Under the pieces are notes generated by a model. That model saw nothing but the letters and a program-made list of their open reading frames with translations, did not search any database and was not told the origin of the DNA. A DNA stretch of 64,000 nucleotides from Paenibacillus tuaregi (GTDB lineage: Bacteria > Bacillota > Bacilli > Paenibacillales > Paenibacillaceae): positions 3,321,869 through 3,385,868 of the forward strand of contig NZ_LT575476.1 in NCBI RefSeq assembly GCF_900086655.1, in the 5' to 3' direction. The number at the start of each line of letters is the position of its first letter. Position 1 is the stretch's first letter. Shown one piece after another: positions 1 through 64,000 of the stretch. The translations under genes were made by a program, and so were the position numbers.

Positions 1-950
1 GCAGCCGCCGATAGTCCTGCCGCCTGCTCATCAATATGAATACGGCCCCGGTAGATCGCCCGGCCAGCTTCATCCTGCACTATCGTCACTTTAACGCCTG
101 GCAGAGCCTCAAGAGGTTCCAGCAGCTTGAGAGAAGCCTTCTCCTGCTCACTTTTGTCCGTCTTGCTCATGTACTCGTCCAGTGCCTGCAGAAGTCCAAA
201 GGTCGTTTCCTTGCCTACCTTCATGCTTCGACCGATACCGTGAAGCTGCACTTTGAGCCAGTCAACATATTTGCGCTTGCCACCGACAATGCCGGAGGTA
301 GGCCCTTCAATCGCTTTGGACCCGCTATAAATGGCCAGATCGGATACCTGCACATACTTCTGGATATCCTCCTCTGCAGCAGCATCCACAATCAGTGGAA
401 TTCCGCGTCTCTGGGCAATTTCCCAGGCCTCCTCCACAGAAATCATATTCTTCTGCACGCAGTGGTGGGACTTCACATACAGGATCGCCGCAGTATTGAC
501 GTTAATTGCATCCTCAATATGATATTTACGGCCTTCATTTGCGTAACCGGCTTCCACAAGGCTCCCCCCGCCAAGGTACACCATTGTCTCCACGGGAGCT
601 CCATACTGGACATTGTGTCCCTTGAGCATGATGATTTCATTTCTCGCAATCGGGTCCTGATGCAATCTCTCACTGGCCCGGCGCTGTCCCTGGGTCACCA
701 CTGCCGCCACGGAGAGCGCAATTCCGCTGGACGCCGAGTTGACGACAACAGCGGCTTCAGATCCTAGGATGCCAGCTATATAATCCCCGGCCTTATCAAC
801 AAGATCAGCAATTTCAACGTACTGCTGGCCCCCCTGCTTCATCGCTTCCATCACTGTATCCGTAGGGGCGGATACGCCAAGAATACTCATTCTTCCACTA
901 GCATTGATAACCCGCTTAAGACCGTATTTAGCATTCAGTGAATGTGCCAT
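1..950 (-). CDS. SelA/DgaE-like PLP-dependent enzyme, 3' end outside window
   Basis: The reverse strand reads from ATG at 950 to the window edge, about 316 codons without a stop, so the C-terminus is missing. The start MAHSLNAKYGLKRVINASGR and the later SGSKAIEGP segment, whose Lys (around base 320) is the expected pyridoxal-phosphate lysine, fit the SelA-like aminotransferase-fold family. Members beside an amidohydrolase, as here, are usually annotated as D-glucosaminate-6-phosphate ammonia-lyase (DgaE type) rather than selenocysteine synthase. The start lies inside the end of the upstream amidohydrolase (23 bp overlap), implying one transcript and coupled translation. Expected role: beta-elimination on a phosphorylated amino-sugar acid in the cytoplasm. 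Substrate is inferred; a KDPG-type aldolase just beyond base 1 would support it. Confidence 0.75.
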   Translation of the reverse strand, partial: MAHSLNAKYGLKRVINASGRMSILGVSAPTDTVMEAMKQGGQQYVEIADLVDKAGDYIAGILGSEAAVVVNSASSGIALSVAAVVTQGQRRASERLHQDPIARNEIIMLKGHNVQYGAPVETMVYLGGGSLVEAGYANEGRKYHIEDAINVNTAAILYVKSHHCVQKNMISVEEAWEIAQRRGIPLIVDAAAEEDIQKYVQVSDLAIYSGSKAIEGPTSGIVGGKRKYVDWLKVQLHGIGRSMKVGKETTFGLLQALDEYMSKTDKSEQEKASLKLLEPLEALPGVKVTIVQDEAGRAIYRGRIHIDEQAAGLSAA

Positions 951-2028
951 TTACAAAAGCTCCTCTCGGTTCAATATACTGATCCGCAATCCGCTCTTCG
1001 CCTTCGGAGTCGGTAAGGGTGATTTTTCCTGGTTTAAGCTCGAACAGCGTCAGGTTCGCCTCATCCCCTGCTTGAATCCGCCCAAGCTCAGGTCTGTTCA
1101 GCCAATTAGCGGCTTTCTCCGTCACCGCATAGATCACCTCTTCAAGGCTGTAACCTAAATAAAGGAACTTGGTCAGGACATTGGCCAGACTGTATACGGG
1201 ACCGTTCAACCGGTTGGCGCGGTATATATCCGTACTAATCGTGTCGGGCCGGATTCCGGCCTTTCTCGCATACTCAGCCACCTTAAACGAGAAGCTGGCC
1301 GTGCCGTGCCCCACATCGAGATGAACCCCCCGGTTCAATGCCGCAAGGAGCTCTGGCAGCGGGTCGCCCTGTGAATCGAATAAATTATTCGGCTTCCCAT
1401 TAAGGTAATGGGTAATAATATCTTTGTTCTCCATTAACTCCAGAACTTCCTCTATCATGGGAGGAGCGGAGCCGATATGCACCATTATGGGCAGATGGGT
1501 CTCATAAGATAGTACCCTTGCCAATCTCAGAGGTTCAATTCCGCTTCTCTGCACAACACTCCGGCTGATCCGCGCCTTAAGTCCAACAATAAATTCCTTA
1601 TGGTCACGGCAAGCCTGAAGTGCTTTCTCCACATCAATCCACTCCAGACGGGAAAGCTCATCCACCCGTTCGAGACCGATATGAGAGATGTTTAGAAAAG
1701 CCAGCAGCCTTGTGTGAGCACGCTCCGCGTTGCCTCTTAGTTCCCCGATCCGGTCCGCGCCGCAGCTTCCCGCATCAAGTATGGTGGTGACCCCCTGCTT
1801 AACCCCAATTTCATCGATCTCATCCCCGTAGGGCTCGAACTCTGGAAAAGCATGCACATGCATATCTATCCACCCGCTGGACACGTACTGCCCGGTGCAG
1901 TCCCTGATCTCACTGCCTGACGCTTCTCCCGCCCGTGTGATTTCGACGATTTTCCCGAATGCAATGACAATGTCAACGGCATGCCCATTGACGGTCTTCA
2001 CATTACGAAGCACAACCTTATCACCCAA
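928..2028 (-). CDS. Amidohydrolase/deacetylase-family metallohydrolase
   Basis: This 366-residue cytoplasmic protein of the amidohydrolase superfamily has the metal-binding HVH motif (GWIDMHVHAFPE, about residues 51-62), the DAGSCGADR segment, a conserved K in VGLKARIS (likely the bridging lysine) and later His residues in VHIGSAP and DVGHGTASF, all typical of the EF_0837/AHA_3915-type family. The start is TTG at 2028: the in-frame codon two positions upstream is TAG, and a GAGGTGAT ribosome binding site precedes it. It overlaps the SelA-like gene by 23 bp and is probably first in the operon. In related clusters it accompanies DgaE/DgaF homologues, suggesting N-deacylation of an amino-sugar acid or related amide before elimination. 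Function is inferred from family and context. Confidence 0.82.
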   Translation of the reverse strand: MGDKVVLRNVKTVNGHAVDIVIAFGKIVEITRAGEASGSEIRDCTGQYVSSGWIDMHVHAFPEFEPYGDEIDEIGVKQGVTTILDAGSCGADRIGELRGNAERAHTRLLAFLNISHIGLERVDELSRLEWIDVEKALQACRDHKEFIVGLKARISRSVVQRSGIEPLRLARVLSYETHLPIMVHIGSAPPMIEEVLELMENKDIITHYLNGKPNNLFDSQGDPLPELLAALNRGVHLDVGHGTASFSFKVAEYARKAGIRPDTISTDIYRANRLNGPVYSLANVLTKFLYLGYSLEEVIYAVTEKAANWLNRPELGRIQAGDEANLTLFELKPGKITLTDSEGEERIADQYIEPRGAFVNGTFTEC

Positions 2029-2116
2029 GCCCTATCACCTCATCCTATTATCTGTCCACTCTCTGCTCACTCATATAAAAGGCATCTAACAGCCATCCCT
2101 TTCCTATAAGCTGCTA

Positions 2117-2144
2117 ATAATGCTAGAGTAGCACATAATTTCAA
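2117..2144 (-). promoter_or_regulatory. Possible sigma-A promoter of the amidohydrolase/SelA-like operon
   Basis: On the reverse strand TTGAAA (2144-2139) and CATTAT (2122-2117) are separated by 16 bp, about 85 bp upstream of the TTG start of the amidohydrolase. It was chosen by eye from consensus resemblance and position. Confidence 0.35.
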
Positions 2145-2169
2145 CAAGGTAAATATAACGTTATAATGT

Positions 2170-2712
2170 TTATTGCTGACTCATTTCTTTAGCCAGGGCT
2201 TGCAGCTTGTTCATCGTATTCCAGTTCCTTGTGGTGGATGGGATTTTGATTTTGTTCATCGCCCCAGCCAGCTTGGAATCCAAAATACTTTTACGGAACA
2301 AATAATACACATCCCGACCTACCACGGAGCACTGATCCTCCTCGTTCTCCATCTCCTTCAGCTTTACAAGCTCCTCCTGAGGCAGAGGCTCACCGAGCAG
2401 AGTTACGTAAAAGCTCTCCCCTTCAGCAAGGGTATGACCCGCATATGGAGTGTTTGTAATCAGATGGTCAAGTTCATCTGCAGTCCGCAGGATTACCTTA
2501 AGTGAAATGCCAAATGCGGTGTGAATAATCCCCTCAAGCTCTGGAACCAGCTCCGCCTCCGTCTTGTCCGATTCAAACAGAACATTTCCGCTTTGAATAT
2601 AAGTTTTGACCCGCATGAACCCAGCATCCTCCAGTGCCTTTTTTAAATCAGCCATTTTAATTTTGTTGTTTCCGCCCACATTGATCCCTCTTAGCAGTGC
2701 AATATAGATCAT
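2170..2712 (-). CDS. DUF1697 family protein
   Basis: The 180-residue protein begins MIYIALLRGINVGG and continues with the YIQSGNVLFES segment, the hallmarks of the DUF1697 family, and is of normal length for it. The family has no established biochemical role. No signal peptide or membrane segment is visible, so it should be cytoplasmic. A good ribosome binding site (GAGGAGG) lies a few bases before the ATG. It is monocistronic between the amino-sugar operon promoter and a divergent lipoprotein gene. Family assignment is confident; function is unknown. Confidence 0.85.
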   Translation of the reverse strand: MIYIALLRGINVGGNNKIKMADLKKALEDAGFMRVKTYIQSGNVLFESDKTEAELVPELEGIIHTAFGISLKVILRTADELDHLITNTPYAGHTLAEGESFYVTLLGEPLPQEELVKLKEMENEEDQCSVVGRDVYYLFRKSILDSKLAGAMNKIKIPSTTRNWNTMNKLQALAKEMSQQ

Positions 2713-3005
2713 TAGATGATCCTCCTCTTCAAGTGATTGTTACTATATAAAATGAACTTATGAAGGCTGCCCTTTTCGGGCGCTGCGATGTCGAGTAATC
2801 TTACGATCACGGTTGCCTCCGAAATACTTGAAATAAGTGCCCAATGGGCCATTTCATCTATTTGTTGCCTTCGTATATTGTACTACATTCAAATACAGAG
2901 TTACTCTTCTAAACTTCCAACTTGCTGGAAACCTATCTCAATTTCATTTATACTCATACCAGGTATATGTATATTTGTTAGCGATGAAAGGAGACCTAAG
3001 TTCCT

Positions 3006-3521
3006 ATGAAAAAACGGATCTATACAGCCCTCGCCTCTCTCCTTGGAGCCGGCATGATCCTATCCGCCTGCGGCTTTGGCCAGTCTACGGATTCGCAGCA
3101 GCCTAAGCCACATTCAGGATCTGACCATGTAAAGCAAACCGCAAGTGGCGACCTTCAGGAGAAGACCGTCTCGCTGGATAAGCTGCCCGCCTTTTTAAGT
3201 CAGGCTTCTACCGAGGTGAAATCGGGTTACGTAACAGCGGCCTCCGTTTCCGATATCCTCTCTTCCATTCCATGTTATTGCGGGTGTGGGAAATCTGCCG
3301 GGCACAAGAGCAATTTGAATTGTTTTATCTCAGAGATCAACAAGGACGGCTCCGTCTTGTGGGATGACCATGGAACCCGGTGCGGCGTGTGTCTTGAAAC
3401 TGCAAAAACGACTGCTGAAATGAAAAAACAGGGCAAATCCCTGAAGGAAATCCGGAGAATCATCGATGAGCAATACAAAGAAGGTTATGCTCCGCCTACC
3501 CCGACACCGATACCCCTATAA
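3006..3521 (+). CDS. PCYCGC-motif lipoprotein
   Basis: This 171-residue protein has a lipoprotein signal peptide (MKKRIYTAL start, lipobox LSAC with acylated Cys22), a polar linker and then the diagnostic PCYCGCG motif at residues 89-95, followed by Cys106 and a CGVC pair at 126-129. These match the Firmicute PCYCGC-domain family, membrane-anchored proteins of unknown function whose clustered cysteines suggest metal (copper or iron-sulfur) handling or redox work outside the membrane; that role is inference. AAGGAG lies about 12 bases before the ATG, a longish spacing. The C-terminus ends in a proline/threonine-rich tail (PPTPTPIPL). The next gene, 130 bp downstream on the same strand, is a small membrane protein that may be co-expressed. 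Confidence 0.85.
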   Translation: MKKRIYTALASLLGAGMILSACGFGQSTDSQQPKPHSGSDHVKQTASGDLQEKTVSLDKLPAFLSQASTEVKSGYVTAASVSDILSSIPCYCGCGKSAGHKSNLNCFISEINKDGSVLWDDHGTRCGVCLETAKTTAEMKKQGKSLKEIRRIIDEQYKEGYAPPTPTPIPL

Positions 3522-3650
3522 CGAGCGTTTTATTCAAGGATAGTTTATAAATTTTTGGGGAAACGGCGCTGCCTAGTGGTTCTAGAATCAAAGATTGCAA
3601 TTTAGTAAGGATGCCTATAATCTTGAATTAACACAATGGGTGAGGACGGT

Positions 3651-3872
3651 GTGAATATGATGGAGCATTTGCCTTACATCCTTATCATAGTGATAGCAGT
3701 GATTGGCGGGTTGGGTACCCTGCTGATTGGTCATTCCAAGGCCAATAAGGTCAGCAATCCAGAATACGACCGGCGGACAAAAGGAAATTTGGGCAAGCTT
3801 TCTTGGATTTATGTTGCAGCTACGGTGGTGACCTTTGCAGCCGCAGCCATCTATTTATCCAGCAAAGCCTAA
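3651..3872 (+). CDS. Small two-helix membrane protein, unknown function
   Basis: A 73-residue product with two hydrophobic helices (LPYILIIVIAVIGGLGTLLIG near the N-terminus and WIYVAATVVTFAAAAIYL near the C-terminus) joined by a basic loop containing NPEYDRRTKGN. The start is uncertain: GTG at 3651 and ATG at 3657 and 3660 are all close behind a GTGAGGACG sequence, and an ATG at 3636 would add five residues; I prefer 3651 or 3657. I do not recognise a family. Its neighbour is the PCYCGC lipoprotein, and it ends before a strong bidirectional terminator. Confidence 0.7.
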   Translation: MNMMEHLPYILIIVIAVIGGLGTLLIGHSKANKVSNPEYDRRTKGNLGKLSWIYVAATVVTFAAAAIYLSSKA

Positions 3873-3914
3873 GAAGAAGCGGTCCGGAGCCTCTTGAACA
3901 CAAACAGAACTCCT

Positions 3915-3960
3915 ACACAAAGAGAGGGGCCGTCTTTAGGGACGGCCCCTCTCTTTGTGT
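3915..3960. terminator. Bidirectional intrinsic terminator
   Basis: A perfect 20-bp inverted repeat (3915-3934 and 3941-3960) with a 6-base loop and A/T-rich flanks lies between two convergent genes, overlapping the first base of the stop codon of the reverse-strand gene. Confidence 0.92.
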
Positions 3961-4808
3961 TATTTTGCATAAGCAGGGCTGATCTCCGCAAAGCGCTCAA
4001 GGTCACTAGCGCTCACGGGTCCAGCTTCTTGAAGCAGGTTTCCTTTTCGCGTGTATTGATAGAGCACATAATTCCCGGACTCATCCCCATTCACGAAATC
4101 AAAGCCCTTCCCGTCTTCGCCCCAAAGTATAGCTACCGTATTCTTATAGACCCGGGGGGTCGCGATATCGAGAAGCATTCGTGAATCGGTATCATATACC
4201 GCAACACTACTTCTATTCTGCTCACCATAGGATAAAGCCAGTTCATGGCCTTCCGGGGACCAATTATAGGCATGAATCAGATTCACAGTCCCTCTGCCGT
4301 TCCGGCTGAAATAGTCATTCACCGGGTAATAATCGCCTTTCTTCAGATCCATGATGATCAGCTTATAACCCTCCTTAAATTGATAATGAAGGGCTAGATA
4401 TCGGTGGTCCGCCGACAAAGTGACCGATGAGACAGAACTTGGCAGTGGATTCAATTCGAGCTTAAACGCCTTGCCTCCTGAGGTGATGGACGTATCGCGT
4501 ATTTCCATACTACCCGAAATCTGGTCTTCCGATGACGGAGCCAGATGCCCTGTGAAGCTCACGTCCCCAGCCTGCCAGCTGACCTTGTCATCATTTACTT
4601 GAACCGGAACAATCTCCGGCATACTATATTTCTTAGAGGCTTCCGCAGGCGTTTCGTCGACAGCTGGAGCAACGGCCGCCTGCCCTGAGTCAAGGGTCCT
4701 CATATTATCCGCTTCTGCTTGAGTCTCGGAAATATCTCCACTTGCCGTGCAGCCGATTACCGTGAATACAACCAGGACCGCCATGATTGTCATGTAAATG
4801 GATTTCAT
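3960..4808 (-). CDS. Lipoprotein with WD/TolB-like beta-propeller features
   Basis: The 282-residue product has a lipoprotein signal peptide with lipobox VIGC (Cys20), an acidic low-complexity linker to about residue 60, and a C-terminal part with repeats resembling TolB/WD-type blades, for example VSSVTLSADHRYLALHYQF and YNWSPEGHELALSYGEQ. It is therefore probably anchored on the outer face of the membrane. I do not recognise a named family and propose no activity. It is a single gene followed by the perfect-hairpin terminator at 3915-3960. Confidence 0.75.
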   Translation of the reverse strand: MKSIYMTIMAVLVVFTVIGCTASGDISETQAEADNMRTLDSGQAAVAPAVDETPAEASKKYSMPEIVPVQVNDDKVSWQAGDVSFTGHLAPSSEDQISGSMEIRDTSITSGGKAFKLELNPLPSSVSSVTLSADHRYLALHYQFKEGYKLIIMDLKKGDYYPVNDYFSRNGRGTVNLIHAYNWSPEGHELALSYGEQNRSSVAVYDTDSRMLLDIATPRVYKNTVAILWGEDGKGFDFVNGDESGNYVLYQYTRKGNLLQEAGPVSASDLERFAEISPAYAK

Positions 4809-4962
4809 CCCACTTTCGCCTCCTTACCGTGGCCTGACTGTATGTGTGACCTTTTCATCTGCTAACTATTTTACACCATTGCGAAGAGCTTGCGGACATT
4901 TGGATATATTTAATTAGAAGCGAACAGGAACCCTCCGCCAACCATGGCGATGTTCGGCTCAT

Positions 4963-7900
4963 TTAACTATTTTGCCCTTTCCTTGAGGAAATTATCTCCA
5001 TCAGGACCCGGTCGATCTCTGACATATCAATCGGCTTCGCTACGAAATCCTGCATGCCGCTGGCCAGACAGGTCAATTTATCCTCATGCCTGGCAAAAGC
5101 AGTTACGGCAACGATGTAGGGCCGGCTCTCATACCCGGGATGGGAACGAATCAGCTTCACAGCGTCAAGCCCATCCATTAAAGGCATCTGCACATCCATG
5201 AAGACCAGTTCGTAGTTATTGCTCAAAATAGCATCCACCGCTTCCTTTCCGTTACTAACAATATCCGCATGATGTCCTCTGTGGCTGAGTATCGTATGCA
5301 GAAGCTTCTGGTTCACCGGGTGATCTTCGGCTATAAGTATCTGGATCGGTTCAAAGTGTTCCGCAGCTGGACAAGCGTCCTCCTTAAACGAGGCATTGGC
5401 TTCCATATCTGTCCGGGGAGTCTGCTCCTCTTCCTCTGCACCCGATTCATGATAAAGACCCGAGGAAACCGTAAACCGGAAGGTGGAACCTCTTCCTACT
5501 TCACTTTCCACGCCAATCGACCCACCCATAAGCTCAACAAGCTTTTTGCTGATCGCCAGACCGAGGCCGGTTCCCCCATACTTACGATTGATAGAGGGAT
5601 GGAGCTGGGAGAAGGATTGAAACAGCTGACCCTGAAGATCGAGAGGAATTCCAATCCCTGTGTCTTCTACAAAGAACTCCAGCACGATCCCGTCAGACGA
5701 CTTGTAACGGTGTTTGGCGCGGACCGTAAGATTGATTCTGCCCTTCTCCGTGAATTTGACCGCGTTGCTAAGCAGATTAATCAATACTTGACGAAGGCGC
5801 ACCTCATCCCCAATGACCAGGCTTGGGACCGATATATCTACGTGATAGACAAGCTCAATCTGCTTCTCCTCGGCACGCGGAGCAAAGAGCTCAACAACGC
5901 TTTTGACAATATGAACCGGACTAACCGGGTCTTGGTTTAGAACCATCTTGCCAGCCTCAATTTTACTAAAGTCAAGAATCTCATTCAAAATATGCAGCAA
6001 AGAATTACTGCTCTGAACGATAATATTGGTATATTCGCGCTGTTCTTCATCCAGTTCTGTGCTCTCGAGCAGACTGGTCATTCCAATGATTCCGTTCATT
6101 GGTGTCCGCAGCTCATGACTCATAATGGCCAGGAATTCCGATTTGGCCCGGTCGGCCCGTTCGGCCGATTCCTTAGCCTGGATAATCTCTTTCTCATCCG
6201 TGACATCACGGAAGACGACAACGGCTCCTTTACGCTCACCTTTATCTATCAAAGGACTGACCCGGTATTCGACCAGAAAGCTGGTTCCATCCTGTTTCCA
6301 GAATACTTCTTCCGTGCTCTGATACCAGCGGCCTTCCTTCGCCGCCACATAGATGGGTGTCTCACCAGGGGCATAATGGCTTCCATCCAGCCGGGTCATC
6401 TGAATTGAGTCAAGCTGATACTGTCCGATAATCTCGCGGTGACTGTAGCCGAGCATGGCTGCGGCAGCAGGATTGATGAACGTAACTCTTCCATCGTTAT
6501 CCACCCCAAAGATGCCTTCTGTAACCGAGTTCAGAATCAAGGTGTACTCATTGCTAAGCTTCTCAATTTGCTTGATATACTCGCTGCGCTCCGTAATATC
6601 ACTGGAAATTCCGTACACGCCAACAATCTCATCATCAATAATAATTGGAATATTGGCTACCGAAATATCAACCAGATGCCCCTGTTTATGACGGATCGAT
6701 ATTTCATAGTTCTGCGGGAATCCACGGGCTGCCAAGCCAAAGTGATGCAAGGTCTTAGATATGAATTCATCCGGTACCAAAGGACCGAAATACTTACCGA
6801 TCAGCTCATCTAGAGCATAGCCTGTCAGCAGCTCCAGATTCTCGTTTGCCGTTAAATAGTCTCCGGCCAGATTCATGGAGTAGACTGCAGAAGGATTATT
6901 TTCGAACAAAGACTTATAACGGCTCTCGCTCTCCTTAAGCAGGCGCTCCGACTTCTTACGGGAGGAGATGTTACCCGCAATTCCATATGCACCGACAATC
7001 TGGTGATTGACTACAATCGGCAGGATCGTAAGGCTGACATCAACCAAGTCCTTTGTACGTGTATACATTCGGGTCTCCCAAGACTTCGTGCTTCCGCGAA
7101 ACACACTCTCAATCGCAGCTCGGGTCGCCTCCTGATCCATTGGGTCGATCAGCGGAATTAGCGGCTTGTCTATCATTTCCTCACGGGAGTATCCGATCAA
7201 GGATTCCATACTTGTATTCATTGACATCAGATTGCCCTCAAGATCAATGGCGAAAATCCCCTCTGGGTTATATTCAAATAAAGACTTATACCGGCTCTGG
7301 CTCTCCTGTAGCCTGAGCTCGATCTGTCTACGCTCTGTAATGTCCCGGGATACTGCAATGATTTCCTCCACCTGCCGGAATTCATCGTAGGCATAAATCG
7401 AAGCCGTTTCAAAACTGACATAAGTGCCGTCTTTTCGCTTAAAGCGGTAGACTACGGTTTCCGGCCCCAGACCCATTCTGTTCATTTCCAGATAATATCT
7501 CACGGCGTCCTGGTCTTCCTCGTGGATAAAATCCAGTCCGGCTTGTCCAATCATCTCCGCTGGTTCGTAACCGAGCATGGTCCGGCACACTGGAGAAGCA
7601 TACAGAAAGGTCGCCTCTTCATCAGGAGCATGCCTGGAAATGAAATCCAATGAACTTTCCGAAATTAAGCGAAACTGCCGCTCGCTCTCTCTGAGCTTGT
7701 CCATCGTCTCTCTTCGCTCTGTAATGTCCTGCACCATCCCCACCATCTGGATTGCCTTACCACTTACATGGTCAATCTCAACTCTCCATCTGGAGTATAC
7801 AATTCGCAGGCTTCCATCCGGCTTGGTCATGCGATACTCGCATTCCCCATTCTCACCGTTATGAATGGCCGATTCATAAGCCCTCCCAATCATCTTTAAA

Positions 7901-8829
7901 TCATCAGGGCTCAGACAGGCCATAACAGACTCCATCGTATCAACCGGATTCATTGCATATCCGAAAATCCTACGCATCTCTTCCGAGAAATGGACTTTGT
8001 TATTCTGAATATCCCAATCAAACGTGCCTATATTAGCTATCCTTTGGGCTTCGGCAAGCATCTTCTCTGAATTCACTCTGTCTGTGATGTTACGTCCAAT
8101 AGCGAGAATCCGCTCGATATGGTTACGCTCACCCCTTACAATCTGGAACGAGGTCTCCAGCCATAAATAATGGCCGTTCTTATGTCTTACCCGTCTCCGG
8201 TAGACATCACTGTCTGAATATAAGGCATTGTCACGCTTCATCTGTTCCGCATCCTCCGGATGGTAGAACAGGGTTCTGTGCTTGCCTATCATTTCGCTCG
8301 GGTCATACCCAAGCACCGTTTCGCAAGAGGGAGACATATAAGTGATAAACCCATCCGGGGTGCTGACGGAAATCAGATCAGGCGTATTATTGGTAATCAA
8401 ATTATATAAATCATGATTAATTTCAAGCTGCTGCTCAGACATATGAGGCTCCGCAATTGAAACAAACTGTGCTAGAATGCATGCCGGTTCCGAAGAGCCT
8501 TCTTCAGCAACCGAAGACAGCGTCGTGCTTGCCCGCACCATTTTTCCGGACTTATGAACAAATTGCCCTTCAAACACAGCCACCTCCTGCGTCTGAAGGT
8601 CTGTAGGTGTTGGGTTAAATGAACTTAATTCGGATTCAGAATCCTCATCAAACTTAATTTTGGTATAGCTCATCGCCAACAGTTCACCTTCGGAATATCC
8701 CAGCATAGTGCAAAAAGCCGGATTAACCATTAAGAACCGGTGATTCTGGCCATCGATCACAGCGACTCCTGTGGATGAACTTTTGTAGAATTGTTTGAAT
8801 ACTGCCATCTGTCTGGATGAGGATACCAT
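4963..8829 (-). CDS. Multi-PAS hybrid sensor histidine kinase/response regulator
   Basis: A 1288-residue signalling protein without membrane segments, so a cytoplasmic sensor. By repeat spacing I see seven PAS modules with PAC-type endings (DITER, NITDR, DVTDE) at about residues 10-125, 140-252, 258-373, 383-501, 508-625, 635-749 and 760-880. HisKA follows, with phospho-acceptor His905 in SHELRTPMNG, then HATPase_c with an N box (NLLSNAVKF), DTGIG at 1056-1060 and GTGLG at 1086-1090, and a receiver domain with phospho-acceptor Asp1212 in VFMDVQMPLMDG. No Hpt domain is present, so phosphotransfer onward needs another protein. AAGGAGG precedes the ATG by seven bases. No partner regulator lies nearby. 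The number of tandem PAS domains is high; their ligands are unknown. Confidence 0.92.
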   Translation of the reverse strand: MVSSSRQMAVFKQFYKSSSTGVAVIDGQNHRFLMVNPAFCTMLGYSEGELLAMSYTKIKFDEDSESELSSFNPTPTDLQTQEVAVFEGQFVHKSGKMVRASTTLSSVAEEGSSEPACILAQFVSIAEPHMSEQQLEINHDLYNLITNNTPDLISVSTPDGFITYMSPSCETVLGYDPSEMIGKHRTLFYHPEDAEQMKRDNALYSDSDVYRRRVRHKNGHYLWLETSFQIVRGERNHIERILAIGRNITDRVNSEKMLAEAQRIANIGTFDWDIQNNKVHFSEEMRRIFGYAMNPVDTMESVMACLSPDDLKMIGRAYESAIHNGENGECEYRMTKPDGSLRIVYSRWRVEIDHVSGKAIQMVGMVQDITERRETMDKLRESERQFRLISESSLDFISRHAPDEEATFLYASPVCRTMLGYEPAEMIGQAGLDFIHEEDQDAVRYYLEMNRMGLGPETVVYRFKRKDGTYVSFETASIYAYDEFRQVEEIIAVSRDITERRQIELRLQESQSRYKSLFEYNPEGIFAIDLEGNLMSMNTSMESLIGYSREEMIDKPLIPLIDPMDQEATRAAIESVFRGSTKSWETRMYTRTKDLVDVSLTILPIVVNHQIVGAYGIAGNISSRKKSERLLKESESRYKSLFENNPSAVYSMNLAGDYLTANENLELLTGYALDELIGKYFGPLVPDEFISKTLHHFGLAARGFPQNYEISIRHKQGHLVDISVANIPIIIDDEIVGVYGISSDITERSEYIKQIEKLSNEYTLILNSVTEGIFGVDNDGRVTFINPAAAAMLGYSHREIIGQYQLDSIQMTRLDGSHYAPGETPIYVAAKEGRWYQSTEEVFWKQDGTSFLVEYRVSPLIDKGERKGAVVVFRDVTDEKEIIQAKESAERADRAKSEFLAIMSHELRTPMNGIIGMTSLLESTELDEEQREYTNIIVQSSNSLLHILNEILDFSKIEAGKMVLNQDPVSPVHIVKSVVELFAPRAEEKQIELVYHVDISVPSLVIGDEVRLRQVLINLLSNAVKFTEKGRINLTVRAKHRYKSSDGIVLEFFVEDTGIGIPLDLQGQLFQSFSQLHPSINRKYGGTGLGLAISKKLVELMGGSIGVESEVGRGSTFRFTVSSGLYHESGAEEEEQTPRTDMEANASFKEDACPAAEHFEPIQILIAEDHPVNQKLLHTILSHRGHHADIVSNGKEAVDAILSNNYELVFMDVQMPLMDGLDAVKLIRSHPGYESRPYIVAVTAFARHEDKLTCLASGMQDFVAKPIDMSEIDRVLMEIISSRKGQNS

Positions 8830-9117
8830 TGCTAGCCTCCTTAATTTGGATAACGACTATTCTTAGTTGATAACTTAAGTATACGATATAAATAAACAAA
8901 ATCCTCAGTTTTAGATCAGCAGAAGCCATATATGTACAAAAAAACAACGCCGGTATCAAAATCCCGGCACAGGTTGGGTCACAATCTCAATACTCTTGTC
9001 GGGATGATCCCCCCGGTTATTGTGTATATACTCAATAGGAGGAATCTTTCCAAAAATACCTATATACTTAAATGATCACGTATAATCGCTCGATTCGTAA
9101 GAGGAGGAATCAGAAAG

Positions 9118-9501
9118 TTGAAGTTCTATCGCTATGTATTAAGTGTCCCACCTTTGGATTGGGAGTGCTGCTTTCTCAGCATTGAGGAGTATAAGATGAG
9201 CTTTGCGAATAAGTACAGCCAGAGTATTGAGTATTACATGCATGTTATCGGGGATTGTCAACAGCATCTCGTTGATATCGACAACCTTGCTGCTGTGACT
9301 TATAAAGATCTGTGTACAATCGTTCATTCTGCTGAGCTGCGTTGTCCAGCCATGATTTTCTCTATACCGAGTGGCGATCATCGAGGTTCAGCTTTGTTTT
9401 GTATCATATACAAGCTTGAAAACGACGGAGATACGTTTATTTACTCCCCTGTTCCACTTGTTCATCTAGAGCAAGATCAAGCTGGTGAAATAGAGCTTTA
9501 A
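9118..9501 (+). CDS. Hypothetical protein, TTG start
   Basis: A 127-residue cytoplasmic-looking protein with an excellent ribosome binding site (GAGGAGGA at 9101-9108) nine bases before a TTG codon, which decides the start. It contains five cysteines (residues 17, 18, 48, 66 and 76 approximately) and ends in an acidic tail. I recognise no family. It is not obviously linked to the kinase upstream on the other strand; the 288 bp between them hold only a small GC hairpin near 8949-8971. Coding is supported by the binding site and open length only. Confidence 0.6.
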   Translation: MKFYRYVLSVPPLDWECCFLSIEEYKMSFANKYSQSIEYYMHVIGDCQQHLVDIDNLAAVTYKDLCTIVHSAELRCPAMIFSIPSGDHRGSALFCIIYKLENDGDTFIYSPVPLVHLEQDQAGEIEL

Positions 9502-9543
9502 TTGTTTTAATTCAGGGAGCAATTATTCATTAATCCGGTGTTG

Positions 9544-9571
9544 TTGATTTTTTTCCAAAACAGGTTATTTT
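9544..9571 (+). promoter_or_regulatory. Possible promoter of the rsgA leader transcript
   Basis: TTGATT (9544-9549) and TATTTT (9566-9571) are separated by 16 bp, about 50 bp upstream of the leader peptide. Resemblance to sigma-A consensus is moderate. Confidence 0.35.
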
Positions 9572-9622
9572 ATAGACAGCTTAGCGATAAGCAAGTTCCT
9601 GACACGAAGGGAGATGGTTTTA

Positions 9623-9655
9623 ATGGCAGCTACTTATATGGTGGTTTCGTCTTAA
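9623..9655 (+). CDS. Ten-codon leader peptide MAATYMVVSS
   Basis: An ATG at 9623 follows AAGGGAG (9607-9613) by nine bases and opens a 10-codon frame, MAATYMVVSS, closed by TAA. Its position ahead of two intrinsic terminators and the rsgA-phosphotransferase operon is that of a regulatory leader peptide such as those controlling Firmicute antibiotic-resistance genes, where ribosome stalling or slowing changes downstream RNA folding. Translation and regulation are inferred. Confidence 0.6.
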   Translation: MAATYMVVSS

Positions 9656-9752
9656 ACTGAATAGTAGGCATATGCGAACATAAGCGGGAAAAACACCCGT
9701 ATTATTTGGTATGCCATCCAAAGTAACCTTTCGTGAATATTGCTGTTTGCAG

Positions 9753-9779
9753 GATACGATGAAGGTCGTATCTTTTTTT
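9753..9779 (+). terminator. Leader terminator 1 upstream of rsgA
   Basis: GATACGA (9753-9759) and TCGTATC (9766-9772) form a perfect 7-bp stem with a 6-base loop, directly followed by seven T (9773-9779). It lies inside the leader between the small peptide and rsgA, so it acts as an attenuator rather than ending a gene. Confidence 0.8.
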
Positions 9780-9789
9780 GCGTCCTGAT

Positions 9790-9837
9790 GCCGCGCGACA
9801 GCAGCTTCTTTAGAGGCTGCTTGTCCGTGGCTTTTTT
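9790..9837 (+). terminator. Leader terminator 2 upstream of rsgA
   Basis: A long hairpin with arms 9790-9808 and 9813-9831, loop TTTA, pairs almost throughout (GCCGCG with CGTGGC outside, GCAGC with GCTGC inside) and is followed by six T (9832-9837). The sequence TTTTTTGCGTCC occurs at the end of both leader terminators (9774-9785 and 9832-9843). Confidence 0.82.
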
Positions 9838-9875
9838 GCGTCCAAAAAACAATATCAAAGGAGCTAACCAAAAAC

Positions 9876-10949
9876 ATGATAGATTTAAAAACCTATGGCT
9901 ACACAAATATTGAAGCAATTCGGGGCGGATTAATGCCCGGCAGGGTGACGGAACTTCGGCGCGAGCGCTTCACGGTCATGACTGAGCGCGGCGAAGTCAC
10001 CGTGGTGCTCAAAGGATCGTTCTATCACAGCGCGGAAACACGCGTTGACTTTCCGTGCGTCGGTGATTTTGTCCTGCTGCACTACAACGAGAGTGGAGAT
10101 TCTCTCATCGATACTGTACTGCCCCGCCGCTCCAAGTTCTCACGCGCGGATTACTCAGGGCATGCCGCAAGCTATGCCAAAACCATCCGGGAACAGGTCG
10201 TCGCAACCAACTTTGACTATGTGTTTATTATTTCTTCTCTGAACTGGGATTTCAACGTTCCTCGCATCATGCGGTACCTCACACAAGCCAGGCAGAGCGG
10301 CGGACAGCCGGTCGTCATTCTGACCAAATCTGATCTCGTCCCAGATTATAATCTCCCGCTCGCAGAAGTCACACAAAGCATCCCTGATGTGCCGGTTTAC
10401 GCGATCTCCAGTCATACGGGCCAGGGGCTGAACGAACTCGCTCCCTACTTGATGCCTGGTAAAACCGTCGTCTTTCTCGGCATGTCCGGCGTCGGTAAAT
10501 CATCTCTACTCAATGCGTTGATAAAGCAGGACGTAATGAAGGTTCAGGCGATCCGCGAGGTCGACAGCCGGGGGCGGCATACGACAACGCACCGTCAGCT
10601 GTTCATGCTCCCTTCCGGTGCTATGGTTATCGATACGCCGGGTATGCGTGAGCTTGGGCTTTTCGATGCTAACGAAGGCATACGCGCAAACTTTAGCGAT
10701 GTGGAGGAATGGTTCCCGCGGTGCCGATTTGCGGATTGCCGCCATCAGGCCGAGCCGGGCTGTGCCGTTCACGCCGCACTTGCCGATGGTTCGCTGCCGC
10801 GTGAACGGTGGGAGCATTACGTTGCCCAGCAGCATGAGAACAAGTATATCCAGAATAAAACGGGCTACCTCATCGAGAAGAGGGCTAAGGGCAAAACGAT
10901 GGGCATCTGGAGCAAGCAAACGAAGAAAAACGGAGGATCAAAGAAATGA
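9876..10949 (+). CDS. rsgA: RsgA/YjeQ-type circularly permuted ribosome GTPase
   Basis: The 357-residue protein has an N-terminal OB-fold part, a circularly permuted GTPase domain in the order G4 (TKSD, about 149-152), G1 (GMSGVGKSSLLNAL, about 205-218), the switch segment RGRHTTTHRQL and G3 (DTPGM), and the zinc module CRFADCRHQAEPGCAV near the C-terminus, ending in a basic tail. RsgA proteins bind the immature 30S subunit near the decoding region and hydrolyse GTP during maturation. GGAG sits 12 bases before the ATG. It overlaps the next gene by four bases (ATGA). The leader peptide and tandem terminators upstream suggest expression only when translation is disturbed. It may be a second, accessory RsgA rather than the housekeeping copy; the rest of the chromosome would decide. 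Confidence 0.9.
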   Translation: MIDLKTYGYTNIEAIRGGLMPGRVTELRRERFTVMTERGEVTVVLKGSFYHSAETRVDFPCVGDFVLLHYNESGDSLIDTVLPRRSKFSRADYSGHAASYAKTIREQVVATNFDYVFIISSLNWDFNVPRIMRYLTQARQSGGQPVVILTKSDLVPDYNLPLAEVTQSIPDVPVYAISSHTGQGLNELAPYLMPGKTVVFLGMSGVGKSSLLNALIKQDVMKVQAIREVDSRGRHTTTHRQLFMLPSGAMVIDTPGMRELGLFDANEGIRANFSDVEEWFPRCRFADCRHQAEPGCAVHAALADGSLPRERWEHYVAQQHENKYIQNKTGYLIEKRAKGKTMGIWSKQTKKNGGSKK

Positions 10950-11956
10950 ATTTTAAATATGAAACGCTGATCTATGCATTAAGCCGACGGTTCAAGAAGG
11001 ATGTCACCTTAGCTGACTACCAAACCATGCCGTTACAGGGCGGAACTGTAGGAAATGTGTACCTGGTAACGGGAATCACAGAAACCGCGGATGGTGAAAA
11101 ATTACTGTACCGTATCGTGCTGAAAATCCAGAAGAAATGGGAGCGTTACGGCGATCCGGGTTCATGGCGCCGGGAGTATGATCTCTATATGTCTGATCTG
11201 GGAGCGACGTTCTCGGATGCCTTTCGCTGGCCGACATGTTATCATGCCGAAATCAATGCCGAAGAAGATGAATTCCAGCTGTGGCTGGAATATATCGATG
11301 GCGTAACCGGTTTAGACTTGACCGGTGACATGTATGAACAGGCCGCGCTGGAGTTAGGACGCTACCAAGGCAAACTGTATGCGGAGCAGCCCGCTGTGCT
11401 GCAGAGTCTGACCAACCTGAGCCGTGCGGAGTTCATGAAGAATACGTATCTGCATTACCGGTCTTGGCCGGTCGTCTATGATTATATACGCTCTGAGGAA
11501 TGCGAATTCCCGAGGCATGTGCGGCAAATGATTATCGACATCGATGAGCACGCAGACGAGATATTCGCCCGCATAGAACAATTGCCCCTTGTGCTGTGTC
11601 ACCGGGACTTCTGGGTGACCAATCTGATCTATGCCGACGGGAAATTTGCACTCATCGACTGGGACACATCCGGATGGGGCTACCTGGGCGAGGATCTCGC
11701 AAGCCTGATTGCCGATGAAGCGGATATTGATCACATGGTCGAATACTACCACAGGTGTGTCCCCGCATACTACAAAGGCTTCTCAGAGCATGCGGATATA
11801 TCTCTAATCGCCGATCATTGCGTATACGAGCTGATCCTTCTCATATTCGGATACAGGCTTGTGGAGGGGTATCTCCACACAGAGGATGATGACGAGAAGA
11901 CAAAGCATGTCCATACACTCCAAAAAATCTATGAAATGAAGACCAGCCCTGTGTAA
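10946..11956 (+). CDS. APH-fold phosphotransferase
   Basis: This 336-residue protein belongs to the aminoglycoside/choline phosphotransferase kinase fold. It shows the catalytic Brenner loop HRDFWVTNLI (about residues 220-229) and the metal-binding aspartates of IDWDTSGWG (about 240-248). The start ATG overlaps the stop of rsgA (ATGA), so translation is coupled and the two proteins probably serve one response. Family members phosphorylate antibiotics or small alcohols; the substrate cannot be read from the sequence. Paired with a ribosome-binding GTPase behind an attenuator, modification of a ribosome-targeting compound is a reasonable but unproven reading. It ends before a strong terminator. 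Confidence 0.82.
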   Translation: MNFKYETLIYALSRRFKKDVTLADYQTMPLQGGTVGNVYLVTGITETADGEKLLYRIVLKIQKKWERYGDPGSWRREYDLYMSDLGATFSDAFRWPTCYHAEINAEEDEFQLWLEYIDGVTGLDLTGDMYEQAALELGRYQGKLYAEQPAVLQSLTNLSRAEFMKNTYLHYRSWPVVYDYIRSEECEFPRHVRQMIIDIDEHADEIFARIEQLPLVLCHRDFWVTNLIYADGKFALIDWDTSGWGYLGEDLASLIADEADIDHMVEYYHRCVPAYYKGFSEHADISLIADHCVYELILLIFGYRLVEGYLHTEDDDEKTKHVHTLQKIYEMKTSPV

Positions 11957-11974
11957 GGCTGATTCTAAAAAAAG

Positions 11975-12012
11975 AACTCCGAAAACCCTTAATGTAGCGG
12001 GTTTTCGGAGTT
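11975..12012. terminator. Bidirectional terminator after the phosphotransferase operon
   Basis: A perfect 14-bp inverted repeat (11975-11988 and 11999-12012) with a 10-base loop, flanked by A-run and TTTCTTTC. It serves the forward operon and, on the other strand, anything reading through the guaA remnant. Confidence 0.9.
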
Positions 12013-12025
12013 TCTTTCATGACTC

Positions 12026-12079
12026 TCATTTGAACGTCGCCGGCGGCTTGCTCGTGATGTCGTAGACGACGCGGGGCAC
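12026..12079 (-). pseudogene. Vestige of the guaA 3' end (GMP synthase C-terminus)
   Basis: The reverse strand encodes RVVYDITSKPPAT in frame, the strongly conserved C-terminus of GMP synthase (typical end RVVYDITSKPPATIEWE). The following codons read TTC AAA TGA GAG where ATC GAA TGG GAG would be expected, so the Trp codon has become a stop. The homology stops abruptly upstream of the Arg. Only about 50 bp of guaA survive, just before a terminator. A full guaA must exist elsewhere. The guaA 3' end is a known integration site for mobile elements, so this could be an att-like scar or the remains of an ancestral guaA copy. Confidence 0.72.
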
Positions 12080-12110
12080 TAGGAGTGTCTGCAAGTGGGG
12101 GAATCTCCGC

Positions 12111-12896
12111 TTATTCAGCCGTAATCCACTCCACATCCAGGTCTTTAAGCTCCTCTGCCCACTCCGATGGTACGGGAACATCACTAATAATGGTGTCGAT
12201 TTCCTTTATAGCAGCCATTTTGTACAGCTTGGTATCCCCCAGCTTCGAACTGTCGGTAAGGATAATATTCTGCTTGGCATGTTCCATGAACACCCGTGAC
12301 AGGTTGGCCCTGTCGGCATCATAGCTTGTAATCCCTCTTCGGGGATGCAGACCGTCAATTGAGAGAAAAGCCTTGTTCACATAAAAGCTGCTCATCATAC
12401 TTCCCGTTAATGAGCCGCAGGTTCTGTAATGCTTCGCATCAATTTTGCCGCCGAGGAAGAACACTTCCCCACCGAACAGCTCTTTGTTCGTATATTCTAT
12501 GAGTAGATTCAGTCCCGGCACTGAGTTGGTCAGCACCGTCAAATTCTTCTTGTACATCAGGAATTGAATCATCTGCTGGGTTGTTGAGCCATCGTCAATG
12601 ACCACGACATCGTTGTCTTCCACGAGATTGGCAGCCGCTCGGCCAATTCTTCTCTTCTCCTCAGCCCGGAGGACTTCCCGCTTCCCGTGTGGAAGCTCTT
12701 CCCGCTCCAGCGTCATCTTGACGGCCCCACCGTACACTCTCTTCAGACGGTTGTCCTCCTCAAGTTCCTCCAGATAACGGCGAATCGTCTCCGAAGATAC
12801 TTGCAGCGTTCGGACAAGATCGTTCGTACGGACTTTTCCAGCGTCATTAATCATATTCAGAATAACCTGTTTTCTCTCTTCACCTACTAAAGACAT
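12111..12896 (-). CDS. DeoR/GlpR-family transcriptional regulator
   Basis: The 261-residue protein starts MSLVGEERKQVILNMIND and carries an N-terminal winged helix-turn-helix (KVRTNDLVRTLQVSSETIRRY, roughly residues 21-40) with the DeoR-family signature, followed by the sugar-phosphate-sensing DeoRC domain, including the VVIDDGSTTQQM and LTNSVPGLNLL segments and the FLSIDGLHPRRGI segment. It is on the same strand as, and downstream of, the 2-aminoethylphosphonate operon, with only a broken gene between, so it is the plausible local regulator of that operon; the ligand is not evident. No operator was identified. Confidence 0.88.
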   Translation of the reverse strand: MSLVGEERKQVILNMINDAGKVRTNDLVRTLQVSSETIRRYLEELEEDNRLKRVYGGAVKMTLEREELPHGKREVLRAEEKRRIGRAAANLVEDNDVVVIDDGSTTQQMIQFLMYKKNLTVLTNSVPGLNLLIEYTNKELFGGEVFFLGGKIDAKHYRTCGSLTGSMMSSFYVNKAFLSIDGLHPRRGITSYDADRANLSRVFMEHAKQNIILTDSSKLGDTKLYKMAAIKEIDTIISDVPVPSEWAEELKDLDVEWITAE

Positions 12897-12941
12897 ACAG
12901 AAGCTCCAGCTCCAATCCGGCGTATTATCTATACTTACCCT

Positions 12942-13174
12942 CTATAGTTCATTAATTCGCTCATGAATGAGGATGTTCCTCTTCTCCAGTGCTTTAAAAA
13001 TGACCTCTCCGGTTTCACAAACGCTTCCTTAGGTGTAATCACTCCGGTCCGGGTGACCTCCTCTTTTGCAATCAGTTCGGCAGCACTAGCCATGAGAGTA
13101 CTCACATTACGGGTATAAGCACATAGAATCCCCCACCCGGGAACCGAAACGTCTGAGCGTATGGAGCGTTTCAT
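12942..13174 (-). pseudogene. Frameshifted saccharopine-dehydrogenase-like C-terminal remnant
   Basis: A good ribosome binding site (GGGGAGGA) precedes ATG at 13174. The frame reads MKRSIRSDVSVPGWGILCAY and later KEEVTRTGVITPKEAF, then turns into basic nonsense. Switching to another frame at about 13025 restores CETGEVIFKALEKRN and LIHERINEL before TAG at 12942. The combined sequence resembles the C-terminal end of saccharopine-dehydrogenase-family oxidoreductases, which are normally around 400 residues, so most of the N-terminal part is gone and a frameshift follows. Family assignment rests on pattern memory and is moderate; the frameshift itself is clear from the two frames. Confidence 0.5.
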
Positions 13175-13248
13175 TCAACTTTATCCTCCCCAGACCGAGG
13201 TTTTGTTGTTGTGTTTTTGCTTGGAACTTTATCGATAAAAAAAGGAGT

Positions 13249-14379
13249 CTACCAAAACCGGTTATCCGCTATAACTTGAAGCAGATTCTCAATATCTTCC
13301 GGATAGACTTCCCCAATGTTTCCGATCCGGAATGTGTCGGCGGCACTGATTTTGCCTGGATAGATCACATAGCCTGCTTGTTTTATTCTTGCATACAGCT
13401 CTTCAAAACTAAAGTGTTCAGATTGCGGGAATTGAAACGCTGTGATAAAAGGGGATTGAACCTCTGGTTGAAGCAGCGCTTCTACCCCAAGCCTACTCAT
13501 TCCGCTTACGAGAAGCTGCTGATTATTCTTATAACGGGCATAACGGGCTTCTACCCCGCCCTCTTCGGCAAGCTCCTTAAGCGCCTGATCAAAGGCCCGG
13601 ACAACATGCGTCGGTGAGGTGTAACGCCATTTGCCCCCGCCCTTCTCCATCGTCTCCCATTGGGAGTACAAATCCAGCGACACGGTTCGGGCCTGGCCCT
13701 TGCACATCTGCAAAGAGTTCGTTCTTGCCAAAATAAATCCGAATCCAGGCACACCCTGGATGCACTTATTTGCACTGCTGATCAGGTAATCGATATGCAG
13801 TTCCTGAATGTTAAGCGGAATTCCGCCGAAGCTGCTCATCGCGTCGACCATGATGGTTTTGCCATAACGCTTGGCTATGGAGGTAATCTCATGAATTGGA
13901 TTCAGCATCCCTGTGGTTGTCTCACAGTGGACAAATATAACGTGGGTGATATTCTTGTCCTCAGCCAGAATCCGGTCTACAGCCTCGGAAGAGACAGGAA
14001 CAACTTCCCCAAAGTCCAACACGGTGGCCTCAATATTGTACAGACGTGTGATTTCTGCAATCCGGTTGCCATAAGCGCCATTGGTCAGGATCAAAAGCTT
14101 GCCTTCAGATGGCATGACCGTGCTGATTACCGCTTCCACACTGAACGTTCCGCTCCCCTGCATCAGGACCGCGGTATATTCATCCGTGCTGGCGCCAGCT
14201 AATTCAACAAGCCGAGACCGGATACTCTGCACCAGTTCATTATAGTCCTTATCCCAAGTACACCAATCCCGCAGCATAGCTTCCTTTACCGTCTTCGAGG
14301 TGGATAATGGTCCTGGAGTAAGCAGCAGATACGGATTATCTCCAAGAGCAGTCTGATTCGTTGATGATGCCGTAGTCAT
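13249..14379 (-). CDS. phnW: 2-aminoethylphosphonate:pyruvate transaminase
   Basis: This 376-residue class-V aminotransferase begins NPYLLLTPGPLSTS, as PhnW proteins do. It has the PLP lysine in SSANKCIQGVPGFGF (about residue 203) and the DAMSSFGG segment with the cofactor-binding Asp. PhnW transfers the amino group of 2-aminoethylphosphonate to pyruvate, giving phosphonoacetaldehyde and alanine. The start overlaps the end of phnX by four bases, and its place in an operon with a matching importer makes the assignment secure. It is last in the operon; no clear terminator follows. Confidence 0.95.
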   Translation of the reverse strand: MTTASSTNQTALGDNPYLLLTPGPLSTSKTVKEAMLRDWCTWDKDYNELVQSIRSRLVELAGASTDEYTAVLMQGSGTFSVEAVISTVMPSEGKLLILTNGAYGNRIAEITRLYNIEATVLDFGEVVPVSSEAVDRILAEDKNITHVIFVHCETTTGMLNPIHEITSIAKRYGKTIMVDAMSSFGGIPLNIQELHIDYLISSANKCIQGVPGFGFILARTNSLQMCKGQARTVSLDLYSQWETMEKGGGKWRYTSPTHVVRAFDQALKELAEEGGVEARYARYKNNQQLLVSGMSRLGVEALLQPEVQSPFITAFQFPQSEHFSFEELYARIKQAGYVIYPGKISAADTFRIGNIGEVYPEDIENLLQVIADNRFW

Positions 14380-15182
14380 GGGCGATCCCTCCTTGCCAGC
14401 CTCTCATTAATTTCATCCACAATACGGTCAAGATCCCCAATCTGTTCGATGACGTAGTGGGCACCGGCTTCAAGCAGCCTTGCTGCCACAGCAGCCTTCC
14501 TGGCCTCCAGCTCAAGCTGGTCACATGCCTGTACTTCCTGCTCGGTCATCCCGAGTTCGTTGCTGCCCAGAATCACGCCTACGGTCCAGCAGCCCGCATT
14601 TACACCTTCCTGCATATCACTGACTGTATCCCCGGCCTTGACGATCTCGTACATGGGATACACATTCAGCGCTTCCGCATTTCTGTAGATCATCCAAGGG
14701 TAAGGTCTGCCTTGAGGTACTTCACTCGGTGTAACCAAGTAGTCTGGTCTATAGCCTGTGGCAGCGGCTTCACGGGATACGATATCCATCATAGCCCGGG
14801 TGTAGCCGGTCGTGGAGCCGATCTGAATGCCGCGCTCCCGAAGGCGTGCTGTAAGCTCAACTGCTCCTGGCACAGGCTGTGCATACTGCTCCAATGTGCT
14901 GAACAGAAGCGGCTCAAATTCTGCGTACAGCTTGTCGATATCCTGCTCATTCGGTGTGCGTCCATACTTGATCTCCCACAATGCCGAGATGCGCTCCATT
15001 TGGCACATCGCCGCAATATGATCCCTCTTCAGAAGCCCCATCGGCTTACGGGCCTCTTCAGCTGTGACTTCAATCCCTGCTTGGGCGAACACCTCAACGA
15101 ACACATGAAGCGGAGCGAAACAGCCGTAATCCACCATGGTTCCCGCCCAGTCGAGCATAACTGCTTTAATCATTCCTCTCAC
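14376..15182 (-). CDS. phnX: Phosphonoacetaldehyde hydrolase (phosphonatase)
   Basis: A HAD-superfamily enzyme of 268 residues. The nucleophile loop MLDWAGTMVDYG holds the catalytic Asp (about residue 11); the GLLKRDHIAAM segment contains the lysine that forms a Schiff base with substrate in this family; VKAGDTVSDMQEG supplies the acidic motif. It cleaves phosphonoacetaldehyde to acetaldehyde and phosphate, following PhnW. The annotated start is GTG at 15182, immediately after the permease stop; ATG at 15173 is an alternative three codons later. It overlaps phnW by four bases. Confidence 0.95.
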   Translation of the reverse strand: MRGMIKAVMLDWAGTMVDYGCFAPLHVFVEVFAQAGIEVTAEEARKPMGLLKRDHIAAMCQMERISALWEIKYGRTPNEQDIDKLYAEFEPLLFSTLEQYAQPVPGAVELTARLRERGIQIGSTTGYTRAMMDIVSREAAATGYRPDYLVTPSEVPQGRPYPWMIYRNAEALNVYPMYEIVKAGDTVSDMQEGVNAGCWTVGVILGSNELGMTEQEVQACDQLELEARKAAVAARLLEAGAHYVIEQIGDLDRIVDEINERLARRDRP

Positions 15183-16904
15183 CTAACCTTCCCTATTTTG
15201 CCAGGCTGCCGATTTCTTGCGAACCCCTCGTGTGGCGAGCTCGTAGATCATCCGCACCCCGATATTCGTGATGACAATCAGCATCGACATGGCGGCCGCC
15301 GGGGCAACATCGCCCGCGTCATCCATATTCACGATCGATACAGATGCCAGCTTCAAGTCCGCCGCATACAGAAACATCACGGCAGAGACCGTAACCATAG
15401 AGTTGATGAAATAATACATTGTCATTTCCAGAATTGCCGGTAAACAAATCGGAACCGTAATCCGGGCAAATGTTTTGTAGAACGGGACGCCCATAGATTC
15501 TGAAGCCATCTCAAACTCCCGGTCCAGCTTCTTCAGCGCCGTGGTGGCTGTAATGAACGAAACGGAATAGAAATGGGCCATATTCGCCAGCACCAGAATC
15601 CAGATTGTACCGTAAATGGCGTGAAGCGGATTATCCCTATTGTTAAAAAAGAAAATATACCCTAGACCAATCACCATGCCCGGCAGCGCAAGCGGCAGGA
15701 TCGACAAAAAATATCCGGCTTGACGCAGCAGCCTGAAATGTCTTGTTTTCTCAATGAGATAAGCTCCCATAAAAGTGCCTGCTGTTCCAATCACCGCGGT
15801 CCAGGCAGCCACTTTCAAACTGGTCCAGAAAGGCTTCATACCTTCTCCCGCCACCTTGCTGAAATCGAAATGATCCAGCGTGAACGTAAGATTGTATGGC
15901 CAGGTCTTGATAAAAGCGGCGGCAAATACCGTTGCGGTCAGCACTAGAATGGCCCCTGAAATAATCAGGCAATAAGTGAACAGAAGGGTGTCACGCAGCC
16001 GGTTCCTTCCTGTCCGGTAAGGAGCGGATTTCGCTGTAATAGCCGAGTTCATTTTCCCTTCCAGAATCCGGTCCACAATAAACGCCAAGATTGCAGGGAT
16101 GATCAAAATAATTCCCACAGTGGCTCCCATGCCCATATTCTGCTGGCCGATCACCTGCTTATAGATATCGGTAGCCAGGACATTGTACTGTCCCCCTACG
16201 ACTTTGGGTGCTCCAAAATCGGTAAATGACAACGTAAAGCACACAAACAGGGATGAGATCAGACCGTATTTGATATTGGGCACAGTTACAGTCAGAAATT
16301 TACGGAGCTTCCCCGCGCCCATGGTCTCGGCGGCTTCATACAGGTTGTAATCCGCAAAGGACAATGCCACCAACAGAATTAAATAAGCTTGGGGGAAGGT
16401 ATAGATGACCTCGGAAAGTATAATTCCGACCGGTCCATATAAGTCGATCTTCCATTCCCATGGCAATGCCCCGAAGAACCCCGTTGTGATGATCCCCTGA
16501 TGCCCGAACAGATAAGTTAGTCCGATTCCATGCATCATGGTTGGTGCGAATAAAGGCAGCAGGGCCACGGATTTAAAGAACCGCTTGCCCCGAACGGCCG
16601 TCCGGGTTAAGGTGAACGCGAACCCAAGAGCCAGCGCTACGGAAATCACAGATGAAGCAACGGAAATAAACATCGTGTTCTGGAATGATTGCATGGATGC
16701 TGAGGTTGTAAAATATTTCGCGAAATTCCCCAGTCCAATGTACTGCCCTCCCCTGTCTGTAAAGGCTCTGCTGAACAAAGACATCAGCGGTGCCAGAACG
16801 GCAATCAACAGGCCGGCAATCATAACGAAAATGGCGGTCCGCTGAATGAAACGGTCTCTGCCTGCACCCGTGGTGAATAGATGTGCCCCCTGTGTGGTCT
16901 TCAT
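15183..16904 (-). CDS. 2-aminoethylphosphonate ABC transporter permease, fused two-domain
   Basis: A 573-residue membrane protein with two consecutive binding-protein-dependent transport domains, about twelve hydrophobic helices in all. EAA-type cytoplasmic loops are visible in each half (YEAAETMGAGKLRKFLTVT near 205-225 and FEMASESMGVPFYKTFARIT near 490-510). This fused form is the PhnU2-type permease of phosphonate importers in which one polypeptide replaces two. Its start overlaps the end of the ATPase gene by four bases, and phnX follows at once, so uptake and breakdown are produced together. Confidence 0.9.
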   Translation of the reverse strand: MKTTQGAHLFTTGAGRDRFIQRTAIFVMIAGLLIAVLAPLMSLFSRAFTDRGGQYIGLGNFAKYFTTSASMQSFQNTMFISVASSVISVALALGFAFTLTRTAVRGKRFFKSVALLPLFAPTMMHGIGLTYLFGHQGIITTGFFGALPWEWKIDLYGPVGIILSEVIYTFPQAYLILLVALSFADYNLYEAAETMGAGKLRKFLTVTVPNIKYGLISSLFVCFTLSFTDFGAPKVVGGQYNVLATDIYKQVIGQQNMGMGATVGIILIIPAILAFIVDRILEGKMNSAITAKSAPYRTGRNRLRDTLLFTYCLIISGAILVLTATVFAAAFIKTWPYNLTFTLDHFDFSKVAGEGMKPFWTSLKVAAWTAVIGTAGTFMGAYLIEKTRHFRLLRQAGYFLSILPLALPGMVIGLGYIFFFNNRDNPLHAIYGTIWILVLANMAHFYSVSFITATTALKKLDREFEMASESMGVPFYKTFARITVPICLPAILEMTMYYFINSMVTVSAVMFLYAADLKLASVSIVNMDDAGDVAPAAAMSMLIVITNIGVRMIYELATRGVRKKSAAWQNREG

Positions 16905-17953
16905 ACGGGAACACTCAGCTTTCCGCTTCGGGGTGTGCCGAACCCGATGATTTGGTTCTCTGGAAATTCCACATATACTTTCAGATTCTTGTGCACGTGC
17001 AGTCTCTTCGCAAAGGAGGCCGGCACATCCACATAAATCGGTTCTTCCCCGCCAAGGTGTGCCGCAAGCCGGATACTCAGCCGGTAAAACGCGCCCCTGA
17101 ACTCGGAGTCGGTTACTACGGCTTCGCGGCTGTATGCGGTTGGCCGGTCACTGATCCGGATATGCTCCGGCCGGATGCCAAGCTCGCTGTCCTTATCATA
17201 TTCGGGATGCTGAAGCCACCCGTTATCCATAAAATTCACAGCACCGATAAAGTCCGCTACAAAACGGGTCTTGGGCTGCTCGTATACTTCCTCCGGCGAA
17301 CCGGTTTGAATGACTTTGGCGTTGTTCATCACGACGATTTTATCTGCCATGGTTAACGCTTCCTCCTGGTCGTGCGTCACCATAATCGTAGTCATGCCAA
17401 GCTGATCATGCAGCCGGCGCACTTCCTTGCGCAGCTTCTGACGGACCTTGGCGTCCAGTGCGGATAACGGTTCATCAAGCAGCAGGAAATCCGGGGACAG
17501 TGCAACCGCCCGGGCCAAAGCTACCCTCTGCTGCTGGCCGCCTGACAGCTGAGCCGGGTATTTGTCCACGGCATGCTCCAAATCAACCATGGCAAGCACC
17601 TCGTGTACTTTTTCGCTGATCTGAGCTCTGGACATTCTCTTCTCCTTGAGACCGTAAGCGATATTCTGGGCGGTAGTCAGATTAGGGAATAAGGCGTAAG
17701 ATTGGAACATCATGCCTGCGTTCCGTTTAGCTGGAGGCAGGGATGTGATATCCCTGCCCGCAACCGTTATACTACCGCCATCCGGCGCTTCCAGTCCTGC
17801 AATGATCCGGAGCAGCGTCGTTTTGCCGCATCCGCTCGGACCTAGAAGACAAACAAATTCATTCTTCTGAATATCGATCCGGATGGGTTCCAGCGCTGTA
17901 AATGTGCCAAATGCCTTATGGATGTCTCGAATTGCCAAATAGGGGTCTGGCAT
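16901..17953 (-). CDS. 2-aminoethylphosphonate ABC transporter ATPase
   Basis: A 350-residue ABC ATPase with Walker A GPSGCGKTTLLR (about 38-49), signature LSGGQQQR, Walker B FLLLDEPLSALD and the H-loop TIMVTHDQEEAL, followed by a C-terminal TOBE-like regulatory part (LGIRPEHIRISD onward). Length and organisation fit PhnT2/PotA-like importers. It overlaps the permease gene by four bases and lies 33 bp behind the binding-protein gene. Confidence 0.92.
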   Translation of the reverse strand: MPDPYLAIRDIHKAFGTFTALEPIRIDIQKNEFVCLLGPSGCGKTTLLRIIAGLEAPDGGSITVAGRDITSLPPAKRNAGMMFQSYALFPNLTTAQNIAYGLKEKRMSRAQISEKVHEVLAMVDLEHAVDKYPAQLSGGQQQRVALARAVALSPDFLLLDEPLSALDAKVRQKLRKEVRRLHDQLGMTTIMVTHDQEEALTMADKIVVMNNAKVIQTGSPEEVYEQPKTRFVADFIGAVNFMDNGWLQHPEYDKDSELGIRPEHIRISDRPTAYSREAVVTDSEFRGAFYRLSIRLAAHLGGEEPIYVDVPASFAKRLHVHKNLKVYVEFPENQIIGFGTPRSGKLSVPV

Positions 17954-17985
17954 GGGCTTTCCTCCTTCATTCAGGTTCGTTATTG

Positions 17986-19086
17986 TTATTGTTTAGGCTC
18001 GCTCTTCGAGTCATAGCGCTTTGTCCACTCGGCAAGCGTGGCGTCACGGTTCTTGGCAGTCTGATTCAGGTCATTCTTGATCAATTGGCTGACAGGATCC
18101 TTGCTGTAACCTTCCGGGATGCCCGCAGCGTCGTCTTTAATGGAAATGATGGCGTAATTCTCGTTATACTTCTTCATCGGCTCGGCAGAAATCGCCCAAT
18201 CGAGGAACTGCTTGGCTTCAGGTTTGATGTCGGCTTTCTTGATCAAAGCGTTCGCTTCCACATCCCAGCCGGAGCCTTCCTTCGGAAATACAACTTCGAC
18301 CGGAGCACCCTTCTTCTTCTCCTGGATAGAACGGTAACCAAATGAAATACCTATTGGGTATTCACCTGTACCGGCCAGCTTCGCCGGCTTCGAGCCCGAA
18401 TGTGTATAGGTTGCGATATTCTCATTCAACTTGTCCATGTACTTCCAAGCTTCTTCTTCACCCAGCAGCTGCTGCAGACCAGATACCGTCAAGAAACCTG
18501 TTCCGGAAGAAGCCGGGTTCGGCATAACAATAAGACCTTTATATTCCGGCTTAATCAGATCAGCATAAGACTGTGGAATGGCCAGTCCTTTCTTCTTAAG
18601 CTCCACCGTATTTACCGCAAAGGCAGTCTCCCAGGCATCAATTCCAACCCAGTGAGTTGGGTTCTGCGAATCCTTGAATTCCGGTGTAACTTTCTCAACG
18701 CCTGCTGGTGAATAAGGCTCCAGCATTCCGTTCTGGTCAAGCACCAGCAGACTTGTAGCGGCTGTTCCCCACACCACATCGGCTACCGGATTATCTTTCT
18801 CTGCAAGCAGCTTGGCTGTAATGACACCTGTGGAATCGCGGACGACATTCACCTTTACATCAGGATAAGTAGACTTATAAGATTCTAGGTAGGACTCAAT
18901 CTGATCATCTTCGAGCGCGGTATACACCGTTATCTCTTTGCTTCCCGAAACCGCCGCCTCTTTCCCGGCACCAGCACTCTGGTCTTTCAGCTGATTCGCT
19001 CCTTCAGATTTCGTTCCTTGACCGCAAGCAGCCAGGAATGACACCAGCATAAGCATAGTTGCTAATAGACCCGTCCATTTTTTCAT
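17986..19086 (-). CDS. 2-aminoethylphosphonate-binding lipoprotein
   Basis: A 366-residue extracellular solute-binding lipoprotein: signal peptide [17 protein letters not shown], lipobox LAAC with acylated Cys21, then a periplasmic-binding fold of the iron/thiamine/phosphonate type starting [18 protein letters not shown]. It resembles PhnS2-type proteins and delivers substrate to the fused permease. It is the first gene of the operon. A TATACT box lies at 19145-19140 on the reverse strand, 53 bp upstream of the start, with no convincing -35 element, so activator control is possible. Confidence 0.9.
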
Positions 19087-19236
19087 GCTCTCTTCTTCTC
19101 CTCCAATACCTTGATAGGTTCATTTCAGACAACAAACTCAGTATAGAGGCCATTTATTAACTACACATCAAATCCACGTTAATAAAATGTTTTTGTTTAT
19201 ATTTTAATTGTTTTTTGTTGTGACTTTTGATACGAG

Positions 19237-19267
19237 AAAACCCTGCCGCCGAAGCAGTCAGGGTTTT
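19237..19267 (-). terminator. Terminator of the SLH-protein gene
   Basis: Arms AAAACCCTG (19237-19245) and CAGGGTTTT (19259-19267) form a stem just after the stop codon of the reverse-strand SLH gene. Confidence 0.75.
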
Positions 19268-19277
19268 AGGTGTCTTT

Positions 19278-20930
19278 CTATGGAGTTGGATCCATGGTGC
19301 CTGGAATTGCAGGGCCTGGATCTGTGGTGCCGGGATCCGCGGTGCCTGGATCTGTAGTGCCTGGATCCGTGGTACCCGGATCTGTAGTGCCTGGATCCGT
19401 GGTACCCGGATCTGTGGTGCCTGGATCACCAGTACCCGGAGGAGGTGTCTGGCCAGTCGTTCCTCCTTGGTCGGAGCCTGAATCTTGCCCGCCATCGGAA
19501 TCATTAGTGCTGTCTTGCACAGTGACTACAGATGATGTAATAACCGTGCCTGGCTGATCCGCTGAAGAAGGAACCTTGAGCAAGAAGAAGGAATATCCGG
19601 TAAGCGGCTTGCCTCCGTTAAATCCTTCAATCATGTATTTAATGTATGAAGAAGAGATGCTGCCACCATTTACATTTCCTGCATCAGCTGTGGCTGGTTG
19701 AAGATTTAACAGACGGTATTGTGCTCCAGCCGGTTCTTTGTAGAAAATGAAATACCGGTCGTTCACATCCCCTGGCATCCACTCTAGAGTAGCCCCGCCG
19801 TCATTATAATATCTAAACTCGGCTATTTCCGGCTTGAATTGAACGGAAGCTTCATTGGAATACTTCGTTCCCTCTCCGCTTGGTTTCACCACAAAATAAG
19901 CGGTACCTTGGAAATACTTATTGGTGAGTGGGAATGAACCAGATTCTGTCTGACCTATCTTTTGGTATTCTAACCCAGACACACTGGAATAGTAGACATC
20001 ATAAGTAACACTCGGCTTAGCCGTCCAGGTCAACTCTGGCAGAGTCAGTCCCGGCAAGTCTGCATTTACAGAATAATGCAGCGCCAGATCGGAAGGAGCT
20101 TGTGGAATTTCCGGAGTTGCCACGGGCGGCTGTTCAGGAGTCGGTGTGGTCGGATAATAGACTGGCGGCACATAAGATGTGCTCGGCTGCTCAGACTTTT
20201 TCGCCTCCTCCGCCTTTTTGGCTTCTTCAGCTTTTTTCGCTTCTTCCGCTTTCTTTGCCTCTTCAGCTTTCGCTGCCTCCTGCTTTTGCACCGTATCAGA
20301 AGTGCTGAGCCATCTTTGAGTCAAGCTTGCAACCTGCTCGCGGGTTGCCGCCCCCGTGGGATTAAACTGGCCGTTGCTGCCATTAAGATAACCCAGCTTA
20401 AACGCTGCGCCTACCGCATCCTTGGCGTAATCGGAAATAGAAGCTGCATCTGAGAAATTCAAATAGGCTGCTCCCCCGGTCACCACGTCTTTACCTACAA
20501 TCAGGTTCAGTGCTCTGGCGAACAGGACGGCCATATCCTGGCGGGACAGATTGGTTCCGCCTCCGAATGACCCATCGCCTGTTCCTTTAATCAGACCGGC
20601 TTTGACTGCGGCTTCAACCGCTGCGTAGGCATAATGATCCTTGGGAACATCCTTGAAGCTTGGCGAAGCAGGCGGTTGGCTGGTATCCAGCTTCAATGCC
20701 TTGGCGAGAATGATAGCGAAATCCTGTCTCTCGATCTTTCCGGCAGGATTGAAGCTGCCTGTGTTCACCCCATTCAGTATTCCCTTGGAAGCCAATTCCA
20801 AAATGGCATCCTTGGCAAATGAGCCCTGAATATCGGTGAAATCTACTGCAGCATGTGTGCTTAGTGGTGCTCCAAGGTAAATCACGCCGGAAGCCACTGA
20901 TACGGCAAGTGCCCGCTTTAATCTTTTCAT
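19278..20930 (-). CDS. SLH-domain surface protein with Pro/Thr/Asp-rich tail
   Basis: The 550-residue protein has an Ala-rich signal peptide (cleavage near THAA-VD, about residue 28), three SLH domains at about 30-80 (VDFTDIQGSFAKDAI), 93-145 (PSFKDVPKDHYAYAAVEAA) and 158-210 (LNFSDAASISDYAKDAV), a lysine/glutamate helix of repeated EEAKKA units (about 218-245), a proline-rich linker, fibronectin-like sequence (ALHYSVNADLPGLTLPELTW onward) and a C-terminal tail of DPGTT units. SLH domains bind pyruvylated secondary wall polymer, so the protein sits on the cell surface with its tail projecting. No enzymatic domain is recognised. Confidence 0.9.
   Translation of the reverse strand: MKRLKRALAVSVASGVIYLGAPLSTHAAVDFTDIQGSFAKDAILELASKGILNGVNTGSFNPAGKIERQDFAIILAKALKLDTSQPPASPSFKDVPKDHYAYAAVEAAVKAGLIKGTGDGSFGGGTNLSRQDMAVLFARALNLIVGKDVVTGGAAYLNFSDAASISDYAKDAVGAAFKLGYLNGSNGQFNPTGAATREQVASLTQRWLSTSDTVQKQEAAKAEEAKKAEEAKKAEEAKKAEEAKKSEQPSTSYVPPVYYPTTPTPEQPPVATPEIPQAPSDLALHYSVNADLPGLTLPELTWTAKPSVTYDVYYSSVSGLEYQKIGQTESGSFPLTNKYFQGTAYFVVKPSGEGTKYSNEASVQFKPEIAEFRYYNDGGATLEWMPGDVNDRYFIFYKEPAGAQYRLLNLQPATADAGNVNGGSISSSYIKYMIEGFNGGKPLTGYSFFLLKVPSSADQPGTVITSSVVTVQDSTNDSDGGQDSGSDQGGTTGQTPPPGTGDPGTTDPGTTDPGTTDPGTTDPGTTDPGTADPGTTDPGPAIPGTMDPTP
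19287..19427 (-). repeat. Fifteen-base coding repeat encoding DPGTT units
   Basis: About nine tandem copies of a 15-base unit encode Asp-Pro-Gly-Thr-Thr and close variants (DPGTA, DPGPA, IPGTM) at the C-terminus of the SLH protein. Such a perfect-period repeat is likely to vary in copy number between strains. Confidence 0.85.
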
Positions 20931-21061
20931 AATGTTCCCCCAATAGATGAAATAAGAAAAATCACAAAGATCGTAGCATAATCAAACAATAATCTGAACA
21001 ACAAGAGACGGAAAAACTTCCAGATAAAGAAAAAAACCACCCGCTCAGGTGGTCATTATTT

Positions 21062-21547
21062 TTAGAATTTGCCCATTATTATTCCGAAGCAGGCGGCATT
21101 CAGCAGGAAGGTAATCGCTCCGCCGATCAGGATTCCCTGCCCTATTCCAACTCGTTTGCGGTTAAACGCAATGATCGCAGCCGGAATTAAGTATACGATC
21201 TGAGAAATACCGATGACAAAGATCGCTGCGGGAAAGGCAGCATGGAGGAAATGGAGCAGAAACAGAATGGCCAGTCCTTTAAACACCTCGGCCGAATGAT
21301 TCCGCTCCGGTTCATGGGGAGGCGGCGCACCGGGCACTCCATTCCAGGCGCCAGGATAGGATTCATAGCCAGGTGTAGGCTGTTGGTCAAGTCCAAGTCC
21401 CTGTCCATACTCTAATCCATGGCCATTGCCTTGGGAGGACGGGGGCACTGACTTGGATGGCTCCCGGTCACTAGAACCCTCTACAGATTCCGCATTCCTG
21501 TCCGCATCATTTTTCCCTTCAGGCCGTTTGTCGTGCTCATCGCTCAT
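21062..21547 (-). CDS. Small membrane protein coupled to the radical SAM gene
   Basis: A 161-residue protein: the first 90 residues are charged then Gly/Pro/Gln-rich and look disordered, and the remainder has two or three hydrophobic helices (LAILFLLHFLHAAFPAAIFV, GISQIVYLIPAAIIAF, and a Gly-rich C-terminal helix). I recognise no named family; the helical part resembles short two-helix membrane proteins often placed beside lipid or stress genes. Its start overlaps the radical SAM gene by four bases (ATGA), so it is translated from the same message and is probably part of the same membrane process. Confidence 0.8.
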   Translation of the reverse strand: MSDEHDKRPEGKNDADRNAESVEGSSDREPSKSVPPSSQGNGHGLEYGQGLGLDQQPTPGYESYPGAWNGVPGAPPPHEPERNHSAEVFKGLAILFLLHFLHAAFPAAIFVIGISQIVYLIPAAIIAFNRKRVGIGQGILIGGAITFLLNAACFGIIMGKF

Positions 21548-22959
21548 CGGTTGACCCCCTCCATTTCCGCCTTCAGCTCCTTAAGCCGGTTCTCCAACTC
21601 TCCACGATAGAAGATATTATACGTATCAAACGGAATGATTCTACCATCCGGATGTACGATATGAACACACGATTTCTTGACGGAGCGGACATCGAAATGG
21701 TAAGGGTCCATAAACTGCATGATGATCACGCGAAATACATTGTCATAACTGACTGTCTCTGGTACCTGGACAAGTGGAAGGCAGCACAGCAGACTTTTTA
21801 ATGATAATGCCGAGGATTCTGGAGAATGAGCCGTAGAGAACAGTTCAAAGATTTGCTTTTTAAGATCCTGGTCCTGTTCAAACACAATTGTATTGCGTCC
21901 TCCCTCCAGCAGAATCTGCGGATCGATCATTCCGGTGAGCGGTACGGCTTCACCACCCATCTTCAGCGCGTACCCCATCGCAAGTGCATCGGGATGACAT
22001 GGAACTGGAATGATATCTTCAGCCTGAAACACACCGGACTGATCAATAATCTGCTGACGGACTTCACTTAAGGTTAAGCGGTCCTTGGAAGGGTCGAACT
22101 CCTCGAGGCGCCCAGCAGCCTGGATTGGCTGGAAAGTTACGCCCCGAACCGCCCGCTGCTTGAGACCGTACTGGATGATCTCCCCGATTTCATGATCATT
22201 CAGCCCCTTCTTAAGTGTGACTACCAAGGTGGTCGAGATGTTGAATTCATTCAAGTGCTCAATCGCCTTATTCCGAATCTGCCGAAGGTCGGCCCCCCTC
22301 AGCTCCTGAAGCGTGGATTTATCAAAGCTGTCAAACTGCAAATAAATTTCAAACCCTGGTTTATACTCCGCCAGCCGCCGGACAAATTCCCGGTCCTGGG
22401 CAATCCGGATTCCATTGGTGTTAATCATCAGGTGCTTGATTGGTTTCGTCTTGGCCATGTCCAAAATTTCAAAAAACTGTGGATGAATGGTCGGCTCCCC
22501 GCCGCTGATCTGCACAATGTCAGGCTCCCCCTCATTGCGGACGACGGCATCCAGCATTCGTTCGATCTCTTCAAGAGAGCGCCATAATTTCTTCTCCGGG
22601 GACGAATCGGCATAACAGATCGGGCATTTCAAATTACATTGGTCGATAATCTCAACGATTGTCAGACAACTGTGCTGCTCATGATCCGGGCATAGACCGC
22701 AATCATACGGGCATCCGTAGCGGATCGGAGTATTCCAGTGCAGCGGCATTTCCGCTGGCTTGATAAATTCGCGGCAGCGCTTGAAATATTCTACGTCCGT
22801 GGAGATCAGCACCTTTTCCCGGCCGTGTTCGAAGCAGTATTTGGATAAATACACCCGGTCATTTTCAATAATGACTTTGGCCTCCACTTTCTTGAGGCAT
22901 TTAGAGCAGATGCTGTTCGTGAGTTCGTAGAATAGATAAGGTCTGTTTTTTGTGGTCAT
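21544..22959 (-). CDS. Radical SAM protein resembling MJ0619/tetraether synthase (Tes)
   Basis: A 471-residue radical SAM enzyme. The SAM-cluster motif CNLKCPICYA uses Cys108, Cys112 and Cys115, and the GGEP motif (ISGGEPTIHPQF) follows. Upstream are additional cysteines: Cys18 and Cys21 (SICSKC), Cys42, and the block CPYDCGLCPDHEQHSC (83-98). The C-terminus has LLCCLPL and HPDGRIIPFDTYNIFYR. This arrangement matches my recollection of the archaeal MJ0619 family, whose members include the synthase that joins lipid tails through carbon-carbon bonds. It overlaps genes on both sides by four bases, one an Lgt-like membrane protein. I infer action on a membrane lipid, but the substrate in a bacterium is unknown; other radical SAM chemistry is possible. 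Confidence 0.8.
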   Translation of the reverse strand: MTTKNRPYLFYELTNSICSKCLKKVEAKVIIENDRVYLSKYCFEHGREKVLISTDVEYFKRCREFIKPAEMPLHWNTPIRYGCPYDCGLCPDHEQHSCLTIVEIIDQCNLKCPICYADSSPEKKLWRSLEEIERMLDAVVRNEGEPDIVQISGGEPTIHPQFFEILDMAKTKPIKHLMINTNGIRIAQDREFVRRLAEYKPGFEIYLQFDSFDKSTLQELRGADLRQIRNKAIEHLNEFNISTTLVVTLKKGLNDHEIGEIIQYGLKQRAVRGVTFQPIQAAGRLEEFDPSKDRLTLSEVRQQIIDQSGVFQAEDIIPVPCHPDALAMGYALKMGGEAVPLTGMIDPQILLEGGRNTIVFEQDQDLKKQIFELFSTAHSPESSALSLKSLLCCLPLVQVPETVSYDNVFRVIIMQFMDPYHFDVRSVKKSCVHIVHPDGRIIPFDTYNIFYRGELENRLKELKAEMEGVNR

Positions 22960-23720
22960 GACACACTTTCCTTCCTAACCGGCTGAGTATGATAGCCAAA
23001 TATGAAATACAGCATGCCAAGCAGGCACGCAATTTGAATATTGTTCATTCCCAGGTATGGGTGAGGCGTCGGCTTAATAAAATCAACGCAAAACCGGAAC
23101 GCAAGATAACCGAACATAAACGCCTGGTACATGGCACCGTCGGCCAGCGGCCAGCCCCGGGCTGCTCTTCTTCGTTTGATCACAAACAAGACGATCCCGA
23201 ACACCAGGAAAAAGCCGATCTCGTAAAGCTGTGTAGGATGTCTTGGAATCCCGTCGCCATAGTCGAAGCCCGTGATCCAATTCGTAGGAATACCGTGGGT
23301 ATGGTCATCCAGCCCGGTTAAAAAACACCCGATGCGGCCGATTCCAATCGCAAAAAGCAAGGGAAATACGAAATCGTCCCCTGTAGAGCGCGTAATGCCA
23401 ACCATTTTCTTGGCCAGCTCTACTCCGATCAAGCCGCCCAGAAGCCCGCCAACAATCGTTTTACCGGCCATGAGTTCCGTCCAGTGGCTTCCAATAGACT
23501 TTAACAGCTCTGGATTCTCAAACCAAAACAGCAGCTTGGAGCCAAGAGCAGCTCCTATCGCGGCACCAACAATCACCCAAAACATATTTTTGACCGGAAC
23601 CTCCGTCTTGCGCCGGGTCCATAGGTAAACTCTGAATCCCAAGAAATAGGCAAGTGTCTCAAACAAAAAATGAGGGTGAATCACTAACTTTCCAATATGA
23701 ATGTATACGGGAAACTGCAT
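22956..23720 (-). CDS. Lgt-like membrane protein lacking the usual active-site His
   Basis: A 254-residue polytopic protein homologous to prolipoprotein diacylglyceryl transferase. It keeps the signature region as GIGRIGCFLTGLDDHTHG, the HPTQLYE motif and the terminal YLAFRFCVDF arginine, and has about seven hydrophobic helices. In ordinary Lgt the signature reads GR-x-GN and an essential His stands before GG in the sequence SFHGG; here Asn is Cys and the equivalent stretch is KTIVGGLLGG, with Val at the His position. It is therefore probably a paralogue with a changed acceptor or donor rather than the housekeeping Lgt. It is first in the three-gene coupled operon with the Tes-like radical SAM enzyme. 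Confidence 0.82.
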   Translation of the reverse strand: MQFPVYIHIGKLVIHPHFLFETLAYFLGFRVYLWTRRKTEVPVKNMFWVIVGAAIGAALGSKLLFWFENPELLKSIGSHWTELMAGKTIVGGLLGGLIGVELAKKMVGITRSTGDDFVFPLLFAIGIGRIGCFLTGLDDHTHGIPTNWITGFDYGDGIPRHPTQLYEIGFFLVFGIVLFVIKRRRAARGWPLADGAMYQAFMFGYLAFRFCVDFIKPTPHPYLGMNNIQIACLLGMLYFIFGYHTQPVRKESVS

Positions 23721-23965
23721 CCTGGTTCTCCTGTCGCTGGTTGTAAGTTCATCATTGATATTGATAGATTGGTTAAAATTAGGAATAAAAACTATTACTA
23801 CTATACCAATTTGAACCCCCGGCGGATAGCCTTTTTTGCTTGAGTTTTCTTAGAAAACCTCCCGTGTTCATTAACAGTTTTGTAAATTTTGTAAATCACA
23901 GATGATATATGATTATTCCGTTAGTCTACTCTTGTATTCTTTTTCAAACTAAAGGAGTTGATGTT

Positions 23966-25477
23966 ATGAAGTTAAATCATGCAGCCAAGTACATACTCAT
24001 GTTCACTTTAGCGGTCGGAGTCACGTTAACCCCTTCATATTCAAACATCGTTGGCCATGGTGTGGTATCGGCAGCAGAACAATCGCTCACGAATATCAAA
24101 GCTGAAGATATCCGCCAAGCCACCCTGTCCCAAGCAGATCTGACCTATCGCCCGTTATTCGGCAGCAGGGAAGCAGACAAACAGGCACTGACCGAGATAT
24201 CCAGCTTCATCAATCAATTCACAGCAAAGGGTACCAAAGAAACTATTAAGCCGGGAGACAGCTCAAACAGCTTCTTCAGCTACAAGGTCGACCTTTCATT
24301 TAAAGACGGTTCGAATGCCCTGCTCTACAACCCTCAAAATTCAGGCGGTCTAGTCCTTGAATATAAGGAGACCAGAATATCATTAGCGGATGCCCAGTTA
24401 ACCAAGCTGACCAGCCTGTTTGTTATGGGGAAATCGGCCTCCTTGAGTCCAGCCAGCTTCCGGATTGGTGACCCCGTCCGAATCAGTGGCTCCGATGATC
24501 TTGTAGAAGATGGCCAAGTAAATGTGTTTTGGACCCCAGGCAAAATTAACTCTTATACCCCAACCGAGTCCGCAACCGGAGCAGAATTCCCCTCCAAGTC
24601 GGCGCTGCTTATCTACCGGGGGCCTTCGCATCAGGCGCGGTATGATTTTAAATTTACATTTCCCGTTTATGGGGAGGCTTGGGATGGAAGCCTTGGGGCG
24701 ATTCATCCGGGTGCGGGTTCAATAACAATAACACCGGCACGGCTTCACAAGTCTTTCCCGGTGAATGTTCAGCCTGCAGCCTCTCTATCCCTTTCTGTAA
24801 ACGGGTTTCCCGTGACCGACCCGTCTCTTCAGCCAATCTCTTACCAAGGGATCACACTGCTGCCTCTGCGGGCTGTTGGAGCCTTGCTGGGGGAAGCGCT
24901 GATCTGGGATGCGAAACACCAGAGTGTTCTGATCAGAACCCCGTTATCAGCTGTGTCCGGGAAACCATCTGGTGGAGTACGCCTTTGGATTGATGGCAAG
25001 CCTGCAGCTTCAGACCTGAAGCCGGTCATTGTGCGAAACGGGGTCACCTATGTCCCCGTTAGGGCGGCAACCGGCGCGTTCGGCCAGTCAGTCCTCTGGC
25101 TGGAGCCCAGCAAGAACGTAACCATTATCCTGAAGCCCGCGCTGCTATCGGTGAACAAGTACGCCACAGGAAGCCTGGAGCGTGAAATCGCCGGGCGGGT
25201 CAACGAATACGTATCTGCCCTCAACAGGAGAAACTTGAGCAAGCTGAAGACGCTATTCGCGAAAGACGAATTTGTATTCCCTAAGCTGGAGAACCTGGGA
25301 AACCGCCTAATCACGAAGATCAGCGGATTCCGGCTGGAGAAGGGCACAGATCCGAATGAACTCGTGGCTTACGTGGAATTCCGTTATTTGTCAGACCCCA
25401 ACGGTCGTTCAAGCACCTCTGTCGGCATTGTATTTAGACAAACCGATGGAAAGTGGAAGATTACAGATGTCGACTAA
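23966..25477 (+). CDS. Secreted protein with copper-amine-oxidase-like stalk domain
   Basis: I place the start at ATG 23966, behind AAAGGAG (23951-23957), which gives MKLNHAAKYILMFTLAVG and a normal signal peptide ending near VVSA; the 503-residue protein is exported. The N-terminal third (to about 220) is not recognised. Two copper-amine-oxidase N-terminal-like (stalk) repeats follow, around ISYQGITLLPLRAVGALLG and VIVRNGVTYVPVRAATGAFG. The last 110 residues, ending VGIVFRQTDGKWKITDVD, resemble an NTF2-like fold. Such stalk domains are common on Paenibacillus exoproteins and do not imply amine oxidase activity. It is divergent from the Lgt-like operon and ends at a bidirectional terminator. 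Confidence 0.8.
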   Translation: MKLNHAAKYILMFTLAVGVTLTPSYSNIVGHGVVSAAEQSLTNIKAEDIRQATLSQADLTYRPLFGSREADKQALTEISSFINQFTAKGTKETIKPGDSSNSFFSYKVDLSFKDGSNALLYNPQNSGGLVLEYKETRISLADAQLTKLTSLFVMGKSASLSPASFRIGDPVRISGSDDLVEDGQVNVFWTPGKINSYTPTESATGAEFPSKSALLIYRGPSHQARYDFKFTFPVYGEAWDGSLGAIHPGAGSITITPARLHKSFPVNVQPAASLSLSVNGFPVTDPSLQPISYQGITLLPLRAVGALLGEALIWDAKHQSVLIRTPLSAVSGKPSGGVRLWIDGKPAASDLKPVIVRNGVTYVPVRAATGAFGQSVLWLEPSKNVTIILKPALLSVNKYATGSLEREIAGRVNEYVSALNRRNLSKLKTLFAKDEFVFPKLENLGNRLITKISGFRLEKGTDPNELVAYVEFRYLSDPNGRSSTSVGIVFRQTDGKWKITDVD

Positions 25478-25502
25478 CTGCTGTTGACGGATCTGAACAA
25501 AA

Positions 25503-25541
25503 AAGAGGCCTACTAGTCGTATTCACGGCTGTAGGCCTCTT
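25503..25541. terminator. Bidirectional terminator between stalk protein and GH42 gene
   Basis: A perfect 11-bp inverted repeat, AAGAGGCCTAC (25503-25513) with GTAGGCCTCTT (25531-25541), flanked by A-run and T-rich sequence between convergent genes. Confidence 0.88.
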
Positions 25542-25627
25542 CTTTGTATTTGGGCAGAATTCAGGTTCGCGGCTCATAGTTTTCCCAATATATCTCGAAA
25601 ACCATATCATTTTGAACAAATAAATGT

Positions 25628-27658
25628 TTACATGCTCTCCAGAATCAGCACCCCTCTTCCCGGCAGCGATACCTGGCCCTTTATCTGTTCGCCACTCAGT
25701 AAATCCCTCATCACCTGGTTTCCAATTTGGATCTGGGCCTCATCTGCAAGATGGTTCAGGACGAACAAGTACCTTGACTCCCCCTTAACCCGCAGGGCTG
25801 TTTCCACACCTCGGGGCACATCCGCGAGAAGGGGAGCTATTTCTTTGTCCTGGCATAAATTACTCAGGAATCCTTCAAGAAATGCGGCTTCGGGGCTGCT
25901 CGCCACATAGTAGGCGGTTCCTTGACCATAGCGGTTCCTGGTCAGAACCGGCATGCCCTTGTAGAAATCCTCCCCATATTCCGCTAGCACCTCCGCTCCT
26001 TCGGCATGAATAAGATCACAGAGCAGCCCGCAGGAATAACTTCCTTCCAGCTCCCCCCAGGCTTGCCGCATCTCCATGCGGTTGCTCTGATCCGGGAACA
26101 GGGCGTCAATCTCCTCAGCCCATATTCCTGTAACCTTGCGCAGTTCACCCGGATACCCTCCGGTGGCAACCAGATCATTCTCATTCACGATTCCGCTGAA
26201 GAAAGTGGTTACGAAAGTGCCTCCCCCTTCCACGAACTCTTCAATTCTGCCGGCATACCCCGGCTTAACCATATAGAGAACCGGAGCAATTACAAGATCA
26301 TACGGGGAAAGATCCGCATCGACACCGATCATATCCACGGCAATATTCAGCTTAAATAAAGCGTCATAATACTTGTGGACCTCCTTCACATAATCCAGCG
26401 CCACAGTGGGTCCACTGGATAGTTCAATCGCCCAGCGGTTTTCCCAGTCGTAGACGATGGCAACCCGTGCCCCGCTTCGCGAATCAAGAATCGAGTCTGC
26501 AAGTCCCTGCAGTTCCTTGCCGAGCTGGGCGCACTCGCGGAATACACGCGTATGCTCATGTCCCACATGCTCAATCAGCGCCCCATGGTATTTCTCACAT
26601 GCCCCGATGGACCGACGCAGCTGGAAGAACATCACCGTATCCGCACCACGCGCCACCGCCTGATAGCTCCACAGGCGCATGACACCCGGCCGCTTTAACG
26701 AATTGTAAGCCTGCCAATTCTGCTGGCTCGGGGTCTGCTCCATAAGCATGAACGGTTGACCATGCTTTAGTCCGCGCATCAGATCATGGGTCATCGCGGT
26801 TAAGCTGACCGGTGTATCGAGCGAGGGATAGTTATCCCATGACACCACGTCCATATATTTGGCCCACTCGAAATAATCCAGTTCCGGGTACAGCCCCATT
26901 AAATTGGTAGTGACCGGAATATCCGGGGTAAACTCCTTGATGGCCTCATACTCCAGTTTGTAACACTCCAGCAGACTGTTAGACATGAATCTACGGTAGT
27001 CTAGTGAGATGCCTTGAAAGTTCGTCCGGTTATGCCCCCATTCCTCACTGAGCTCACTTGGAGGCACAATCTCATCCCAATCGTAGAACGTATGTCCCCA
27101 AAATCTCGTGTTCCAAGCACGGTTCAGTGCGTCCAGCGTTTTATAGCGTTCCTTCAGCCATACCCGGAAGGCAGCAGCACAGTTATCACAGTAGCAGTAC
27201 CCTCCATACTCATTGGAGATATGCCAAATCACAAGTGCCGGATGGTCCTTGTATCTCTCGGCCAGTTTGCCGGCAAGCCTGGTCGAATACTGGCGGTAAG
27301 TCGGGCTGTTCGGACAAGAATTATGCCTTCCACCGAAGGCCCGCTTGCGGCCCATCCTATCCACTCTGAGAACATCCGGATGACGCTTCGCCATCCATGC
27401 CGGGTGTGCCCCCGTGCTTGTTGCCAGACAGACGTATACTCCGGTTCTGGACATGCGGTCCATCTGCTCATCCAGCCAGCTGAAATCATACACATCCTCA
27501 CTTGGCTGATTCAGTGCCCACGAGAATACGTTAAGCGTAGCCACATCCACCCCGGCAAGCTGGAACATCCGTTCATCCTCACTCCAGATGGCGGGCTCCC
27601 ACTGTTCAGGATTGTAATCCCCGCCATACCAGATTTTTGGCAGCTTGGTGTTAATCAT
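25628..27658 (-). CDS. GH42 beta-galactosidase, cytoplasmic
   Basis: A 676-residue glycoside hydrolase of family 42: WYGGDYNPEQW at residues 10-20, acid/base Glu150 in WHISNEYGG, nucleophile Glu307 in FMLMEQTPS, and the zinc-site cysteines 115, 155, 157 and 160 (CPNSP and CYCDNC). A trimerisation-type domain and small C-terminal beta domain complete the usual length. No signal peptide is present, so it hydrolyses imported beta-galactosides. It is last in an operon with GH95 fucosidase and an oligosaccharide importer, 28 bp behind GH95, and ends before the terminator at 25503-25541. In this setting it would remove galactose from xyloglucan side chains after defucosylation. Confidence 0.93.
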   Translation of the reverse strand: MINTKLPKIWYGGDYNPEQWEPAIWSEDERMFQLAGVDVATLNVFSWALNQPSEDVYDFSWLDEQMDRMSRTGVYVCLATSTGAHPAWMAKRHPDVLRVDRMGRKRAFGGRHNSCPNSPTYRQYSTRLAGKLAERYKDHPALVIWHISNEYGGYCYCDNCAAAFRVWLKERYKTLDALNRAWNTRFWGHTFYDWDEIVPPSELSEEWGHNRTNFQGISLDYRRFMSNSLLECYKLEYEAIKEFTPDIPVTTNLMGLYPELDYFEWAKYMDVVSWDNYPSLDTPVSLTAMTHDLMRGLKHGQPFMLMEQTPSQQNWQAYNSLKRPGVMRLWSYQAVARGADTVMFFQLRRSIGACEKYHGALIEHVGHEHTRVFRECAQLGKELQGLADSILDSRSGARVAIVYDWENRWAIELSSGPTVALDYVKEVHKYYDALFKLNIAVDMIGVDADLSPYDLVIAPVLYMVKPGYAGRIEEFVEGGGTFVTTFFSGIVNENDLVATGGYPGELRKVTGIWAEEIDALFPDQSNRMEMRQAWGELEGSYSCGLLCDLIHAEGAEVLAEYGEDFYKGMPVLTRNRYGQGTAYYVASSPEAAFLEGFLSNLCQDKEIAPLLADVPRGVETALRVKGESRYLFVLNHLADEAQIQIGNQVMRDLLSGEQIKGQVSLPGRGVLILESM

Positions 27659-27686
27659 TTCTTTCCCATCCCTTCTGAATTGAAAT

Positions 27687-30056
27687 TTATATCAATTTTA
27701 TCGTATAAGGCTTGTGAGGCGCAGCGGCAAAGACCAGCACCCCGCCCGGCTCTGTCACCGCCGTACCTCCCACCACTTGCAGTGCCTCTCCGCGATACCT
27801 TACCCTGCATGAGCCGCCATAAACGGAAGTAATCCGGGCTTGAACTAGGCGGCCTGCTGCCCATTCCACATCCACCGTAAATCCTCCCCTGGCTCTCAGA
27901 CCGGCAACCTCTCCCTGTCTCCACGATGAAGGAAGGGCGGGCAGCAGGTCTATATAAGCCGCATGGCTCTGGAGCAGCATTTCAGCAATTCCAGCGGTTC
28001 CTCCAAAATTTCCGTCGATCTGAAACGGAGGATGGGCATCGAACAGATTTGGATACGTGGACCTGCTCAACAAGGAGCGCAGGAAATGATGCGCCCACTC
28101 CCCGTCAGCCAATCTTGCGTACAGATTCACCAGCCAGGCACAGCTCCACCCGGTATGCCCGCCGCCGCTGGCAATCCGCTGGTCAAGCACAAGCCTTGCA
28201 GCCTCGGCCAGCTCCGGCGTATGCTCCGGGTGGATCTCAAATCCCGGATGAAGGCCATACAGATGGGACATGTGCCGGTGACCGGACTCAGCTTCCTGAA
28301 ATTCGGACGCCCATTCCATCAGCCGGCCGTCCCCGCCAATCTGGAAGGGGCGCAATCTGCCAGCCGCTGTCAGCAGGGTACTTGCCCATTCTCCATCAAT
28401 ACCAAGAAGCCCGGCCGCCTTGGCACAATTCCTGAACAGCTCGCGGATAAGCGACATATCCATCGTAGAGCCTTCGGATATGCTGCACACATTTCCCGAA
28501 GGAGTAATGAACTCATTCTCCGGGGAAATAGATGGGCTGGTGACCAAATACCCTTCAGCATCTTCCACCAGCCAATCAAGACAGAACTCTGCCGCACCCT
28601 TCATCAGGGGGTAGGCTGTATCCCGCAGGAACTGAAGGTCATGCGGCTCATACAAATAATGCTCCCACAGGTGGCTGCACAGCCACACACCGCCCATGGG
28701 CCACATGGCCCAGCTGGCGCGGCCTTCGGAAGGGGTTGAGGTCCGCCACAAATCCACATTGTGATGGGCGACCCAGCCGCGCGCTCCATAGTGAATACGG
28801 GCGGTTCTGCTGCCGCTGGCGCCAAGCTCCCCGATCAAGTCCATCAACGGTTCATGGCATTCGGCCAGATTGCACACTTCAGCTGCCCAATAATTCATCT
28901 GTGTATTGATATTGGTCGTATATCCACAGTTCCAGGGGGGCTGAACATGCGGATTCCAGATTCCCTGCAGATGTGCGGCTTGAGTACCTGGTCTTGAAGA
29001 AGCCATTAACAGGTAGCGGCCATACTGGAAATACAAAGCTTCAAGCTCCGGGTCTCTGCCCCCGCCAGCATATAACTTCAGGCGTTCATCGGTCGGAAGC
29101 CGCCGTATCGCTTCGCTCTCCTCCCCTCCCAAGATCAGCGACACGCGGCTGAATAAATCCAGATGATCCCGGATGTGTCTCTCCCTTAGCAGGCTGAAGC
29201 CAAGACCTGCCGCGGCTGTCAGCTGCTCCCGGCTCTTCTTTTCCGGATCTGATCGGCCAGGCATCACATCAAACCGTTCAAAGTCCGTTGCCGCCGTCAA
29301 ATAAAGTACGGCAGACCCGGTATTATGAATACGCAGAGCCCCTTCCTCCCCAGCCTCAAGACTCCCTCCGCATGCGTCCACGAACAGATGCACAGCGAAG
29401 CTGATTCCCCGGTCTTCTTCATACAAAATGGGCTGTGGGTGATCGCCGGCATAATTGTCTGCAATATGCGAAGGCGCTCTTCCTCTTAAGACCAGCTCGG
29501 CTTCTCCGGCATGAACCGTATACCGGAGCGGGGAACTCAGCTGAACCGTAACATCAATCCCCTGGGTATCCTCCAGCCTGACGACCATAACCTGATCAGG
29601 CGCACTGACGAACACCTCTCTGTAGAACCGCGCTCCCCCTTTGCCGGATTGGACGGCCGCTACCCCCCGCTTCAGGTCGAGGCTGCGAGTATAACCCTGC
29701 TCTCTTCCGGTAAATCTGTGGTTTCGAAGCCATAGATCGCCAAGCGGCTGATAGGACTCCGTCCGCCTTCCCACCATGCCCTGCTCCACCAGCTGTTCGG
29801 CTTCCTCAAAGCTTCCCTCGCGGATCAGCTTTCTTACACGCTCCAAATAGCGGATCGCTTCATAGTTCATCGTGTCCCTGGGAAATCCTGACCATAACGT
29901 ATCCTCATTCAGCGCAATTCTCTCCAGCTCATCTCCTCCAAAAACCATGCCACCCAAGCGCCCATTGCCGACCGGAAGCGCTTCTTCCCAGCTTTCGGCT
30001 GGCTGTCTGTACCACAGCCGCTCTTCATTTCCTGCCTCAACCGGATACATACTCAT
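27687..30056 (-). CDS. GH95 alpha-L-fucosidase, cytoplasmic
   Basis: A 789-residue family 95 glycoside hydrolase beginning [20 protein letters not shown], typical of the family. Catalytic-region motifs are visible: [16 protein letters not shown] (the Asn pair that activates the water), the Glu in [21 protein letters not shown], and the Asp in [15 protein letters not shown]95 enzymes mostly cleave alpha-1,2-L-fucose by inversion. There is no signal peptide. It sits 51 bp behind the binding-protein gene and 28 bp before GH42, so fucose and galactose removal are co-expressed. alpha-L-galactosidase activity is also known in the family and cannot be excluded. Confidence 0.92.
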
Positions 30057-30107
30057 CCTCCTGCTGTCGAACAGAAAGCCCGGACAAATGCCCGGGCTGC
30101 TGCTTCA

Positions 30108-31814
30108 TTATTTCACATCTTTACCAGTCCAAAGCGCAACTCTGGCTTTGACCAGCTTGGTATATTCGGCTTCCATTTTAGGAGCGCCAGCCTTGTCGAG
30201 ACTCGCCAGGAAGTTGTCATAGACCCGGTCGAAATCTCCCGGTTTGCTAAGAATGGCTTCCGGAATGCTTTTGCGAATAATATCCTGGGTCTTCTTGAAG
30301 ATGACCTGGTATTCCCCGTCTGTAGGCACCGTCATGTTGTAAGCAGCTCCCCATTCCTTAACCGGGAATTCCTTCTCGCTTGGGAACAGATCTTTCCAAG
30401 TAGTAGCCTTGTATGCCTTCAATGATTCCTTTTCGGCATCTGAATAACTGGCTACAATCTGTTCAGGGAAGTTCGTGGTGTAATAGTTGCCTGTGGAATC
30501 CTTCACACCGTCACCATACCGCGCACTGAAAGCTGCATACAATCCAATTCCTGTCTCCTTTGCGAAGTTGGAGGCATCGTTGACCTTTCGGTTCTGCACA
30601 TCTTGAGGAATAACCCGCTTGCCGTTCTCCACCTTATAGTGTTTCCCTTCGATCCCCCAGTTGCGGAGAACCTGACCTTCATCTGAAGCCAGCCAATCCA
30701 GGAATTTAATAGCACGGACCGGATCTTTGCAGGAAGTTGTAATCCCAACGCCATATCCGTCAAACCCTGTAGATTGCATGGATTTATCCTTAATGTCCTC
30801 GGAAATGGTTACAGGGAAGTGGGCATAAGTGTACTCGTTCTTGCCTGAGCTTTTAAGGGCATTCTCAGCATCCTGGTAATCCCATTCCTGGTCAATCAGG
30901 CCGAGCACCCGTCCGCTTGAAATTTTAGCCTTATACTGATCGTCCTTTTGAATAAATGTATCTTTGTCCAGCAGTCCTTCAGTATACATATGGTTCAACC
31001 AGCGGAAGTACTCCTTCTCTTCCGGACGCTTATAATGAAGCTTCGCCTCATAAGTTGCCGGGTCGATATAATACTCCCCATCATCCGGAGCTCCGGTCGC
31101 CAGGAAGGCCGGGTTCGTCACTGTGATCATAATTTTCCAATCATCCGCATTAAGTGTAAGCGGAATTGTAGGCTGTCCATTGGTTGTCGGATGCTTGGCC
31201 ACATACTGCTTGAGCACGTTCTCATAATCCTTCAGCGTTCTGACCTTGGGATAACCCAGCTCCTTCAGAACACGATGCTGAATCTCGAAGCCGCCGGTAG
31301 CATCAAACACCACGTTATCCACGCCGGCATTCGTCGGAATCGAATAAATCTTCGGGTCCTCGTTGCTGTACTTCAGCCGGTTCATGTTGCTGCTATAAAT
31401 CTTTTTCAAATTCGGAGCATGCTTCTCAATCAAATCGGTCAGATCAATCATCGCTCCGGCATCAACCAGCATGCCCAGATTACCCTTGGCAAAGATCATA
31501 TCGGGATACTCCCCGCTGGCCGCCATCAGGGAGACTTTATTGTCCCCACCCCCGCTGCCGACATCATACTCCGCATTAATGGTAACTCCAGTCTTCTTCG
31601 TGATCTCCTGTCCCACATCATCCTTCATGTTGTTCCAATTGGGACTTGCATCCGCACCGAAGAAGGTAAAGGTCACTGGAGCTGTGGACTCCGTATCCCC
31701 GGCTTTGCCCGTATCTGCTGCCCCTGGATTGTCCTTCGAGCTTGAGCAGCCAGCCAGCATTAACGAACCTGCCAGAACCAGCGCTACGAGTCTTGACGCT
31801 TTGCTAATCTTCAT
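30108..31814 (-). CDS. LplA-like sugar-binding lipoprotein of CUT1 importer
   Basis: I set the start at ATG 31814 (behind AAGGGGGAT), not at the longer open frame, because it gives a proper lipoprotein signal MKISKASRLVALVLAGSLML with lipobox LAGC, acylated Cys23. The mature 568-residue protein is a large extracellular solute-binding protein of the LplA/YtcQ type common in Paenibacillus, starting VTFTFFGADASPNWNN. It should deliver oligosaccharides to the two permeases encoded just upstream; 83 bp separate it from the second permease gene. Ligand is inferred from the co-transcribed GH95 and GH42 enzymes. Confidence 0.9.
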   Translation of the reverse strand: MKISKASRLVALVLAGSLMLAGCSSSKDNPGAADTGKAGDTESTAPVTFTFFGADASPNWNNMKDDVGQEITKKTGVTINAEYDVGSGGGDNKVSLMAASGEYPDMIFAKGNLGMLVDAGAMIDLTDLIEKHAPNLKKIYSSNMNRLKYSNEDPKIYSIPTNAGVDNVVFDATGGFEIQHRVLKELGYPKVRTLKDYENVLKQYVAKHPTTNGQPTIPLTLNADDWKIMITVTNPAFLATGAPDDGEYYIDPATYEAKLHYKRPEEKEYFRWLNHMYTEGLLDKDTFIQKDDQYKAKISSGRVLGLIDQEWDYQDAENALKSSGKNEYTYAHFPVTISEDIKDKSMQSTGFDGYGVGITTSCKDPVRAIKFLDWLASDEGQVLRNWGIEGKHYKVENGKRVIPQDVQNRKVNDASNFAKETGIGLYAAFSARYGDGVKDSTGNYYTTNFPEQIVASYSDAEKESLKAYKATTWKDLFPSEKEFPVKEWGAAYNMTVPTDGEYQVIFKKTQDIIRKSIPEAILSKPGDFDRVYDNFLASLDKAGAPKMEAEYTKLVKARVALWTGKDVK

Positions 31815-31897
31815 TTTTATCCCCCTTGCCATATTAAGTCGCTTGTGTATGTGATCAGCCTGACGGGCTGAATTCACCGTGTTCAACCTATGAACCA

Positions 31898-32797
31898 TTA
31901 GGCTTTTACTGCCCCAAGGGTCATTCCGCCCACAAAATAACGTTGAAGAAATGGATATACCAGAAGAATCGGAACGGTGACCACAATCGTAATCGCCATT
32001 TTGATTGAATCCGGTGAGACATGGGCCATTTGAGTCGCCAGATCGTTGGCATTGACCATATTCCCGCCCTGCTGTGTGCTCTGCAGCACTTTCATCAATT
32101 CATACTGAAGCGTAGTCCACTGCTGCTTGGTTCCATTGTACAGATACGTATCGAACCAGGAATTCCACTGCCCTACGGCCAGGAACAGCGCAATGGTGGC
32201 CAGAACCGGTTTGCAGAGAGGGAGGATGATTCTGTAATAAATCGTGAAATCATTAGCCCCGTCCAGCTTGGCTGATTCCTGAAGGGCATACGGAAGGCCG
32301 TCAATAAACGACCGGATAATGAAAACGTTGAATCCGCTGACAAGCCCTGGCAGAATGTATACCCAGAACGTACCGATCAAATGAAGATCCCGCATCAGAA
32401 TGTAGACGGGAACGATTCCCCCTGAGAAATACATCGTAAGCGCGACGAAGGTAGAGATAAATTTTCTGCCCCGGAAATCCGCCCTGCTAAGAGTAAATGC
32501 CAGCATCGACGCTGCGATCAGACCAAGTACAGTTCCTACAATCGTGCGGAGCAGCGAGATCTTCAGGCCCTGAATAAGGCCTGTATAGTTGAAAATCGTC
32601 TGATAGTTCTCCAGCGTGAACGCTCTGGGCCAAATGTAAATGCCGCCACGAACCGTATCGGTAGAATCATTAAGTGATATCGCCAGAACATTTATAAAGG
32701 GATAGAGTGTCACAATCAGTACAACGGTTAGAAAGAAATAATTGAAGATATCAAACAATTTCTCTGATCGGGTTGAATTAAATGCCCGGTCCGCCAT
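31898..32797 (-). CDS. LplC-like carbohydrate ABC transporter permease
   Basis: A 299-residue inner-membrane permease with six hydrophobic helices and the EAA loop YALQESAKLDGANDFTIYYRIILPL (residues about 180-205). The ending FLQRYFVGGMTLGAVKA is characteristic of LplC/YtcP-type proteins. It pairs with the LplB-like permease 15 bp upstream. The locus has no ATPase gene; CUT1 importers of Bacillales generally use a shared MsmX-type ATPase encoded elsewhere. Confidence 0.92.
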   Translation of the reverse strand: MADRAFNSTRSEKLFDIFNYFFLTVVLIVTLYPFINVLAISLNDSTDTVRGGIYIWPRAFTLENYQTIFNYTGLIQGLKISLLRTIVGTVLGLIAASMLAFTLSRADFRGRKFISTFVALTMYFSGGIVPVYILMRDLHLIGTFWVYILPGLVSGFNVFIIRSFIDGLPYALQESAKLDGANDFTIYYRIILPLCKPVLATIALFLAVGQWNSWFDTYLYNGTKQQWTTLQYELMKVLQSTQQGGNMVNANDLATQMAHVSPDSIKMAITIVVTVPILLVYPFLQRYFVGGMTLGAVKA

Positions 32798-32812
32798 ATT
32801 CCTCTCTCCTCT

Positions 32813-33805
32813 CTACATAACGCTTTCTTTCGTGAATTTCTTGAACAGTCCGTTGGCGGTGAAGAGGAGAATAATGCTGACCACCGAATTGAACATCCCG
32901 ATGGCTGTACCATAGGAGAAACGGTTGATTTGAATCCCGTACTTCAGCGCATATAAGTCCAGCACCTCTGAGTAATCCGTCACGAGACTATTCCCCAGCA
33001 GCATCTGCTTCTCAAACCCAATGCTGGTCAGGTGTCCGATCGACAGGATAAGCAGAACCATAATGGTCGGCCGGATTCCTGGCAGAGTAATGTTCCACAT
33101 CTGTCTGAAGCGGCCTGCTCCATCTACCCGTGCCGCTTCATAGAGTTCCTTGTCTATTCCGGTGATGGCCGCCAGATAGATAATCGCATTCCACCCCGTC
33201 TCTTTCCACAAGTCGGAAGCGGTTACAATTCCCCAAAACCAGTTTCCCTTAGCCATGAACTGGATCGGTTGATCCACAATATGAAGAGAGATAAGGATCT
33301 CATTCACAATTCCGCCGTCGATAGAGAGCAGCTTCGTAATAATCCCTGCTACTACCACCCATGAGACGAAGTGTGGAAGATAAGATATCGTCTGAACCGT
33401 CCGCTTGAACCTGATGGACCTCAGCTCATTGAGCAGAATGGCAAACACAATTGGCACAATGAATCCGGCGACAATTCCCATGATGCTCATAGCCAGCGTA
33501 TTCCTCAGCACCAGATAGAAGCGCTCGTCCTGAAAAAGCTCAATGAAATTCTTGAATCCCACCCACTTCTGCTCCGAAAAGGCTCGTGCAGGCTTGTAGT
33601 TCTGAAAGGCCATTGTCCATCCCCACAACGGGACATAACTGAATATGAAGAGCCAAATTACAAACGGGATAGACATCATATACAAGTACTTCTGCCTGAC
33701 GACACTTCGCCACAAGCTTCCCTTCTTCGGCTTTTTCTCCTTCTGCGGGTTCTTCAAGCTTACGCCTTCAGCCTGGAGGTTGTTGGTTGTTGTTAGCGTT
33801 TTCAC
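32813..33805 (-). CDS. LplB-like carbohydrate ABC transporter permease
   Basis: A 330-residue permease with a basic N-terminal extension and six helices; the loop ELYEAARVDGAGRFRQMWNI contains the EAA motif and the C-terminal segment SYGTAIGMFNSVVSIILLF is typical of LplB/YteP proteins. The start codon is GTG (33805), behind GGGGGG, and is overlapped by a near-consensus CcpA box, which suggests glucose repression of the whole importer-hydrolase operon. It follows the YesM kinase gene by 97 bp. Confidence 0.92.
   Translation of the reverse strand: MKTLTTTNNLQAEGVSLKNPQKEKKPKKGSLWRSVVRQKYLYMMSIPFVIWLFIFSYVPLWGWTMAFQNYKPARAFSEQKWVGFKNFIELFQDERFYLVLRNTLAMSIMGIVAGFIVPIVFAILLNELRSIRFKRTVQTISYLPHFVSWVVVAGIITKLLSIDGGIVNEILISLHIVDQPIQFMAKGNWFWGIVTASDLWKETGWNAIIYLAAITGIDKELYEAARVDGAGRFRQMWNITLPGIRPTIMVLLILSIGHLTSIGFEKQMLLGNSLVTDYSEVLDLYALKYGIQINRFSYGTAIGMFNSVVSIILLFTANGLFKKFTKESVM
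33791..33804 (-). promoter_or_regulatory. cre box (CcpA site) over the lplB-like start codon
   Basis: TGAAAACGCTAACA on the reverse strand agrees with the core cre consensus TGNAANCGNWNNCW at every defined position and covers the second base of the GTG start onward. Binding by CcpA with HPr-Ser-P here would block transcription or its elongation. Confidence 0.7.
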
Positions 33806-33902
33806 GTCTGGTTTCCCCCCTCATCTATACTCCAATTGTATAGGGGCAGGCGCTGCCGAAATACCCGACAGATTTGACTGAAAACCATATAAAAATTAGA
33901 GA

Positions 33903-35687
33903 TTACGCTTCCTTTGCCGGAATTTCAAAATATATCGTTGTCCCGATTCCCGCTTTGCTCCGAATATGTAGTCCGGCCGAGGGGCCGAATACCATACATA
34001 ACCGCTGATGCACATTCCTTAGTCCAATACTCCGCTTCTCCTTATCCTCCGGGCCGGAAATATACCGAACAATCTCATCCATCCGTTCCTCTGTAATCCC
34101 GGTCCCATTATCTTCAACTTCAATCCGGATCCTGCCCTGCCCGATCTCCTGTATCCGGACATTCACCTGAACCCCGTCCGGCTTGTCCTCCATGCCATGC
34201 ACAACCGCATTCTCCACCAGAGGCTGAATAATGAGCGGCGGAATCATAACCTTGTCCGCATTTGTATCCACGATGATCGTATAGTCAAGCCGTTCCTCAT
34301 AACGGAATTTCTGAATTTCCAGATAAGACCTGATCATTTCAACCTCCTCCTGGAGGGTTGTCTTCTCTCTTCCAGCCTCCAGGTTCTTGCGCATCAGCTT
34401 GCCCAGCAGTCGGACAACTTGAGCAATTTCCCTGTCTCCTTTAAGAAGGGCGTTCATCCGGATGGATTCCAGTGCGTTAAATAGAAAATGAGGATTGATC
34501 TGGCTTGCCATCATTTTAAGCGTGATTTCCTTCTGAGCGATTTCAAGCGCCTGGTTGTGCTCCGTCTTCTCTACCACCTGCCGCATCAGCTGCTGGATGC
34601 TGCTGACCATGTAATTGAATTGGCGGGACAGCTGTCCAATCTCGTCATTGCCATCGATTGTCGACACGACATCGAACTTGCCAAGCGCTACTTGGTTGAG
34701 CTGACGGCTGAGCCGAAGCAGCCTCCCTGTAGTTAAAACCGATACAATGTATACAAAGATTAAGGCTATCACGAGCACAAGCAGCATGAACCAGAACCCC
34801 ATCATACTTACATGGTTGGCATCCTTCACAATGCTCTCGGTTGTAAATACAGAGATAATCCGCAGGCCGTTCATGCTGGCGTCCGGTGTCAGGTTGTCGG
34901 TGATGACATAGGAAGCTTTATCATTAAGAACCTTCTTGTAGGCTCCCTTGTATTCCGTATCTGTGCCCAGGCCCAAGCTCAAGTCCTTCATCAGCTTTCC
35001 CACCATGACCGGCTTGCTCGCGGCGATTATGTATCCTTGTTCATCAGCTATATATGTATCGAACTGCTCCTGCCTAAGCATGCCGTTGAGCTCACCCTGA
35101 TCCATCTCGACCATCAGGATCCCGCTGGAATGGTATTCGGGAAAGATTACTTTCCTGACCAAGCTCAGCCTGTGAACCGGGGAAGCCTCCACATCGGGAA
35201 TATAGAACCAGCCGATATTTTTGTTGGCTGCTGCTTTCTGGTACCAGTGAGTCTTTTTGATCTGCTCATCAAGAGGAATATATTCCAGATTGTTTACCAG
35301 CGTAGAGTTGTCCATGTAGAAGCGGATGCCTGAAATTTCTTTATACTGACGGACATAATCTTTAAATTTAGTGTAGGACAAATAACTCTTTGTCAAATCA
35401 AGCGCACCCTCATAGCGGGTATTTACCAGCTCCTTCAAGCCTTCGTCGAAGAGCAGACTATTGGAAATATCAGTAGGTACGCGAAGCATGTTCAGCGTCT
35501 GGGTCTTGATCTTCTCAACGTTATTCGTTGCTTGATCGATCGCATTATCCAGCGCCTGTTCCCGGAAATAAAAAGTAACGGTACCTCCAATAATCAGGAC
35601 AGGCACCATTACAATAAGAATAAAGGACAGAATCAGCTTGTTTTTCATCTTCAGGTTGTTGGACAATCTCGCCATCCGCTCTAACAT
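33903..35687 (-). CDS. YesM-family sensor histidine kinase
   Basis: A 594-residue membrane kinase: first transmembrane helix at about 17-38, an extracellular sensing domain to about 295 (Cache-like by length), second helix at about 296-320, HAMP linker, then the His_kinase domain with phospho-acceptor His400 in ASQINPHFLFNALES, and an ATPase domain with PLVENAVVHG and EDNGTGI motifs. It is the YesM/LytS-type partner of YesN regulators; the only YesN-type gene here is at 43180, the other end of the locus. It probably reports an extracellular oligosaccharide, perhaps with the adjacent binding protein. Confidence 0.92.
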   Translation of the reverse strand: MLERMARLSNNLKMKNKLILSFILIVMVPVLIIGGTVTFYFREQALDNAIDQATNNVEKIKTQTLNMLRVPTDISNSLLFDEGLKELVNTRYEGALDLTKSYLSYTKFKDYVRQYKEISGIRFYMDNSTLVNNLEYIPLDEQIKKTHWYQKAAANKNIGWFYIPDVEASPVHRLSLVRKVIFPEYHSSGILMVEMDQGELNGMLRQEQFDTYIADEQGYIIAASKPVMVGKLMKDLSLGLGTDTEYKGAYKKVLNDKASYVITDNLTPDASMNGLRIISVFTTESIVKDANHVSMMGFWFMLLVLVIALIFVYIVSVLTTGRLLRLSRQLNQVALGKFDVVSTIDGNDEIGQLSRQFNYMVSSIQQLMRQVVEKTEHNQALEIAQKEITLKMMASQINPHFLFNALESIRMNALLKGDREIAQVVRLLGKLMRKNLEAGREKTTLQEEVEMIRSYLEIQKFRYEERLDYTIIVDTNADKVMIPPLIIQPLVENAVVHGMEDKPDGVQVNVRIQEIGQGRIRIEVEDNGTGITEERMDEIVRYISGPEDKEKRSIGLRNVHQRLCMVFGPSAGLHIRSKAGIGTTIYFEIPAKEA

Positions 35688-35737
35688 AAAGATCCCCCTA
35701 ATCTATAAATTGTCAATTTCTATTATATCAGAAGCAA

Positions 35738-35773
35738 AAGAGGCCCCTTTTATGGCATAAAAAGGAGCCTCTT
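35738..35773 (-). terminator. Terminator after GH31
   Basis: Arms 35738-35751 and 35760-35773 form a long A/T- and GGC-containing hairpin with one mismatch, 18 bp after the GH31 stop on the reverse strand. It separates GH31 from the kinase gene. Confidence 0.8.
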
Positions 35774-35790
35774 CTTCTATGAATTTCTAT

Positions 35791-38112
35791 TTAGGATACC
35801 GTTAAATGCAGGGAAACTTCGGTCAAGCCCGGTTGAACATAGACCTCATGATCTTTCTGCTCCGCTGGTCCTTCCACGATGCTCAGAGCATTGCTGCCGT
35901 TTAAGACAACCCGGAACGCCTTGCCTGCACCTATGGCTTCCAGATAAATGTTATTGCCGTCCCTGCGGGCGGAGACCTCAAGCTCCTTCTCCCCGCTAGT
36001 GCCGAATACAGAAGTCTGTGCTGATGAACCATCCTCCAGTTCATAAATGACGAGCTTAACCTCATCCGCCAGATCGTAATCCACCTCTGTATCCTCCCTG
36101 CCAAAGGCCACAATGGAATTCGGCCGGACGTACAGCGGCAGACTTAAGAAATCATGGGTTTCCTTAAGCCAGCGCCCGCCAGTAACTACCGCGCCTGTCA
36201 GCAGATGGGTCCAGTTCCCCTCTGGAATATAATATTGAACCTCTCCCTGCTCACTGAATACAGGTGCAACCAGAAGGCTGTCGCCCAGCATGTATTGACG
36301 GTCCAGAGGTTCACAGGCCGGATCATCCGGGAACTCCAGCAGCATGGCCCGCATCATCGGTACCCCCTGCTCCGATGCCTGTACCGCGGATTGATACAGA
36401 TAAGGCATGAGCCGGCACTTCAGCTTTGTGAAGAAGCGGGTGACCACCACCGCTTCCTCATCGTAGGCCCAAGGCACACGGTAGGAGGAACTACCGTGCA
36501 GCCGGCTGTGGCTGGAAAGCAGGCCGAAAGCCAGCCACCGCTTGAACACATGGGCCGGGGCCGTGTTCTCAAACCCTCCGATATCATGGCTCCAGTAGCC
36601 GAAGCCGGATAGTCCTAGGGACAATCCGCCGCGGAGGCTCTCTGCCATGGACTCGTAGTCCGCGTAGCAGTCGCCGCCCCAGTGTATCGGAAACTGCTGG
36701 CTCCCGGCCGTTGCGGAGCGGGCGAATACGGCTGCTTCCCGTGGGCCTAATTTCTCCTGAAGCACGCCGAATACCACTTTGTTGTACAAATATGTGTAGT
36801 AGTTGTGCATCTTCTCTGGGTCAGAACCGTCGTGATAGACGACATCCACCGGTATTCTCTCCCCGAAATCAGTCTTAAAGCTGTCTACTCCCATATCCAC
36901 CAATTCCCGGAGATAACCTGCATACCACTCGCAAGCAGCAGGATTCGTGAAGTCAACCAGCCCCATGCCCGGCTGCCATAGGTTCCACTGCCACACATCG
37001 CCGTTCGGCTTATTCACCAGGTAACCAAGCCGCTTCCCTTCCTCGAACAGGCGCGAGCGCTGTCCAATATACGGGTTGATCCATACACAGATCTTCAGCC
37101 CTTTAGCCTTGAGTCTTGCCAGCATGCCCCTAGGATCCGGGAATACACGTTCATCCCATTTGAAATCCGACCAGTGAAATTCCTTCATCCAGAAGCAGTC
37201 AAAATGGAACACATGCAACGGCACGCCTCTTTCCGCCATCCCGTCAACGAAAGTGTTCACTGTCTCTTCATCATAGTTTGTCGTGAATGAAGTCGACAAC
37301 CACAGCCCGAAGGTCCAGGCTGGCGGAAGCGCAGGCTTCCCTGTCAGACTGGTATACCGTCCCAGCACTTCTTTGGGCGAAGGCCCATCGATGACGTAAT
37401 ATTCCATAGACTCTCCGGTTATGCTGAACTGGACCTTCTTCACCTTCTCAGAGGCGATCTCGTAAGAGACCAGACCCGGATGGTTCACGAATACCCCATA
37501 ACCTTTATTGGTTAGATAGAACGGGATATTCTTGTACGCCTGCTCCGAGCTCGTCCCTCCATCCTGGTTCCAAATATCGACGATTTGCCCATTCCGTTGA
37601 AATGCGGTGAAGCGTTCTCCTAATCCATACACCCATTCGCCCACGCCCAGATCAAGCTCTTCCCGCATATAAGTCCGCCCCTGGCTGTCCGTGATATGAG
37701 CTGCAGACTTAAACCCGCTGCCGGTCAACCGCTGTGTACCCCTATAGAAATCAAAAGACCACTGGCTTCCCTTGGACACCTTCACACTCAGGTCCCCGCT
37801 TGTTAAGACGGCCTCCTGCTCATTCTCCATAACGGTAACCGGATGTGTGCTGTCCGTATGAAGCTCAAAGTTTGGTCCGGCGTCCCGGATTCCGTCGAAG
37901 TGAATCAGCTTAACTCCGATTACACCAGGTGCCGGGGAATGAAATTTCACGGTCAGCAGGGTCGTATTAATCATCGTGCCCCGCCCGTTCAGCGGCGTTG
38001 TCGATACATAAGCGGCCAAGGTCCTTCCGGTTACCTCACAATCGTGGATTTGTACCGCATTATCCAGCGTATAACCTTCTTTGATCAGCCAGTTGCCATC
38101 GGTGAATTTCAT
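35791..38112 (-). CDS. yicI: GH31 alpha-xylosidase (YicI type)
   Basis: A 773-residue family 31 hydrolase nearly collinear with E. coli YicI. The nucleophile is Asp415 in FKTDFGERI and the acid/base Asp481 in HWGGDCYA, one residue off the E. coli numbering. The substrate-site sequences GLWLSTSFTTNY and FWSHDIGGFE-type motif (YWSHDIGGFENT here) are also kept. YicI enzymes release non-reducing alpha-1,6-xylose, as in isoprimeverose and xyloglucan oligosaccharides. No signal peptide is present. It is a single transcription unit divergent from an AraC regulator, with a weak cre-like box between them. Confidence 0.94.
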   Translation of the reverse strand: MKFTDGNWLIKEGYTLDNAVQIHDCEVTGRTLAAYVSTTPLNGRGTMINTTLLTVKFHSPAPGVIGVKLIHFDGIRDAGPNFELHTDSTHPVTVMENEQEAVLTSGDLSVKVSKGSQWSFDFYRGTQRLTGSGFKSAAHITDSQGRTYMREELDLGVGEWVYGLGERFTAFQRNGQIVDIWNQDGGTSSEQAYKNIPFYLTNKGYGVFVNHPGLVSYEIASEKVKKVQFSITGESMEYYVIDGPSPKEVLGRYTSLTGKPALPPAWTFGLWLSTSFTTNYDEETVNTFVDGMAERGVPLHVFHFDCFWMKEFHWSDFKWDERVFPDPRGMLARLKAKGLKICVWINPYIGQRSRLFEEGKRLGYLVNKPNGDVWQWNLWQPGMGLVDFTNPAACEWYAGYLRELVDMGVDSFKTDFGERIPVDVVYHDGSDPEKMHNYYTYLYNKVVFGVLQEKLGPREAAVFARSATAGSQQFPIHWGGDCYADYESMAESLRGGLSLGLSGFGYWSHDIGGFENTAPAHVFKRWLAFGLLSSHSRLHGSSSYRVPWAYDEEAVVVTRFFTKLKCRLMPYLYQSAVQASEQGVPMMRAMLLEFPDDPACEPLDRQYMLGDSLLVAPVFSEQGEVQYYIPEGNWTHLLTGAVVTGGRWLKETHDFLSLPLYVRPNSIVAFGREDTEVDYDLADEVKLVIYELEDGSSAQTSVFGTSGEKELEVSARRDGNNIYLEAIGAGKAFRVVLNGSNALSIVEGPAEQKDHEVYVQPGLTEVSLHLTVS

Positions 38113-38152
38113 TTGTCCTCACTGCCTTTTCTGTATACTTTTACAAAATCCA

Positions 38153-38167
38153 ATGAAAGCGTTATAC
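38153..38167 (+). promoter_or_regulatory. Weak cre-like box between GH31 and araC-type genes
   Basis: ATGAAAGCGTTATAC departs from the cre consensus at the conserved C near its end. It lies 41 bp upstream of the GH31 start and 80 bp upstream of the AraC gene. Confidence 0.35.
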
Positions 38168-38246
38168 TCGCATTATACTGATATCTGTTATGCAAATCTT
38201 ATATTATTGAACGGTTATATAACACAATATTGACGAGGTGAATGAT

Positions 38247-39137
38247 ATGGACCCCCAGCTGAAAAGCACGTTAAAAGAAAGCCGCATTCACAGCGGTCAT
38301 CTTCAGCCCTTCGGAGCGTACCACATGGAATACGGACCAGGTGAACATGTGCTGGACTGCCATTGGCACGAGGAGTCCGAAATCTTCCTGGTGCTCGAGG
38401 GTGAAGTGCTCTTCCAGTTGGATGAGGAGCACTTTCCGGTTCGGGCGGGCGAAGCGGTCTTTATCGACGGCGGAGATATTCATGCCGGTCATGCGTTGGG
38501 CGGGGCAGGCTGCAAGTTCTTCGCCCTCGTCTTTGGCCCAGGCTTACTCACAAGTGCCCAATACGACATTATTCAGGATCAAGTGATCCTGCCCTTTCAG
38601 GAGCGGCGGGTCACCTTCCCCCGCTTGATCCAGCCTTCCGGGTCAGCTGGCCAGGAACTGCTCAAGCATATTCAATCCATGATGACAGCCTGCACCCTGA
38701 AGGCTCCAGGATATGAAGCCGCCGTTAAAGGCAGGCTGCTGCTTATGCTTCAAGAGCTGGCCGTCAGTGGGCTGGCCTGTGACCGCAGCCTCAACCGCTC
38801 CGGTTCAGCCGTTAAGCTTGAGCGTCTGAAGAAGGTGATTCTGCACATTCAGCAGCACTATGACCGCCCGATCCGTCTGCAGGAGCTGGCGGACCTGATC
38901 CCGATGAGTGAGGGACAGTTCTGCCGCTTCTTCAAATCCATGACCGGGCAGACCCCGGTGGATTACATCAACAGCTACCGGATCAGACAGGCGGCAGAAA
39001 TGCTGAGGGTGGAGGATAAGAAAATTTCCGATATTGCCCTCGAAGTGGGCTTTGATAATATCAGCTACTTTATCCGGGTATTCCGGAAAATCATGAAATG
39101 CCCTCCGTCGGCTTTCCGTAAAGGAATATCCCTCTGA
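38247..39137 (+). CDS. AraC-family regulator with cupin sensor domain
   Basis: A 296-residue regulator: N-terminal cupin domain (HWHEESEIFLVLEGE, about residues 38-52, and FIDGGDIHAGH) for sugar or ligand sensing, and a C-terminal double helix-turn-helix AraC domain (LQELADLIPMSEGQFCRFFK and ISDIALEVGFDNISYFIRVF). The start is ATG 38247, eight bases after GACGAGG; a GTG nine bases upstream overlaps the ribosome binding site and is less likely. It is divergent from GH31 and is its probable regulator. Confidence 0.92.
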   Translation: MDPQLKSTLKESRIHSGHLQPFGAYHMEYGPGEHVLDCHWHEESEIFLVLEGEVLFQLDEEHFPVRAGEAVFIDGGDIHAGHALGGAGCKFFALVFGPGLLTSAQYDIIQDQVILPFQERRVTFPRLIQPSGSAGQELLKHIQSMMTACTLKAPGYEAAVKGRLLLMLQELAVSGLACDRSLNRSGSAVKLERLKKVILHIQQHYDRPIRLQELADLIPMSEGQFCRFFKSMTGQTPVDYINSYRIRQAAEMLRVEDKKISDIALEVGFDNISYFIRVFRKIMKCPPSAFRKGISL

Positions 39138-39234
39138 TAGCAGGGGAGCGCAGACCCGCTCAAGCTGCAACCTTTTGCCGGAAAGGCCCGTCTGGTAGGG
39201 TAGAAAATTACTCCAGCGAGGAGAGAGGATAGAG

Positions 39235-40182
39235 ATGAAACATAAATTCAGCATCATGCTGCTCAGCCTAGTTGTTATCCTGGGTGCAGCCATTCCAGCC
39301 AGCGTGCTCGCCGATGTGAACACAACAGAGCCTTCGGCCGGCAAGCTTCAGGTTATCCAGACTCCGGGAGGCAAGCTCGATCCCCAGGGCAAGCTGGACT
39401 ACGCTTCAGCTATAACTGCGATTGTCAGCCATTTTAATCTATCCTTGGACGGGTATAACTTCATTAAGGAACCCAAGGTATCCGATTATTTCACAAAGCT
39501 TCAGGATTCCGCATGGTACTCTGAAGCGTTTATAATCGCTCAAGTGAACGGGCTCAGCATCCCGAAGGATGTGCAGGCGGATCAATCCATGACCCGCGAG
39601 CAGTATGCGAACCTGCTGTCCCAGGCCATTCATCTTAACGGTAATTATCCAACAATTATGCGCTACAACGTGATCAAAGACGGGGATTCTATCACCCCCG
39701 CTTACATGGACAGCATTCAGTACCTGCTGAACAGCGGAGTTTCCCTGCTTGACGACAAGCTGGGCTTCAACCCGAAGTCTCCGGTTACCCAGAGCCTTGC
39801 CACCCGCTGGCTTAACGAAAGTGTGGATTTTATGCACAGGATGCAAGATGAGCTTAAAGCAAGTGGGGCCCCGCTTCAGGACTACGGTCTAAACTCCCAA
39901 GCCATGGATGACAAAATCAACAAAATCACCGTAAGTGCTGCAGCCCCGAGCCCGGGTTACGGACTGCAGATCGCTTCCATCTCGTTTGACCACGATCGCA
40001 AACAAGCGATAATTTATACTAAAGTTGTCCAGCCCAAAAAAGGCAGCCTGAATGCCCAGGTTATCACTCAGGTCAGTGCTACAACTTATATTCCAGCAGG
40101 CTATAAAGCTGATCTTGCTGTGACCCAGCCTAAACAGCCCACGCAGGTTGATCGTACAACCAGCTCAGATGCCCACTCATAA
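39235..40182 (+). CDS. Secreted protein with degenerate SLH-like domains
   Basis: A 315-residue exported protein with signal peptide MKHKFSIMLLSLVVILGAAI (cleavage near VLA-DV). The region from about 55 to 200 has the spacing and some residues of SLH repeats (DYASAITAIVSHFNLSL, DSAWYSEAFIIAQVNGL, SMTREQYANLLSQAI, SVTQSLATRWLNES-like end) but they are degenerate. The C-terminal third is unassigned. GAGAGGA precedes the ATG. It shares a terminator with the convergent GH3 gene. Its link to the glycan genes is positional only. Confidence 0.75.
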   Translation: MKHKFSIMLLSLVVILGAAIPASVLADVNTTEPSAGKLQVIQTPGGKLDPQGKLDYASAITAIVSHFNLSLDGYNFIKEPKVSDYFTKLQDSAWYSEAFIIAQVNGLSIPKDVQADQSMTREQYANLLSQAIHLNGNYPTIMRYNVIKDGDSITPAYMDSIQYLLNSGVSLLDDKLGFNPKSPVTQSLATRWLNESVDFMHRMQDELKASGAPLQDYGLNSQAMDDKINKITVSAAAPSPGYGLQIASISFDHDRKQAIIYTKVVQPKKGSLNAQVITQVSATTYIPAGYKADLAVTQPKQPTQVDRTTSSDAHS

Positions 40183-40183
40183 A

Positions 40184-40230
40184 ATCAAACAAAGCGGCTT
40201 CCCGTTCTTAGAGGAAGCCGCTTTGTTGAT
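40184..40230. terminator. Bidirectional terminator between SLH-like protein and GH3
   Basis: Arms 40184-40202 and 40213-40230 form an 18-bp stem with one bulge, A-rich on the left and ending in TTTGTTGAT on the right, between convergent genes. Confidence 0.88.
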
Positions 40231-40257
40231 GCTTAGGACATTGGGATGAACTGCCCT

Positions 40258-43101
40258 CTATTCCAATCTAAATCTGCTGATGGATACCCCACCTTTTAGA
40301 ACAAGGAAAACTTTATAGCGACCGGAAGCCTCTTTCAAAGGAACGCGAAGAGTGGTCCAAGCCTGCCTGCCTCCGGTTGGAGGCACGGGAGCAGCTCCCA
40401 TCAAGGGGCCATCCGCCTGTTCCAACCGGACTTCAAGAACTGCGCCGGGTACCGATCCGGCGGCCCGCACCACCAGGTCTCTCCCTTCACGAAGAGCCAG
40501 CTCCACGTCCCAGAATGAAATCCAGCCTTCCTCGCCCTTCACTCGGACACAAGTTCCGCCCTCGCTGCACTCGTCCAAGTACACGGCTTCATAGTCGTCA
40601 AAGTTCTCCGCCAACACATCCCGGCTGAACGATCTTGGAGGAATGGGCTCACCCTCAACGGTGATCCCCGTTGAAGCATGAATCGTCTGGGATGAACTGC
40701 CGACCATGACCGTATAGGTTCCCGGCTCCACCGCATAACCATCACGCGTTACATCCCAGAAGGCCAGATCCTCTGCCTTCAGCCGGAAGCCTACCTCCGC
40801 CTTCTCACCCGGCTCAAGCTCCAGCCTCTTGAAGCCCCGCAATGATTTGATCGGTCTCGGAACGCGGGACCTATCCGCCCGGACATACAGCTGCACCACT
40901 TCTTCTCCTGTTAGATGGCCCTCGTTCTTCACGGAAACGGTGACCTCAATCTCCCCATCCTGACTCATAACAGATGAACTCACATTAAATTCAGTGTAGT
41001 TAAATGTTGTGTAGGAGAGCCCGTGGCCGAACGGATACAGGACAGGTCCCTCAAAGTATTGATAAGTACGCTTCCCCTTGATCAAATCGTAGTCCATGAT
41101 GTCAGACAGCTGGTCTTTGGAACGGTACCAGGTCATGGCAAGGCGTCCGCCAGGATTGTAATCCCCGAACAATACGTCCGCAACCGCCGAGCCTAGCTCG
41201 GGTCCGGCATGTGACGTATACAGGATGGACGAAATGTGCTCCTGCTCCCAGTTCACCGCATAAGGGTAGCTGCTGACCAGCACCACCACCGTATTGGGAT
41301 TTGCGTCCAGCACAGCCTGAATCAAACGCTGCTGCGCCGGAGGCAGTGTAATATCCTGGCGGTCTACTTCCTCCTTGCCGTTAAGAAACGGAATATTGCC
41401 TGCAAAAATAATGGCTGCGTCCGAAGCTTTGGCCGCCTTCACCGCTTCGGCAATTCCATCGCTGACAACCTCTACCGAGAAATCCCCTTGGGAGTTATCA
41501 ACTGGGGACCCGGTGTTCACCTTCAGGCTTCCGTCCTCCCTGGCACACACCTCTCGTCCCTGCCAATTCTTGAAATGGCATGTTCCATCCGCACCGCTTT
41601 CCAAGCTCACGGCTTCCTTCACGAACCAGCCCCGGACTTCCTCAGCGGAGGCATACAAGTATCCGTCGTCCCTCTCGGTAACGAACCTGCCACCCGCTTC
41701 CTCACGGAGTGTCTCGCTGCCCCAGCCCCAGTCGGTCCGGCTGAACACCGCCGCCTGCTCCGCCTCTTGGTGCAGAGCTGCAAGCCGCTCGCAAGCTTCG
41801 GCTTCCCCGGTGCCTATAGCGACATACCGGCCTGTCGCAAGAGAACGCAGACGGACCCGGTCACTTCCGCTGCAGTAACGGATTGTGGCATGCTTCATCT
41901 TCTTGGCGATGCCTTGAAGCGGGGTGATCCGGTAGCTTGGAGTTCCACTGTACCAATCCGTGAGCACCTCATCCGCCAATGGGCCAATGACAGCCAGACT
42001 TCCCAGCTCCTTACCCAGCGGGAGCAGGTTATCATTTTTCAGCAGAACTATGCCTTCCTGCGCAGCTCTTCTCGACAAGCGGGAATGGGCTTCAGCACAG
42101 AGCAGGGATTCATCCACCGCCGCATAAGGGTTCCGGTCCACTGAATCAAATTCACCCAGCCTGAACCGCACCCGGAAGGTATTCTGCAGCGCTCTGTCCA
42201 GATCGGCCTCTTCCAGGAGTCCCTGCTCTAGAGCATCCTGCAGCGCCCGGACGACAATTTCCTGGTCATCCGTAATACTGTCAATCCCGTTCTTCACGGA
42301 TCTCGCCACGGCTTCGGCATAAGAATGAACATAACGATGGTCGTTCACCGTACCCAGCACATCTCCGGCATCTCCTACCACAAAGCCATCCATTCCCCAT
42401 TCACCTTTAACAATATGATTCACTTCCGGATTCACGTTGCAGGGAACTCCGTTAACCGCATTGTAGGCCGTCATCATTGAGCCTGCCCTGCCTTCTCGAA
42501 AGGCTGGCTCAAAGGCTTTGAGGTAATACTCCCGTTTGTTGCGCGGGTCAATGCTTACCGATGCGCTTCCACGGTTCACTTCGTTGTTGTTTGCATAGAA
42601 ATGCTTCAGGGTAGCTACCGTCTTATAGTAAAAAGGGTGCTCCCCCTGCATTCCTTTGACCAGCTCTGTGGTGAGGCGTCCCGTCAGGTACGGGTCTTCC
42701 CCATAAGCTTCCTCCGTTCTGCCCCAGCGCGGGTCCCGTTCCATATCCACAGTTGGGGCCCAGATGGTCAGCCCGTTGACCTTTGGGTCCTTCTTGTGAT
42801 AGATCCGGGCCTCGTCCGCAATGACCGAGCCGATCTCTTTCATCAGCTCCGGGTTCCAGGTACAGGCGAGCCCGGAATTTTGCGGAAAAACGGTGGCTTC
42901 ACCAAGCCAGGCAACGCCGTGTGCTCCCTCGGTTCCATGTTTGTAAGCAGCCAGGTTCAACCTGGGCACCTCAGCCTGATACTGGCACATTTGTTCAATC
43001 TTCTCCTCAAGCGTGAGGCGGGATATCAAATCAGCCACCCGCTCCTCCAAAGGGAGATCGGGACTCTGGAATCGATATAGGTAAGCGTTTGCAGAAGTCA
43101 T
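40258..43101 (-). CDS. GH3 beta-glucosidase with inserted and C-terminal accessory domains
   Basis: A 947-residue family 3 hydrolase without a signal peptide. The (beta/alpha)8 domain carries WGRTEEAYGEDPYL and the nucleophile Asp244 in GFVVGDAGDV; the second domain has the KNDNLLPL and AGNIPFLNGKEEVDRQD segments, and a fibronectin III-like domain follows (GHGLSYTTFNYTEF). An unusual block of about 150 residues (from VRLRSLATGRYVAIG to VNTGSPVDNSQGDF) interrupts the second domain and looks beta-trefoil-like; a further C-terminal region of about 115 residues (from AENFDDYEAVYLDECSEGG) resembles a CBM6-type beta-sandwich. Likely role: removal of backbone glucose from trimmed oligosaccharides. 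A cre box lies within codons 3-7. Confidence 0.92.
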   Translation of the reverse strand: MTSANAYLYRFQSPDLPLEERVADLISRLTLEEKIEQMCQYQAEVPRLNLAAYKHGTEGAHGVAWLGEATVFPQNSGLACTWNPELMKEIGSVIADEARIYHKKDPKVNGLTIWAPTVDMERDPRWGRTEEAYGEDPYLTGRLTTELVKGMQGEHPFYYKTVATLKHFYANNNEVNRGSASVSIDPRNKREYYLKAFEPAFREGRAGSMMTAYNAVNGVPCNVNPEVNHIVKGEWGMDGFVVGDAGDVLGTVNDHRYVHSYAEAVARSVKNGIDSITDDQEIVVRALQDALEQGLLEEADLDRALQNTFRVRFRLGEFDSVDRNPYAAVDESLLCAEAHSRLSRRAAQEGIVLLKNDNLLPLGKELGSLAVIGPLADEVLTDWYSGTPSYRITPLQGIAKKMKHATIRYCSGSDRVRLRSLATGRYVAIGTGEAEACERLAALHQEAEQAAVFSRTDWGWGSETLREEAGGRFVTERDDGYLYASAEEVRGWFVKEAVSLESGADGTCHFKNWQGREVCAREDGSLKVNTGSPVDNSQGDFSVEVVSDGIAEAVKAAKASDAAIIFAGNIPFLNGKEEVDRQDITLPPAQQRLIQAVLDANPNTVVVLVSSYPYAVNWEQEHISSILYTSHAGPELGSAVADVLFGDYNPGGRLAMTWYRSKDQLSDIMDYDLIKGKRTYQYFEGPVLYPFGHGLSYTTFNYTEFNVSSSVMSQDGEIEVTVSVKNEGHLTGEEVVQLYVRADRSRVPRPIKSLRGFKRLELEPGEKAEVGFRLKAEDLAFWDVTRDGYAVEPGTYTVMVGSSSQTIHASTGITVEGEPIPPRSFSRDVLAENFDDYEAVYLDECSEGGTCVRVKGEEGWISFWDVELALREGRDLVVRAAGSVPGAVLEVRLEQADGPLMGAAPVPPTGGRQAWTTLRVPLKEASGRYKVFLVLKGGVSISRFRLE
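43081..43093 (-). promoter_or_regulatory. cre box inside the 5' coding end of the GH3 gene
   Basis: TGCAAACGCTTAC on the reverse strand fits the 13 core positions of the cre consensus exactly. It overlaps the first codons of GH3, a position used for CcpA roadblock repression in Bacillus. Confidence 0.7.
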
Positions 43102-43179
43102 ACTGCACCTTCTCTCTTTTTTTGCAGCAATTATACCGCCCTTACAGCTCTACGAGTACCTGAACAATTAGCGGTCTTT

Positions 43180-44754
43180 TCATATAGAAATTGGATGTGT
43201 TTCCTTGATTCGCACCGGATCAGTTTCTTTGCGGTAAACGGATGGGGAGGTCCCGACATATTTCTTGAATTTGCTGTGAAAATAATCAACATTCGTATAC
43301 CCCACCCGCTCTGCCACTTGATATACCTTAAGACCTTCCTGAAGCATCCGCTTGGCATGCTCCATCCGGACCTGATCGAGGTACGTATTGAAATATTGAC
43401 CGGTCACATTCTTGAACAGCTTGCCTAAGTAGGCATTGTTGTAATTGAACACGCCGGCCAAGGTCTCAAGCTTCAGATTATCAGCATAATTGCGATGAAT
43501 CATATCCAGCATGATCTTAATATCCTGCTGCTGGCTGCGGTCAATATGGCGGGACACTTCACTCAGGATGTGCCCGGCATGCCTGATCAGCTGCTCCAAG
43601 CTTCGCTGCTGATAGAGCTTGGAGACGGATTCCGCATATTTTCTCTGAAGACCATCAAGATCGGAGTTGCGCATGGCTAGCTTGCTGAGCAGACCCGTAA
43701 TCAGTTCAGCGAAGTACCGTTTCACTTCCTGTTCTGTTCTGCCCTCCGCGGCCAGGGTGCGGCCGAGAGTTCTCAGTAGATTAGCCACAGGCTCAGAATC
43801 ACCAAGATCAACTGCATAATAGAGACGATCTTCAATTGAACTGAGCTCAGCAGTCTCAGTCTCCAACGGCGTGATCTGATTTAAATTGTCCGGGCTTAAT
43901 ACGGGCAGCCCAGCGATGAAGAATTCCGAACGAAGCAGCTCCCTTGCCTGTTCATAAGAAGCAGGTATATCCTTCAGGTCACGGACTATCGTGCCCAAGG
44001 CAGCAGTGAATTCAACACAGAACCCGGTAAGAACTGTATCAAGCTCCTGCATCAGCTCCCGCTTCATTTGTTCCCCTAGAATGGGTCGTTTCAGAACAAT
44101 CCCAAGATACGAATGCAAATGGAAGCTGATGCCCGAGCCCCCATCCTCGAAATAAACACGGATTTCCTCTGCAGCTTCTTCCATTTCGAGTGGGTTCCCC
44201 TCTCCGGAGGGGTAAAGATCCAGAAGAAGAACCTGATACTCCTTCCAATCGAAGCCGCAGGAGGACGCCTGGCCGAGAAAAGTATCGGCATCTTCCTTGC
44301 TCCCACTGAGCAAGGCCTCAATCAGCCATCCGCATTGACGGATGGTCGTGCTGTCCTCCCATTCCAGCTTCTCCTGCTCCGCTTCCCATTTCAAGCGGAT
44401 CGATTCCAGATAAGTAATTAGCTCATCCTCATCCACCGGTTTAAGCAGGTAGCCGTCGACCCGCTGGTTAATTGCTTTTTTGGCATAATCAAAATCCGCA
44501 TATCCGCTGAGAATAATCATATGCAGCCGTGCATCCCGCTCCCTCAATTTCTGAATAAGCTGAAGCCCGTCCATACCGGGCATGCGGATATCGGCTACCA
44601 CCAGATCCGGCCGCAGCTCATCATATTTCTCCAAGGCCTCAAATCCATTAGCCGCAGTCCCTGCAATCATATAGCCGTAAGCTTCCCAAGGAATCAACCG
44701 GGTAAGACCCTCCCTCACTTTTGGTTCATCATCCACGATCATTACTTTCATCAT
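43180..44754 (-). CDS. YesN-family response regulator (receiver + AraC domain)
   Basis: A 524-residue regulator. The receiver domain starts MKVMIVDDEPKVREGL with phospho-acceptor Asp in LVVADIRMPGMDG (about residue 56); a long middle region follows; the C-terminal AraC domain has LKLETLAGVFNYNNAYLGKLFK and YQVAERVGYTNVDYFHSKFKKY. I place the start at ATG 44754 behind GGGGGGATG; the longer frame from 44778 has no better site. It is the natural partner for the YesM kinase at 33903, although the genes are about 8 kb apart. A cre-like box overlaps its likely promoter. Confidence 0.92.
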   Translation of the reverse strand: MMKVMIVDDEPKVREGLTRLIPWEAYGYMIAGTAANGFEALEKYDELRPDLVVADIRMPGMDGLQLIQKLRERDARLHMIILSGYADFDYAKKAINQRVDGYLLKPVDEDELITYLESIRLKWEAEQEKLEWEDSTTIRQCGWLIEALLSGSKEDADTFLGQASSCGFDWKEYQVLLLDLYPSGEGNPLEMEEAAEEIRVYFEDGGSGISFHLHSYLGIVLKRPILGEQMKRELMQELDTVLTGFCVEFTAALGTIVRDLKDIPASYEQARELLRSEFFIAGLPVLSPDNLNQITPLETETAELSSIEDRLYYAVDLGDSEPVANLLRTLGRTLAAEGRTEQEVKRYFAELITGLLSKLAMRNSDLDGLQRKYAESVSKLYQQRSLEQLIRHAGHILSEVSRHIDRSQQQDIKIMLDMIHRNYADNLKLETLAGVFNYNNAYLGKLFKNVTGQYFNTYLDQVRMEHAKRMLQEGLKVYQVAERVGYTNVDYFHSKFKKYVGTSPSVYRKETDPVRIKETHPISI

Positions 44755-44799
44755 GGCACATCCCCCCGATCGCATCATATAATCAAATTGCAGACAAGT

Positions 44800-44814
44800 T
44801 GTTAAGCGCTTACA
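44800..44814 (-). promoter_or_regulatory. cre-like palindrome upstream of the YesN gene
   Basis: TGTTAAGCGCTTACA is the ideal cre palindrome with one extra base in one arm. It begins 46 bp upstream of the regulator start and overlaps a candidate -35 region, so CcpA could repress the regulator and hence the locus. Confidence 0.5.
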
Positions 44815-45055
44815 GAAGATTGATTAAGACCTTTAATTTAAAGATAAAAACTGCTGTTATTACCATTATAAGCAAGCTTGCGGCGCATCACTAACATTAT
44901 CTGGAGGCTCTGTTGCACTATCTTCATCCTTCTTCGTACTGGAATCCCGCATCCCTTGGATATACTTACATTAAATGGCTTGCTAATCCATGCATGCGGC
45001 TGTATGCTTACTCTTGCTGTAAAGTGATGTTGACTTATTGAATGGGGGCAAAACA

Positions 45056-46360
45056 ATGAAACAAAACCTGCTGTCCAAAAGTCTGGGGTATCTGCCTGGA
45101 CAGCACGATTGGAAAAGAGAGATCGCAGCTGGCCTGATTTCTTATTTTTCTGTCGTATATATAGTCATGGTGAACGCATCGATTCTTAGTGATGCGGGAA
45201 TGCCGCTGCAAGCCGCCATGGTGGGAACGCTGCTCACTTCGATTGCAGGCTGCCTGCTGATGGCCTTTCTTGGCAAATCACCCATCATCGTTGTTCCCGG
45301 CATGGGAATCAACGCCTTCTTCACTTATACTCTTGTGCATTCCATGAAGCTGAGTTGGCAGGAAGCGCTGGCTGTTGTTGCTGTCGCCGGACTGCTGTTC
45401 GCCATTGTGGCCTTCACCTCACTCTATAAACAGATAAGTGAAGCGATTCCGCACAATCTGCAGCATGGCATCAGTGTAGGGATCGGCTTGTTCCTGACTT
45501 TTATCGGGCTGCAAAAAAGCGGAATTGTCATTGCTCATCAGACTACCTTTGTGACGATAGGGCATTTCAGCGATCCGAACGTGATTACGGCTTGTGTCAC
45601 CCTGCTGCTTGCTCTTGTGCTCTTTGTGCGCAAAGTGAAGGGCGATCTGCTGATCAGCATCCTGGTGGGTACGGCCTTGGCTTATATTTTGGGAGGTGTA
45701 CATCCCGCCGCTGCCAAGATAGAAGGCAAACCCCTGGAGCAGTATGGGGAAATTTTTGCCAAACTAAGCTTCTATCCAGGGATTCTGACCATTTCCTTCT
45801 GGATTGCGGTCTTCCTGCTGCTTCTGATTATTGTATTCGAAAATATCGGCCTGATTGGGGCACAGACGCGGATGATCGGCCGACCTGAGACCTTTAAGGG
45901 GAGCTTGCGTGCGCTCTCCCTGTCCAATATCGGCGCCGGCCTGTTCGGCAGCAGTCCTACTGTGGCCGCAGCCGAGACGACCGCAGGCATCGCAGCCGGA
46001 GGACGTTCCGGCGTGTCCCCGCTGGTAGCCGCGTGTCTGTTCGGCGCCACGTTCTTCTTCATCCCGCTGCTGACTTATATCCCAGATAGCGCAATTGCGC
46101 CTATTCTAATCATTATAGGCAGCTTGATGGTGCAGAACGTAAAGGACATGAACTTTACGGATTTCACCGAGGCGTTCCCCGCCTTTCTGGTCATGGTTAT
46201 GATTCCGTTCACTTACAGTATTGTAGACGGAATGGCCTTTGGCTTCATTGCTTACCCTGCTGCCAAGCTTGCTGCTGGCCGGGGCAAGGAAGTCAAGGTG
46301 GTTATGTATGTAATCACCGCGTTGTTCTTAGCTAACTTTGTTCTTCATGCTATGATGTAG
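45056..46360 (+). CDS. NCS2/AzgA-type purine permease
   Basis: A 434-residue integral membrane protein with about 12-13 hydrophobic helices and AzgA-type signatures: VVPGMGINAFFTYTLV in the third helix, FENIGLIGAQTRMIG, and the pore-lining GSSPTVAAAETTAGIAAGGRS. These point to adenine/guanine/hypoxanthine uptake. Start is ATG 45056 behind a GGGGG stretch; a TTG 18 bases upstream would include the binding site. In many Firmicutes this transporter gene lies beside guaA, of which only a vestige is seen at 12026. I found no purine riboswitch in the 277 bp upstream. Confidence 0.88.
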   Translation: MKQNLLSKSLGYLPGQHDWKREIAAGLISYFSVVYIVMVNASILSDAGMPLQAAMVGTLLTSIAGCLLMAFLGKSPIIVVPGMGINAFFTYTLVHSMKLSWQEALAVVAVAGLLFAIVAFTSLYKQISEAIPHNLQHGISVGIGLFLTFIGLQKSGIVIAHQTTFVTIGHFSDPNVITACVTLLLALVLFVRKVKGDLLISILVGTALAYILGGVHPAAAKIEGKPLEQYGEIFAKLSFYPGILTISFWIAVFLLLLIIVFENIGLIGAQTRMIGRPETFKGSLRALSLSNIGAGLFGSSPTVAAAETTAGIAAGGRSGVSPLVAACLFGATFFFIPLLTYIPDSAIAPILIIIGSLMVQNVKDMNFTDFTEAFPAFLVMVMIPFTYSIVDGMAFGFIAYPAAKLAAGRGKEVKVVMYVITALFLANFVLHAMM

Positions 46361-46473
46361 AGTTGTTCCCGGATTTCTGGATTAAATTTAAAAGGTTGAA
46401 GTCCGGTCACAAAGACGAACACTTCCTTTACGTAAGCCTGTGAACATCACGGTTGAAGGTTTATAACCAAGGC

Positions 46474-46520
46474 AAGGGCCTGCCCCGTCGTAATCATGAC
46501 GATGGAGGAGCCCCTTCTTT
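46474..46520 (+). terminator. Imperfect terminator downstream of the purine permease
   Basis: An 18-bp stem with three mismatches (46474-46491 with 46499-46516) is followed by CTTTT. It lies 110 bp after the permease stop. Confidence 0.55.
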
Positions 46521-46657
46521 TAGCTTCCAACAACCACATTTTTGTCCAGCATTAATCAACCTAATCAGCTTGAATCAGCTTCCAAATCACCTCTTATGTA
46601 CAGTCCGTCTCCCTTTCAAAAATTCTCTTCAGCATTGCATCCACTCTACACAATGTC

Positions 46658-47092
46658 TCAGTACCCGAACTTCTTATTGAACGCCTTCTCAAAGATCCCC
46701 CTAACAACCTCTCTGAAACCGGGATTATCCTGATAGTAAATTCCCTGAATGGAATTTAGGGTAAAAGCAAGCTTGGTCTCTTCTTTTTCTTGAAGGGTAA
46801 TACCGTATATAAAACCAACCCGATCCTCTTGGTTAGGGTCAGGACTGAGCACTTCATCCTTAATCCTATCGAGAAATTCCCTAATCTCCTGTTTATCCTG
46901 GACGTATATCCTCCCTCCTGTTGAACCGTCGCGAAGAATAATCTGATCCACTTTATCGATATCCCCAGGATAAACCTTGGACAGCGTCGTGGGGCCAGGC
47001 AGCTTAGGCTTCTCATCGTGGCTTACACAGCCAGACAGAACAAATATTAAACAGCTTGCCAACAAGGACCGAATAAAGAGCCTGTACATCAT
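46658..47092 (-). CDS. Small lipoprotein, unknown function
   Basis: A 144-residue protein with a lipoprotein signal (MMYRLFIRSLLASCLIFVLS, lipobox LSGC, Cys22) and a mature domain of about 120 residues containing KVDQIILRDGSTGGRIYV and REFLDRIKDEVLSPDPNQED, a pattern seen in small Bacillales lipoproteins that carry a single alpha/beta domain. I recognise no named family. GAGGGGTT precedes the ATG. It is monocistronic. Confidence 0.75.
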   Translation of the reverse strand: MMYRLFIRSLLASCLIFVLSGCVSHDEKPKLPGPTTLSKVYPGDIDKVDQIILRDGSTGGRIYVQDKQEIREFLDRIKDEVLSPDPNQEDRVGFIYGITLQEKEETKLAFTLNSIQGIYYQDNPGFREVVRGIFEKAFNKKFGY

Positions 47093-47786
47093 AACCCCTC
47101 CAATCTCAACAAAGCGTTCCCTATTTCTTGGAGCCGCTTCATGCTGATTACTTTATATATCATGTGACTTGGAAATAACACGCTGGGTCTTTCGCTACCG
47201 CAGTCTCTTTCTGTGATTTGATCTCAAGCGGCCGTTTCTGGATGTTACCTGAATATGTAGAACATACACCGGCTGTATGATCGAAAAGCGAAAATGACCA
47301 CCGGTTATGTCCAAGTTAGTTGACGTCCAATGTGGTTGCAATGTTGCTTCTAGATTAAAAATCCTCAGAAAGCCCGTACACCTCTCACTCTGGACACTTT
47401 GTCCACGTTCGCTTCCATGAAGCGGTTAGCCTGGTCAACTCCATGGTTACGGTGCCCTGTATGATCGCAGCCACCTAGCTTCGTAAGCCGCTCGATTTGT
47501 TTCTTCAATTGACGTATCCGATACTTTTTATTCATGACTCTTCTTCTTACCTGAAGGCTCAATTCAGTCACCCCTTCCCACATTGGGGGATATTCACCCT
47601 GTATACACCCACATTGTATGCACTGGGGCTATTTCAAGCACGGCGGACACCCAGGTTAGATAGCCTAACATCTTCAACATTCAATAGCCTTTTCTCCCTC
47701 TAATCAGATCTTACGTTTGCAAAATTGTCTTTCGGGTAATTATAAATAAAGGTTGTACAGATCAGTCATTACAAGGAGGAATTACC
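47093..47786. other. 694-bp stretch without a confident gene
   Basis: No RNA gene or mobile element is recognised. A 72-codon reverse frame at 47365-47583 contains a basic coiled-coil-like segment (RIRQLKKQIERLTKL) starting near 47535 but lacks a clear ribosome binding site and family. The right end carries the promoter and binding site of the small gene at 47787. The area could hold remnants of decayed genes. Confidence 0.5.
47718..47746 (+). promoter_or_regulatory. Promoter of the small acidic-protein gene
   Basis: TTGCAA (47718-47723) and TATAAA (47741-47746) with a 17-bp spacer fit sigma-A. Overlapping it, GTTTGC (47715) and GGGTAA (47734) with 13 bp between resemble a general-stress type promoter, so the sigma factor is uncertain. 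Confidence 0.45.
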
Positions 47787-47960
47787 ATGCCAGAACAATC
47801 TGAAGATAAGCTTCGTAACCAACAAGACAACGATAGGGATTCTCTTGCCGAGCAGAAGAAAATGGAGAATGGTGTTGATATAGAACCGGAAGCTGATGAA
47901 TGGGTGGCCAAGCCCGTGGCTTACGTTGAAGAGGACTCCAAATCATCCACACAAGATTAA
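47787..47960 (+). CDS. Short acidic hydrophilic protein (57 residues)
   Basis: The ATG follows an ideal AAGGAGG (47773-47779) by seven bases and a credible promoter, and the frame encodes 57 residues beginning MPEQSEDKLRNQQDNDRDSL and ending DSKSSTQD. It is highly charged, rich in Glu, Asp, Gln and Lys, with no Cys and no hydrophobic core, so probably unstructured. Such proteins are frequent in spore-forming Bacillales, but I cannot name a family. It is followed by a short tandem repeat and a bidirectional terminator shared with the next gene. Confidence 0.7.
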   Translation: MPEQSEDKLRNQQDNDRDSLAEQKKMENGVDIEPEADEWVAKPVAYVEEDSKSSTQD

Positions 47961-47999
47961 TCCCTCAATACCCGGCTGAAAGGCACGGAAGACTAAGGC

Positions 48000-48032
48000 G
48001 ACATTGATCCTTACAGGACATTGATCCCTACA
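48000..48032 (+). repeat. Tandem 16-base repeat
   Basis: GACATTGATCCTTACA (48000-48015) is repeated with one change at 48017-48032, a period of 17, between the small gene and its terminator. No function is evident. Confidence 0.7.
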
Positions 48033-48043
48033 AGATGACCAGA

Positions 48044-48084
48044 AAAGAACCTCCCCATCCACATCATGGATAGAGAGGTTCTTT
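48044..48084. terminator. Bidirectional terminator between small gene and serine hydrolase
   Basis: AAAGAACCTC (48044-48053) pairs with GAGGTTCTTT (48075-48084), with an inner CCATCC/GGATAG-like extension, between convergent genes. Confidence 0.85.
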
Positions 48085-48108
48085 CTCATACACAGATCTA
48101 TTATTGAA

Positions 48109-50133
48109 TTACAGGTTTTTGCCTTTGGTCATCTCAACAAGCAGAAAAGGTACTGCCTTGGTAAGCAGCGCAGCCGCTTCCTGACGCAGCATGACATCCC
48201 GCGAACGGTAATTTACCGATCCATCCGCTTCCTGCTTAACCTCAGGACCGTACAGTCCAGCTCCAGCCACAAATTGCACGGCTTCTATGGCCCAAGGGTC
48301 CGTCTCACCACTTAGCTTTGCTTTTACCGGGGAATGAACGAAGATCTGGAAGGTCTTCATAACTAACTGAGCCGCTTCTTGACGGGTAATGGCACGGTCG
48401 GGCTCAAATTTTCCTTGCGCCGTTCCCGTCGCAGCACCAAATTCCGCCAGCATCTGAATTTGCGGCGCATAGAGATGCCCTTGAACATCGTTGAATTGGA
48501 CCGGGTTAACAGATGGTTTAATGCCAATCAATCCCACCAGCTCAGCACAGAATTCCCCCCGGGTGATTGGACGCTGTGGTTCAAAGGTAGAGGAAGTGTT
48601 CTTCATTATTCTACGCTTTTGTAAATCCTGAATAAATGCCGCATATGGGCTATCTGGCTTGACATCAGAATAATTTTCCGTCTTCGGAATTCTTTCGGAC
48701 CATGCATCAGGAAGCAGATAGTATAGATGAGTAATATTCCCTTTATTATCTTCCTTGAATGCGGCGAGCCGTCCGTTCTCATCCTGGAACAGCAGTTTGC
48801 CTATTTGTTTCAGCTTCACGTCTCCCAGCGGAGTGGTTAGGATCAAATGATCATCTTCAAGCTTCACATCAAAAATCAGCATCGGAATCCGTAAATACCG
48901 GAATGAGCCCTCAAACCTGGCCAGCTCCTGCTTCGTCGAATGCAGCTCAACTGCCGGCTTACCGTCCGCCGGATAGTAACGATCCATGAATGCTTTGAAC
49001 AAATCAGTACGCACATCAACCGCTTCGCCGTTTGTGACAACGAATCCGCCCACTTTTTTATCCGGCAGCAGCCACATGTAGGAATGATACCCCGGCAGAT
49101 CCCCGCTTTTACCGACAACATTTTGGCCATTGTAATACTTCTGATAGAACATTTCGAATCCATAGCCCATATTCGGCAGCTCGGGACTGATGCCAACATG
49201 CACTTTCTGCATGTTCGCCACGGTCTCAGGCTTCAGAATGGTTGAACTCCCGAGCTTTCCCCCGTTCAACTGGGCCAGCATGAACTGGGCGATATCGCTG
49301 CTGGTGGCCAGCATTCCTCCCGCTGGGGAGATGGTTGGGGTAAACGTATAAGGAGATATCGGCTTATTATTGCTGTCGTATCCGGTTGCCAACTGCTTCA
49401 GATCCAATTTTCCAATCTCAAAAGAGCTGTGATTCATATGTAGGGGCTTAAAGATCCGGTCACGAACCACCTTTTCAAACGACTGTCCGGTAACAGACTG
49501 AACCAGATATCCCTGTAAATCCGAGGCAAAGTTATCATACCGGTAGGCTTCGCCTGGTGTTCGGACAACTGACGGCATCCAATCCTTAATAAAGCCCTCC
49601 AAAGAACTGGTTTTGGACAGATCCGTGCTGTTTGGCAGCAAGTTATCTGTAAAATCAAAACCTGTAGTATGTGTAAGCAGATGTTTGACCTTGAGCGGAC
49701 TTCCCGTCTGGTTAGGAATCTTTACTCCCTTGAGGTAAGGGGCTACCTCTCCCTCAAGATCCACTTTCCCTTCCTCAACAAGCTGCATAACTGCGGCTGC
49801 AGTGAACACCTTGGTGATGGATGCCATCCGAAACACCGTTTCATCCGGTTTGATCGGCTGCTTATTCTCCAAGTTTGCGTAGCCGAAGCCTTTGTTCAGA
49901 AGAACCTTGTCTCCTGATACTACGACAAATGCGGCCCCTGTGAGCTTGGACTGAATTTCAGGCCGTTTAAAGAACTCATCAGCGAATGCCTCAACCTCTT
50001 GTGCGGTCTCTGGCCCCTTACCGGCGGCAGCTGCCGCCGTGCTCTTAATAGACCCTCCAAGGATGGATGCTCCCAGGACACTTGCCGCTAGAAACGATTT
50101 TAATGTTACCCGAACGGGTACAGACATTTTCAT
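48109..50133 (-). CDS. Secreted beta-lactamase-fold serine hydrolase with SLH anchor
   Basis: A 674-residue exported protein: signal peptide to about residue 35 (cleavage after an Ala-rich run), a class-C beta-lactamase/penicillin-binding-like domain with SxxK at Ser105-Lys108 (SITK), the tyrosine motif YRYDN and YHSY in the C-terminal part, then a beta-rich region (about 400-490) and three SLH repeats to the end (TRGEFCAELVGLIGI, TRQEAAQLVMKTFQI, LRQEAAALLTKAVPF). It should be bound to secondary wall polymer and act on peptidoglycan stem peptides, D-amino-acid peptides or esters; the substrate is not evident. It is monocistronic. Confidence 0.9.
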   Translation of the reverse strand: MKMSVPVRVTLKSFLAASVLGASILGGSIKSTAAAAAGKGPETAQEVEAFADEFFKRPEIQSKLTGAAFVVVSGDKVLLNKGFGYANLENKQPIKPDETVFRMASITKVFTAAAVMQLVEEGKVDLEGEVAPYLKGVKIPNQTGSPLKVKHLLTHTTGFDFTDNLLPNSTDLSKTSSLEGFIKDWMPSVVRTPGEAYRYDNFASDLQGYLVQSVTGQSFEKVVRDRIFKPLHMNHSSFEIGKLDLKQLATGYDSNNKPISPYTFTPTISPAGGMLATSSDIAQFMLAQLNGGKLGSSTILKPETVANMQKVHVGISPELPNMGYGFEMFYQKYYNGQNVVGKSGDLPGYHSYMWLLPDKKVGGFVVTNGEAVDVRTDLFKAFMDRYYPADGKPAVELHSTKQELARFEGSFRYLRIPMLIFDVKLEDDHLILTTPLGDVKLKQIGKLLFQDENGRLAAFKEDNKGNITHLYYLLPDAWSERIPKTENYSDVKPDSPYAAFIQDLQKRRIMKNTSSTFEPQRPITRGEFCAELVGLIGIKPSVNPVQFNDVQGHLYAPQIQMLAEFGAATGTAQGKFEPDRAITRQEAAQLVMKTFQIFVHSPVKAKLSGETDPWAIEAVQFVAGAGLYGPEVKQEADGSVNYRSRDVMLRQEAAALLTKAVPFLLVEMTKGKNL

Positions 50134-50311
50134 AACTTTCAGTTCTATCCTTTCTATGTTATATTTTTACTTTCCAAATATTATCATAAATGGACCGTGT
50201 CCCCGGCGCGCCATTCTCTGGCATGAAATTGACAGAGCCTGGAGATTGAATCTGATCTCATCCTTCAGACGTAGAACAACTCCTGCCCAAGTCCGGTTTT
50301 TCCAACAAAAA

Positions 50312-50343
50312 AACAGCTGGGAGATGTGTAATCTCCCGCTGTT
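50312..50343 (-). terminator. Terminator after the 50355 gene
   Basis: AACAGC-GGGAGAT (50312-50325) pairs with ATCTCCC-GCTGTT (50331-50343); the reverse strand continues into a run of seven T. Confidence 0.85.
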
Positions 50344-50354
50344 CCTTAGTGTGT

Positions 50355-50894
50355 TTATTGTTCTGTAAGAGCCTCTTCAAGGGTCTTCCAGCGGTGACGG
50401 TACTTTTCAAGTCTGGGATGCGGATGGGCTGGCGCGGCTGTTAATAGCAGCCGAAGCTTGACAATCCATTCCTCGAAAGAGGAATAGCCTGCAATCTGGT
50501 TAGCTGTCTCGGGTGTAATATACAGAAAGAAAGGCGCGGCATATTTTTCGGTTAAATGCCGGAGAGCTGCCTCGACAGGTGTATACTTCTTCCGCTTCCC
50601 TTCCAATGTCTCGAGTACGACGCCCTGTCTGCCGGAAGAGCTCTTCCAATCTATCAGCTGCTTCTCCCGTTTATGATAGGGGGCCACAGGTTCTTTGCTC
50701 ATTCTTCGCACAGTTTCTTCATGCAAGGGGTACAGCACCAGCTTGACGAAGTTCAATTTCACGGAAACGTCTGCTGCAAGATCAAGCTCCTGCTCGGAAA
50801 CGTGTTCAAAAGTATCATAGTAGATCAGAGTGCCTTTTCTCGTCTCCACCGGCGGCTCATACCCAAAAGGTACAGAGATGTTGTTCCTGCTCAT
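50355..50894 (-). CDS. Hypothetical cytoplasmic protein in operon with DUF6509 gene
   Basis: About 179 residues from ATG 50894 (GTG 50903 would add three), with GGTGG six bases upstream. The sequence is soluble, with an N-terminal beta-rich part (KGTLIYYDTFEHVSE) and a C-terminal helical, basic part (LEKYRHRWKTLEEAL). I recognise no family. It lies close behind the DUF6509-like gene and shares its transcript and terminator. Confidence 0.75.
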   Translation of the reverse strand: MSRNNISVPFGYEPPVETRKGTLIYYDTFEHVSEQELDLAADVSVKLNFVKLVLYPLHEETVRRMSKEPVAPYHKREKQLIDWKSSSGRQGVVLETLEGKRKKYTPVEAALRHLTEKYAAPFFLYITPETANQIAGYSSFEEWIVKLRLLLTAAPAHPHPRLEKYRHRWKTLEEALTEQ

Positions 50895-50915
50895 ATTGAC
50901 CACCGCCCTTATCGA

Positions 50916-51212
50916 TTAGTTGTCTGCTTCGTTATAATGCTCCCTGCAAAAGGCCTCAACCTCGGCAAGCTCATCGTCTTCCAGGTCAAAATCCAGATAC
51001 TTATCCGTTACCCGTTCATGAATATGGTACTTGACGATCCCCTGTGTACTCTCTTCAACGCCATAAATCACTCTCAAATATATCCCATGCTCAGAGTAGA
51101 GCTCATCGTCCTCATCCACCTGGATATCCATGATAAATTCATAACGTTTCCCTGGCAGAATCCCAAAAGGGTCTTTAACTTGTTCCACACTGTACTCTGT
51201 GATATTATCCAT
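50916..51212 (-). CDS. DUF6509-like small acidic protein
   Basis: A 98-residue acidic protein beginning MDNITEYSVEQVKDPFGILP and containing YEFIMDIQVDEDDELYSEHG, which matches my recollection of the DUF6509 family of Bacillales. Function unknown, cytoplasmic by composition. It is first in a two-gene operon with the 50355 gene (21 bp gap to the preferred start). Confidence 0.75.
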   Translation of the reverse strand: MDNITEYSVEQVKDPFGILPGKRYEFIMDIQVDEDDELYSEHGIYLRVIYGVEESTQGIVKYHIHERVTDKYLDFDLEDDELAEVEAFCREHYNEADN

Positions 51213-51360
51213 GTTCTACATCCTTTCCAATCCACGGCTGATCTATTACCATAAGAGGATATCCATCATCCCCGCTTCAGGTAAAATTCATAGTCTATGT
51301 TATTATACCAGGCTTCCGGGCGCAAAGCTCAGGGTGTCCTGGATATTCGGAATTGTAAAA

Positions 51361-51391
51361 AGGCCTGAGCGGACACCGTCCACTCAGGCCT
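51361..51391 (-). terminator. Terminator after the 51432 secreted protein
   Basis: AGGCCTGAG-GGAC (51361-51374) pairs with GTCC-CTCAGGCCT (51378-51391), loop ACC, and the reverse strand then reads TTTTT. Confidence 0.88.
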
Positions 51392-51431
51392 ATGATGAAT
51401 CAAGTTATAAAGACCTTGACGGCCATTACAG

Positions 51432-52388
51432 TTATTCGCCAACCTGCTTCTTAAGATAACGATCCAATTCCTTAGTCCACAGTTCATCCGATTTCTTAAG
51501 CATTTCCAGCACATGTCCGATGGAAGCCAGCAGCTTGCTGTTCTTCGTTCCCTGCTTCACAGCCGCTTCATAGGCTTTGCGGATCTCAGGCTTCAATGTA
51601 GTGTATTCGTTCTTGCTGTTCTCCTTATACACAGGAGTATTGCTTGAACCGTAGAAGATATTAAACTTTATTCCGTTATAAGCGAGGGCAACAGCTTTAG
51701 CCCTGTTCGAGCCTGGATACTTGCTCACAAAGCTCTCCATAGCCAGCCCACGCTTGATCAGCTCACTCCAACTAATGACAACCGCCGCATCCGACAACGC
51801 CGGTTTGTTCGTCTCTTCAGCCATAATGTCAATATAAGCGGCAATATCCTTGGTTACATGCCGCCCGAATTGCTTGAACCCGGCATAATCCATCGTCAGG
51901 AAATACATGCCTTCACCCGTGCCCACCTTATATCCCTTGTCCCGGGCTTCCGCAAGCAGCTTGCGTGTCTTGGAATCCTTAATTTGTCCAAGGAGCGCCG
52001 TGTAGCTCAGGTCCTTCTTCTTCCGGTAAGCGGAATCCAGCACTTTCTGCACATTTGAAGGATAGAATTTCTCACTTACTGACTCCAGCTGGGCTTTCTG
52101 GGCATTCTCCAGATGAAGCACCATAGTGGTCGCCCGTGCAGGACTAACCTTGCCGATATTTTTGATCAAATACTGTCTTGCCTGGGCAAGCTTGGATGAT
52201 TTCTTAACATAAGATTCAAAAGTCTGGTATACATCGGTCGGCGAAACCCTTACCGCGGTCTTTGAGCCAGCTGCGGATGCCGGGTTTACCGAAACCAGGG
52301 AAGCCCCGGCTGCTCCAACCGTAACCGCTGCGGACAAGCCTACAGCGAGACAAGCTTTGGTTATCGAACTAACATGTTTATTACTCAT
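51432..52388 (-). CDS. Secreted helical protein, unknown function
   Basis: A 318-residue protein with an Ala-rich signal peptide (cleavage near NPASAA-GS, about residue 41) and a mature part that is almost entirely helical and lysine-rich (for example YQTFESYVKKSSKLAQARQY and RKAYEAAVKQGTKNSKLL). No membrane anchor, lipobox or SLH domain is seen, so it is released or held by charge to the wall. I do not recognise a family. AGGAGAGAGA precedes the ATG. Confidence 0.75.
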   Translation of the reverse strand: MSNKHVSSITKACLAVGLSAAVTVGAAGASLVSVNPASAAGSKTAVRVSPTDVYQTFESYVKKSSKLAQARQYLIKNIGKVSPARATTMVLHLENAQKAQLESVSEKFYPSNVQKVLDSAYRKKKDLSYTALLGQIKDSKTRKLLAEARDKGYKVGTGEGMYFLTMDYAGFKQFGRHVTKDIAAYIDIMAEETNKPALSDAAVVISWSELIKRGLAMESFVSKYPGSNRAKAVALAYNGIKFNIFYGSSNTPVYKENSKNEYTTLKPEIRKAYEAAVKQGTKNSKLLASIGHVLEMLKKSDELWTKELDRYLKKQVGE

Positions 52389-52502
52389 TCTCTCTCTCCT
52401 CCTGAAGCTCCAAATTAATCCTAACTGTCAGACGCATTCTGGAGCAAAAGGTTTCAATTATTCGGGCAAGTTTCGGGCCCGATTGTTGGATTGCTTAAAA
52501 TG

Positions 52503-52526
52503 AAAAAGGAGGGCACAGCCCCCTCT
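52503..52526 (-). terminator. Probable terminator after the alpha/beta hydrolase
   Basis: An imperfect stem (GGAGGGC with GCCCCCTC, loop ACA) is followed on the reverse strand by TTTTTCA. Confidence 0.5.
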
Positions 52527-52551
52527 CACTTTAGTATCACTCTTTAATCAC

Positions 52552-53502
52552 TTATCTGAAGCCTTCCTTCAGCCAGGCCCCTGCCAAAGTGATGGCGCCT
52601 TTGGCCGCCTCCGTCTCCGCCAAGGCATGAAGCATAACGAAGTCATGGATGATGCCTTGGAATCTGACCGCGGTGACTTTCACGCCGGCTTCTCTGAGCT
52701 TGGCGGCATAGGCTTCTCCTTCATCTCTAAGCACATCCGCTTCTCCCGTAATGATCAGAGCCCTAGGAAGCCCCTTCAACTGCTCCGTGGTAGCTTGCAG
52801 CGGGGAGGCCGTAATCTCCTTTCTCTGCTCTTGGTCCGGAATATATTGATCCCAGAACCATTGCATTCCGTCTCTTCTAAGGAAATACCCCTCAGCGAAC
52901 TGATGATACGAATCCGTATCAAAGGAAGCATCCGTCACCGGATAAAAGAGCAGCTGCTGCTTGATGGATGGCCCTTTCCGCTCCTTGGCCATTAGGGTAA
53001 TGGCCGCTGTCATATTGCCGCCGACACTGTCGCCAGCCACCGTAAGTGTATCCGGATCAAGCCCGTGCTCCCGTCCTTCAGCCGCCACCCACTCTACTGC
53101 CGCGTAAATCTCCTCGATTGCCGTTGGGTATTTGGCTTCCGGTGACAAGCTGTACTCCGGGAACACGATGGCCGCCCCGGCTTCGACCGCCAACCGGCGG
53201 ATCAGCAGATCATGGGTGTGGGCATTGCCGAACACCCATCCCGCGCCATGGATGTAGACAATTACTGGAAGATTGTCAGGCGCATCAATAGGCCGGACGA
53301 TCCGAAGGGAGAGCTTGCCTCCAGGTCCTGCTTGAATCTCCAGATCCTCCACCTTGACCGGGGGCTTCTCAATTTCCGCGGACTGTACCTGATTCACCTG
53401 CTCCCTTCCTTTCTCGGGACCCAGATCGAACAGGAAGGGCGGATTCGCGGTATCCTTCACAAATTTCTCTGCTGCCGGCTCCAGCTTTACTTTATTGTTC
53501 AT
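52552..53502 (-). CDS. Alpha/beta hydrolase of the HSL (hormone-sensitive lipase) type
   Basis: A 316-residue cytoplasmic esterase. The oxyanion motif HGAGW (IVYIHGAGWVFGNA), the nucleophile elbow GDSVGGNM, the acid in ITGEADVLRDEGEAYA and the catalytic His in GIIHDFVML are all present in the expected order for bacterial HSL-type carboxylesterases. Natural substrate unknown; small ester hydrolysis is likely. It is monocistronic, with only about 300 bp of unremarkable sequence between it and the TetR gene, including that gene's terminator. Confidence 0.92.
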   Translation of the reverse strand: MNNKVKLEPAAEKFVKDTANPPFLFDLGPEKGREQVNQVQSAEIEKPPVKVEDLEIQAGPGGKLSLRIVRPIDAPDNLPVIVYIHGAGWVFGNAHTHDLLIRRLAVEAGAAIVFPEYSLSPEAKYPTAIEEIYAAVEWVAAEGREHGLDPDTLTVAGDSVGGNMTAAITLMAKERKGPSIKQQLLFYPVTDASFDTDSYHQFAEGYFLRRDGMQWFWDQYIPDQEQRKEITASPLQATTEQLKGLPRALIITGEADVLRDEGEAYAAKLREAGVKVTAVRFQGIIHDFVMLHALAETEAAKGAITLAGAWLKEGFR

Positions 53503-53731
53503 ATTGGTTACCTCATTTCTTATGATAGTTAGCTGAATTCAGACTCTTCCTTAAACTCCCTTGGTACTCTCAAGCTTATACAGCATCTACTTTTTATTAA
53601 ACGAATTAAAGTGCCTATAATCTCAATCCTTCAGTCACCAAACTTACGCAATCTCCCATCAACGCGGAGGAGCTTTGGCAAATGAAGGGTTAGCTTGGCT
53701 TGTCACTGCCCTAATTTCGCGAACAGAAAGA

Positions 53732-53757
53732 ACCCGGCAGCAGCCTTGCCGCCGGGT
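53732..53757 (-). terminator. Terminator of the TetR gene
   Basis: ACCCGGC (53732-53738) with GCCGGGT (53751-53757); the reverse strand follows with TTCTTTC. Confidence 0.7.
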
Positions 53758-53799
53758 CCTTTGAGATTAACATACCTAATTTTATTTAGGCTCATCTGA

Positions 53800-54399
53800 T
53801 TACAGATGAAGCCCGGTCTCCAGGCTGGTCAGGGCCTCATCCAGCAGCTGGGCAAAGCTCGTCTCCGGCTCCTCGGCGTACTGCATCATCGCCGAAATAT
53901 TGACGCCAACGATCGCACCAGCCATCGTTCTAACCGCAAAATCATCCTCGCTTCGTCCAGAACGCTTCGCCAATAAACCCGAGACCAGCTCCATAGTCTG
54001 GGTCATATTCCCAATCAAAGCTGCCCGAAGCTCAGGTATGCCCATAATCAGCTGATTACGCTCCCTGATTGCGGCAAGCTCCTCCTCAGAGAATCGGGAT
54101 ACAGCGCCGCACATGGCATTCTTTATGGCCTGAAGGGGACTGTACTCTTCAGGCTGGGCTTCAAAGGAAGTGACGAGCAGCGGATCGTAGTTGTCGCGGA
54201 CTACCACTTCCTCCTTGGTCGCGAAGTAACGGAAGAACGTACTAGGCGAAATTTCAGCCGCCTCCGCGATCTGTTCAACCGTAGTTTCATTGTATCCCTG
54301 CTCACGAAACAAACGGAGCGCGTGCTTCTGAATCGAGGCCATCGTTTTAGCCTTTTTTCGTTCCCGAAGCCCCATAACCTGTTGATTACCTGAAGTCAA
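53800..54399 (-). CDS. TetR/AcrR-family regulator
   Basis: A 199-residue repressor with an N-terminal helix-turn-helix (TVEQIAEAAEISPSTFFRYFATKEEVV, residues about 39-65) in standard TetR form and a helical ligand-binding C-terminal domain. The MFR-like YF pair and following acidic residues fit the family. It lies directly downstream of the three-gene exporter on the same strand but is separated by a terminator, so it may or may not control it. Confidence 0.9.
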   Translation of the reverse strand: MTSGNQQVMGLRERKKAKTMASIQKHALRLFREQGYNETTVEQIAEAAEISPSTFFRYFATKEEVVVRDNYDPLLVTSFEAQPEEYSPLQAIKNAMCGAVSRFSEEELAAIRERNQLIMGIPELRAALIGNMTQTMELVSGLLAKRSGRSEDDFAVRTMAGAIVGVNISAMMQYAEEPETSFAQLLDEALTSLETGLHL

Positions 54400-54491
54400 T
54401 CTGGCTCACTCCCCAAGATTAATATGTACCTAATAACTTTTGATAGTTTATGTTATTTTATATTAAGTGTCAATTTGACCCCTAATGAAAA

Positions 54492-54513
54492 GCCGCTCCT
54501 CCATAGGAACGGC
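54492..54513 (-). terminator. Terminator of the ABC-2 operon
   Basis: GCCGCTCCT (54492-54500) pairs with AGGAACGGC (54505-54513), loop CCAT, one mismatch; TTTTC follows on the reverse strand. Confidence 0.7.
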
Positions 54514-54559
54514 CAGATATTATGAGCTTACAATTGTGGTTCGGAGATTATTCAGGCTA

Positions 54560-55345
54560 TCAAGATCCGGCTCCCCTGTACTTCTTAACCCCGTAATTCC
54601 AAGCAGTCAGTCCAATAGCCAGAAATATGGCGCCCATGACAGGAGTTATATACGCCATCCGCTGCATCTCTTCCCGCTGCAAGAACAAAGACGCCGGGTA
54701 GATGCCCACAAAGGCAAACGGCATAATCCAGGTCAGCAGAACCTGAATCGCCCGGTTGTAAATCGTGACCGGGTAGCGCCCATAGCCCTGGATATTGTAC
54801 ATCAGAGGCAGAATCCCCGTTGGCGCATCCGAATAAAAGGACAGCGAAGTTAGCGTCGTGTAAATCCCAGTATAGATCGCCACCGCGCTTAAGGTCAGGA
54901 TGATCATAGCTGGAATCGTCCACCACTCTAGGCCAAGACCGAGATTAGTGCCGCTGATGAGCATAATGATGATGCCAATGACCGATCCAACCAGAGCTGG
55001 CGGGTCCACATTTTCGAGGAAAATCTGAAACAGATTGTGAGCCGGACGGGTCATGATCCGGTCCATCTCCCCTTTTACAATATACCGCTCACTGAATCCC
55101 CACAGGTTAATGAAACAGCTGAAAACTCCGTAGGGAACCATAAAGAACCCGTACACAAAAACCACTTCGTTCTCGCTCCAGCCCCCCAGGCTCTTCGTAT
55201 GCATAAAGATGACAAAAATAAAGATCAGATTGGTCGCCTGGAACAGCAGATCCGATATAACCTCCACCCAGAAGTCAGCACGGTAGGTTAGCCGTGATTT
55301 CATATAGTTCTTCAAATACTCTCCGATCAGGCCTAAATAGTACAT
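54560..55345 (-). CDS. ABC-2 type permease (DUF990-like), second subunit
   Basis: 261 residues from ATG 55345, which follows the GGAGGTTAAT at the end of the upstream gene; the longer open frame upstream has no ribosome site and overlaps its neighbour. Six hydrophobic helices, with LTYRADFWVEVISDLLFQATN early and GEMDRIMTRPAHNLFQIF in the middle, match ABC2_membrane_6 (DUF990) proteins. It works with the adjacent permease and ATPase in export; the exported molecule is unknown. Confidence 0.88.
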   Translation of the reverse strand: MYYLGLIGEYLKNYMKSRLTYRADFWVEVISDLLFQATNLIFIFVIFMHTKSLGGWSENEVVFVYGFFMVPYGVFSCFINLWGFSERYIVKGEMDRIMTRPAHNLFQIFLENVDPPALVGSVIGIIIMLISGTNLGLGLEWWTIPAMIILTLSAVAIYTGIYTTLTSLSFYSDAPTGILPLMYNIQGYGRYPVTIYNRAIQVLLTWIMPFAFVGIYPASLFLQREEMQRMAYITPVMGAIFLAIGLTAWNYGVKKYRGAGS

Positions 55346-55352
55346 CGCGTTA

Positions 55353-56159
55353 TTAACCTCCTTGAACGAACAAGCGCTGCCGGGCAAGCTTGTACAGCCA
55401 GATCATCGGAATCAGCAGCAGCACAAACCAGATGAGCTGTATCCCCAGCACATTCCAGATGCCCACGCCTTGAATGCGGCCGGTGAACACCGAGCCAGGC
55501 AGATAGGTAATCGCTTGGAAGGGCAGAAATTCAAGCACTTTGGCAAGCCAGCCTGGGAACAGGCTGATCGGCACGATGAGGCCGGAGAACAAATCCACGA
55601 TGACCCTCTTCATCCGCATCATCCCTTCGTTGTTCTCCACGAAAAAGGCCATAATTCCCGTAATGATATTAAGCTGGGAGTTAATCAGAAAGCTCAGGAA
55701 CAGCATAGTCAGGAATCCTGCCCATGAAGACAGGGCCGTCGGCAGCTCAATCGGATACAGCAGCAGGGCGACGGCCATCCCCGGGATCATCAGCAGGAAG
55801 AACCGGAATATGCCTTCCCCGAGTCCCTGCATCATTTTGACCAGCATATAGTTGTACGGCCGGATGAATTGGATCGCAATGCTTCCGTCACGGATATCCG
55901 CAGAGATCTCCCGATCCAGGTTGTTGAAGTAAAAGGCTCGGGCCATCCAGGATACCGCAATATAGGTGGTCATCTGCACTGCGTTGAACCCGCCGAGCTC
56001 CCCGCCGCTTCCATAAATCGCTTTCCAGGTGAAATAATACACCCCAATGTTCAATGTATAGATCAGAATGCCCGAGTAATAATTAACGCGGTATGCGAGC
56101 ATCGTCAGAAACCGGATGCGGATGAAGTCAAAATAAGCGCTGAACTGGAGTCTAGACAT
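55353..56159 (-). CDS. ABC-2 type permease (DUF990-like), first subunit
   Basis: 268 residues from ATG 56159, eight bases inside the ATPase gene end; a longer frame upstream is an extension with a strongly basic, improbable sequence. The start MSRLQFSAYFDFIRIRFLTM and the NIGVYYFTWKAIYGSGG and DGSIAIQFIRPYNYMLVKM segments match the family. Six helices. It overlaps the ATPase and is followed by the second permease within eight bases. Confidence 0.88.
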   Translation of the reverse strand: MSRLQFSAYFDFIRIRFLTMLAYRVNYYSGILIYTLNIGVYYFTWKAIYGSGGELGGFNAVQMTTYIAVSWMARAFYFNNLDREISADIRDGSIAIQFIRPYNYMLVKMMQGLGEGIFRFFLLMIPGMAVALLLYPIELPTALSSWAGFLTMLFLSFLINSQLNIITGIMAFFVENNEGMMRMKRVIVDLFSGLIVPISLFPGWLAKVLEFLPFQAITYLPGSVFTGRIQGVGIWNVLGIQLIWFVLLLIPMIWLYKLARQRLFVQGG

Positions 56160-57204
56160 GGGCCACCTGATCTTTGGCCGAACCAGCTGAGTCCGCTTCG
56201 CTCTTCTCCGCAGATCCCGACTGGTAAATGCTGCGGACAATGTCGTCCGTATTCGTCTCAATGATCTTAATATCCGTAATGTCGGCTTGTCCCACCACTC
56301 GGCCAAGCACATCCGACACGTTAATTTCCAGAGGAATCCATACCTTTGCATTCAGGTCATTCTCTGCCGACCATTTGACCGGCATGTCCCCGGTCCATGA
56401 TTCCAGCAGCGTCTTCTTCGTGCTGCGCCCGAACTGGAACAGCACCTCTCGTCCTGTTCCCCACCGGGTCTTTAGCTCTTCCAACCCGCCGTCATAAATA
56501 ATGCTTCCATCATCCAGCATGATAACCCGGGAGCAGAGCGCCTCAATATCCTGTAAATCATGCGTAGTCAGCAGAATTGTTGTACCGTGCTCCCGGTTCA
56601 TGTCCTTCAGGAAATCCCGGATTTCGGATTTCACAACAATATCCAAGCCAATCGTAGGCTCGTCCAGAAAGACGATAGATGGATTGTGCAGCAGCGCCGC
56701 CACCAGCTCGCAGCGCATCCGCTGCCCCAGGCTGAGCTTGCGCACAGGGCGGCTGAGCAGATCCTGAAGCTGAAGGCGTTCAACCAGCTCGTCCAGCCGT
56801 TTTTTATATTCCTGCTCGGGGACCTGATATACTTTGCGAAGCAGCTGGAAGGATTCAATGACACCGATATCCCACCATAGCTGACTCCGCTGACCGAATA
56901 CCACTCCGATATTACGCACGAATTTCTCCCGCTCCAAATACGGCACATAACCGCCGACGGAGATTTGTCCTGAAGTAGGAACCAGAATTCCGGTCAGCAT
57001 CTTGATCGTAGTGGATTTGCCTGCCCCATTCTCACCGATATATCCACAAATCTCCCCTTGGGGAATTTGAAAAGAGATATCTTTAACCGCAGCCACTTCC
57101 TGATATTCACGCTTGAATAAATCCCGAAATGCCCCTTTGAGGCCCTGGCGGCTGCGCTGTACTTTAAAAGTTTTCCTTAAATCCTCAACTTCGATAGCCA
57201 ACAT
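56152..57204 (-). CDS. ABC-2 exporter ATPase
   Basis: A 350-residue ATPase with Walker A GENGAGKSTTIKML (about 61-74), signature LSLGQRMR, Walker B IVFLDEPTIGLD and H-loop LLTTHDLQD, plus a C-terminal domain found in NatA-type exporters. The sequence GVVFGQRSQLWWDIGV near the Q-loop is typical of the ATPase paired with DUF990 permeases. It is first in the operon. Role: efflux or surface-molecule export, unspecified. Confidence 0.92.
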   Translation of the reverse strand: MLAIEVEDLRKTFKVQRSRQGLKGAFRDLFKREYQEVAAVKDISFQIPQGEICGYIGENGAGKSTTIKMLTGILVPTSGQISVGGYVPYLEREKFVRNIGVVFGQRSQLWWDIGVIESFQLLRKVYQVPEQEYKKRLDELVERLQLQDLLSRPVRKLSLGQRMRCELVAALLHNPSIVFLDEPTIGLDIVVKSEIRDFLKDMNREHGTTILLTTHDLQDIEALCSRVIMLDDGSIIYDGGLEELKTRWGTGREVLFQFGRSTKKTLLESWTGDMPVKWSAENDLNAKVWIPLEINVSDVLGRVVGQADITDIKIIETNTDDIVRSIYQSGSAEKSEADSAGSAKDQVAHV

Positions 57205-57384
57205 AGTTCGTCACCCGCTCTCTATAGATGTTCCAGTATGAAATTATAGTGCAATCCCGGGAAAATCACCACACCCTATGCACGGAGAGTTCCCACGCCT
57301 TTCACTTCATTCAAGCTATCATCCTGATCTTGGTTTCTGGCACTGCATTAGCTGTCGACAAGATATATATGTTCATATACAAAA

Positions 57385-57416
57385 ACAGAGTATGCGCCCA
57401 GGGCTGCATACTCTGT
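57385..57416 (-). terminator. Terminator of the polysaccharide deacetylase gene
   Basis: ACAGAGTATGC (57385-57395) pairs with GCATACTCTGT (57406-57416); the reverse strand continues TTTTTG. Confidence 0.85.
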
Positions 57417-57435
57417 CTTCAGTAACGTTTAAAGC

Positions 57436-58665
57436 TTAACGCTCATCATGCCAAAAATTATGAGGTGTCATATCAGAAGTAATCAGCTCAAAGCTGTAGC
57501 CTTCTTTCTTCAGAGCCGCCAATATGCTTGGAAGCACTTTTAGCGTATCCACTTGATCATGCATCAAAATAATCGGTGCGGCGCCTTTCTGATGCTGTGC
57601 GTGAACCTGCTTCATGACCCCGTTATAGATCGCTTTGCTGTTGCTCTTGTACTTCCAGTCCAAGGAATCCACATTCCAATCCCAGATATGATAGCCCTTG
57701 GAGACCAGCTTATCCCGGAACGACTGGGTCAAATAAGGCTTGCTGCCGTAAGGTGAACGGACCAGGCTGGTCTTCACCTGGGCTGCCTTGTACAGATGAG
57801 CATTATCATCCTCCATCTCCTGGAGTGCGGAAGCCGGAGACTTGTAGAATTTGTTCTTCACATGAGTCATTCCGTGCAGACCAACCTGATGACCTTCCTG
57901 AACAAGACGTTTTACCGCAGCCGAATAAGTATCCATATGATTGCCTAACATGAAAAAGGTGGCTTTGGCATCGTATTTGTTCAGTATGTCCAAAAGCTGT
58001 CCGGTATGTGCCGTAGGCCCGTCGTCAAAGGTAAGGTACACGGGTTGTTTGGCTGTTTGTTTGACCGGCTTCTTTACCTGACCGTTCTTAGAACTGTCAA
58101 CCGGCTTGCTCTGCTTCCCCTTGTTGGCCTGCTGGGCAGCACGGTCCTTCTCCGCCTTGATTTCCTTCTCTGTTTGCGTATTCTTGGCTTTATTCAGAGC
58201 CACTGCCTCATCAAACTTCGCTGTGAATTCCTGATCACTCAACAAGGCCTGGGAACCAACCAGTCTAAGCAGTCTAATTCCCGGCTGATAGGAGACTATG
58301 TATCCGAAATCTCTGGCAATTAAAGCAACCGGGACCAGAGTCTTACCCTGACTTACAGGAATTTTAACCGCCTGCACCGTGCCATCTGCTTTCACTGCCT
58401 TACTTTCCGCCGGCTTCAACAGGAGCGTGTTGCTATTGGAATCGGTCAGGAGAATCTCCTCCGATGTTCCTGATACCTTCAGGCCAAGAGCCGAAGCCAG
58501 GTCTCTGACCGGTGTATAGTAGGTCCCCTCTTTCATCTCGGGCTGAAACGGCGCGAGGTCATCGTTAATTCCGAGCACCGCGGTATAACTTCCTGCCGCC
58601 GCAGCAGTCTGGGCAAAAACAAGACAAAAGACGAGCGCACACCATGCTGTAATTTTTTTGTACAT
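57436..58665 (-). CDS. Secreted polysaccharide deacetylase with stalk domain
   Basis: A 409-residue exported enzyme: signal peptide MYKKITAWCALVFCLVFAQT, a copper-amine-oxidase-like stalk domain (about 30-135), a lysine-rich linker (about 145-200), then a NodB domain with TFDDGP (motif 1), HGMTH (metal-binding His), RSPYGS (motif 3) and LMHDQVDT at the end. Expected activity: deacetylation of peptidoglycan or surface polysaccharide N-acetyl groups. The linker resembles PdaA/PdaC-type wall enzymes. Monocistronic. Confidence 0.92.
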   Translation of the reverse strand: MYKKITAWCALVFCLVFAQTAAAAGSYTAVLGINDDLAPFQPEMKEGTYYTPVRDLASALGLKVSGTSEEILLTDSNSNTLLLKPAESKAVKADGTVQAVKIPVSQGKTLVPVALIARDFGYIVSYQPGIRLLRLVGSQALLSDQEFTAKFDEAVALNKAKNTQTEKEIKAEKDRAAQQANKGKQSKPVDSSKNGQVKKPVKQTAKQPVYLTFDDGPTAHTGQLLDILNKYDAKATFFMLGNHMDTYSAAVKRLVQEGHQVGLHGMTHVKNKFYKSPASALQEMEDDNAHLYKAAQVKTSLVRSPYGSKPYLTQSFRDKLVSKGYHIWDWNVDSLDWKYKSNSKAIYNGVMKQVHAQHQKGAAPIILMHDQVDTLKVLPSILAALKKEGYSFELITSDMTPHNFWHDER

Positions 58666-59015
58666 AAAACCTGATTCCTCCGATTCATCTCTCTATTAAA
58701 CTACCATTATAATTTATACCATTTAAGCCAAAATTGGTAGTGAGAGAGGAACCAATATACACGGCAGCCTCTGGGTCTTCGCTTCATAGGAATTCAACTT
58801 CATCAATCTTCTTGGATACTTATTATGCTTTCTACAATTCAACAATCGGCGGAACCTCTTAGGGACCAGTCTTGATTCTGACCTCTTCCCTCAATAGGGT
58901 GCTGATACCATGAGCTTACCTGGTCAACCTCTTGTGGAACGTTAAAATTAAAGAGACTGTGGAAGCCCATCTTCCCCAGTCTCTTATCCATGAAATTCAG
59001 TTGTCCCTGCCTCGA
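58666..59015. other. 350-bp intergenic stretch
   Basis: Apart from the terminator at 58951-58985 I see no gene, RNA or repeat. The part next to 58666 holds the promoter region of the reverse-strand deacetylase gene. Confidence 0.6.
58951..58985 (-). terminator. Terminator of the TVP38 gene
   Basis: AAGAGACTG (58951-58959) pairs with CAGTCTCTT (58977-58985), extended by GGAAG/CTTCC inside; the reverse strand continues TTTAATTTT. Confidence 0.82.
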
Positions 59016-59660
59016 CTAGGACTGATCCAACCCCTGTCTTCCAGGCTGCTCTGCTATCCGGGTTTGCTCCTGCTTTGCAAACCAGGCTTCGATTCTCTTC
59101 ATAACGACAAGCGATAAAACTACAAACAAAACAATATACAGCAGCTCCACCGGATGTTCCATATAATTTGCGATATCCGCTCCAATCCAGGATACGGCAA
59201 AAGTCATAATTCCCTTGCCAACAAGCACAGCCAGCAGGAAAGGACGCAGCTTCATTCCGGACAATGCGGCGGCAATATTGATGACCACAAAGGGCCCTAC
59301 CGGAAATAAACTCAGCAGAAACACATAGCTGAACCCGTTGTACTGGATCCACTTGCGGGCTTTGGCCACCTTGGGCTTGTTCGCCAGCCTCTCAAGCCAA
59401 GGGTGGCTCCCGATTCGTCTTACAATGAGATACGTAAGAAGACAACCGGCAACCATACCGATCCAGGAATAGATGAACCCCTGCCACATTCCGTAAACGG
59501 CGGCATTTACCCCCACAATTACAAGCGTAGGTAGGGGCGGGACAAATGATTTCAAGAAGGGCAGCAGAATTCCCGGCAGTGGGCCTAAGCTTCTGAACCG
59601 TTCAATCCAGCCTGTCAGATTCTCTTCTGTCATATATGATAATAGTTCTGATGTATCCAT
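59016..59660 (-). CDS. TVP38/TMEM64-family membrane protein
   Basis: A 214-residue DedA-like membrane protein with five or six hydrophobic helices. The family core is visible: FLKSFVPPLPTLVIVGVNAAVYG and GFSYVFLLSLFPVGPFVVINIAAALSGMK, with the reentrant loop proline/glycine pattern. Relatives are proposed lipid scramblases or flippases, mostly from work on eukaryotic TMEM41/VMP1 and bacterial DedA; the substrate here is unknown. Confidence 0.9.
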   Translation of the reverse strand: MDTSELLSYMTEENLTGWIERFRSLGPLPGILLPFLKSFVPPLPTLVIVGVNAAVYGMWQGFIYSWIGMVAGCLLTYLIVRRIGSHPWLERLANKPKVAKARKWIQYNGFSYVFLLSLFPVGPFVVINIAAALSGMKLRPFLLAVLVGKGIMTFAVSWIGADIANYMEHPVELLYIVLFVVLSLVVMKRIEAWFAKQEQTRIAEQPGRQGLDQS

Positions 59661-59887
59661 AGGGCGTCAAGCGTCCTCCTCATTCCGTAGCCTTCCTTGC
59701 AAGCATACCGTAAATGAAGCCTCATTGTCATGAATTCACCGAATTTGACACAAGGTTGCCTAAACTCCGTTTATTTCTGGTATATTAATCTTATTAATTA
59801 TCAACCGGTCAATAAGTCTTAGACTGATGTCCTCTTCAGTCTCCAATGACATACAGCAAACTGAAAATGGCAAATGGAGGAACCTTT

Positions 59888-61198
59888 GTGCAATTCATAC
59901 CTAATACCGTCGCTGAAGTCCGAGGCTGGTCTCGTAATATTCGGTTGTTTTTTCTTGCGAATATATTTTATCAGATCGGCAGCGGGCTGTTCTCCTTGTT
60001 ATATAACCTGTACATCCAGGGCCTGGGGTACGGGGATACGATGAACGGGAGAGTGGTCAGCGTCCAATCCTTGGCCACGGCTCTGATGTTCGTCCCTATC
60101 GGGCTGATCGGGGACCGGTCGAGCCGCAAGCGGCTCTTGATTATTGGAAGCCTGTTCAGCGGCATCCTGTTCCTCGGCCGCTCTTTCCTAGGATCTGAGA
60201 GCAGCCTGATCACTTTGTCCGTAGCCGTCGGCTTGTTTGCTTCCATCTTTCAGGTGCTGGCCATTCCTTTTCTCGCGGAGAACATCAGCAAAGCCCAGCG
60301 TCTGCGCATGTTCAGCTTCTTCTCATCGGTAGTGCTCGCATCCCAGGTATTTGGCAGCATGGGCGGCGGCTTTCTGGCCGACCTGTTTCAAGCCATGGGC
60401 ACGACAAGACTCGTGAGTCTCCGGATCGTGCTGCTTATCGGCAGCCTCACTACATTTGCCGCTGTCATTCCCCTGTTGTTCATCACGGAATCACCACGGG
60501 GAGCAAGCCCGGATGCCTCGGCAGCTTCCAAGAGCCCAGATGCAGCACGAGCCGGAAATGATGATCGGTCTCCGCTGAAAGAGGGAATCGGGACCCATGG
60601 CCGCACCAAGGACTTCAAATTCATTTCCCAGTTCATCATTGCCCAGCTGCTCATTGGACTCGGATCGGGCCTCGTCGTTCCTTATCTTAATTTATACTTC
60701 ACCAACCGCTTCTCCGTCTCCCTCAGCGCGATGAGTATCCTGATCTCCCTGGGTCAGGTAATGACCATCGTATCCATGCTGATTGGACCCTCACTCGCCG
60801 CCCGGGTGGGGCCTGTGAAGGCCGTGGTGATCTTTCAGCTGCTATCCCTGCCGTTCCTGATGCTGACCGGCTTCACCAATCTGCTAGCAGTGGCTTCCAT
60901 CAGCTTTCTGTTCAGACAGGCGCTAATGAATGCGGCCAATCCAATCCAATCCTCGATTATGATCGATAGGGTCTCAGACCGACGCAGAGGCGTGGCCAAT
61001 TCGTTGATGCAGACGGCGTTTATGCTGGGGTGGGCAACCATGGGACCGGTTCAATCCTATTTTGTGACTACGTATGGAACCTATTGGGGATATGCCTACA
61101 CATTCAGCATAACTGGAGGGTTATATATCATCGCTTCCTTAATGTATTTCTTCATGTTCCGGGAACGGTCGGCACGTCCTGTCAAAGCGGCAGCTTGA
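59888..61198 (+). CDS. MFS transporter
   Basis: A 436-residue major facilitator protein with about twelve helices; the first-half loop GDRSSRKRLLIIGS matches the MFS signature. I choose GTG 59888 because AATGGAGG lies seven bases upstream of it; ATG 59846 would add 14 hydrophilic residues and has no clear binding site. A charged loop at about 205-235 separates the two six-helix halves. Substrate unknown; drug or metabolite efflux is the usual guess. Convergent with the EamA gene. Confidence 0.88.
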   Translation: MQFIPNTVAEVRGWSRNIRLFFLANIFYQIGSGLFSLLYNLYIQGLGYGDTMNGRVVSVQSLATALMFVPIGLIGDRSSRKRLLIIGSLFSGILFLGRSFLGSESSLITLSVAVGLFASIFQVLAIPFLAENISKAQRLRMFSFFSSVVLASQVFGSMGGGFLADLFQAMGTTRLVSLRIVLLIGSLTTFAAVIPLLFITESPRGASPDASAASKSPDAARAGNDDRSPLKEGIGTHGRTKDFKFISQFIIAQLLIGLGSGLVVPYLNLYFTNRFSVSLSAMSILISLGQVMTIVSMLIGPSLAARVGPVKAVVIFQLLSLPFLMLTGFTNLLAVASISFLFRQALMNAANPIQSSIMIDRVSDRRRGVANSLMQTAFMLGWATMGPVQSYFVTTYGTYWGYAYTFSITGGLYIIASLMYFFMFRERSARPVKAAA

Positions 61199-61273
61199 TT
61201 TCATTCTCACAAACGAAATCATAGAAGCATCCTCAGTATTTGCCTTCTCATCAATCCATAACAAGCACAAAAC

Positions 61274-61313
61274 AAAAGGGTGTCTTCCGCTGGCTGGCGG
61301 TTGACACCCTTTT
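61274..61313. terminator. Bidirectional terminator between MFS and EamA genes
   Basis: AAAAGGGTGTC (61274-61284) and GACACCCTTTT (61303-61313) form a perfect 11-bp stem between convergent genes. Confidence 0.88.
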
Positions 61314-61339
61314 ATGATTCACATCCAAATACGGATCGC

Positions 61340-62242
61340 CTAACGGGTTAACTGCTTCGCTCTTCGTTTACCGGTAGCGTTAACCAGAATGATACTTCCC
61401 ACAATCATAATAAACCCGGCAATCAGATTCATGGTAAGGGACTCATTCATAAATAATACACTGCAGATGATCGAAATCACCGGAATTAAAAATGTGTAGG
61501 ACCCTACTGTACTGGCTTCGCCCGATCCAACCAGCTTGAAAAAGATCAGCCATCCGATGGCGATCACAAAAACCGAGATGAACAAGATATCACTGATGAA
61601 AGAGGTATTCCACTGAATATCAGACCATTTCTCGGTGATTAAGCCATAACCGAGCAGCACAATGCCGCCGATCAGAATCTGAAGCGTTGTAATCCAGATC
61701 ACGTCCACCTTGTCTGTAATCCTCTTCATGTATACTGTTCCCAAGGTCCAGCTTACCGCACTTGCAAGCGCAAGGCTTACACCCACAGGAGACAAGCTTC
61801 CTGTCAATCCTCCCCCGCCGATTACGGCTACACCAAGGAAACCAAGAACGAGACCCGCAATCTTGAGGCCATACATCCTCTCGCCAAGCCACAGCCAGGC
61901 GCAGATTCCCAGCAGCACCGGCTGAAGGAAAACAATCGCTGAGAACAGACCCGCTGGAAGATAATTAAGCCCGACGGTCTGAAGACCGTAATAAAGCACG
62001 ATGTTGAACAAGGATGAGATTAAATAGAGCGGCCAGGTCTCCCTGAACCGGAGCTTCTTGAACCTCGGAATCGCAACTATAAGCAGCAGCACTCCTGCGA
62101 TAATTAAACGCAGCCCGGCAAACAGGAGGGGTGGTGAGTACAATAAGGCATGCTTGGACAGCGGCCAGTTGATCCCCCACACCAGAACCAGAAATGCTAA
62201 AAGCAGCGCTGTTCGTGAGCGCGATAACATAACTAACATCAC
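61340..62242 (-). CDS. EamA/DMT-superfamily transporter
   Basis: A 300-residue protein of ten helices in two EamA repeats (first containing LALLVWGINWPLSK-like start, here FLVLVWGINWPLSK, and PAGLFSAIVFLQPVLLGICAWLW; second starting GVSLALASAVSWTLGTVYMK). Typical length and a basic C-terminal tail (GKRRAKQL). It exports or imports small metabolites; substrate not predictable. Confidence 0.9.
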   Translation of the reverse strand: MMLVMLSRSRTALLLAFLVLVWGINWPLSKHALLYSPPLLFAGLRLIIAGVLLLIVAIPRFKKLRFRETWPLYLISSLFNIVLYYGLQTVGLNYLPAGLFSAIVFLQPVLLGICAWLWLGERMYGLKIAGLVLGFLGVAVIGGGGLTGSLSPVGVSLALASAVSWTLGTVYMKRITDKVDVIWITTLQILIGGIVLLGYGLITEKWSDIQWNTSFISDILFISVFVIAIGWLIFFKLVGSGEASTVGSYTFLIPVISIICSVLFMNESLTMNLIAGFIMIVGSIILVNATGKRRAKQLTR

Positions 62243-62447
62243 TCCTCATCTTGCAGCAGGTGGATACCTCACCCCGCTGCACCCTATCCAATGTAAATCT
62301 CTCTGTATTGGTCTCGCATATTATATCCCTTCCGCCTATCCCTATGTCAATACATATATATTCTTCCCGGAGTTGTCGGCTGATGAAAATTGGCTTACAC
62401 TAAATAAATAGCCTTGTACCGTCATCAGAATTAAGGAGAACTTCCCT

Positions 62448-63134
62448 ATGAATAATCATTCAATCGACACCCCAATCCGGCGTGTCCTGGTCATGACGGC
62501 GGTTGCCTCCGAACAGGAAGCCGTCCTGCGGGGGCTGCAGAAGAAGAACGGCCAGACGGTGTTCAAGGTAGATCTGGCCGGAGTCGGCTCGGCAGCCGCT
62601 GCCGCGAGCACCGCAAGAATCCTCGCCGAATCTGACGGCGTATATGATCTGGTGATCAGCGCCGGAATCGGCGGCGGCTTCGCGGATGTGGCGGCCACGG
62701 GAACTGTTGTTGTGGCCAGCAGCATTGTTGCAGCCGACCTGGGCGCAGAAACCCAGGACGGCTTCACCAGTGTGGACGAGCTCGGCTTCGGCTCGTCCCG
62801 CATAGCTGTTCCAGCGGAGCTTGCCGCCCGCTGGACGGAAGCGGTGCAGGTTGCGGGAGTCACGGTCCATCTTGGACCGATACTGACGGTAACGACCGCA
62901 ACCGGAACCGCAGGCACGGCCGATGACTTGGTCGGCCGTGTCCCTGGCGCCGCCGCCGAAGCCATGGAAGGCTACGGCGTGGCCATTGCGGCGCAGCAGG
63001 CGGGCCTTCCCGTGCTTGAGATTCGGGGAATCTCAAATGCGGTAGGCCCGCGCGATCGTGCCGCCTGGCGGATCGGCGACGCGCTGGCGGCGCTGGAGAG
63101 CGCTTTTACTAAGCTTCAGGAGGTACTTCAATGA
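62448..63134 (+). CDS. mqnB: Futalosine hydrolase
   Basis: A 228-residue enzyme of the nucleoside phosphorylase-like fold with GVGSAAAAASTA, the SAGIGGGF phosphorylase-type glycine motif and the C-terminal LEIRGISNAVGPRDRAAW, which holds the catalytic Asp region. It cleaves hypoxanthine from futalosine in the alternative menaquinone route. AAGGAG sits nine bases before the ATG. It overlaps mqnD by four bases, which fixes the assignment; MTA/SAH nucleosidase is the main alternative. Confidence 0.92.
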   Translation: MNNHSIDTPIRRVLVMTAVASEQEAVLRGLQKKNGQTVFKVDLAGVGSAAAAASTARILAESDGVYDLVISAGIGGGFADVAATGTVVVASSIVAADLGAETQDGFTSVDELGFGSSRIAVPAELAARWTEAVQVAGVTVHLGPILTVTTATGTAGTADDLVGRVPGAAAEAMEGYGVAIAAQQAGLPVLEIRGISNAVGPRDRAAWRIGDALAALESAFTKLQEVLQ

Positions 63135-63982
63135 ACATTGCATTCTCCCCGTGTCCGAACGACACGTTTGTCTTTCATGCTCTGGTCCACGGTCTAATCC
63201 CGGATGTGCCAGAATTTGAGGTCACTTATGCGGATATTGACATCACTAACAACTGGGCGATCGACAAGACTGGTCCGGAGATCCTCAAGATTTCTTACGC
63301 CGCACTGCCCTGGGTGCTTGACGATTACGCGCTTCTGCCTTGCGGAGGAGCCCTGGGACGCGGCTGCGGCCCCCTTGTGCTGACAAAGGACGGCACAGCC
63401 GGACCTGCCAATCCGTCTACACTTAGCGGCCGGCGGGTAGCTGTCCCGAGTGAACGCTCCACCGCTTATCTGCTGTTCCGTCTCTGGGCCGCCAAGAATG
63501 TGCCAGGTGGTGTGGGCGAAATTGTAGTGATGCCCTTTGATCAAATCATGCCTGCGGTACGCGATGGGCAGATCGACGCGGGACTGGTTATTCACGAGGC
63601 CCGTTTCACCTATCCCGAATATGGACTCTCGCTGATGACAGATCTGGGCAGCTGGTGGGAGGAGACCACAGGTCTTCCGATCCCGCTTGGCGCCATCATC
63701 GCCCGCCGCTCCCTGGACCTGCCCCGCATTGCGGAATGGATCCGCGCTTCCGTACAGTATGCCTGGGCGCACCCGGAAGCATCCGCTTCCTATGTCGCAA
63801 ACCATGCCCAGGAGATGGCGCCAGAAGTTACTCAGGCCCATATCGGCCTGTACGTCAATGAGTTCACCGCCAATCTGGGCGAGGATGGCTACAACGCGGT
63901 TAGCCACCTCTTAAGCCTTGCTGCTGATGAAGGATTAGTGCCGCGAATCGATCCGGCCAAGCTTCAGTGGCCATCAGAGTAA
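63131..63982 (+). CDS. mqnD: 1,4-dihydroxy-6-naphthoate synthase
   Basis: A 283-residue protein of the MqnA/MqnD binding-protein-like fold beginning MNIAFSPCPNDTFVFHALVH, the MqnD signature, with the ITNNWAIDK and LPCGGALGRGCGPLVL segments. It converts cyclic dehypoxanthinyl futalosine to 1,4-dihydroxy-6-naphthoate. Translationally coupled to mqnB. It ends 18 bp before the window edge, so other mqn genes may follow. Confidence 0.95.
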   Translation: MNIAFSPCPNDTFVFHALVHGLIPDVPEFEVTYADIDITNNWAIDKTGPEILKISYAALPWVLDDYALLPCGGALGRGCGPLVLTKDGTAGPANPSTLSGRRVAVPSERSTAYLLFRLWAAKNVPGGVGEIVVMPFDQIMPAVRDGQIDAGLVIHEARFTYPEYGLSLMTDLGSWWEETTGLPIPLGAIIARRSLDLPRIAEWIRASVQYAWAHPEASASYVANHAQEMAPEVTQAHIGLYVNEFTANLGEDGYNAVSHLLSLAADEGLVPRIDPAKLQWPSE

Positions 63983-64000
63983 CCCGGTTCTATGATTGCA

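Follow-up and report, generated by a model that had tools for sequence, protein, structure and literature searches.

The window, a 64,000-nucleotide stretch of the Paenibacillus tuaregi genome, holds a set of three genes on the − strand. An earlier reading of the letters without database searches (the sequence-only reading) had described three genes with ends overlapping by four bases, which the ORF coordinates bear out: adjacent ORFs share 4 nt at 22956-22959 and at 21544-21547. The genes and their features are:

22956..23720, − strand: first gene, Lgt-like 7-TM protein of 254 aa, ATG start (Pfam LGT, AlphaFold2 model)
21544..22959, − strand: second gene, Tes-fold radical SAM enzyme of 471 aa, ATG start (Pfam, NCBIfam, fold, trees)
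22615..22638, − strand: radical SAM cluster motif CX3CX2C, C108, C112 and C115 (sequence; present in all 79 relatives readable at this point)
21625..21672, − strand: S430 to D445, Ser and Asp at two C-terminal Cys positions of Tes (subfamily alignment)
21062..21547, − strand: third gene, small membrane protein of 161 aa, ATG start (neighbour comparison, topology)
21089..21091, − strand: C153 codon, conserved tail cysteine of the small protein (sequence; neighbour comparison)
21035..21054, − strand: terminator-like hairpin with T tail, directly 3' of the trio (consensus match only)

Pfam matches above cut-off were LGT (87.9 bits; cut-off 24.9), Radical_SAM (92.2; 29.5) and Zn_ribbon_HMPTM (60.9; 27), and the small protein gave none. 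The hairpin search of the region returned 7 terminator-like matches; shuffled sequence gave 3.0 on average.

Co-inheritance and spread of the trio

The radical SAM gene was present in 23 of 148 Paenibacillaceae genomes. Strong Lgt-like matches (354-397 bits, the next score being 93) occurred in exactly the same 23, and in every one of these carriers, window included, the Lgt-like gene lay directly upstream on the same strand. Relatives of the radical SAM enzyme number at least 553; for a wider view we took the best 80 of them, which come from seven or eight phyla, so counts from this set ("the best 80") lean towards close kin. An Lgt-like gene was found near the radical SAM gene in 76 of the best 80, with a spacing of −32 to +153 nt in 71 of those 76; of the four loci without an adjacent copy, two have a copy at another place in the genome, in one case a fragment. 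A survey of Cyanobacteriota placed the two genes side by side in 7 of 8 close-match genomes (one as a fragment); one cyanobacterial genome, G554, holds the enzyme with no Lgt-like match or convincing tail-cysteine ORF within about 8 kb. Co-inheritance, the invariant upstream position and the neighbourhood count together rule out chance adjacency, and the lack of co-inheritance that the sequence-only reading had named as grounds for its own rejection did not occur.

A single origin of the pairing fits best, requiring one change on the tree compared with 3.8 when labels were shuffled (0 of 500 shuffles as low), and was recovered in 92% of bootstrap trees; this tree contained 16 Lgt-paired rows, ten of them close kin. 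The earlier description of a "Firmicute system" proved too narrow, as carriers among the best 80 include Cyanobacteria, Planctomycetota, Acidobacteriota, Actinomycetota and others. The next commonest neighbouring family appeared in only 14 of the best 80 loci, all from Bacilli, and the trio therefore does not seem to belong to a larger conserved neighbourhood. It is a conserved bacterial membrane system that probably performs a lipid chemistry with no earlier description.

The radical SAM enzyme and its cluster sites

The proposed kinship of the enzyme with Tes (GDGT-MAS, MJ0619), the archaeal tetraether lipid synthase, was upheld. Its PDB match to 7tol (E 5e-70) consists of two stretches covering both ends of the protein, and the predicted model, weak at residues 350-399, aligned with 7tom over 411 residues (Z 42.9, rmsd 2.7, 32% identity in the structural alignment), far ahead of the next family at Z 19.3. 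The fold-comparison list, which proves no absence, contained no match outside radical SAM proteins. The enzyme is Tes-like in homology and fold, but it is not a Tes: it scored 295.4 bits with the NCBIfam Tes model NF045702 (cut-off 450), and its best NCBIfam match, the radical SAM (seleno)protein TrsS (NF045646), also stayed below cut-off (330 bits; cut-off 490). Trees placed it outside both the Tes and the TrsS clades, with long-branch warnings in the 65-row tree for several distant rows, including L033 and the window's subfamily. Identity as a peptide maturase, the kind of outcome that was to overturn the original assignment, was rejected: WgkB, the best of such models, gave 45.4 bits of the 650 required, and SuiB reached Z 18.5.

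The cysteines listed in the sequence-only reading (C18, C21, C42, C83, C87, C90, C98, C108, C112, C115) are all where it put them. Using the motif definitions given for Tes in PMC9433317, we found the rubredoxin-type site (C-X2-C-X20-C-X2-H), the three cysteines and histidine of the N-terminal cluster and the CX3CX2C motif in all 79 relatives from the best 80 that could be read at these positions. The claimed MJ0619-type layout therefore holds up to C115, but the C-terminal half, absent from that list, departs from MJ0619. At the first C-terminal Tes Cys position the best 80 carry Ser (76), Thr (2) or Ala (2), and at the second all 80 carry Asp; both positions are Cys in MjTes and in 27 of 28 more distant Bacillota relatives. 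The third position is Cys in 67 of the best 80, Ser in 11 and Ala in 2, the window having Ala. The window's subfamily accordingly lacks the C-terminal [Fe4S4] cysteine set of Tes, the positions of which we inferred from conservation (PMC9433317 names the Met ligand only). Fixed instead in all of the best 80 are C321, C392, C393 and C431.

It is the cluster of the C-terminal domain that has been implicated in C–C coupling by Tes (PMC9433317). As two of the cysteines that Tes keeps for it are replaced throughout the subfamily, Tes-type tail coupling is doubtful here, and the suggestion that the trio cross-links acyl chains is weakened. A Tes- or Mss-like enzyme would join the tails of two lipids into diabolic-type or membrane-spanning products, with the other two proteins presenting or accepting lipids. 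Such coupling was proposed before for bacterial Tes homologues (PMC8941075), and the Tes fold across 411 residues and the retention of the rubredoxin-type, N-terminal cluster and radical SAM sites agree with it, as do the C-terminal cysteines retained by Lgt-paired kin in L032 and Actinomycetota. Against it stand the replacements themselves, affecting the first two positions in 80 of the best 80 and the third in 13, and the scores below the Tes and TrsS cut-offs. Many carriers, moreover, are oxygenic cyanobacteria (19 of the best 80, counted from titles), in which we know of no diabolic-type or membrane-spanning lipids. A literature search on diabolic or tetraether lipids gave no mention of Paenibacillus among the matches listed. 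We consider tail-to-tail coupling by the window's enzyme quite improbable.

The Lgt-like protein and the tail cysteine

The AlphaFold2 model of the Lgt-like protein (pLDDT 90.4) matched the Lgt structure 5azb (Foldseek E 4e-7; Z 13.5, rmsd 5.3, 235 residues aligned). Assignment to the Lgt family is supported by this shared 7-TM fold and by the Pfam match, but the protein is not an ordinary Lgt. It fell below the NCBIfam lgt cut-offs (TIGR00544, 38.2 of 118.9; NF000778, 59.4 of 334), and a canonical Lgt is encoded at another site of this genome, scoring 246.9 bits compared with 86.5 for the Lgt-like protein, which is a divergent paralogue of prolipoprotein diacylglyceryl transferase. With Lgt positions placed by motif and alignment, R143 (75 of 75), G154, Y235 and R239 (each 76 of 76) were kept wherever readable among the best 80. 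Among the six positions indispensable to E. coli Lgt, R143, G154 and R239 are kept, whereas the other three are changed here (Y26H, H103V, N146C). This residue pattern, together with co-inheritance, rules out an ordinary Lgt duplicate beside an unrelated gene.

The roles of these residues, including those of the donor pocket, are described in PMC4728403 and PMC13251419, and with the donor-pocket arginines and tyrosine kept, the Lgt-like protein probably binds phosphatidylglycerol. Because Y26, H103 and N146 are replaced, transferase activity may be lost; H103 is replaced in other Lgts too (PMC13251419), and the canonical Lgt of this genome has Tyr at that position. The replacement of three of the six essential residues would suit a protein that serves as a lipid-binding scaffold or flippase without transferase activity, next to a small protein with a structural or electron-transfer role and an enzyme acting on free phospholipid. 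C132 of the Lgt-like protein could then pair with the tail cysteine described below, or bind metal with it. We regard this arrangement as unlikely, since R143, G154, Y235 and R239 never vary where they can be read and a structural subunit has no obvious need of one fixed cysteine in very divergent sequences.

That cysteine is a new feature, absent from the sequence-only reading. The small protein has a hydrophilic N-terminal part, a K/R-rich loop and a C-terminal in-to-out helix, with the cysteine near its C-terminus. Among neighbours picked by place and hydropathy regardless of Cys, 61 of 61 carried a tail cysteine (61 of 62 with the neighbour of L105, an unrelated 5-TM protein that we left out), as against 16 of 60 control ORFs. 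The Fisher values of about 1e-19 overstate significance, as related loci are not independent; length and hydropathy limits for controls also differed slightly from those for neighbours, and the hydropathy scale used for both treats Cys as hydrophobic. A further search with a Cys criterion found 12 single-TM or displaced versions. Among the best 80 loci, the tail-cysteine protein was not found at three (L116, L125, L132), and at L126 the small gene was cut off.

The cysteine is the most constant residue of otherwise very divergent sequences. In 70 tail-cysteine proteins, the stretch 15-36 residues before it contains 215 K/R compared with 15 D/E, and the last K/R lies 15-26 residues away; by the positive-inside rule, this excess before the last helix argues for an N-in/C-out topology. 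A standard lipobox usually has L at −3, and the residues here are mostly L-L-N-A/G-A/G-C, which is not a standard lipobox. N-terminal parts range from Zn-ribbon to Pro-rich tails: one of two Zn-ribbon versions tried with Pfam passed zf-B_box, and five other multi-TM versions gave no family above cut-off. The tail-cysteine protein goes with the Lgt-like gene. Each of the 6 more remote loci with an Lgt pairing that we inspected has one, and another lies next to L041; the radical SAM protein of L041 falls inside the Lgt-paired clade. By contrast, 24 loci of the TrsS-side clade, with short flanks, showed neither an Lgt-like match nor a small multi-TM tail-cysteine ORF.

A small protein that tracks the gene pair, with Cys as its most constant residue, might be a RiPP-like substrate matured by the radical enzyme and lipidated by the Lgt-like protein into a modified membrane lipopeptide. 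There are known RiPPs that acquire their lipid from the housekeeping lipoprotein pathway (PMC12636315). We nevertheless find peptide maturation improbable for the trio, as the nearest solved relative of the enzyme is by far a lipid enzyme, with MoaA and the peptide maturases far behind, and the varied N-terminal parts are unlike one leader peptide.

A candidate pathway and its relation to known systems

We tentatively favor, at a strength short of probable, a three-part membrane system for phosphatidylglycerol-type lipids that combines cysteine loading with lipid-tail modification, a reading built on sequence patterns and structural models. The Lgt-like protein would bind phosphatidylglycerol in its kept donor pocket of two arginines and a tyrosine, while the small protein would set its cysteine near the outer end of the last helix, where Lgt normally meets its thiol. 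Loading of a diacylglyceryl (or related) group onto that cysteine would yield a protein-tethered lipid, not an N-terminal lipoprotein. The radical SAM enzyme, with its Tes fold and presumed lipid tunnel, may then take hydrogen from an acyl chain and modify that chain in the free or tethered lipid. Single-chain modification seems likelier than tail-to-tail coupling here because the carbon-storing cluster site of Tes is changed in the subfamily. Counting against this preferred pathway, the predicted topology puts the tail cysteine on the opposite membrane face from the cytosolic radical enzyme. The original proposal that the trio modifies lipids or lipoprotein anchors thus keeps the support of homology, folds and co-inheritance, but loses ground where it invoked Tes-type cross-linking and in the divergence of the Lgt-like protein. 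Bolder, and in our judgement rather unlikely, is a lipidation pathway separate from lipoprotein export, carried by an ancient module that spans seven or more bacterial phyla and reaches into oxygenic cyanobacteria. In it, a dedicated Lgt paralogue would attach diacylglyceryl to a cysteine at the end of a small membrane protein's C-terminal helix, and a Tes-fold radical SAM enzyme, its auxiliary cluster re-wired, would functionalise or couple the tethered tails.

Few radical enzymes are known to join lipid tails at inert carbons (Tes, Gms, Grs, Mss), and the role of many bacterial Tes homologues is an open question (PMC8941075, PMC11868695). For a large group of these homologues the module supplies two fixed partners, a defined pattern of residues and, in the tail cysteine, a candidate site of attachment, which makes the question testable in cultivable Paenibacillus, Tumebacillus or Nostoc. 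Surveys in which bacterial Tes homologues count as potential tetraether producers may be including enzymes that lack the C-terminal cluster site of Tes. The window's enzyme shares the fold and the N-terminal sites seen in 7TOL and 7TOM, but is distinguished from Tes by its separate clade, its replaced C-terminal cysteines and its pairing with Lgt-like and tail-cysteine proteins.

Mss, the bacterial membrane-spanning lipid synthase of Bacillota, is reported to have the Tes catalytic architecture (PMC13274423), and our comparison uses this published description. Ger is its named partner, with no mention of Lgt in the main text of that paper, where homology to the T. ethanolicus enzyme is defined by E up to 1e-30 and identity >30%. 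We do not assign the 33-40% matches to Mss: three of four tested pass the TrsS cut-off (534-707 bits), the fourth, L056, staying below it at 394.7 bits. DAG-RiPPs (DybA/DybH) likewise tie a modified peptide to the diacylglyceryl pathway, as could be the case here, but have their own N-terminal lipobox, use the housekeeping Lgt and employ an MNIO in place of a radical SAM enzyme (PMC12636315). Two of the three changes in the Lgt-like protein, Y26H and N146C, are also reported for a second mycobacterial Lgt, MSMEG_5408 (PMC13251419). Plasmids of M. avium and M. branderi carry a gene of the Lgt family at a distance of about 1 kb from one for a Tes-like radical SAM protein.

Joint inheritance of the Lgt-like and radical SAM genes

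The trio, which is followed by a terminator-like hairpin, consists of:

22956-23720, minus strand: Lgt-like 7-TM protein (254 aa), 4-base overlap with the radical SAM gene
21544-22959, minus strand: Tes-fold radical SAM enzyme (471 aa), 4-base overlap with both flanking genes
21062-21547, minus strand: small membrane protein (161 aa), 4-base overlap with the radical SAM gene

Directly downstream (19278-20930, minus strand) is a gene for a protein with putative S-layer-homology repeats and, at its C-terminus, a run of PGTTDPGTTD units. Consecutive minus-strand genes at 13249-19086 appear to encode an aminotransferase, a HAD-type hydrolase, a 573-aa permease, an ATPase and a substrate-binding protein, and resemble an operon for 2-aminoethylphosphonate uptake and use (PhnW/PhnX type).

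A protein search found the radical SAM gene in 23 of 148 Paenibacillaceae genomes, the window's own counted, and within that set in 1 of 15 genomes of the window's genus. Searching the same 148 genomes with an alignment of Lgt-like proteins gave 354-397 bits in exactly the 23 carriers and at most 93 bits in all others, and the Lgt-like gene lay immediately upstream on the same strand in 23/23. Because the same genomes score for both genes, the two come and go as a unit. Scores of about 60-93 bits came from additional Paenibacillaceae Lgt paralogues (about 265 aa), which rank between canonical Lgt and the Lgt-like protein of the trio.

Outside these carriers the pair is sparse: relatives above 70% identity occurred in 2 of 398 Bacillota genomes, including the window's own, and among 244 Cyanobacteriota genomes 9 matched, G600 only distantly. 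An Lgt-like match stood beside the gene in 7 of the other 8 (one a fragment); none was found beside it in G554.

Scanning public genomes with the radical SAM protein returned at least 553 relatives, the best 80 of which were used, the window's own locus not being among these; Paenibacillus woosongensis and P. zeisoli were nearest (89% identity), which makes a Paenibacillus the likely host. By title, these best 80 comprised 48 Bacillota, 19 Cyanobacteria, 3 Melainabacteria-type, 4 Planctomycetota, 2 Acidobacteriota, 2 Verrucomicrobiota, 1 Bacteroidota and 1 Actinomycetota, or seven or eight phyla depending on whether Melainabacteria stand apart, with several being metagenome bins that may be mislabelled. 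An Lgt-like gene lay near the radical SAM gene at 76 of these best 80 loci, within −32 to +153 nt in 71 and farther off or downstream in 5. L117 and L126, without such a neighbor, carry the gene elsewhere in the genome (a fragment only in L126). At L124 and L140 the sequence starts 81 and 48 nt before the radical SAM match and holds no Lgt-like gene there; a genome-wide search yielded a 69-bit match for L124 and none for L140.

Family and cluster ligands of the radical SAM enzyme

The best solved relative of the window's enzyme is the archaeal tetraether lipid synthase MjTes (MJ0619; E 5e-70). An AlphaFold2 model (pLDDT 79, weak at residues 350-399) aligned with its structure, 7tom, across 411 residues (Z 42.9), the next match being MoaA at 19.3. 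NCBIfam scores fell below the cut-offs for both the (seleno)protein family TrsS (330 bits, cut-off 490) and Tes (295, cut-off 450), and the same held for three relatives from other phyla. In a 65-row tree that carried long-branch warnings, the 33 subfamily rows formed one clade (100/100), separate from MjTes and the TrsS side. All 16 Lgt-paired enzymes in a 32-row tree, including those of Persicobacter, Mycobacterium, Nonomuraea and two distant Bacillota, fell on one side of a single, moderately supported branch (91/92), 10 of the 16 being close kin; pairing required 1 change versus a shuffled-label mean of 3.8, and 0 of 500 shuffles were as low. The enzyme of L041, an unlabelled row, was placed among them; its 4.8-kb contig gave no Lgt-like match but encodes, directly upstream, a protein with a cysteine near its C-terminus (tail Cys).

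At L189 (G330:C39:274000-284000), no Lgt-like match accompanies two further Tes-like radical SAM paralogues that stand side by side; the same genome has an Lgt-paired copy as well (L032). A sister group with methyltransferase neighbors (L034, L163, L182, L184) includes one member, L034 (G443), with an in-frame TGA within its Tes/TrsS-like match and adjoining apparent SelD and methyltransferase genes; its radical SAM protein is possibly a selenoprotein.

The rubredoxin-type, N-terminal-cluster and radical SAM sites of Tes were taken from PMC9433317, which implicates the C-terminal cluster in holding a carbon intermediate. Ligands at the first three sites are retained in 79/79 readable relatives among the 80 best matches (of at least 553). 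In the same 80, two MjTes cysteines are replaced, position 430 by Ser (76), Thr (2) or Ala (2) and position 445 by Asp (80/80), and the third C-terminal-cluster position, 325, is Cys in 67, Ser in 11 and Ala in 2, the window's enzyme having Ala. Of the distant Bacillota relatives, 27/28 have Cys at positions 430 and 445, as MjTes does, and conservation suggests that the changed positions are cluster ligands in Tes. Position 414, where Tes has its labile Met ligand, holds Met in 57, Val in 19 and Ile in 4 of the best 80, throughout which C321, C392, C393 and C431 are invariant. L033 has the same altered C-terminal pattern as the subfamily. Because L032 and the actinobacterial enzymes are Lgt-paired yet retain the Tes cysteines, the change is a trait of the window's branch and not of Lgt pairing as such; those relatives may still carry out Tes-like chemistry. 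The actinobacterial Lgt-paired enzymes lack the N-terminal cluster ligands.

The Lgt-like protein and the tail cysteine

The Lgt-like model (pLDDT 90.4) superposed on E. coli Lgt (5azb) over 235 residues (Z 13.5, rmsd 5.3), followed by unrelated structures from Z 6.3 down. Six residues are described as essential in E. coli Lgt (PMC13251419, PMC4728403). Of these six, the Lgt-like proteins of the best 80 loci retain R143 (75/75), G154 (76/76) and R239 (76/76), and Y26 is replaced by His (72/73), H103 by Val (73/74) and N146 by Cys (75/75). Y235, outside the six, is retained as well (76/76). H103 varies among true Lgts too, being Tyr in the one canonical Lgt that the window's genome carries in addition. 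A second Lgt reported from M. smegmatis (MSMEG_5408) has two of the three changes. On mycobacterial plasmids (L183, 3201-6521; L185, 3331-6524), a Tes-like radical SAM gene occurs together with an Lgt-like gene and genes for two tail-Cys proteins.

Sequence clustering placed the small protein at 52 of the best 80 loci. A choice of neighbor by position and hydropathy alone covered 63 loci. L126, whose gene runs off the contig, and L105, whose neighbor is an unrelated 5-TM protein lacking the Cys, were left out; in the others, a Cys stood 5-20 residues before the C-terminus in 61/61, or 61/62 counting L105, versus 16/60 control small multi-TM ORFs from the same flanks and 8/41 of those with a C-terminal helix (Fisher ~1e-19, inflated by kinship). 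Hydropathy over a wider stretch located three more small proteins, at L074, L086 and L137, and these too have the tail Cys. Another twelve were sought with the Cys as criterion. In 11 of them, at loci that include L105, the protein is single-TM, its N-terminus is Cys-rich and Zn-ribbon-like, and its gene immediately precedes or overlaps the Lgt-like gene; the one at L113 is multi-TM and lies on the opposite strand. All versions together reach 76 of the best 80; none was found at L116, L125 or L132. One suitably placed cysteine is the small protein's most constant feature.

Across 70 multi-TM proteins, the segment lying 15-36 residues ahead of the tail Cys holds 215 K/R versus 15 D/E, and the last K/R precedes the Cys by 15-26 residues; by the positive-inside rule, this K/R-rich segment places the Cys near the outer face. 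The same design recurs at more distant loci in Persicobacter and Nonomuraea, with two such proteins apiece in M. avium and M. branderi, at L032 (Cys two from the end), in G452 (L188, an extended L033) and at L187 (contig of L041). At 24 TrsS-side tree loci, no small multi-TM ORF with a tail Cys was found in flanks of at most 1.5 kb per side. A different small membrane protein, marked by an RS-x-CFLR motif, is encoded after the radical SAM gene in the actinobacterial-type branch (L187, 2122-2461; L186, 6266-6790).

A candidate lipid-tethering and tail-modifying system

Lgt uses phosphatidylglycerol as donor of a diacylglyceryl group, which it attaches to a cysteine thiol on the outer side of the membrane (PMC4728403, PMC13251419), and Tes binds a pair of lipids and abstracts hydrogen from the ends of their tails (PMC9433317). 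With its dedicated Lgt paralogue, its Tes-fold enzyme and a membrane protein in which one well-placed Cys is the most constant feature, the trio fits a system in which, we infer, a lipid would be tethered to the tail Cys and lipid tails would be modified. Against this reading stand the replacement of three essential Lgt residues, the atypical sequence context of the tail Cys, and its location across the membrane from the cytosolic radical enzyme. Titles and abstracts on Lgt with radical SAM, and on bacterial tetraether synthase homologues, contained no description of the pairing, in a search largely outside subscription journals. A Bacillota survey with a loose cut-off reports homologues of the bacterial membrane-spanning lipid synthase Mss and its partner Ger in 5 Paenibacillaceae species (PMC13274423).
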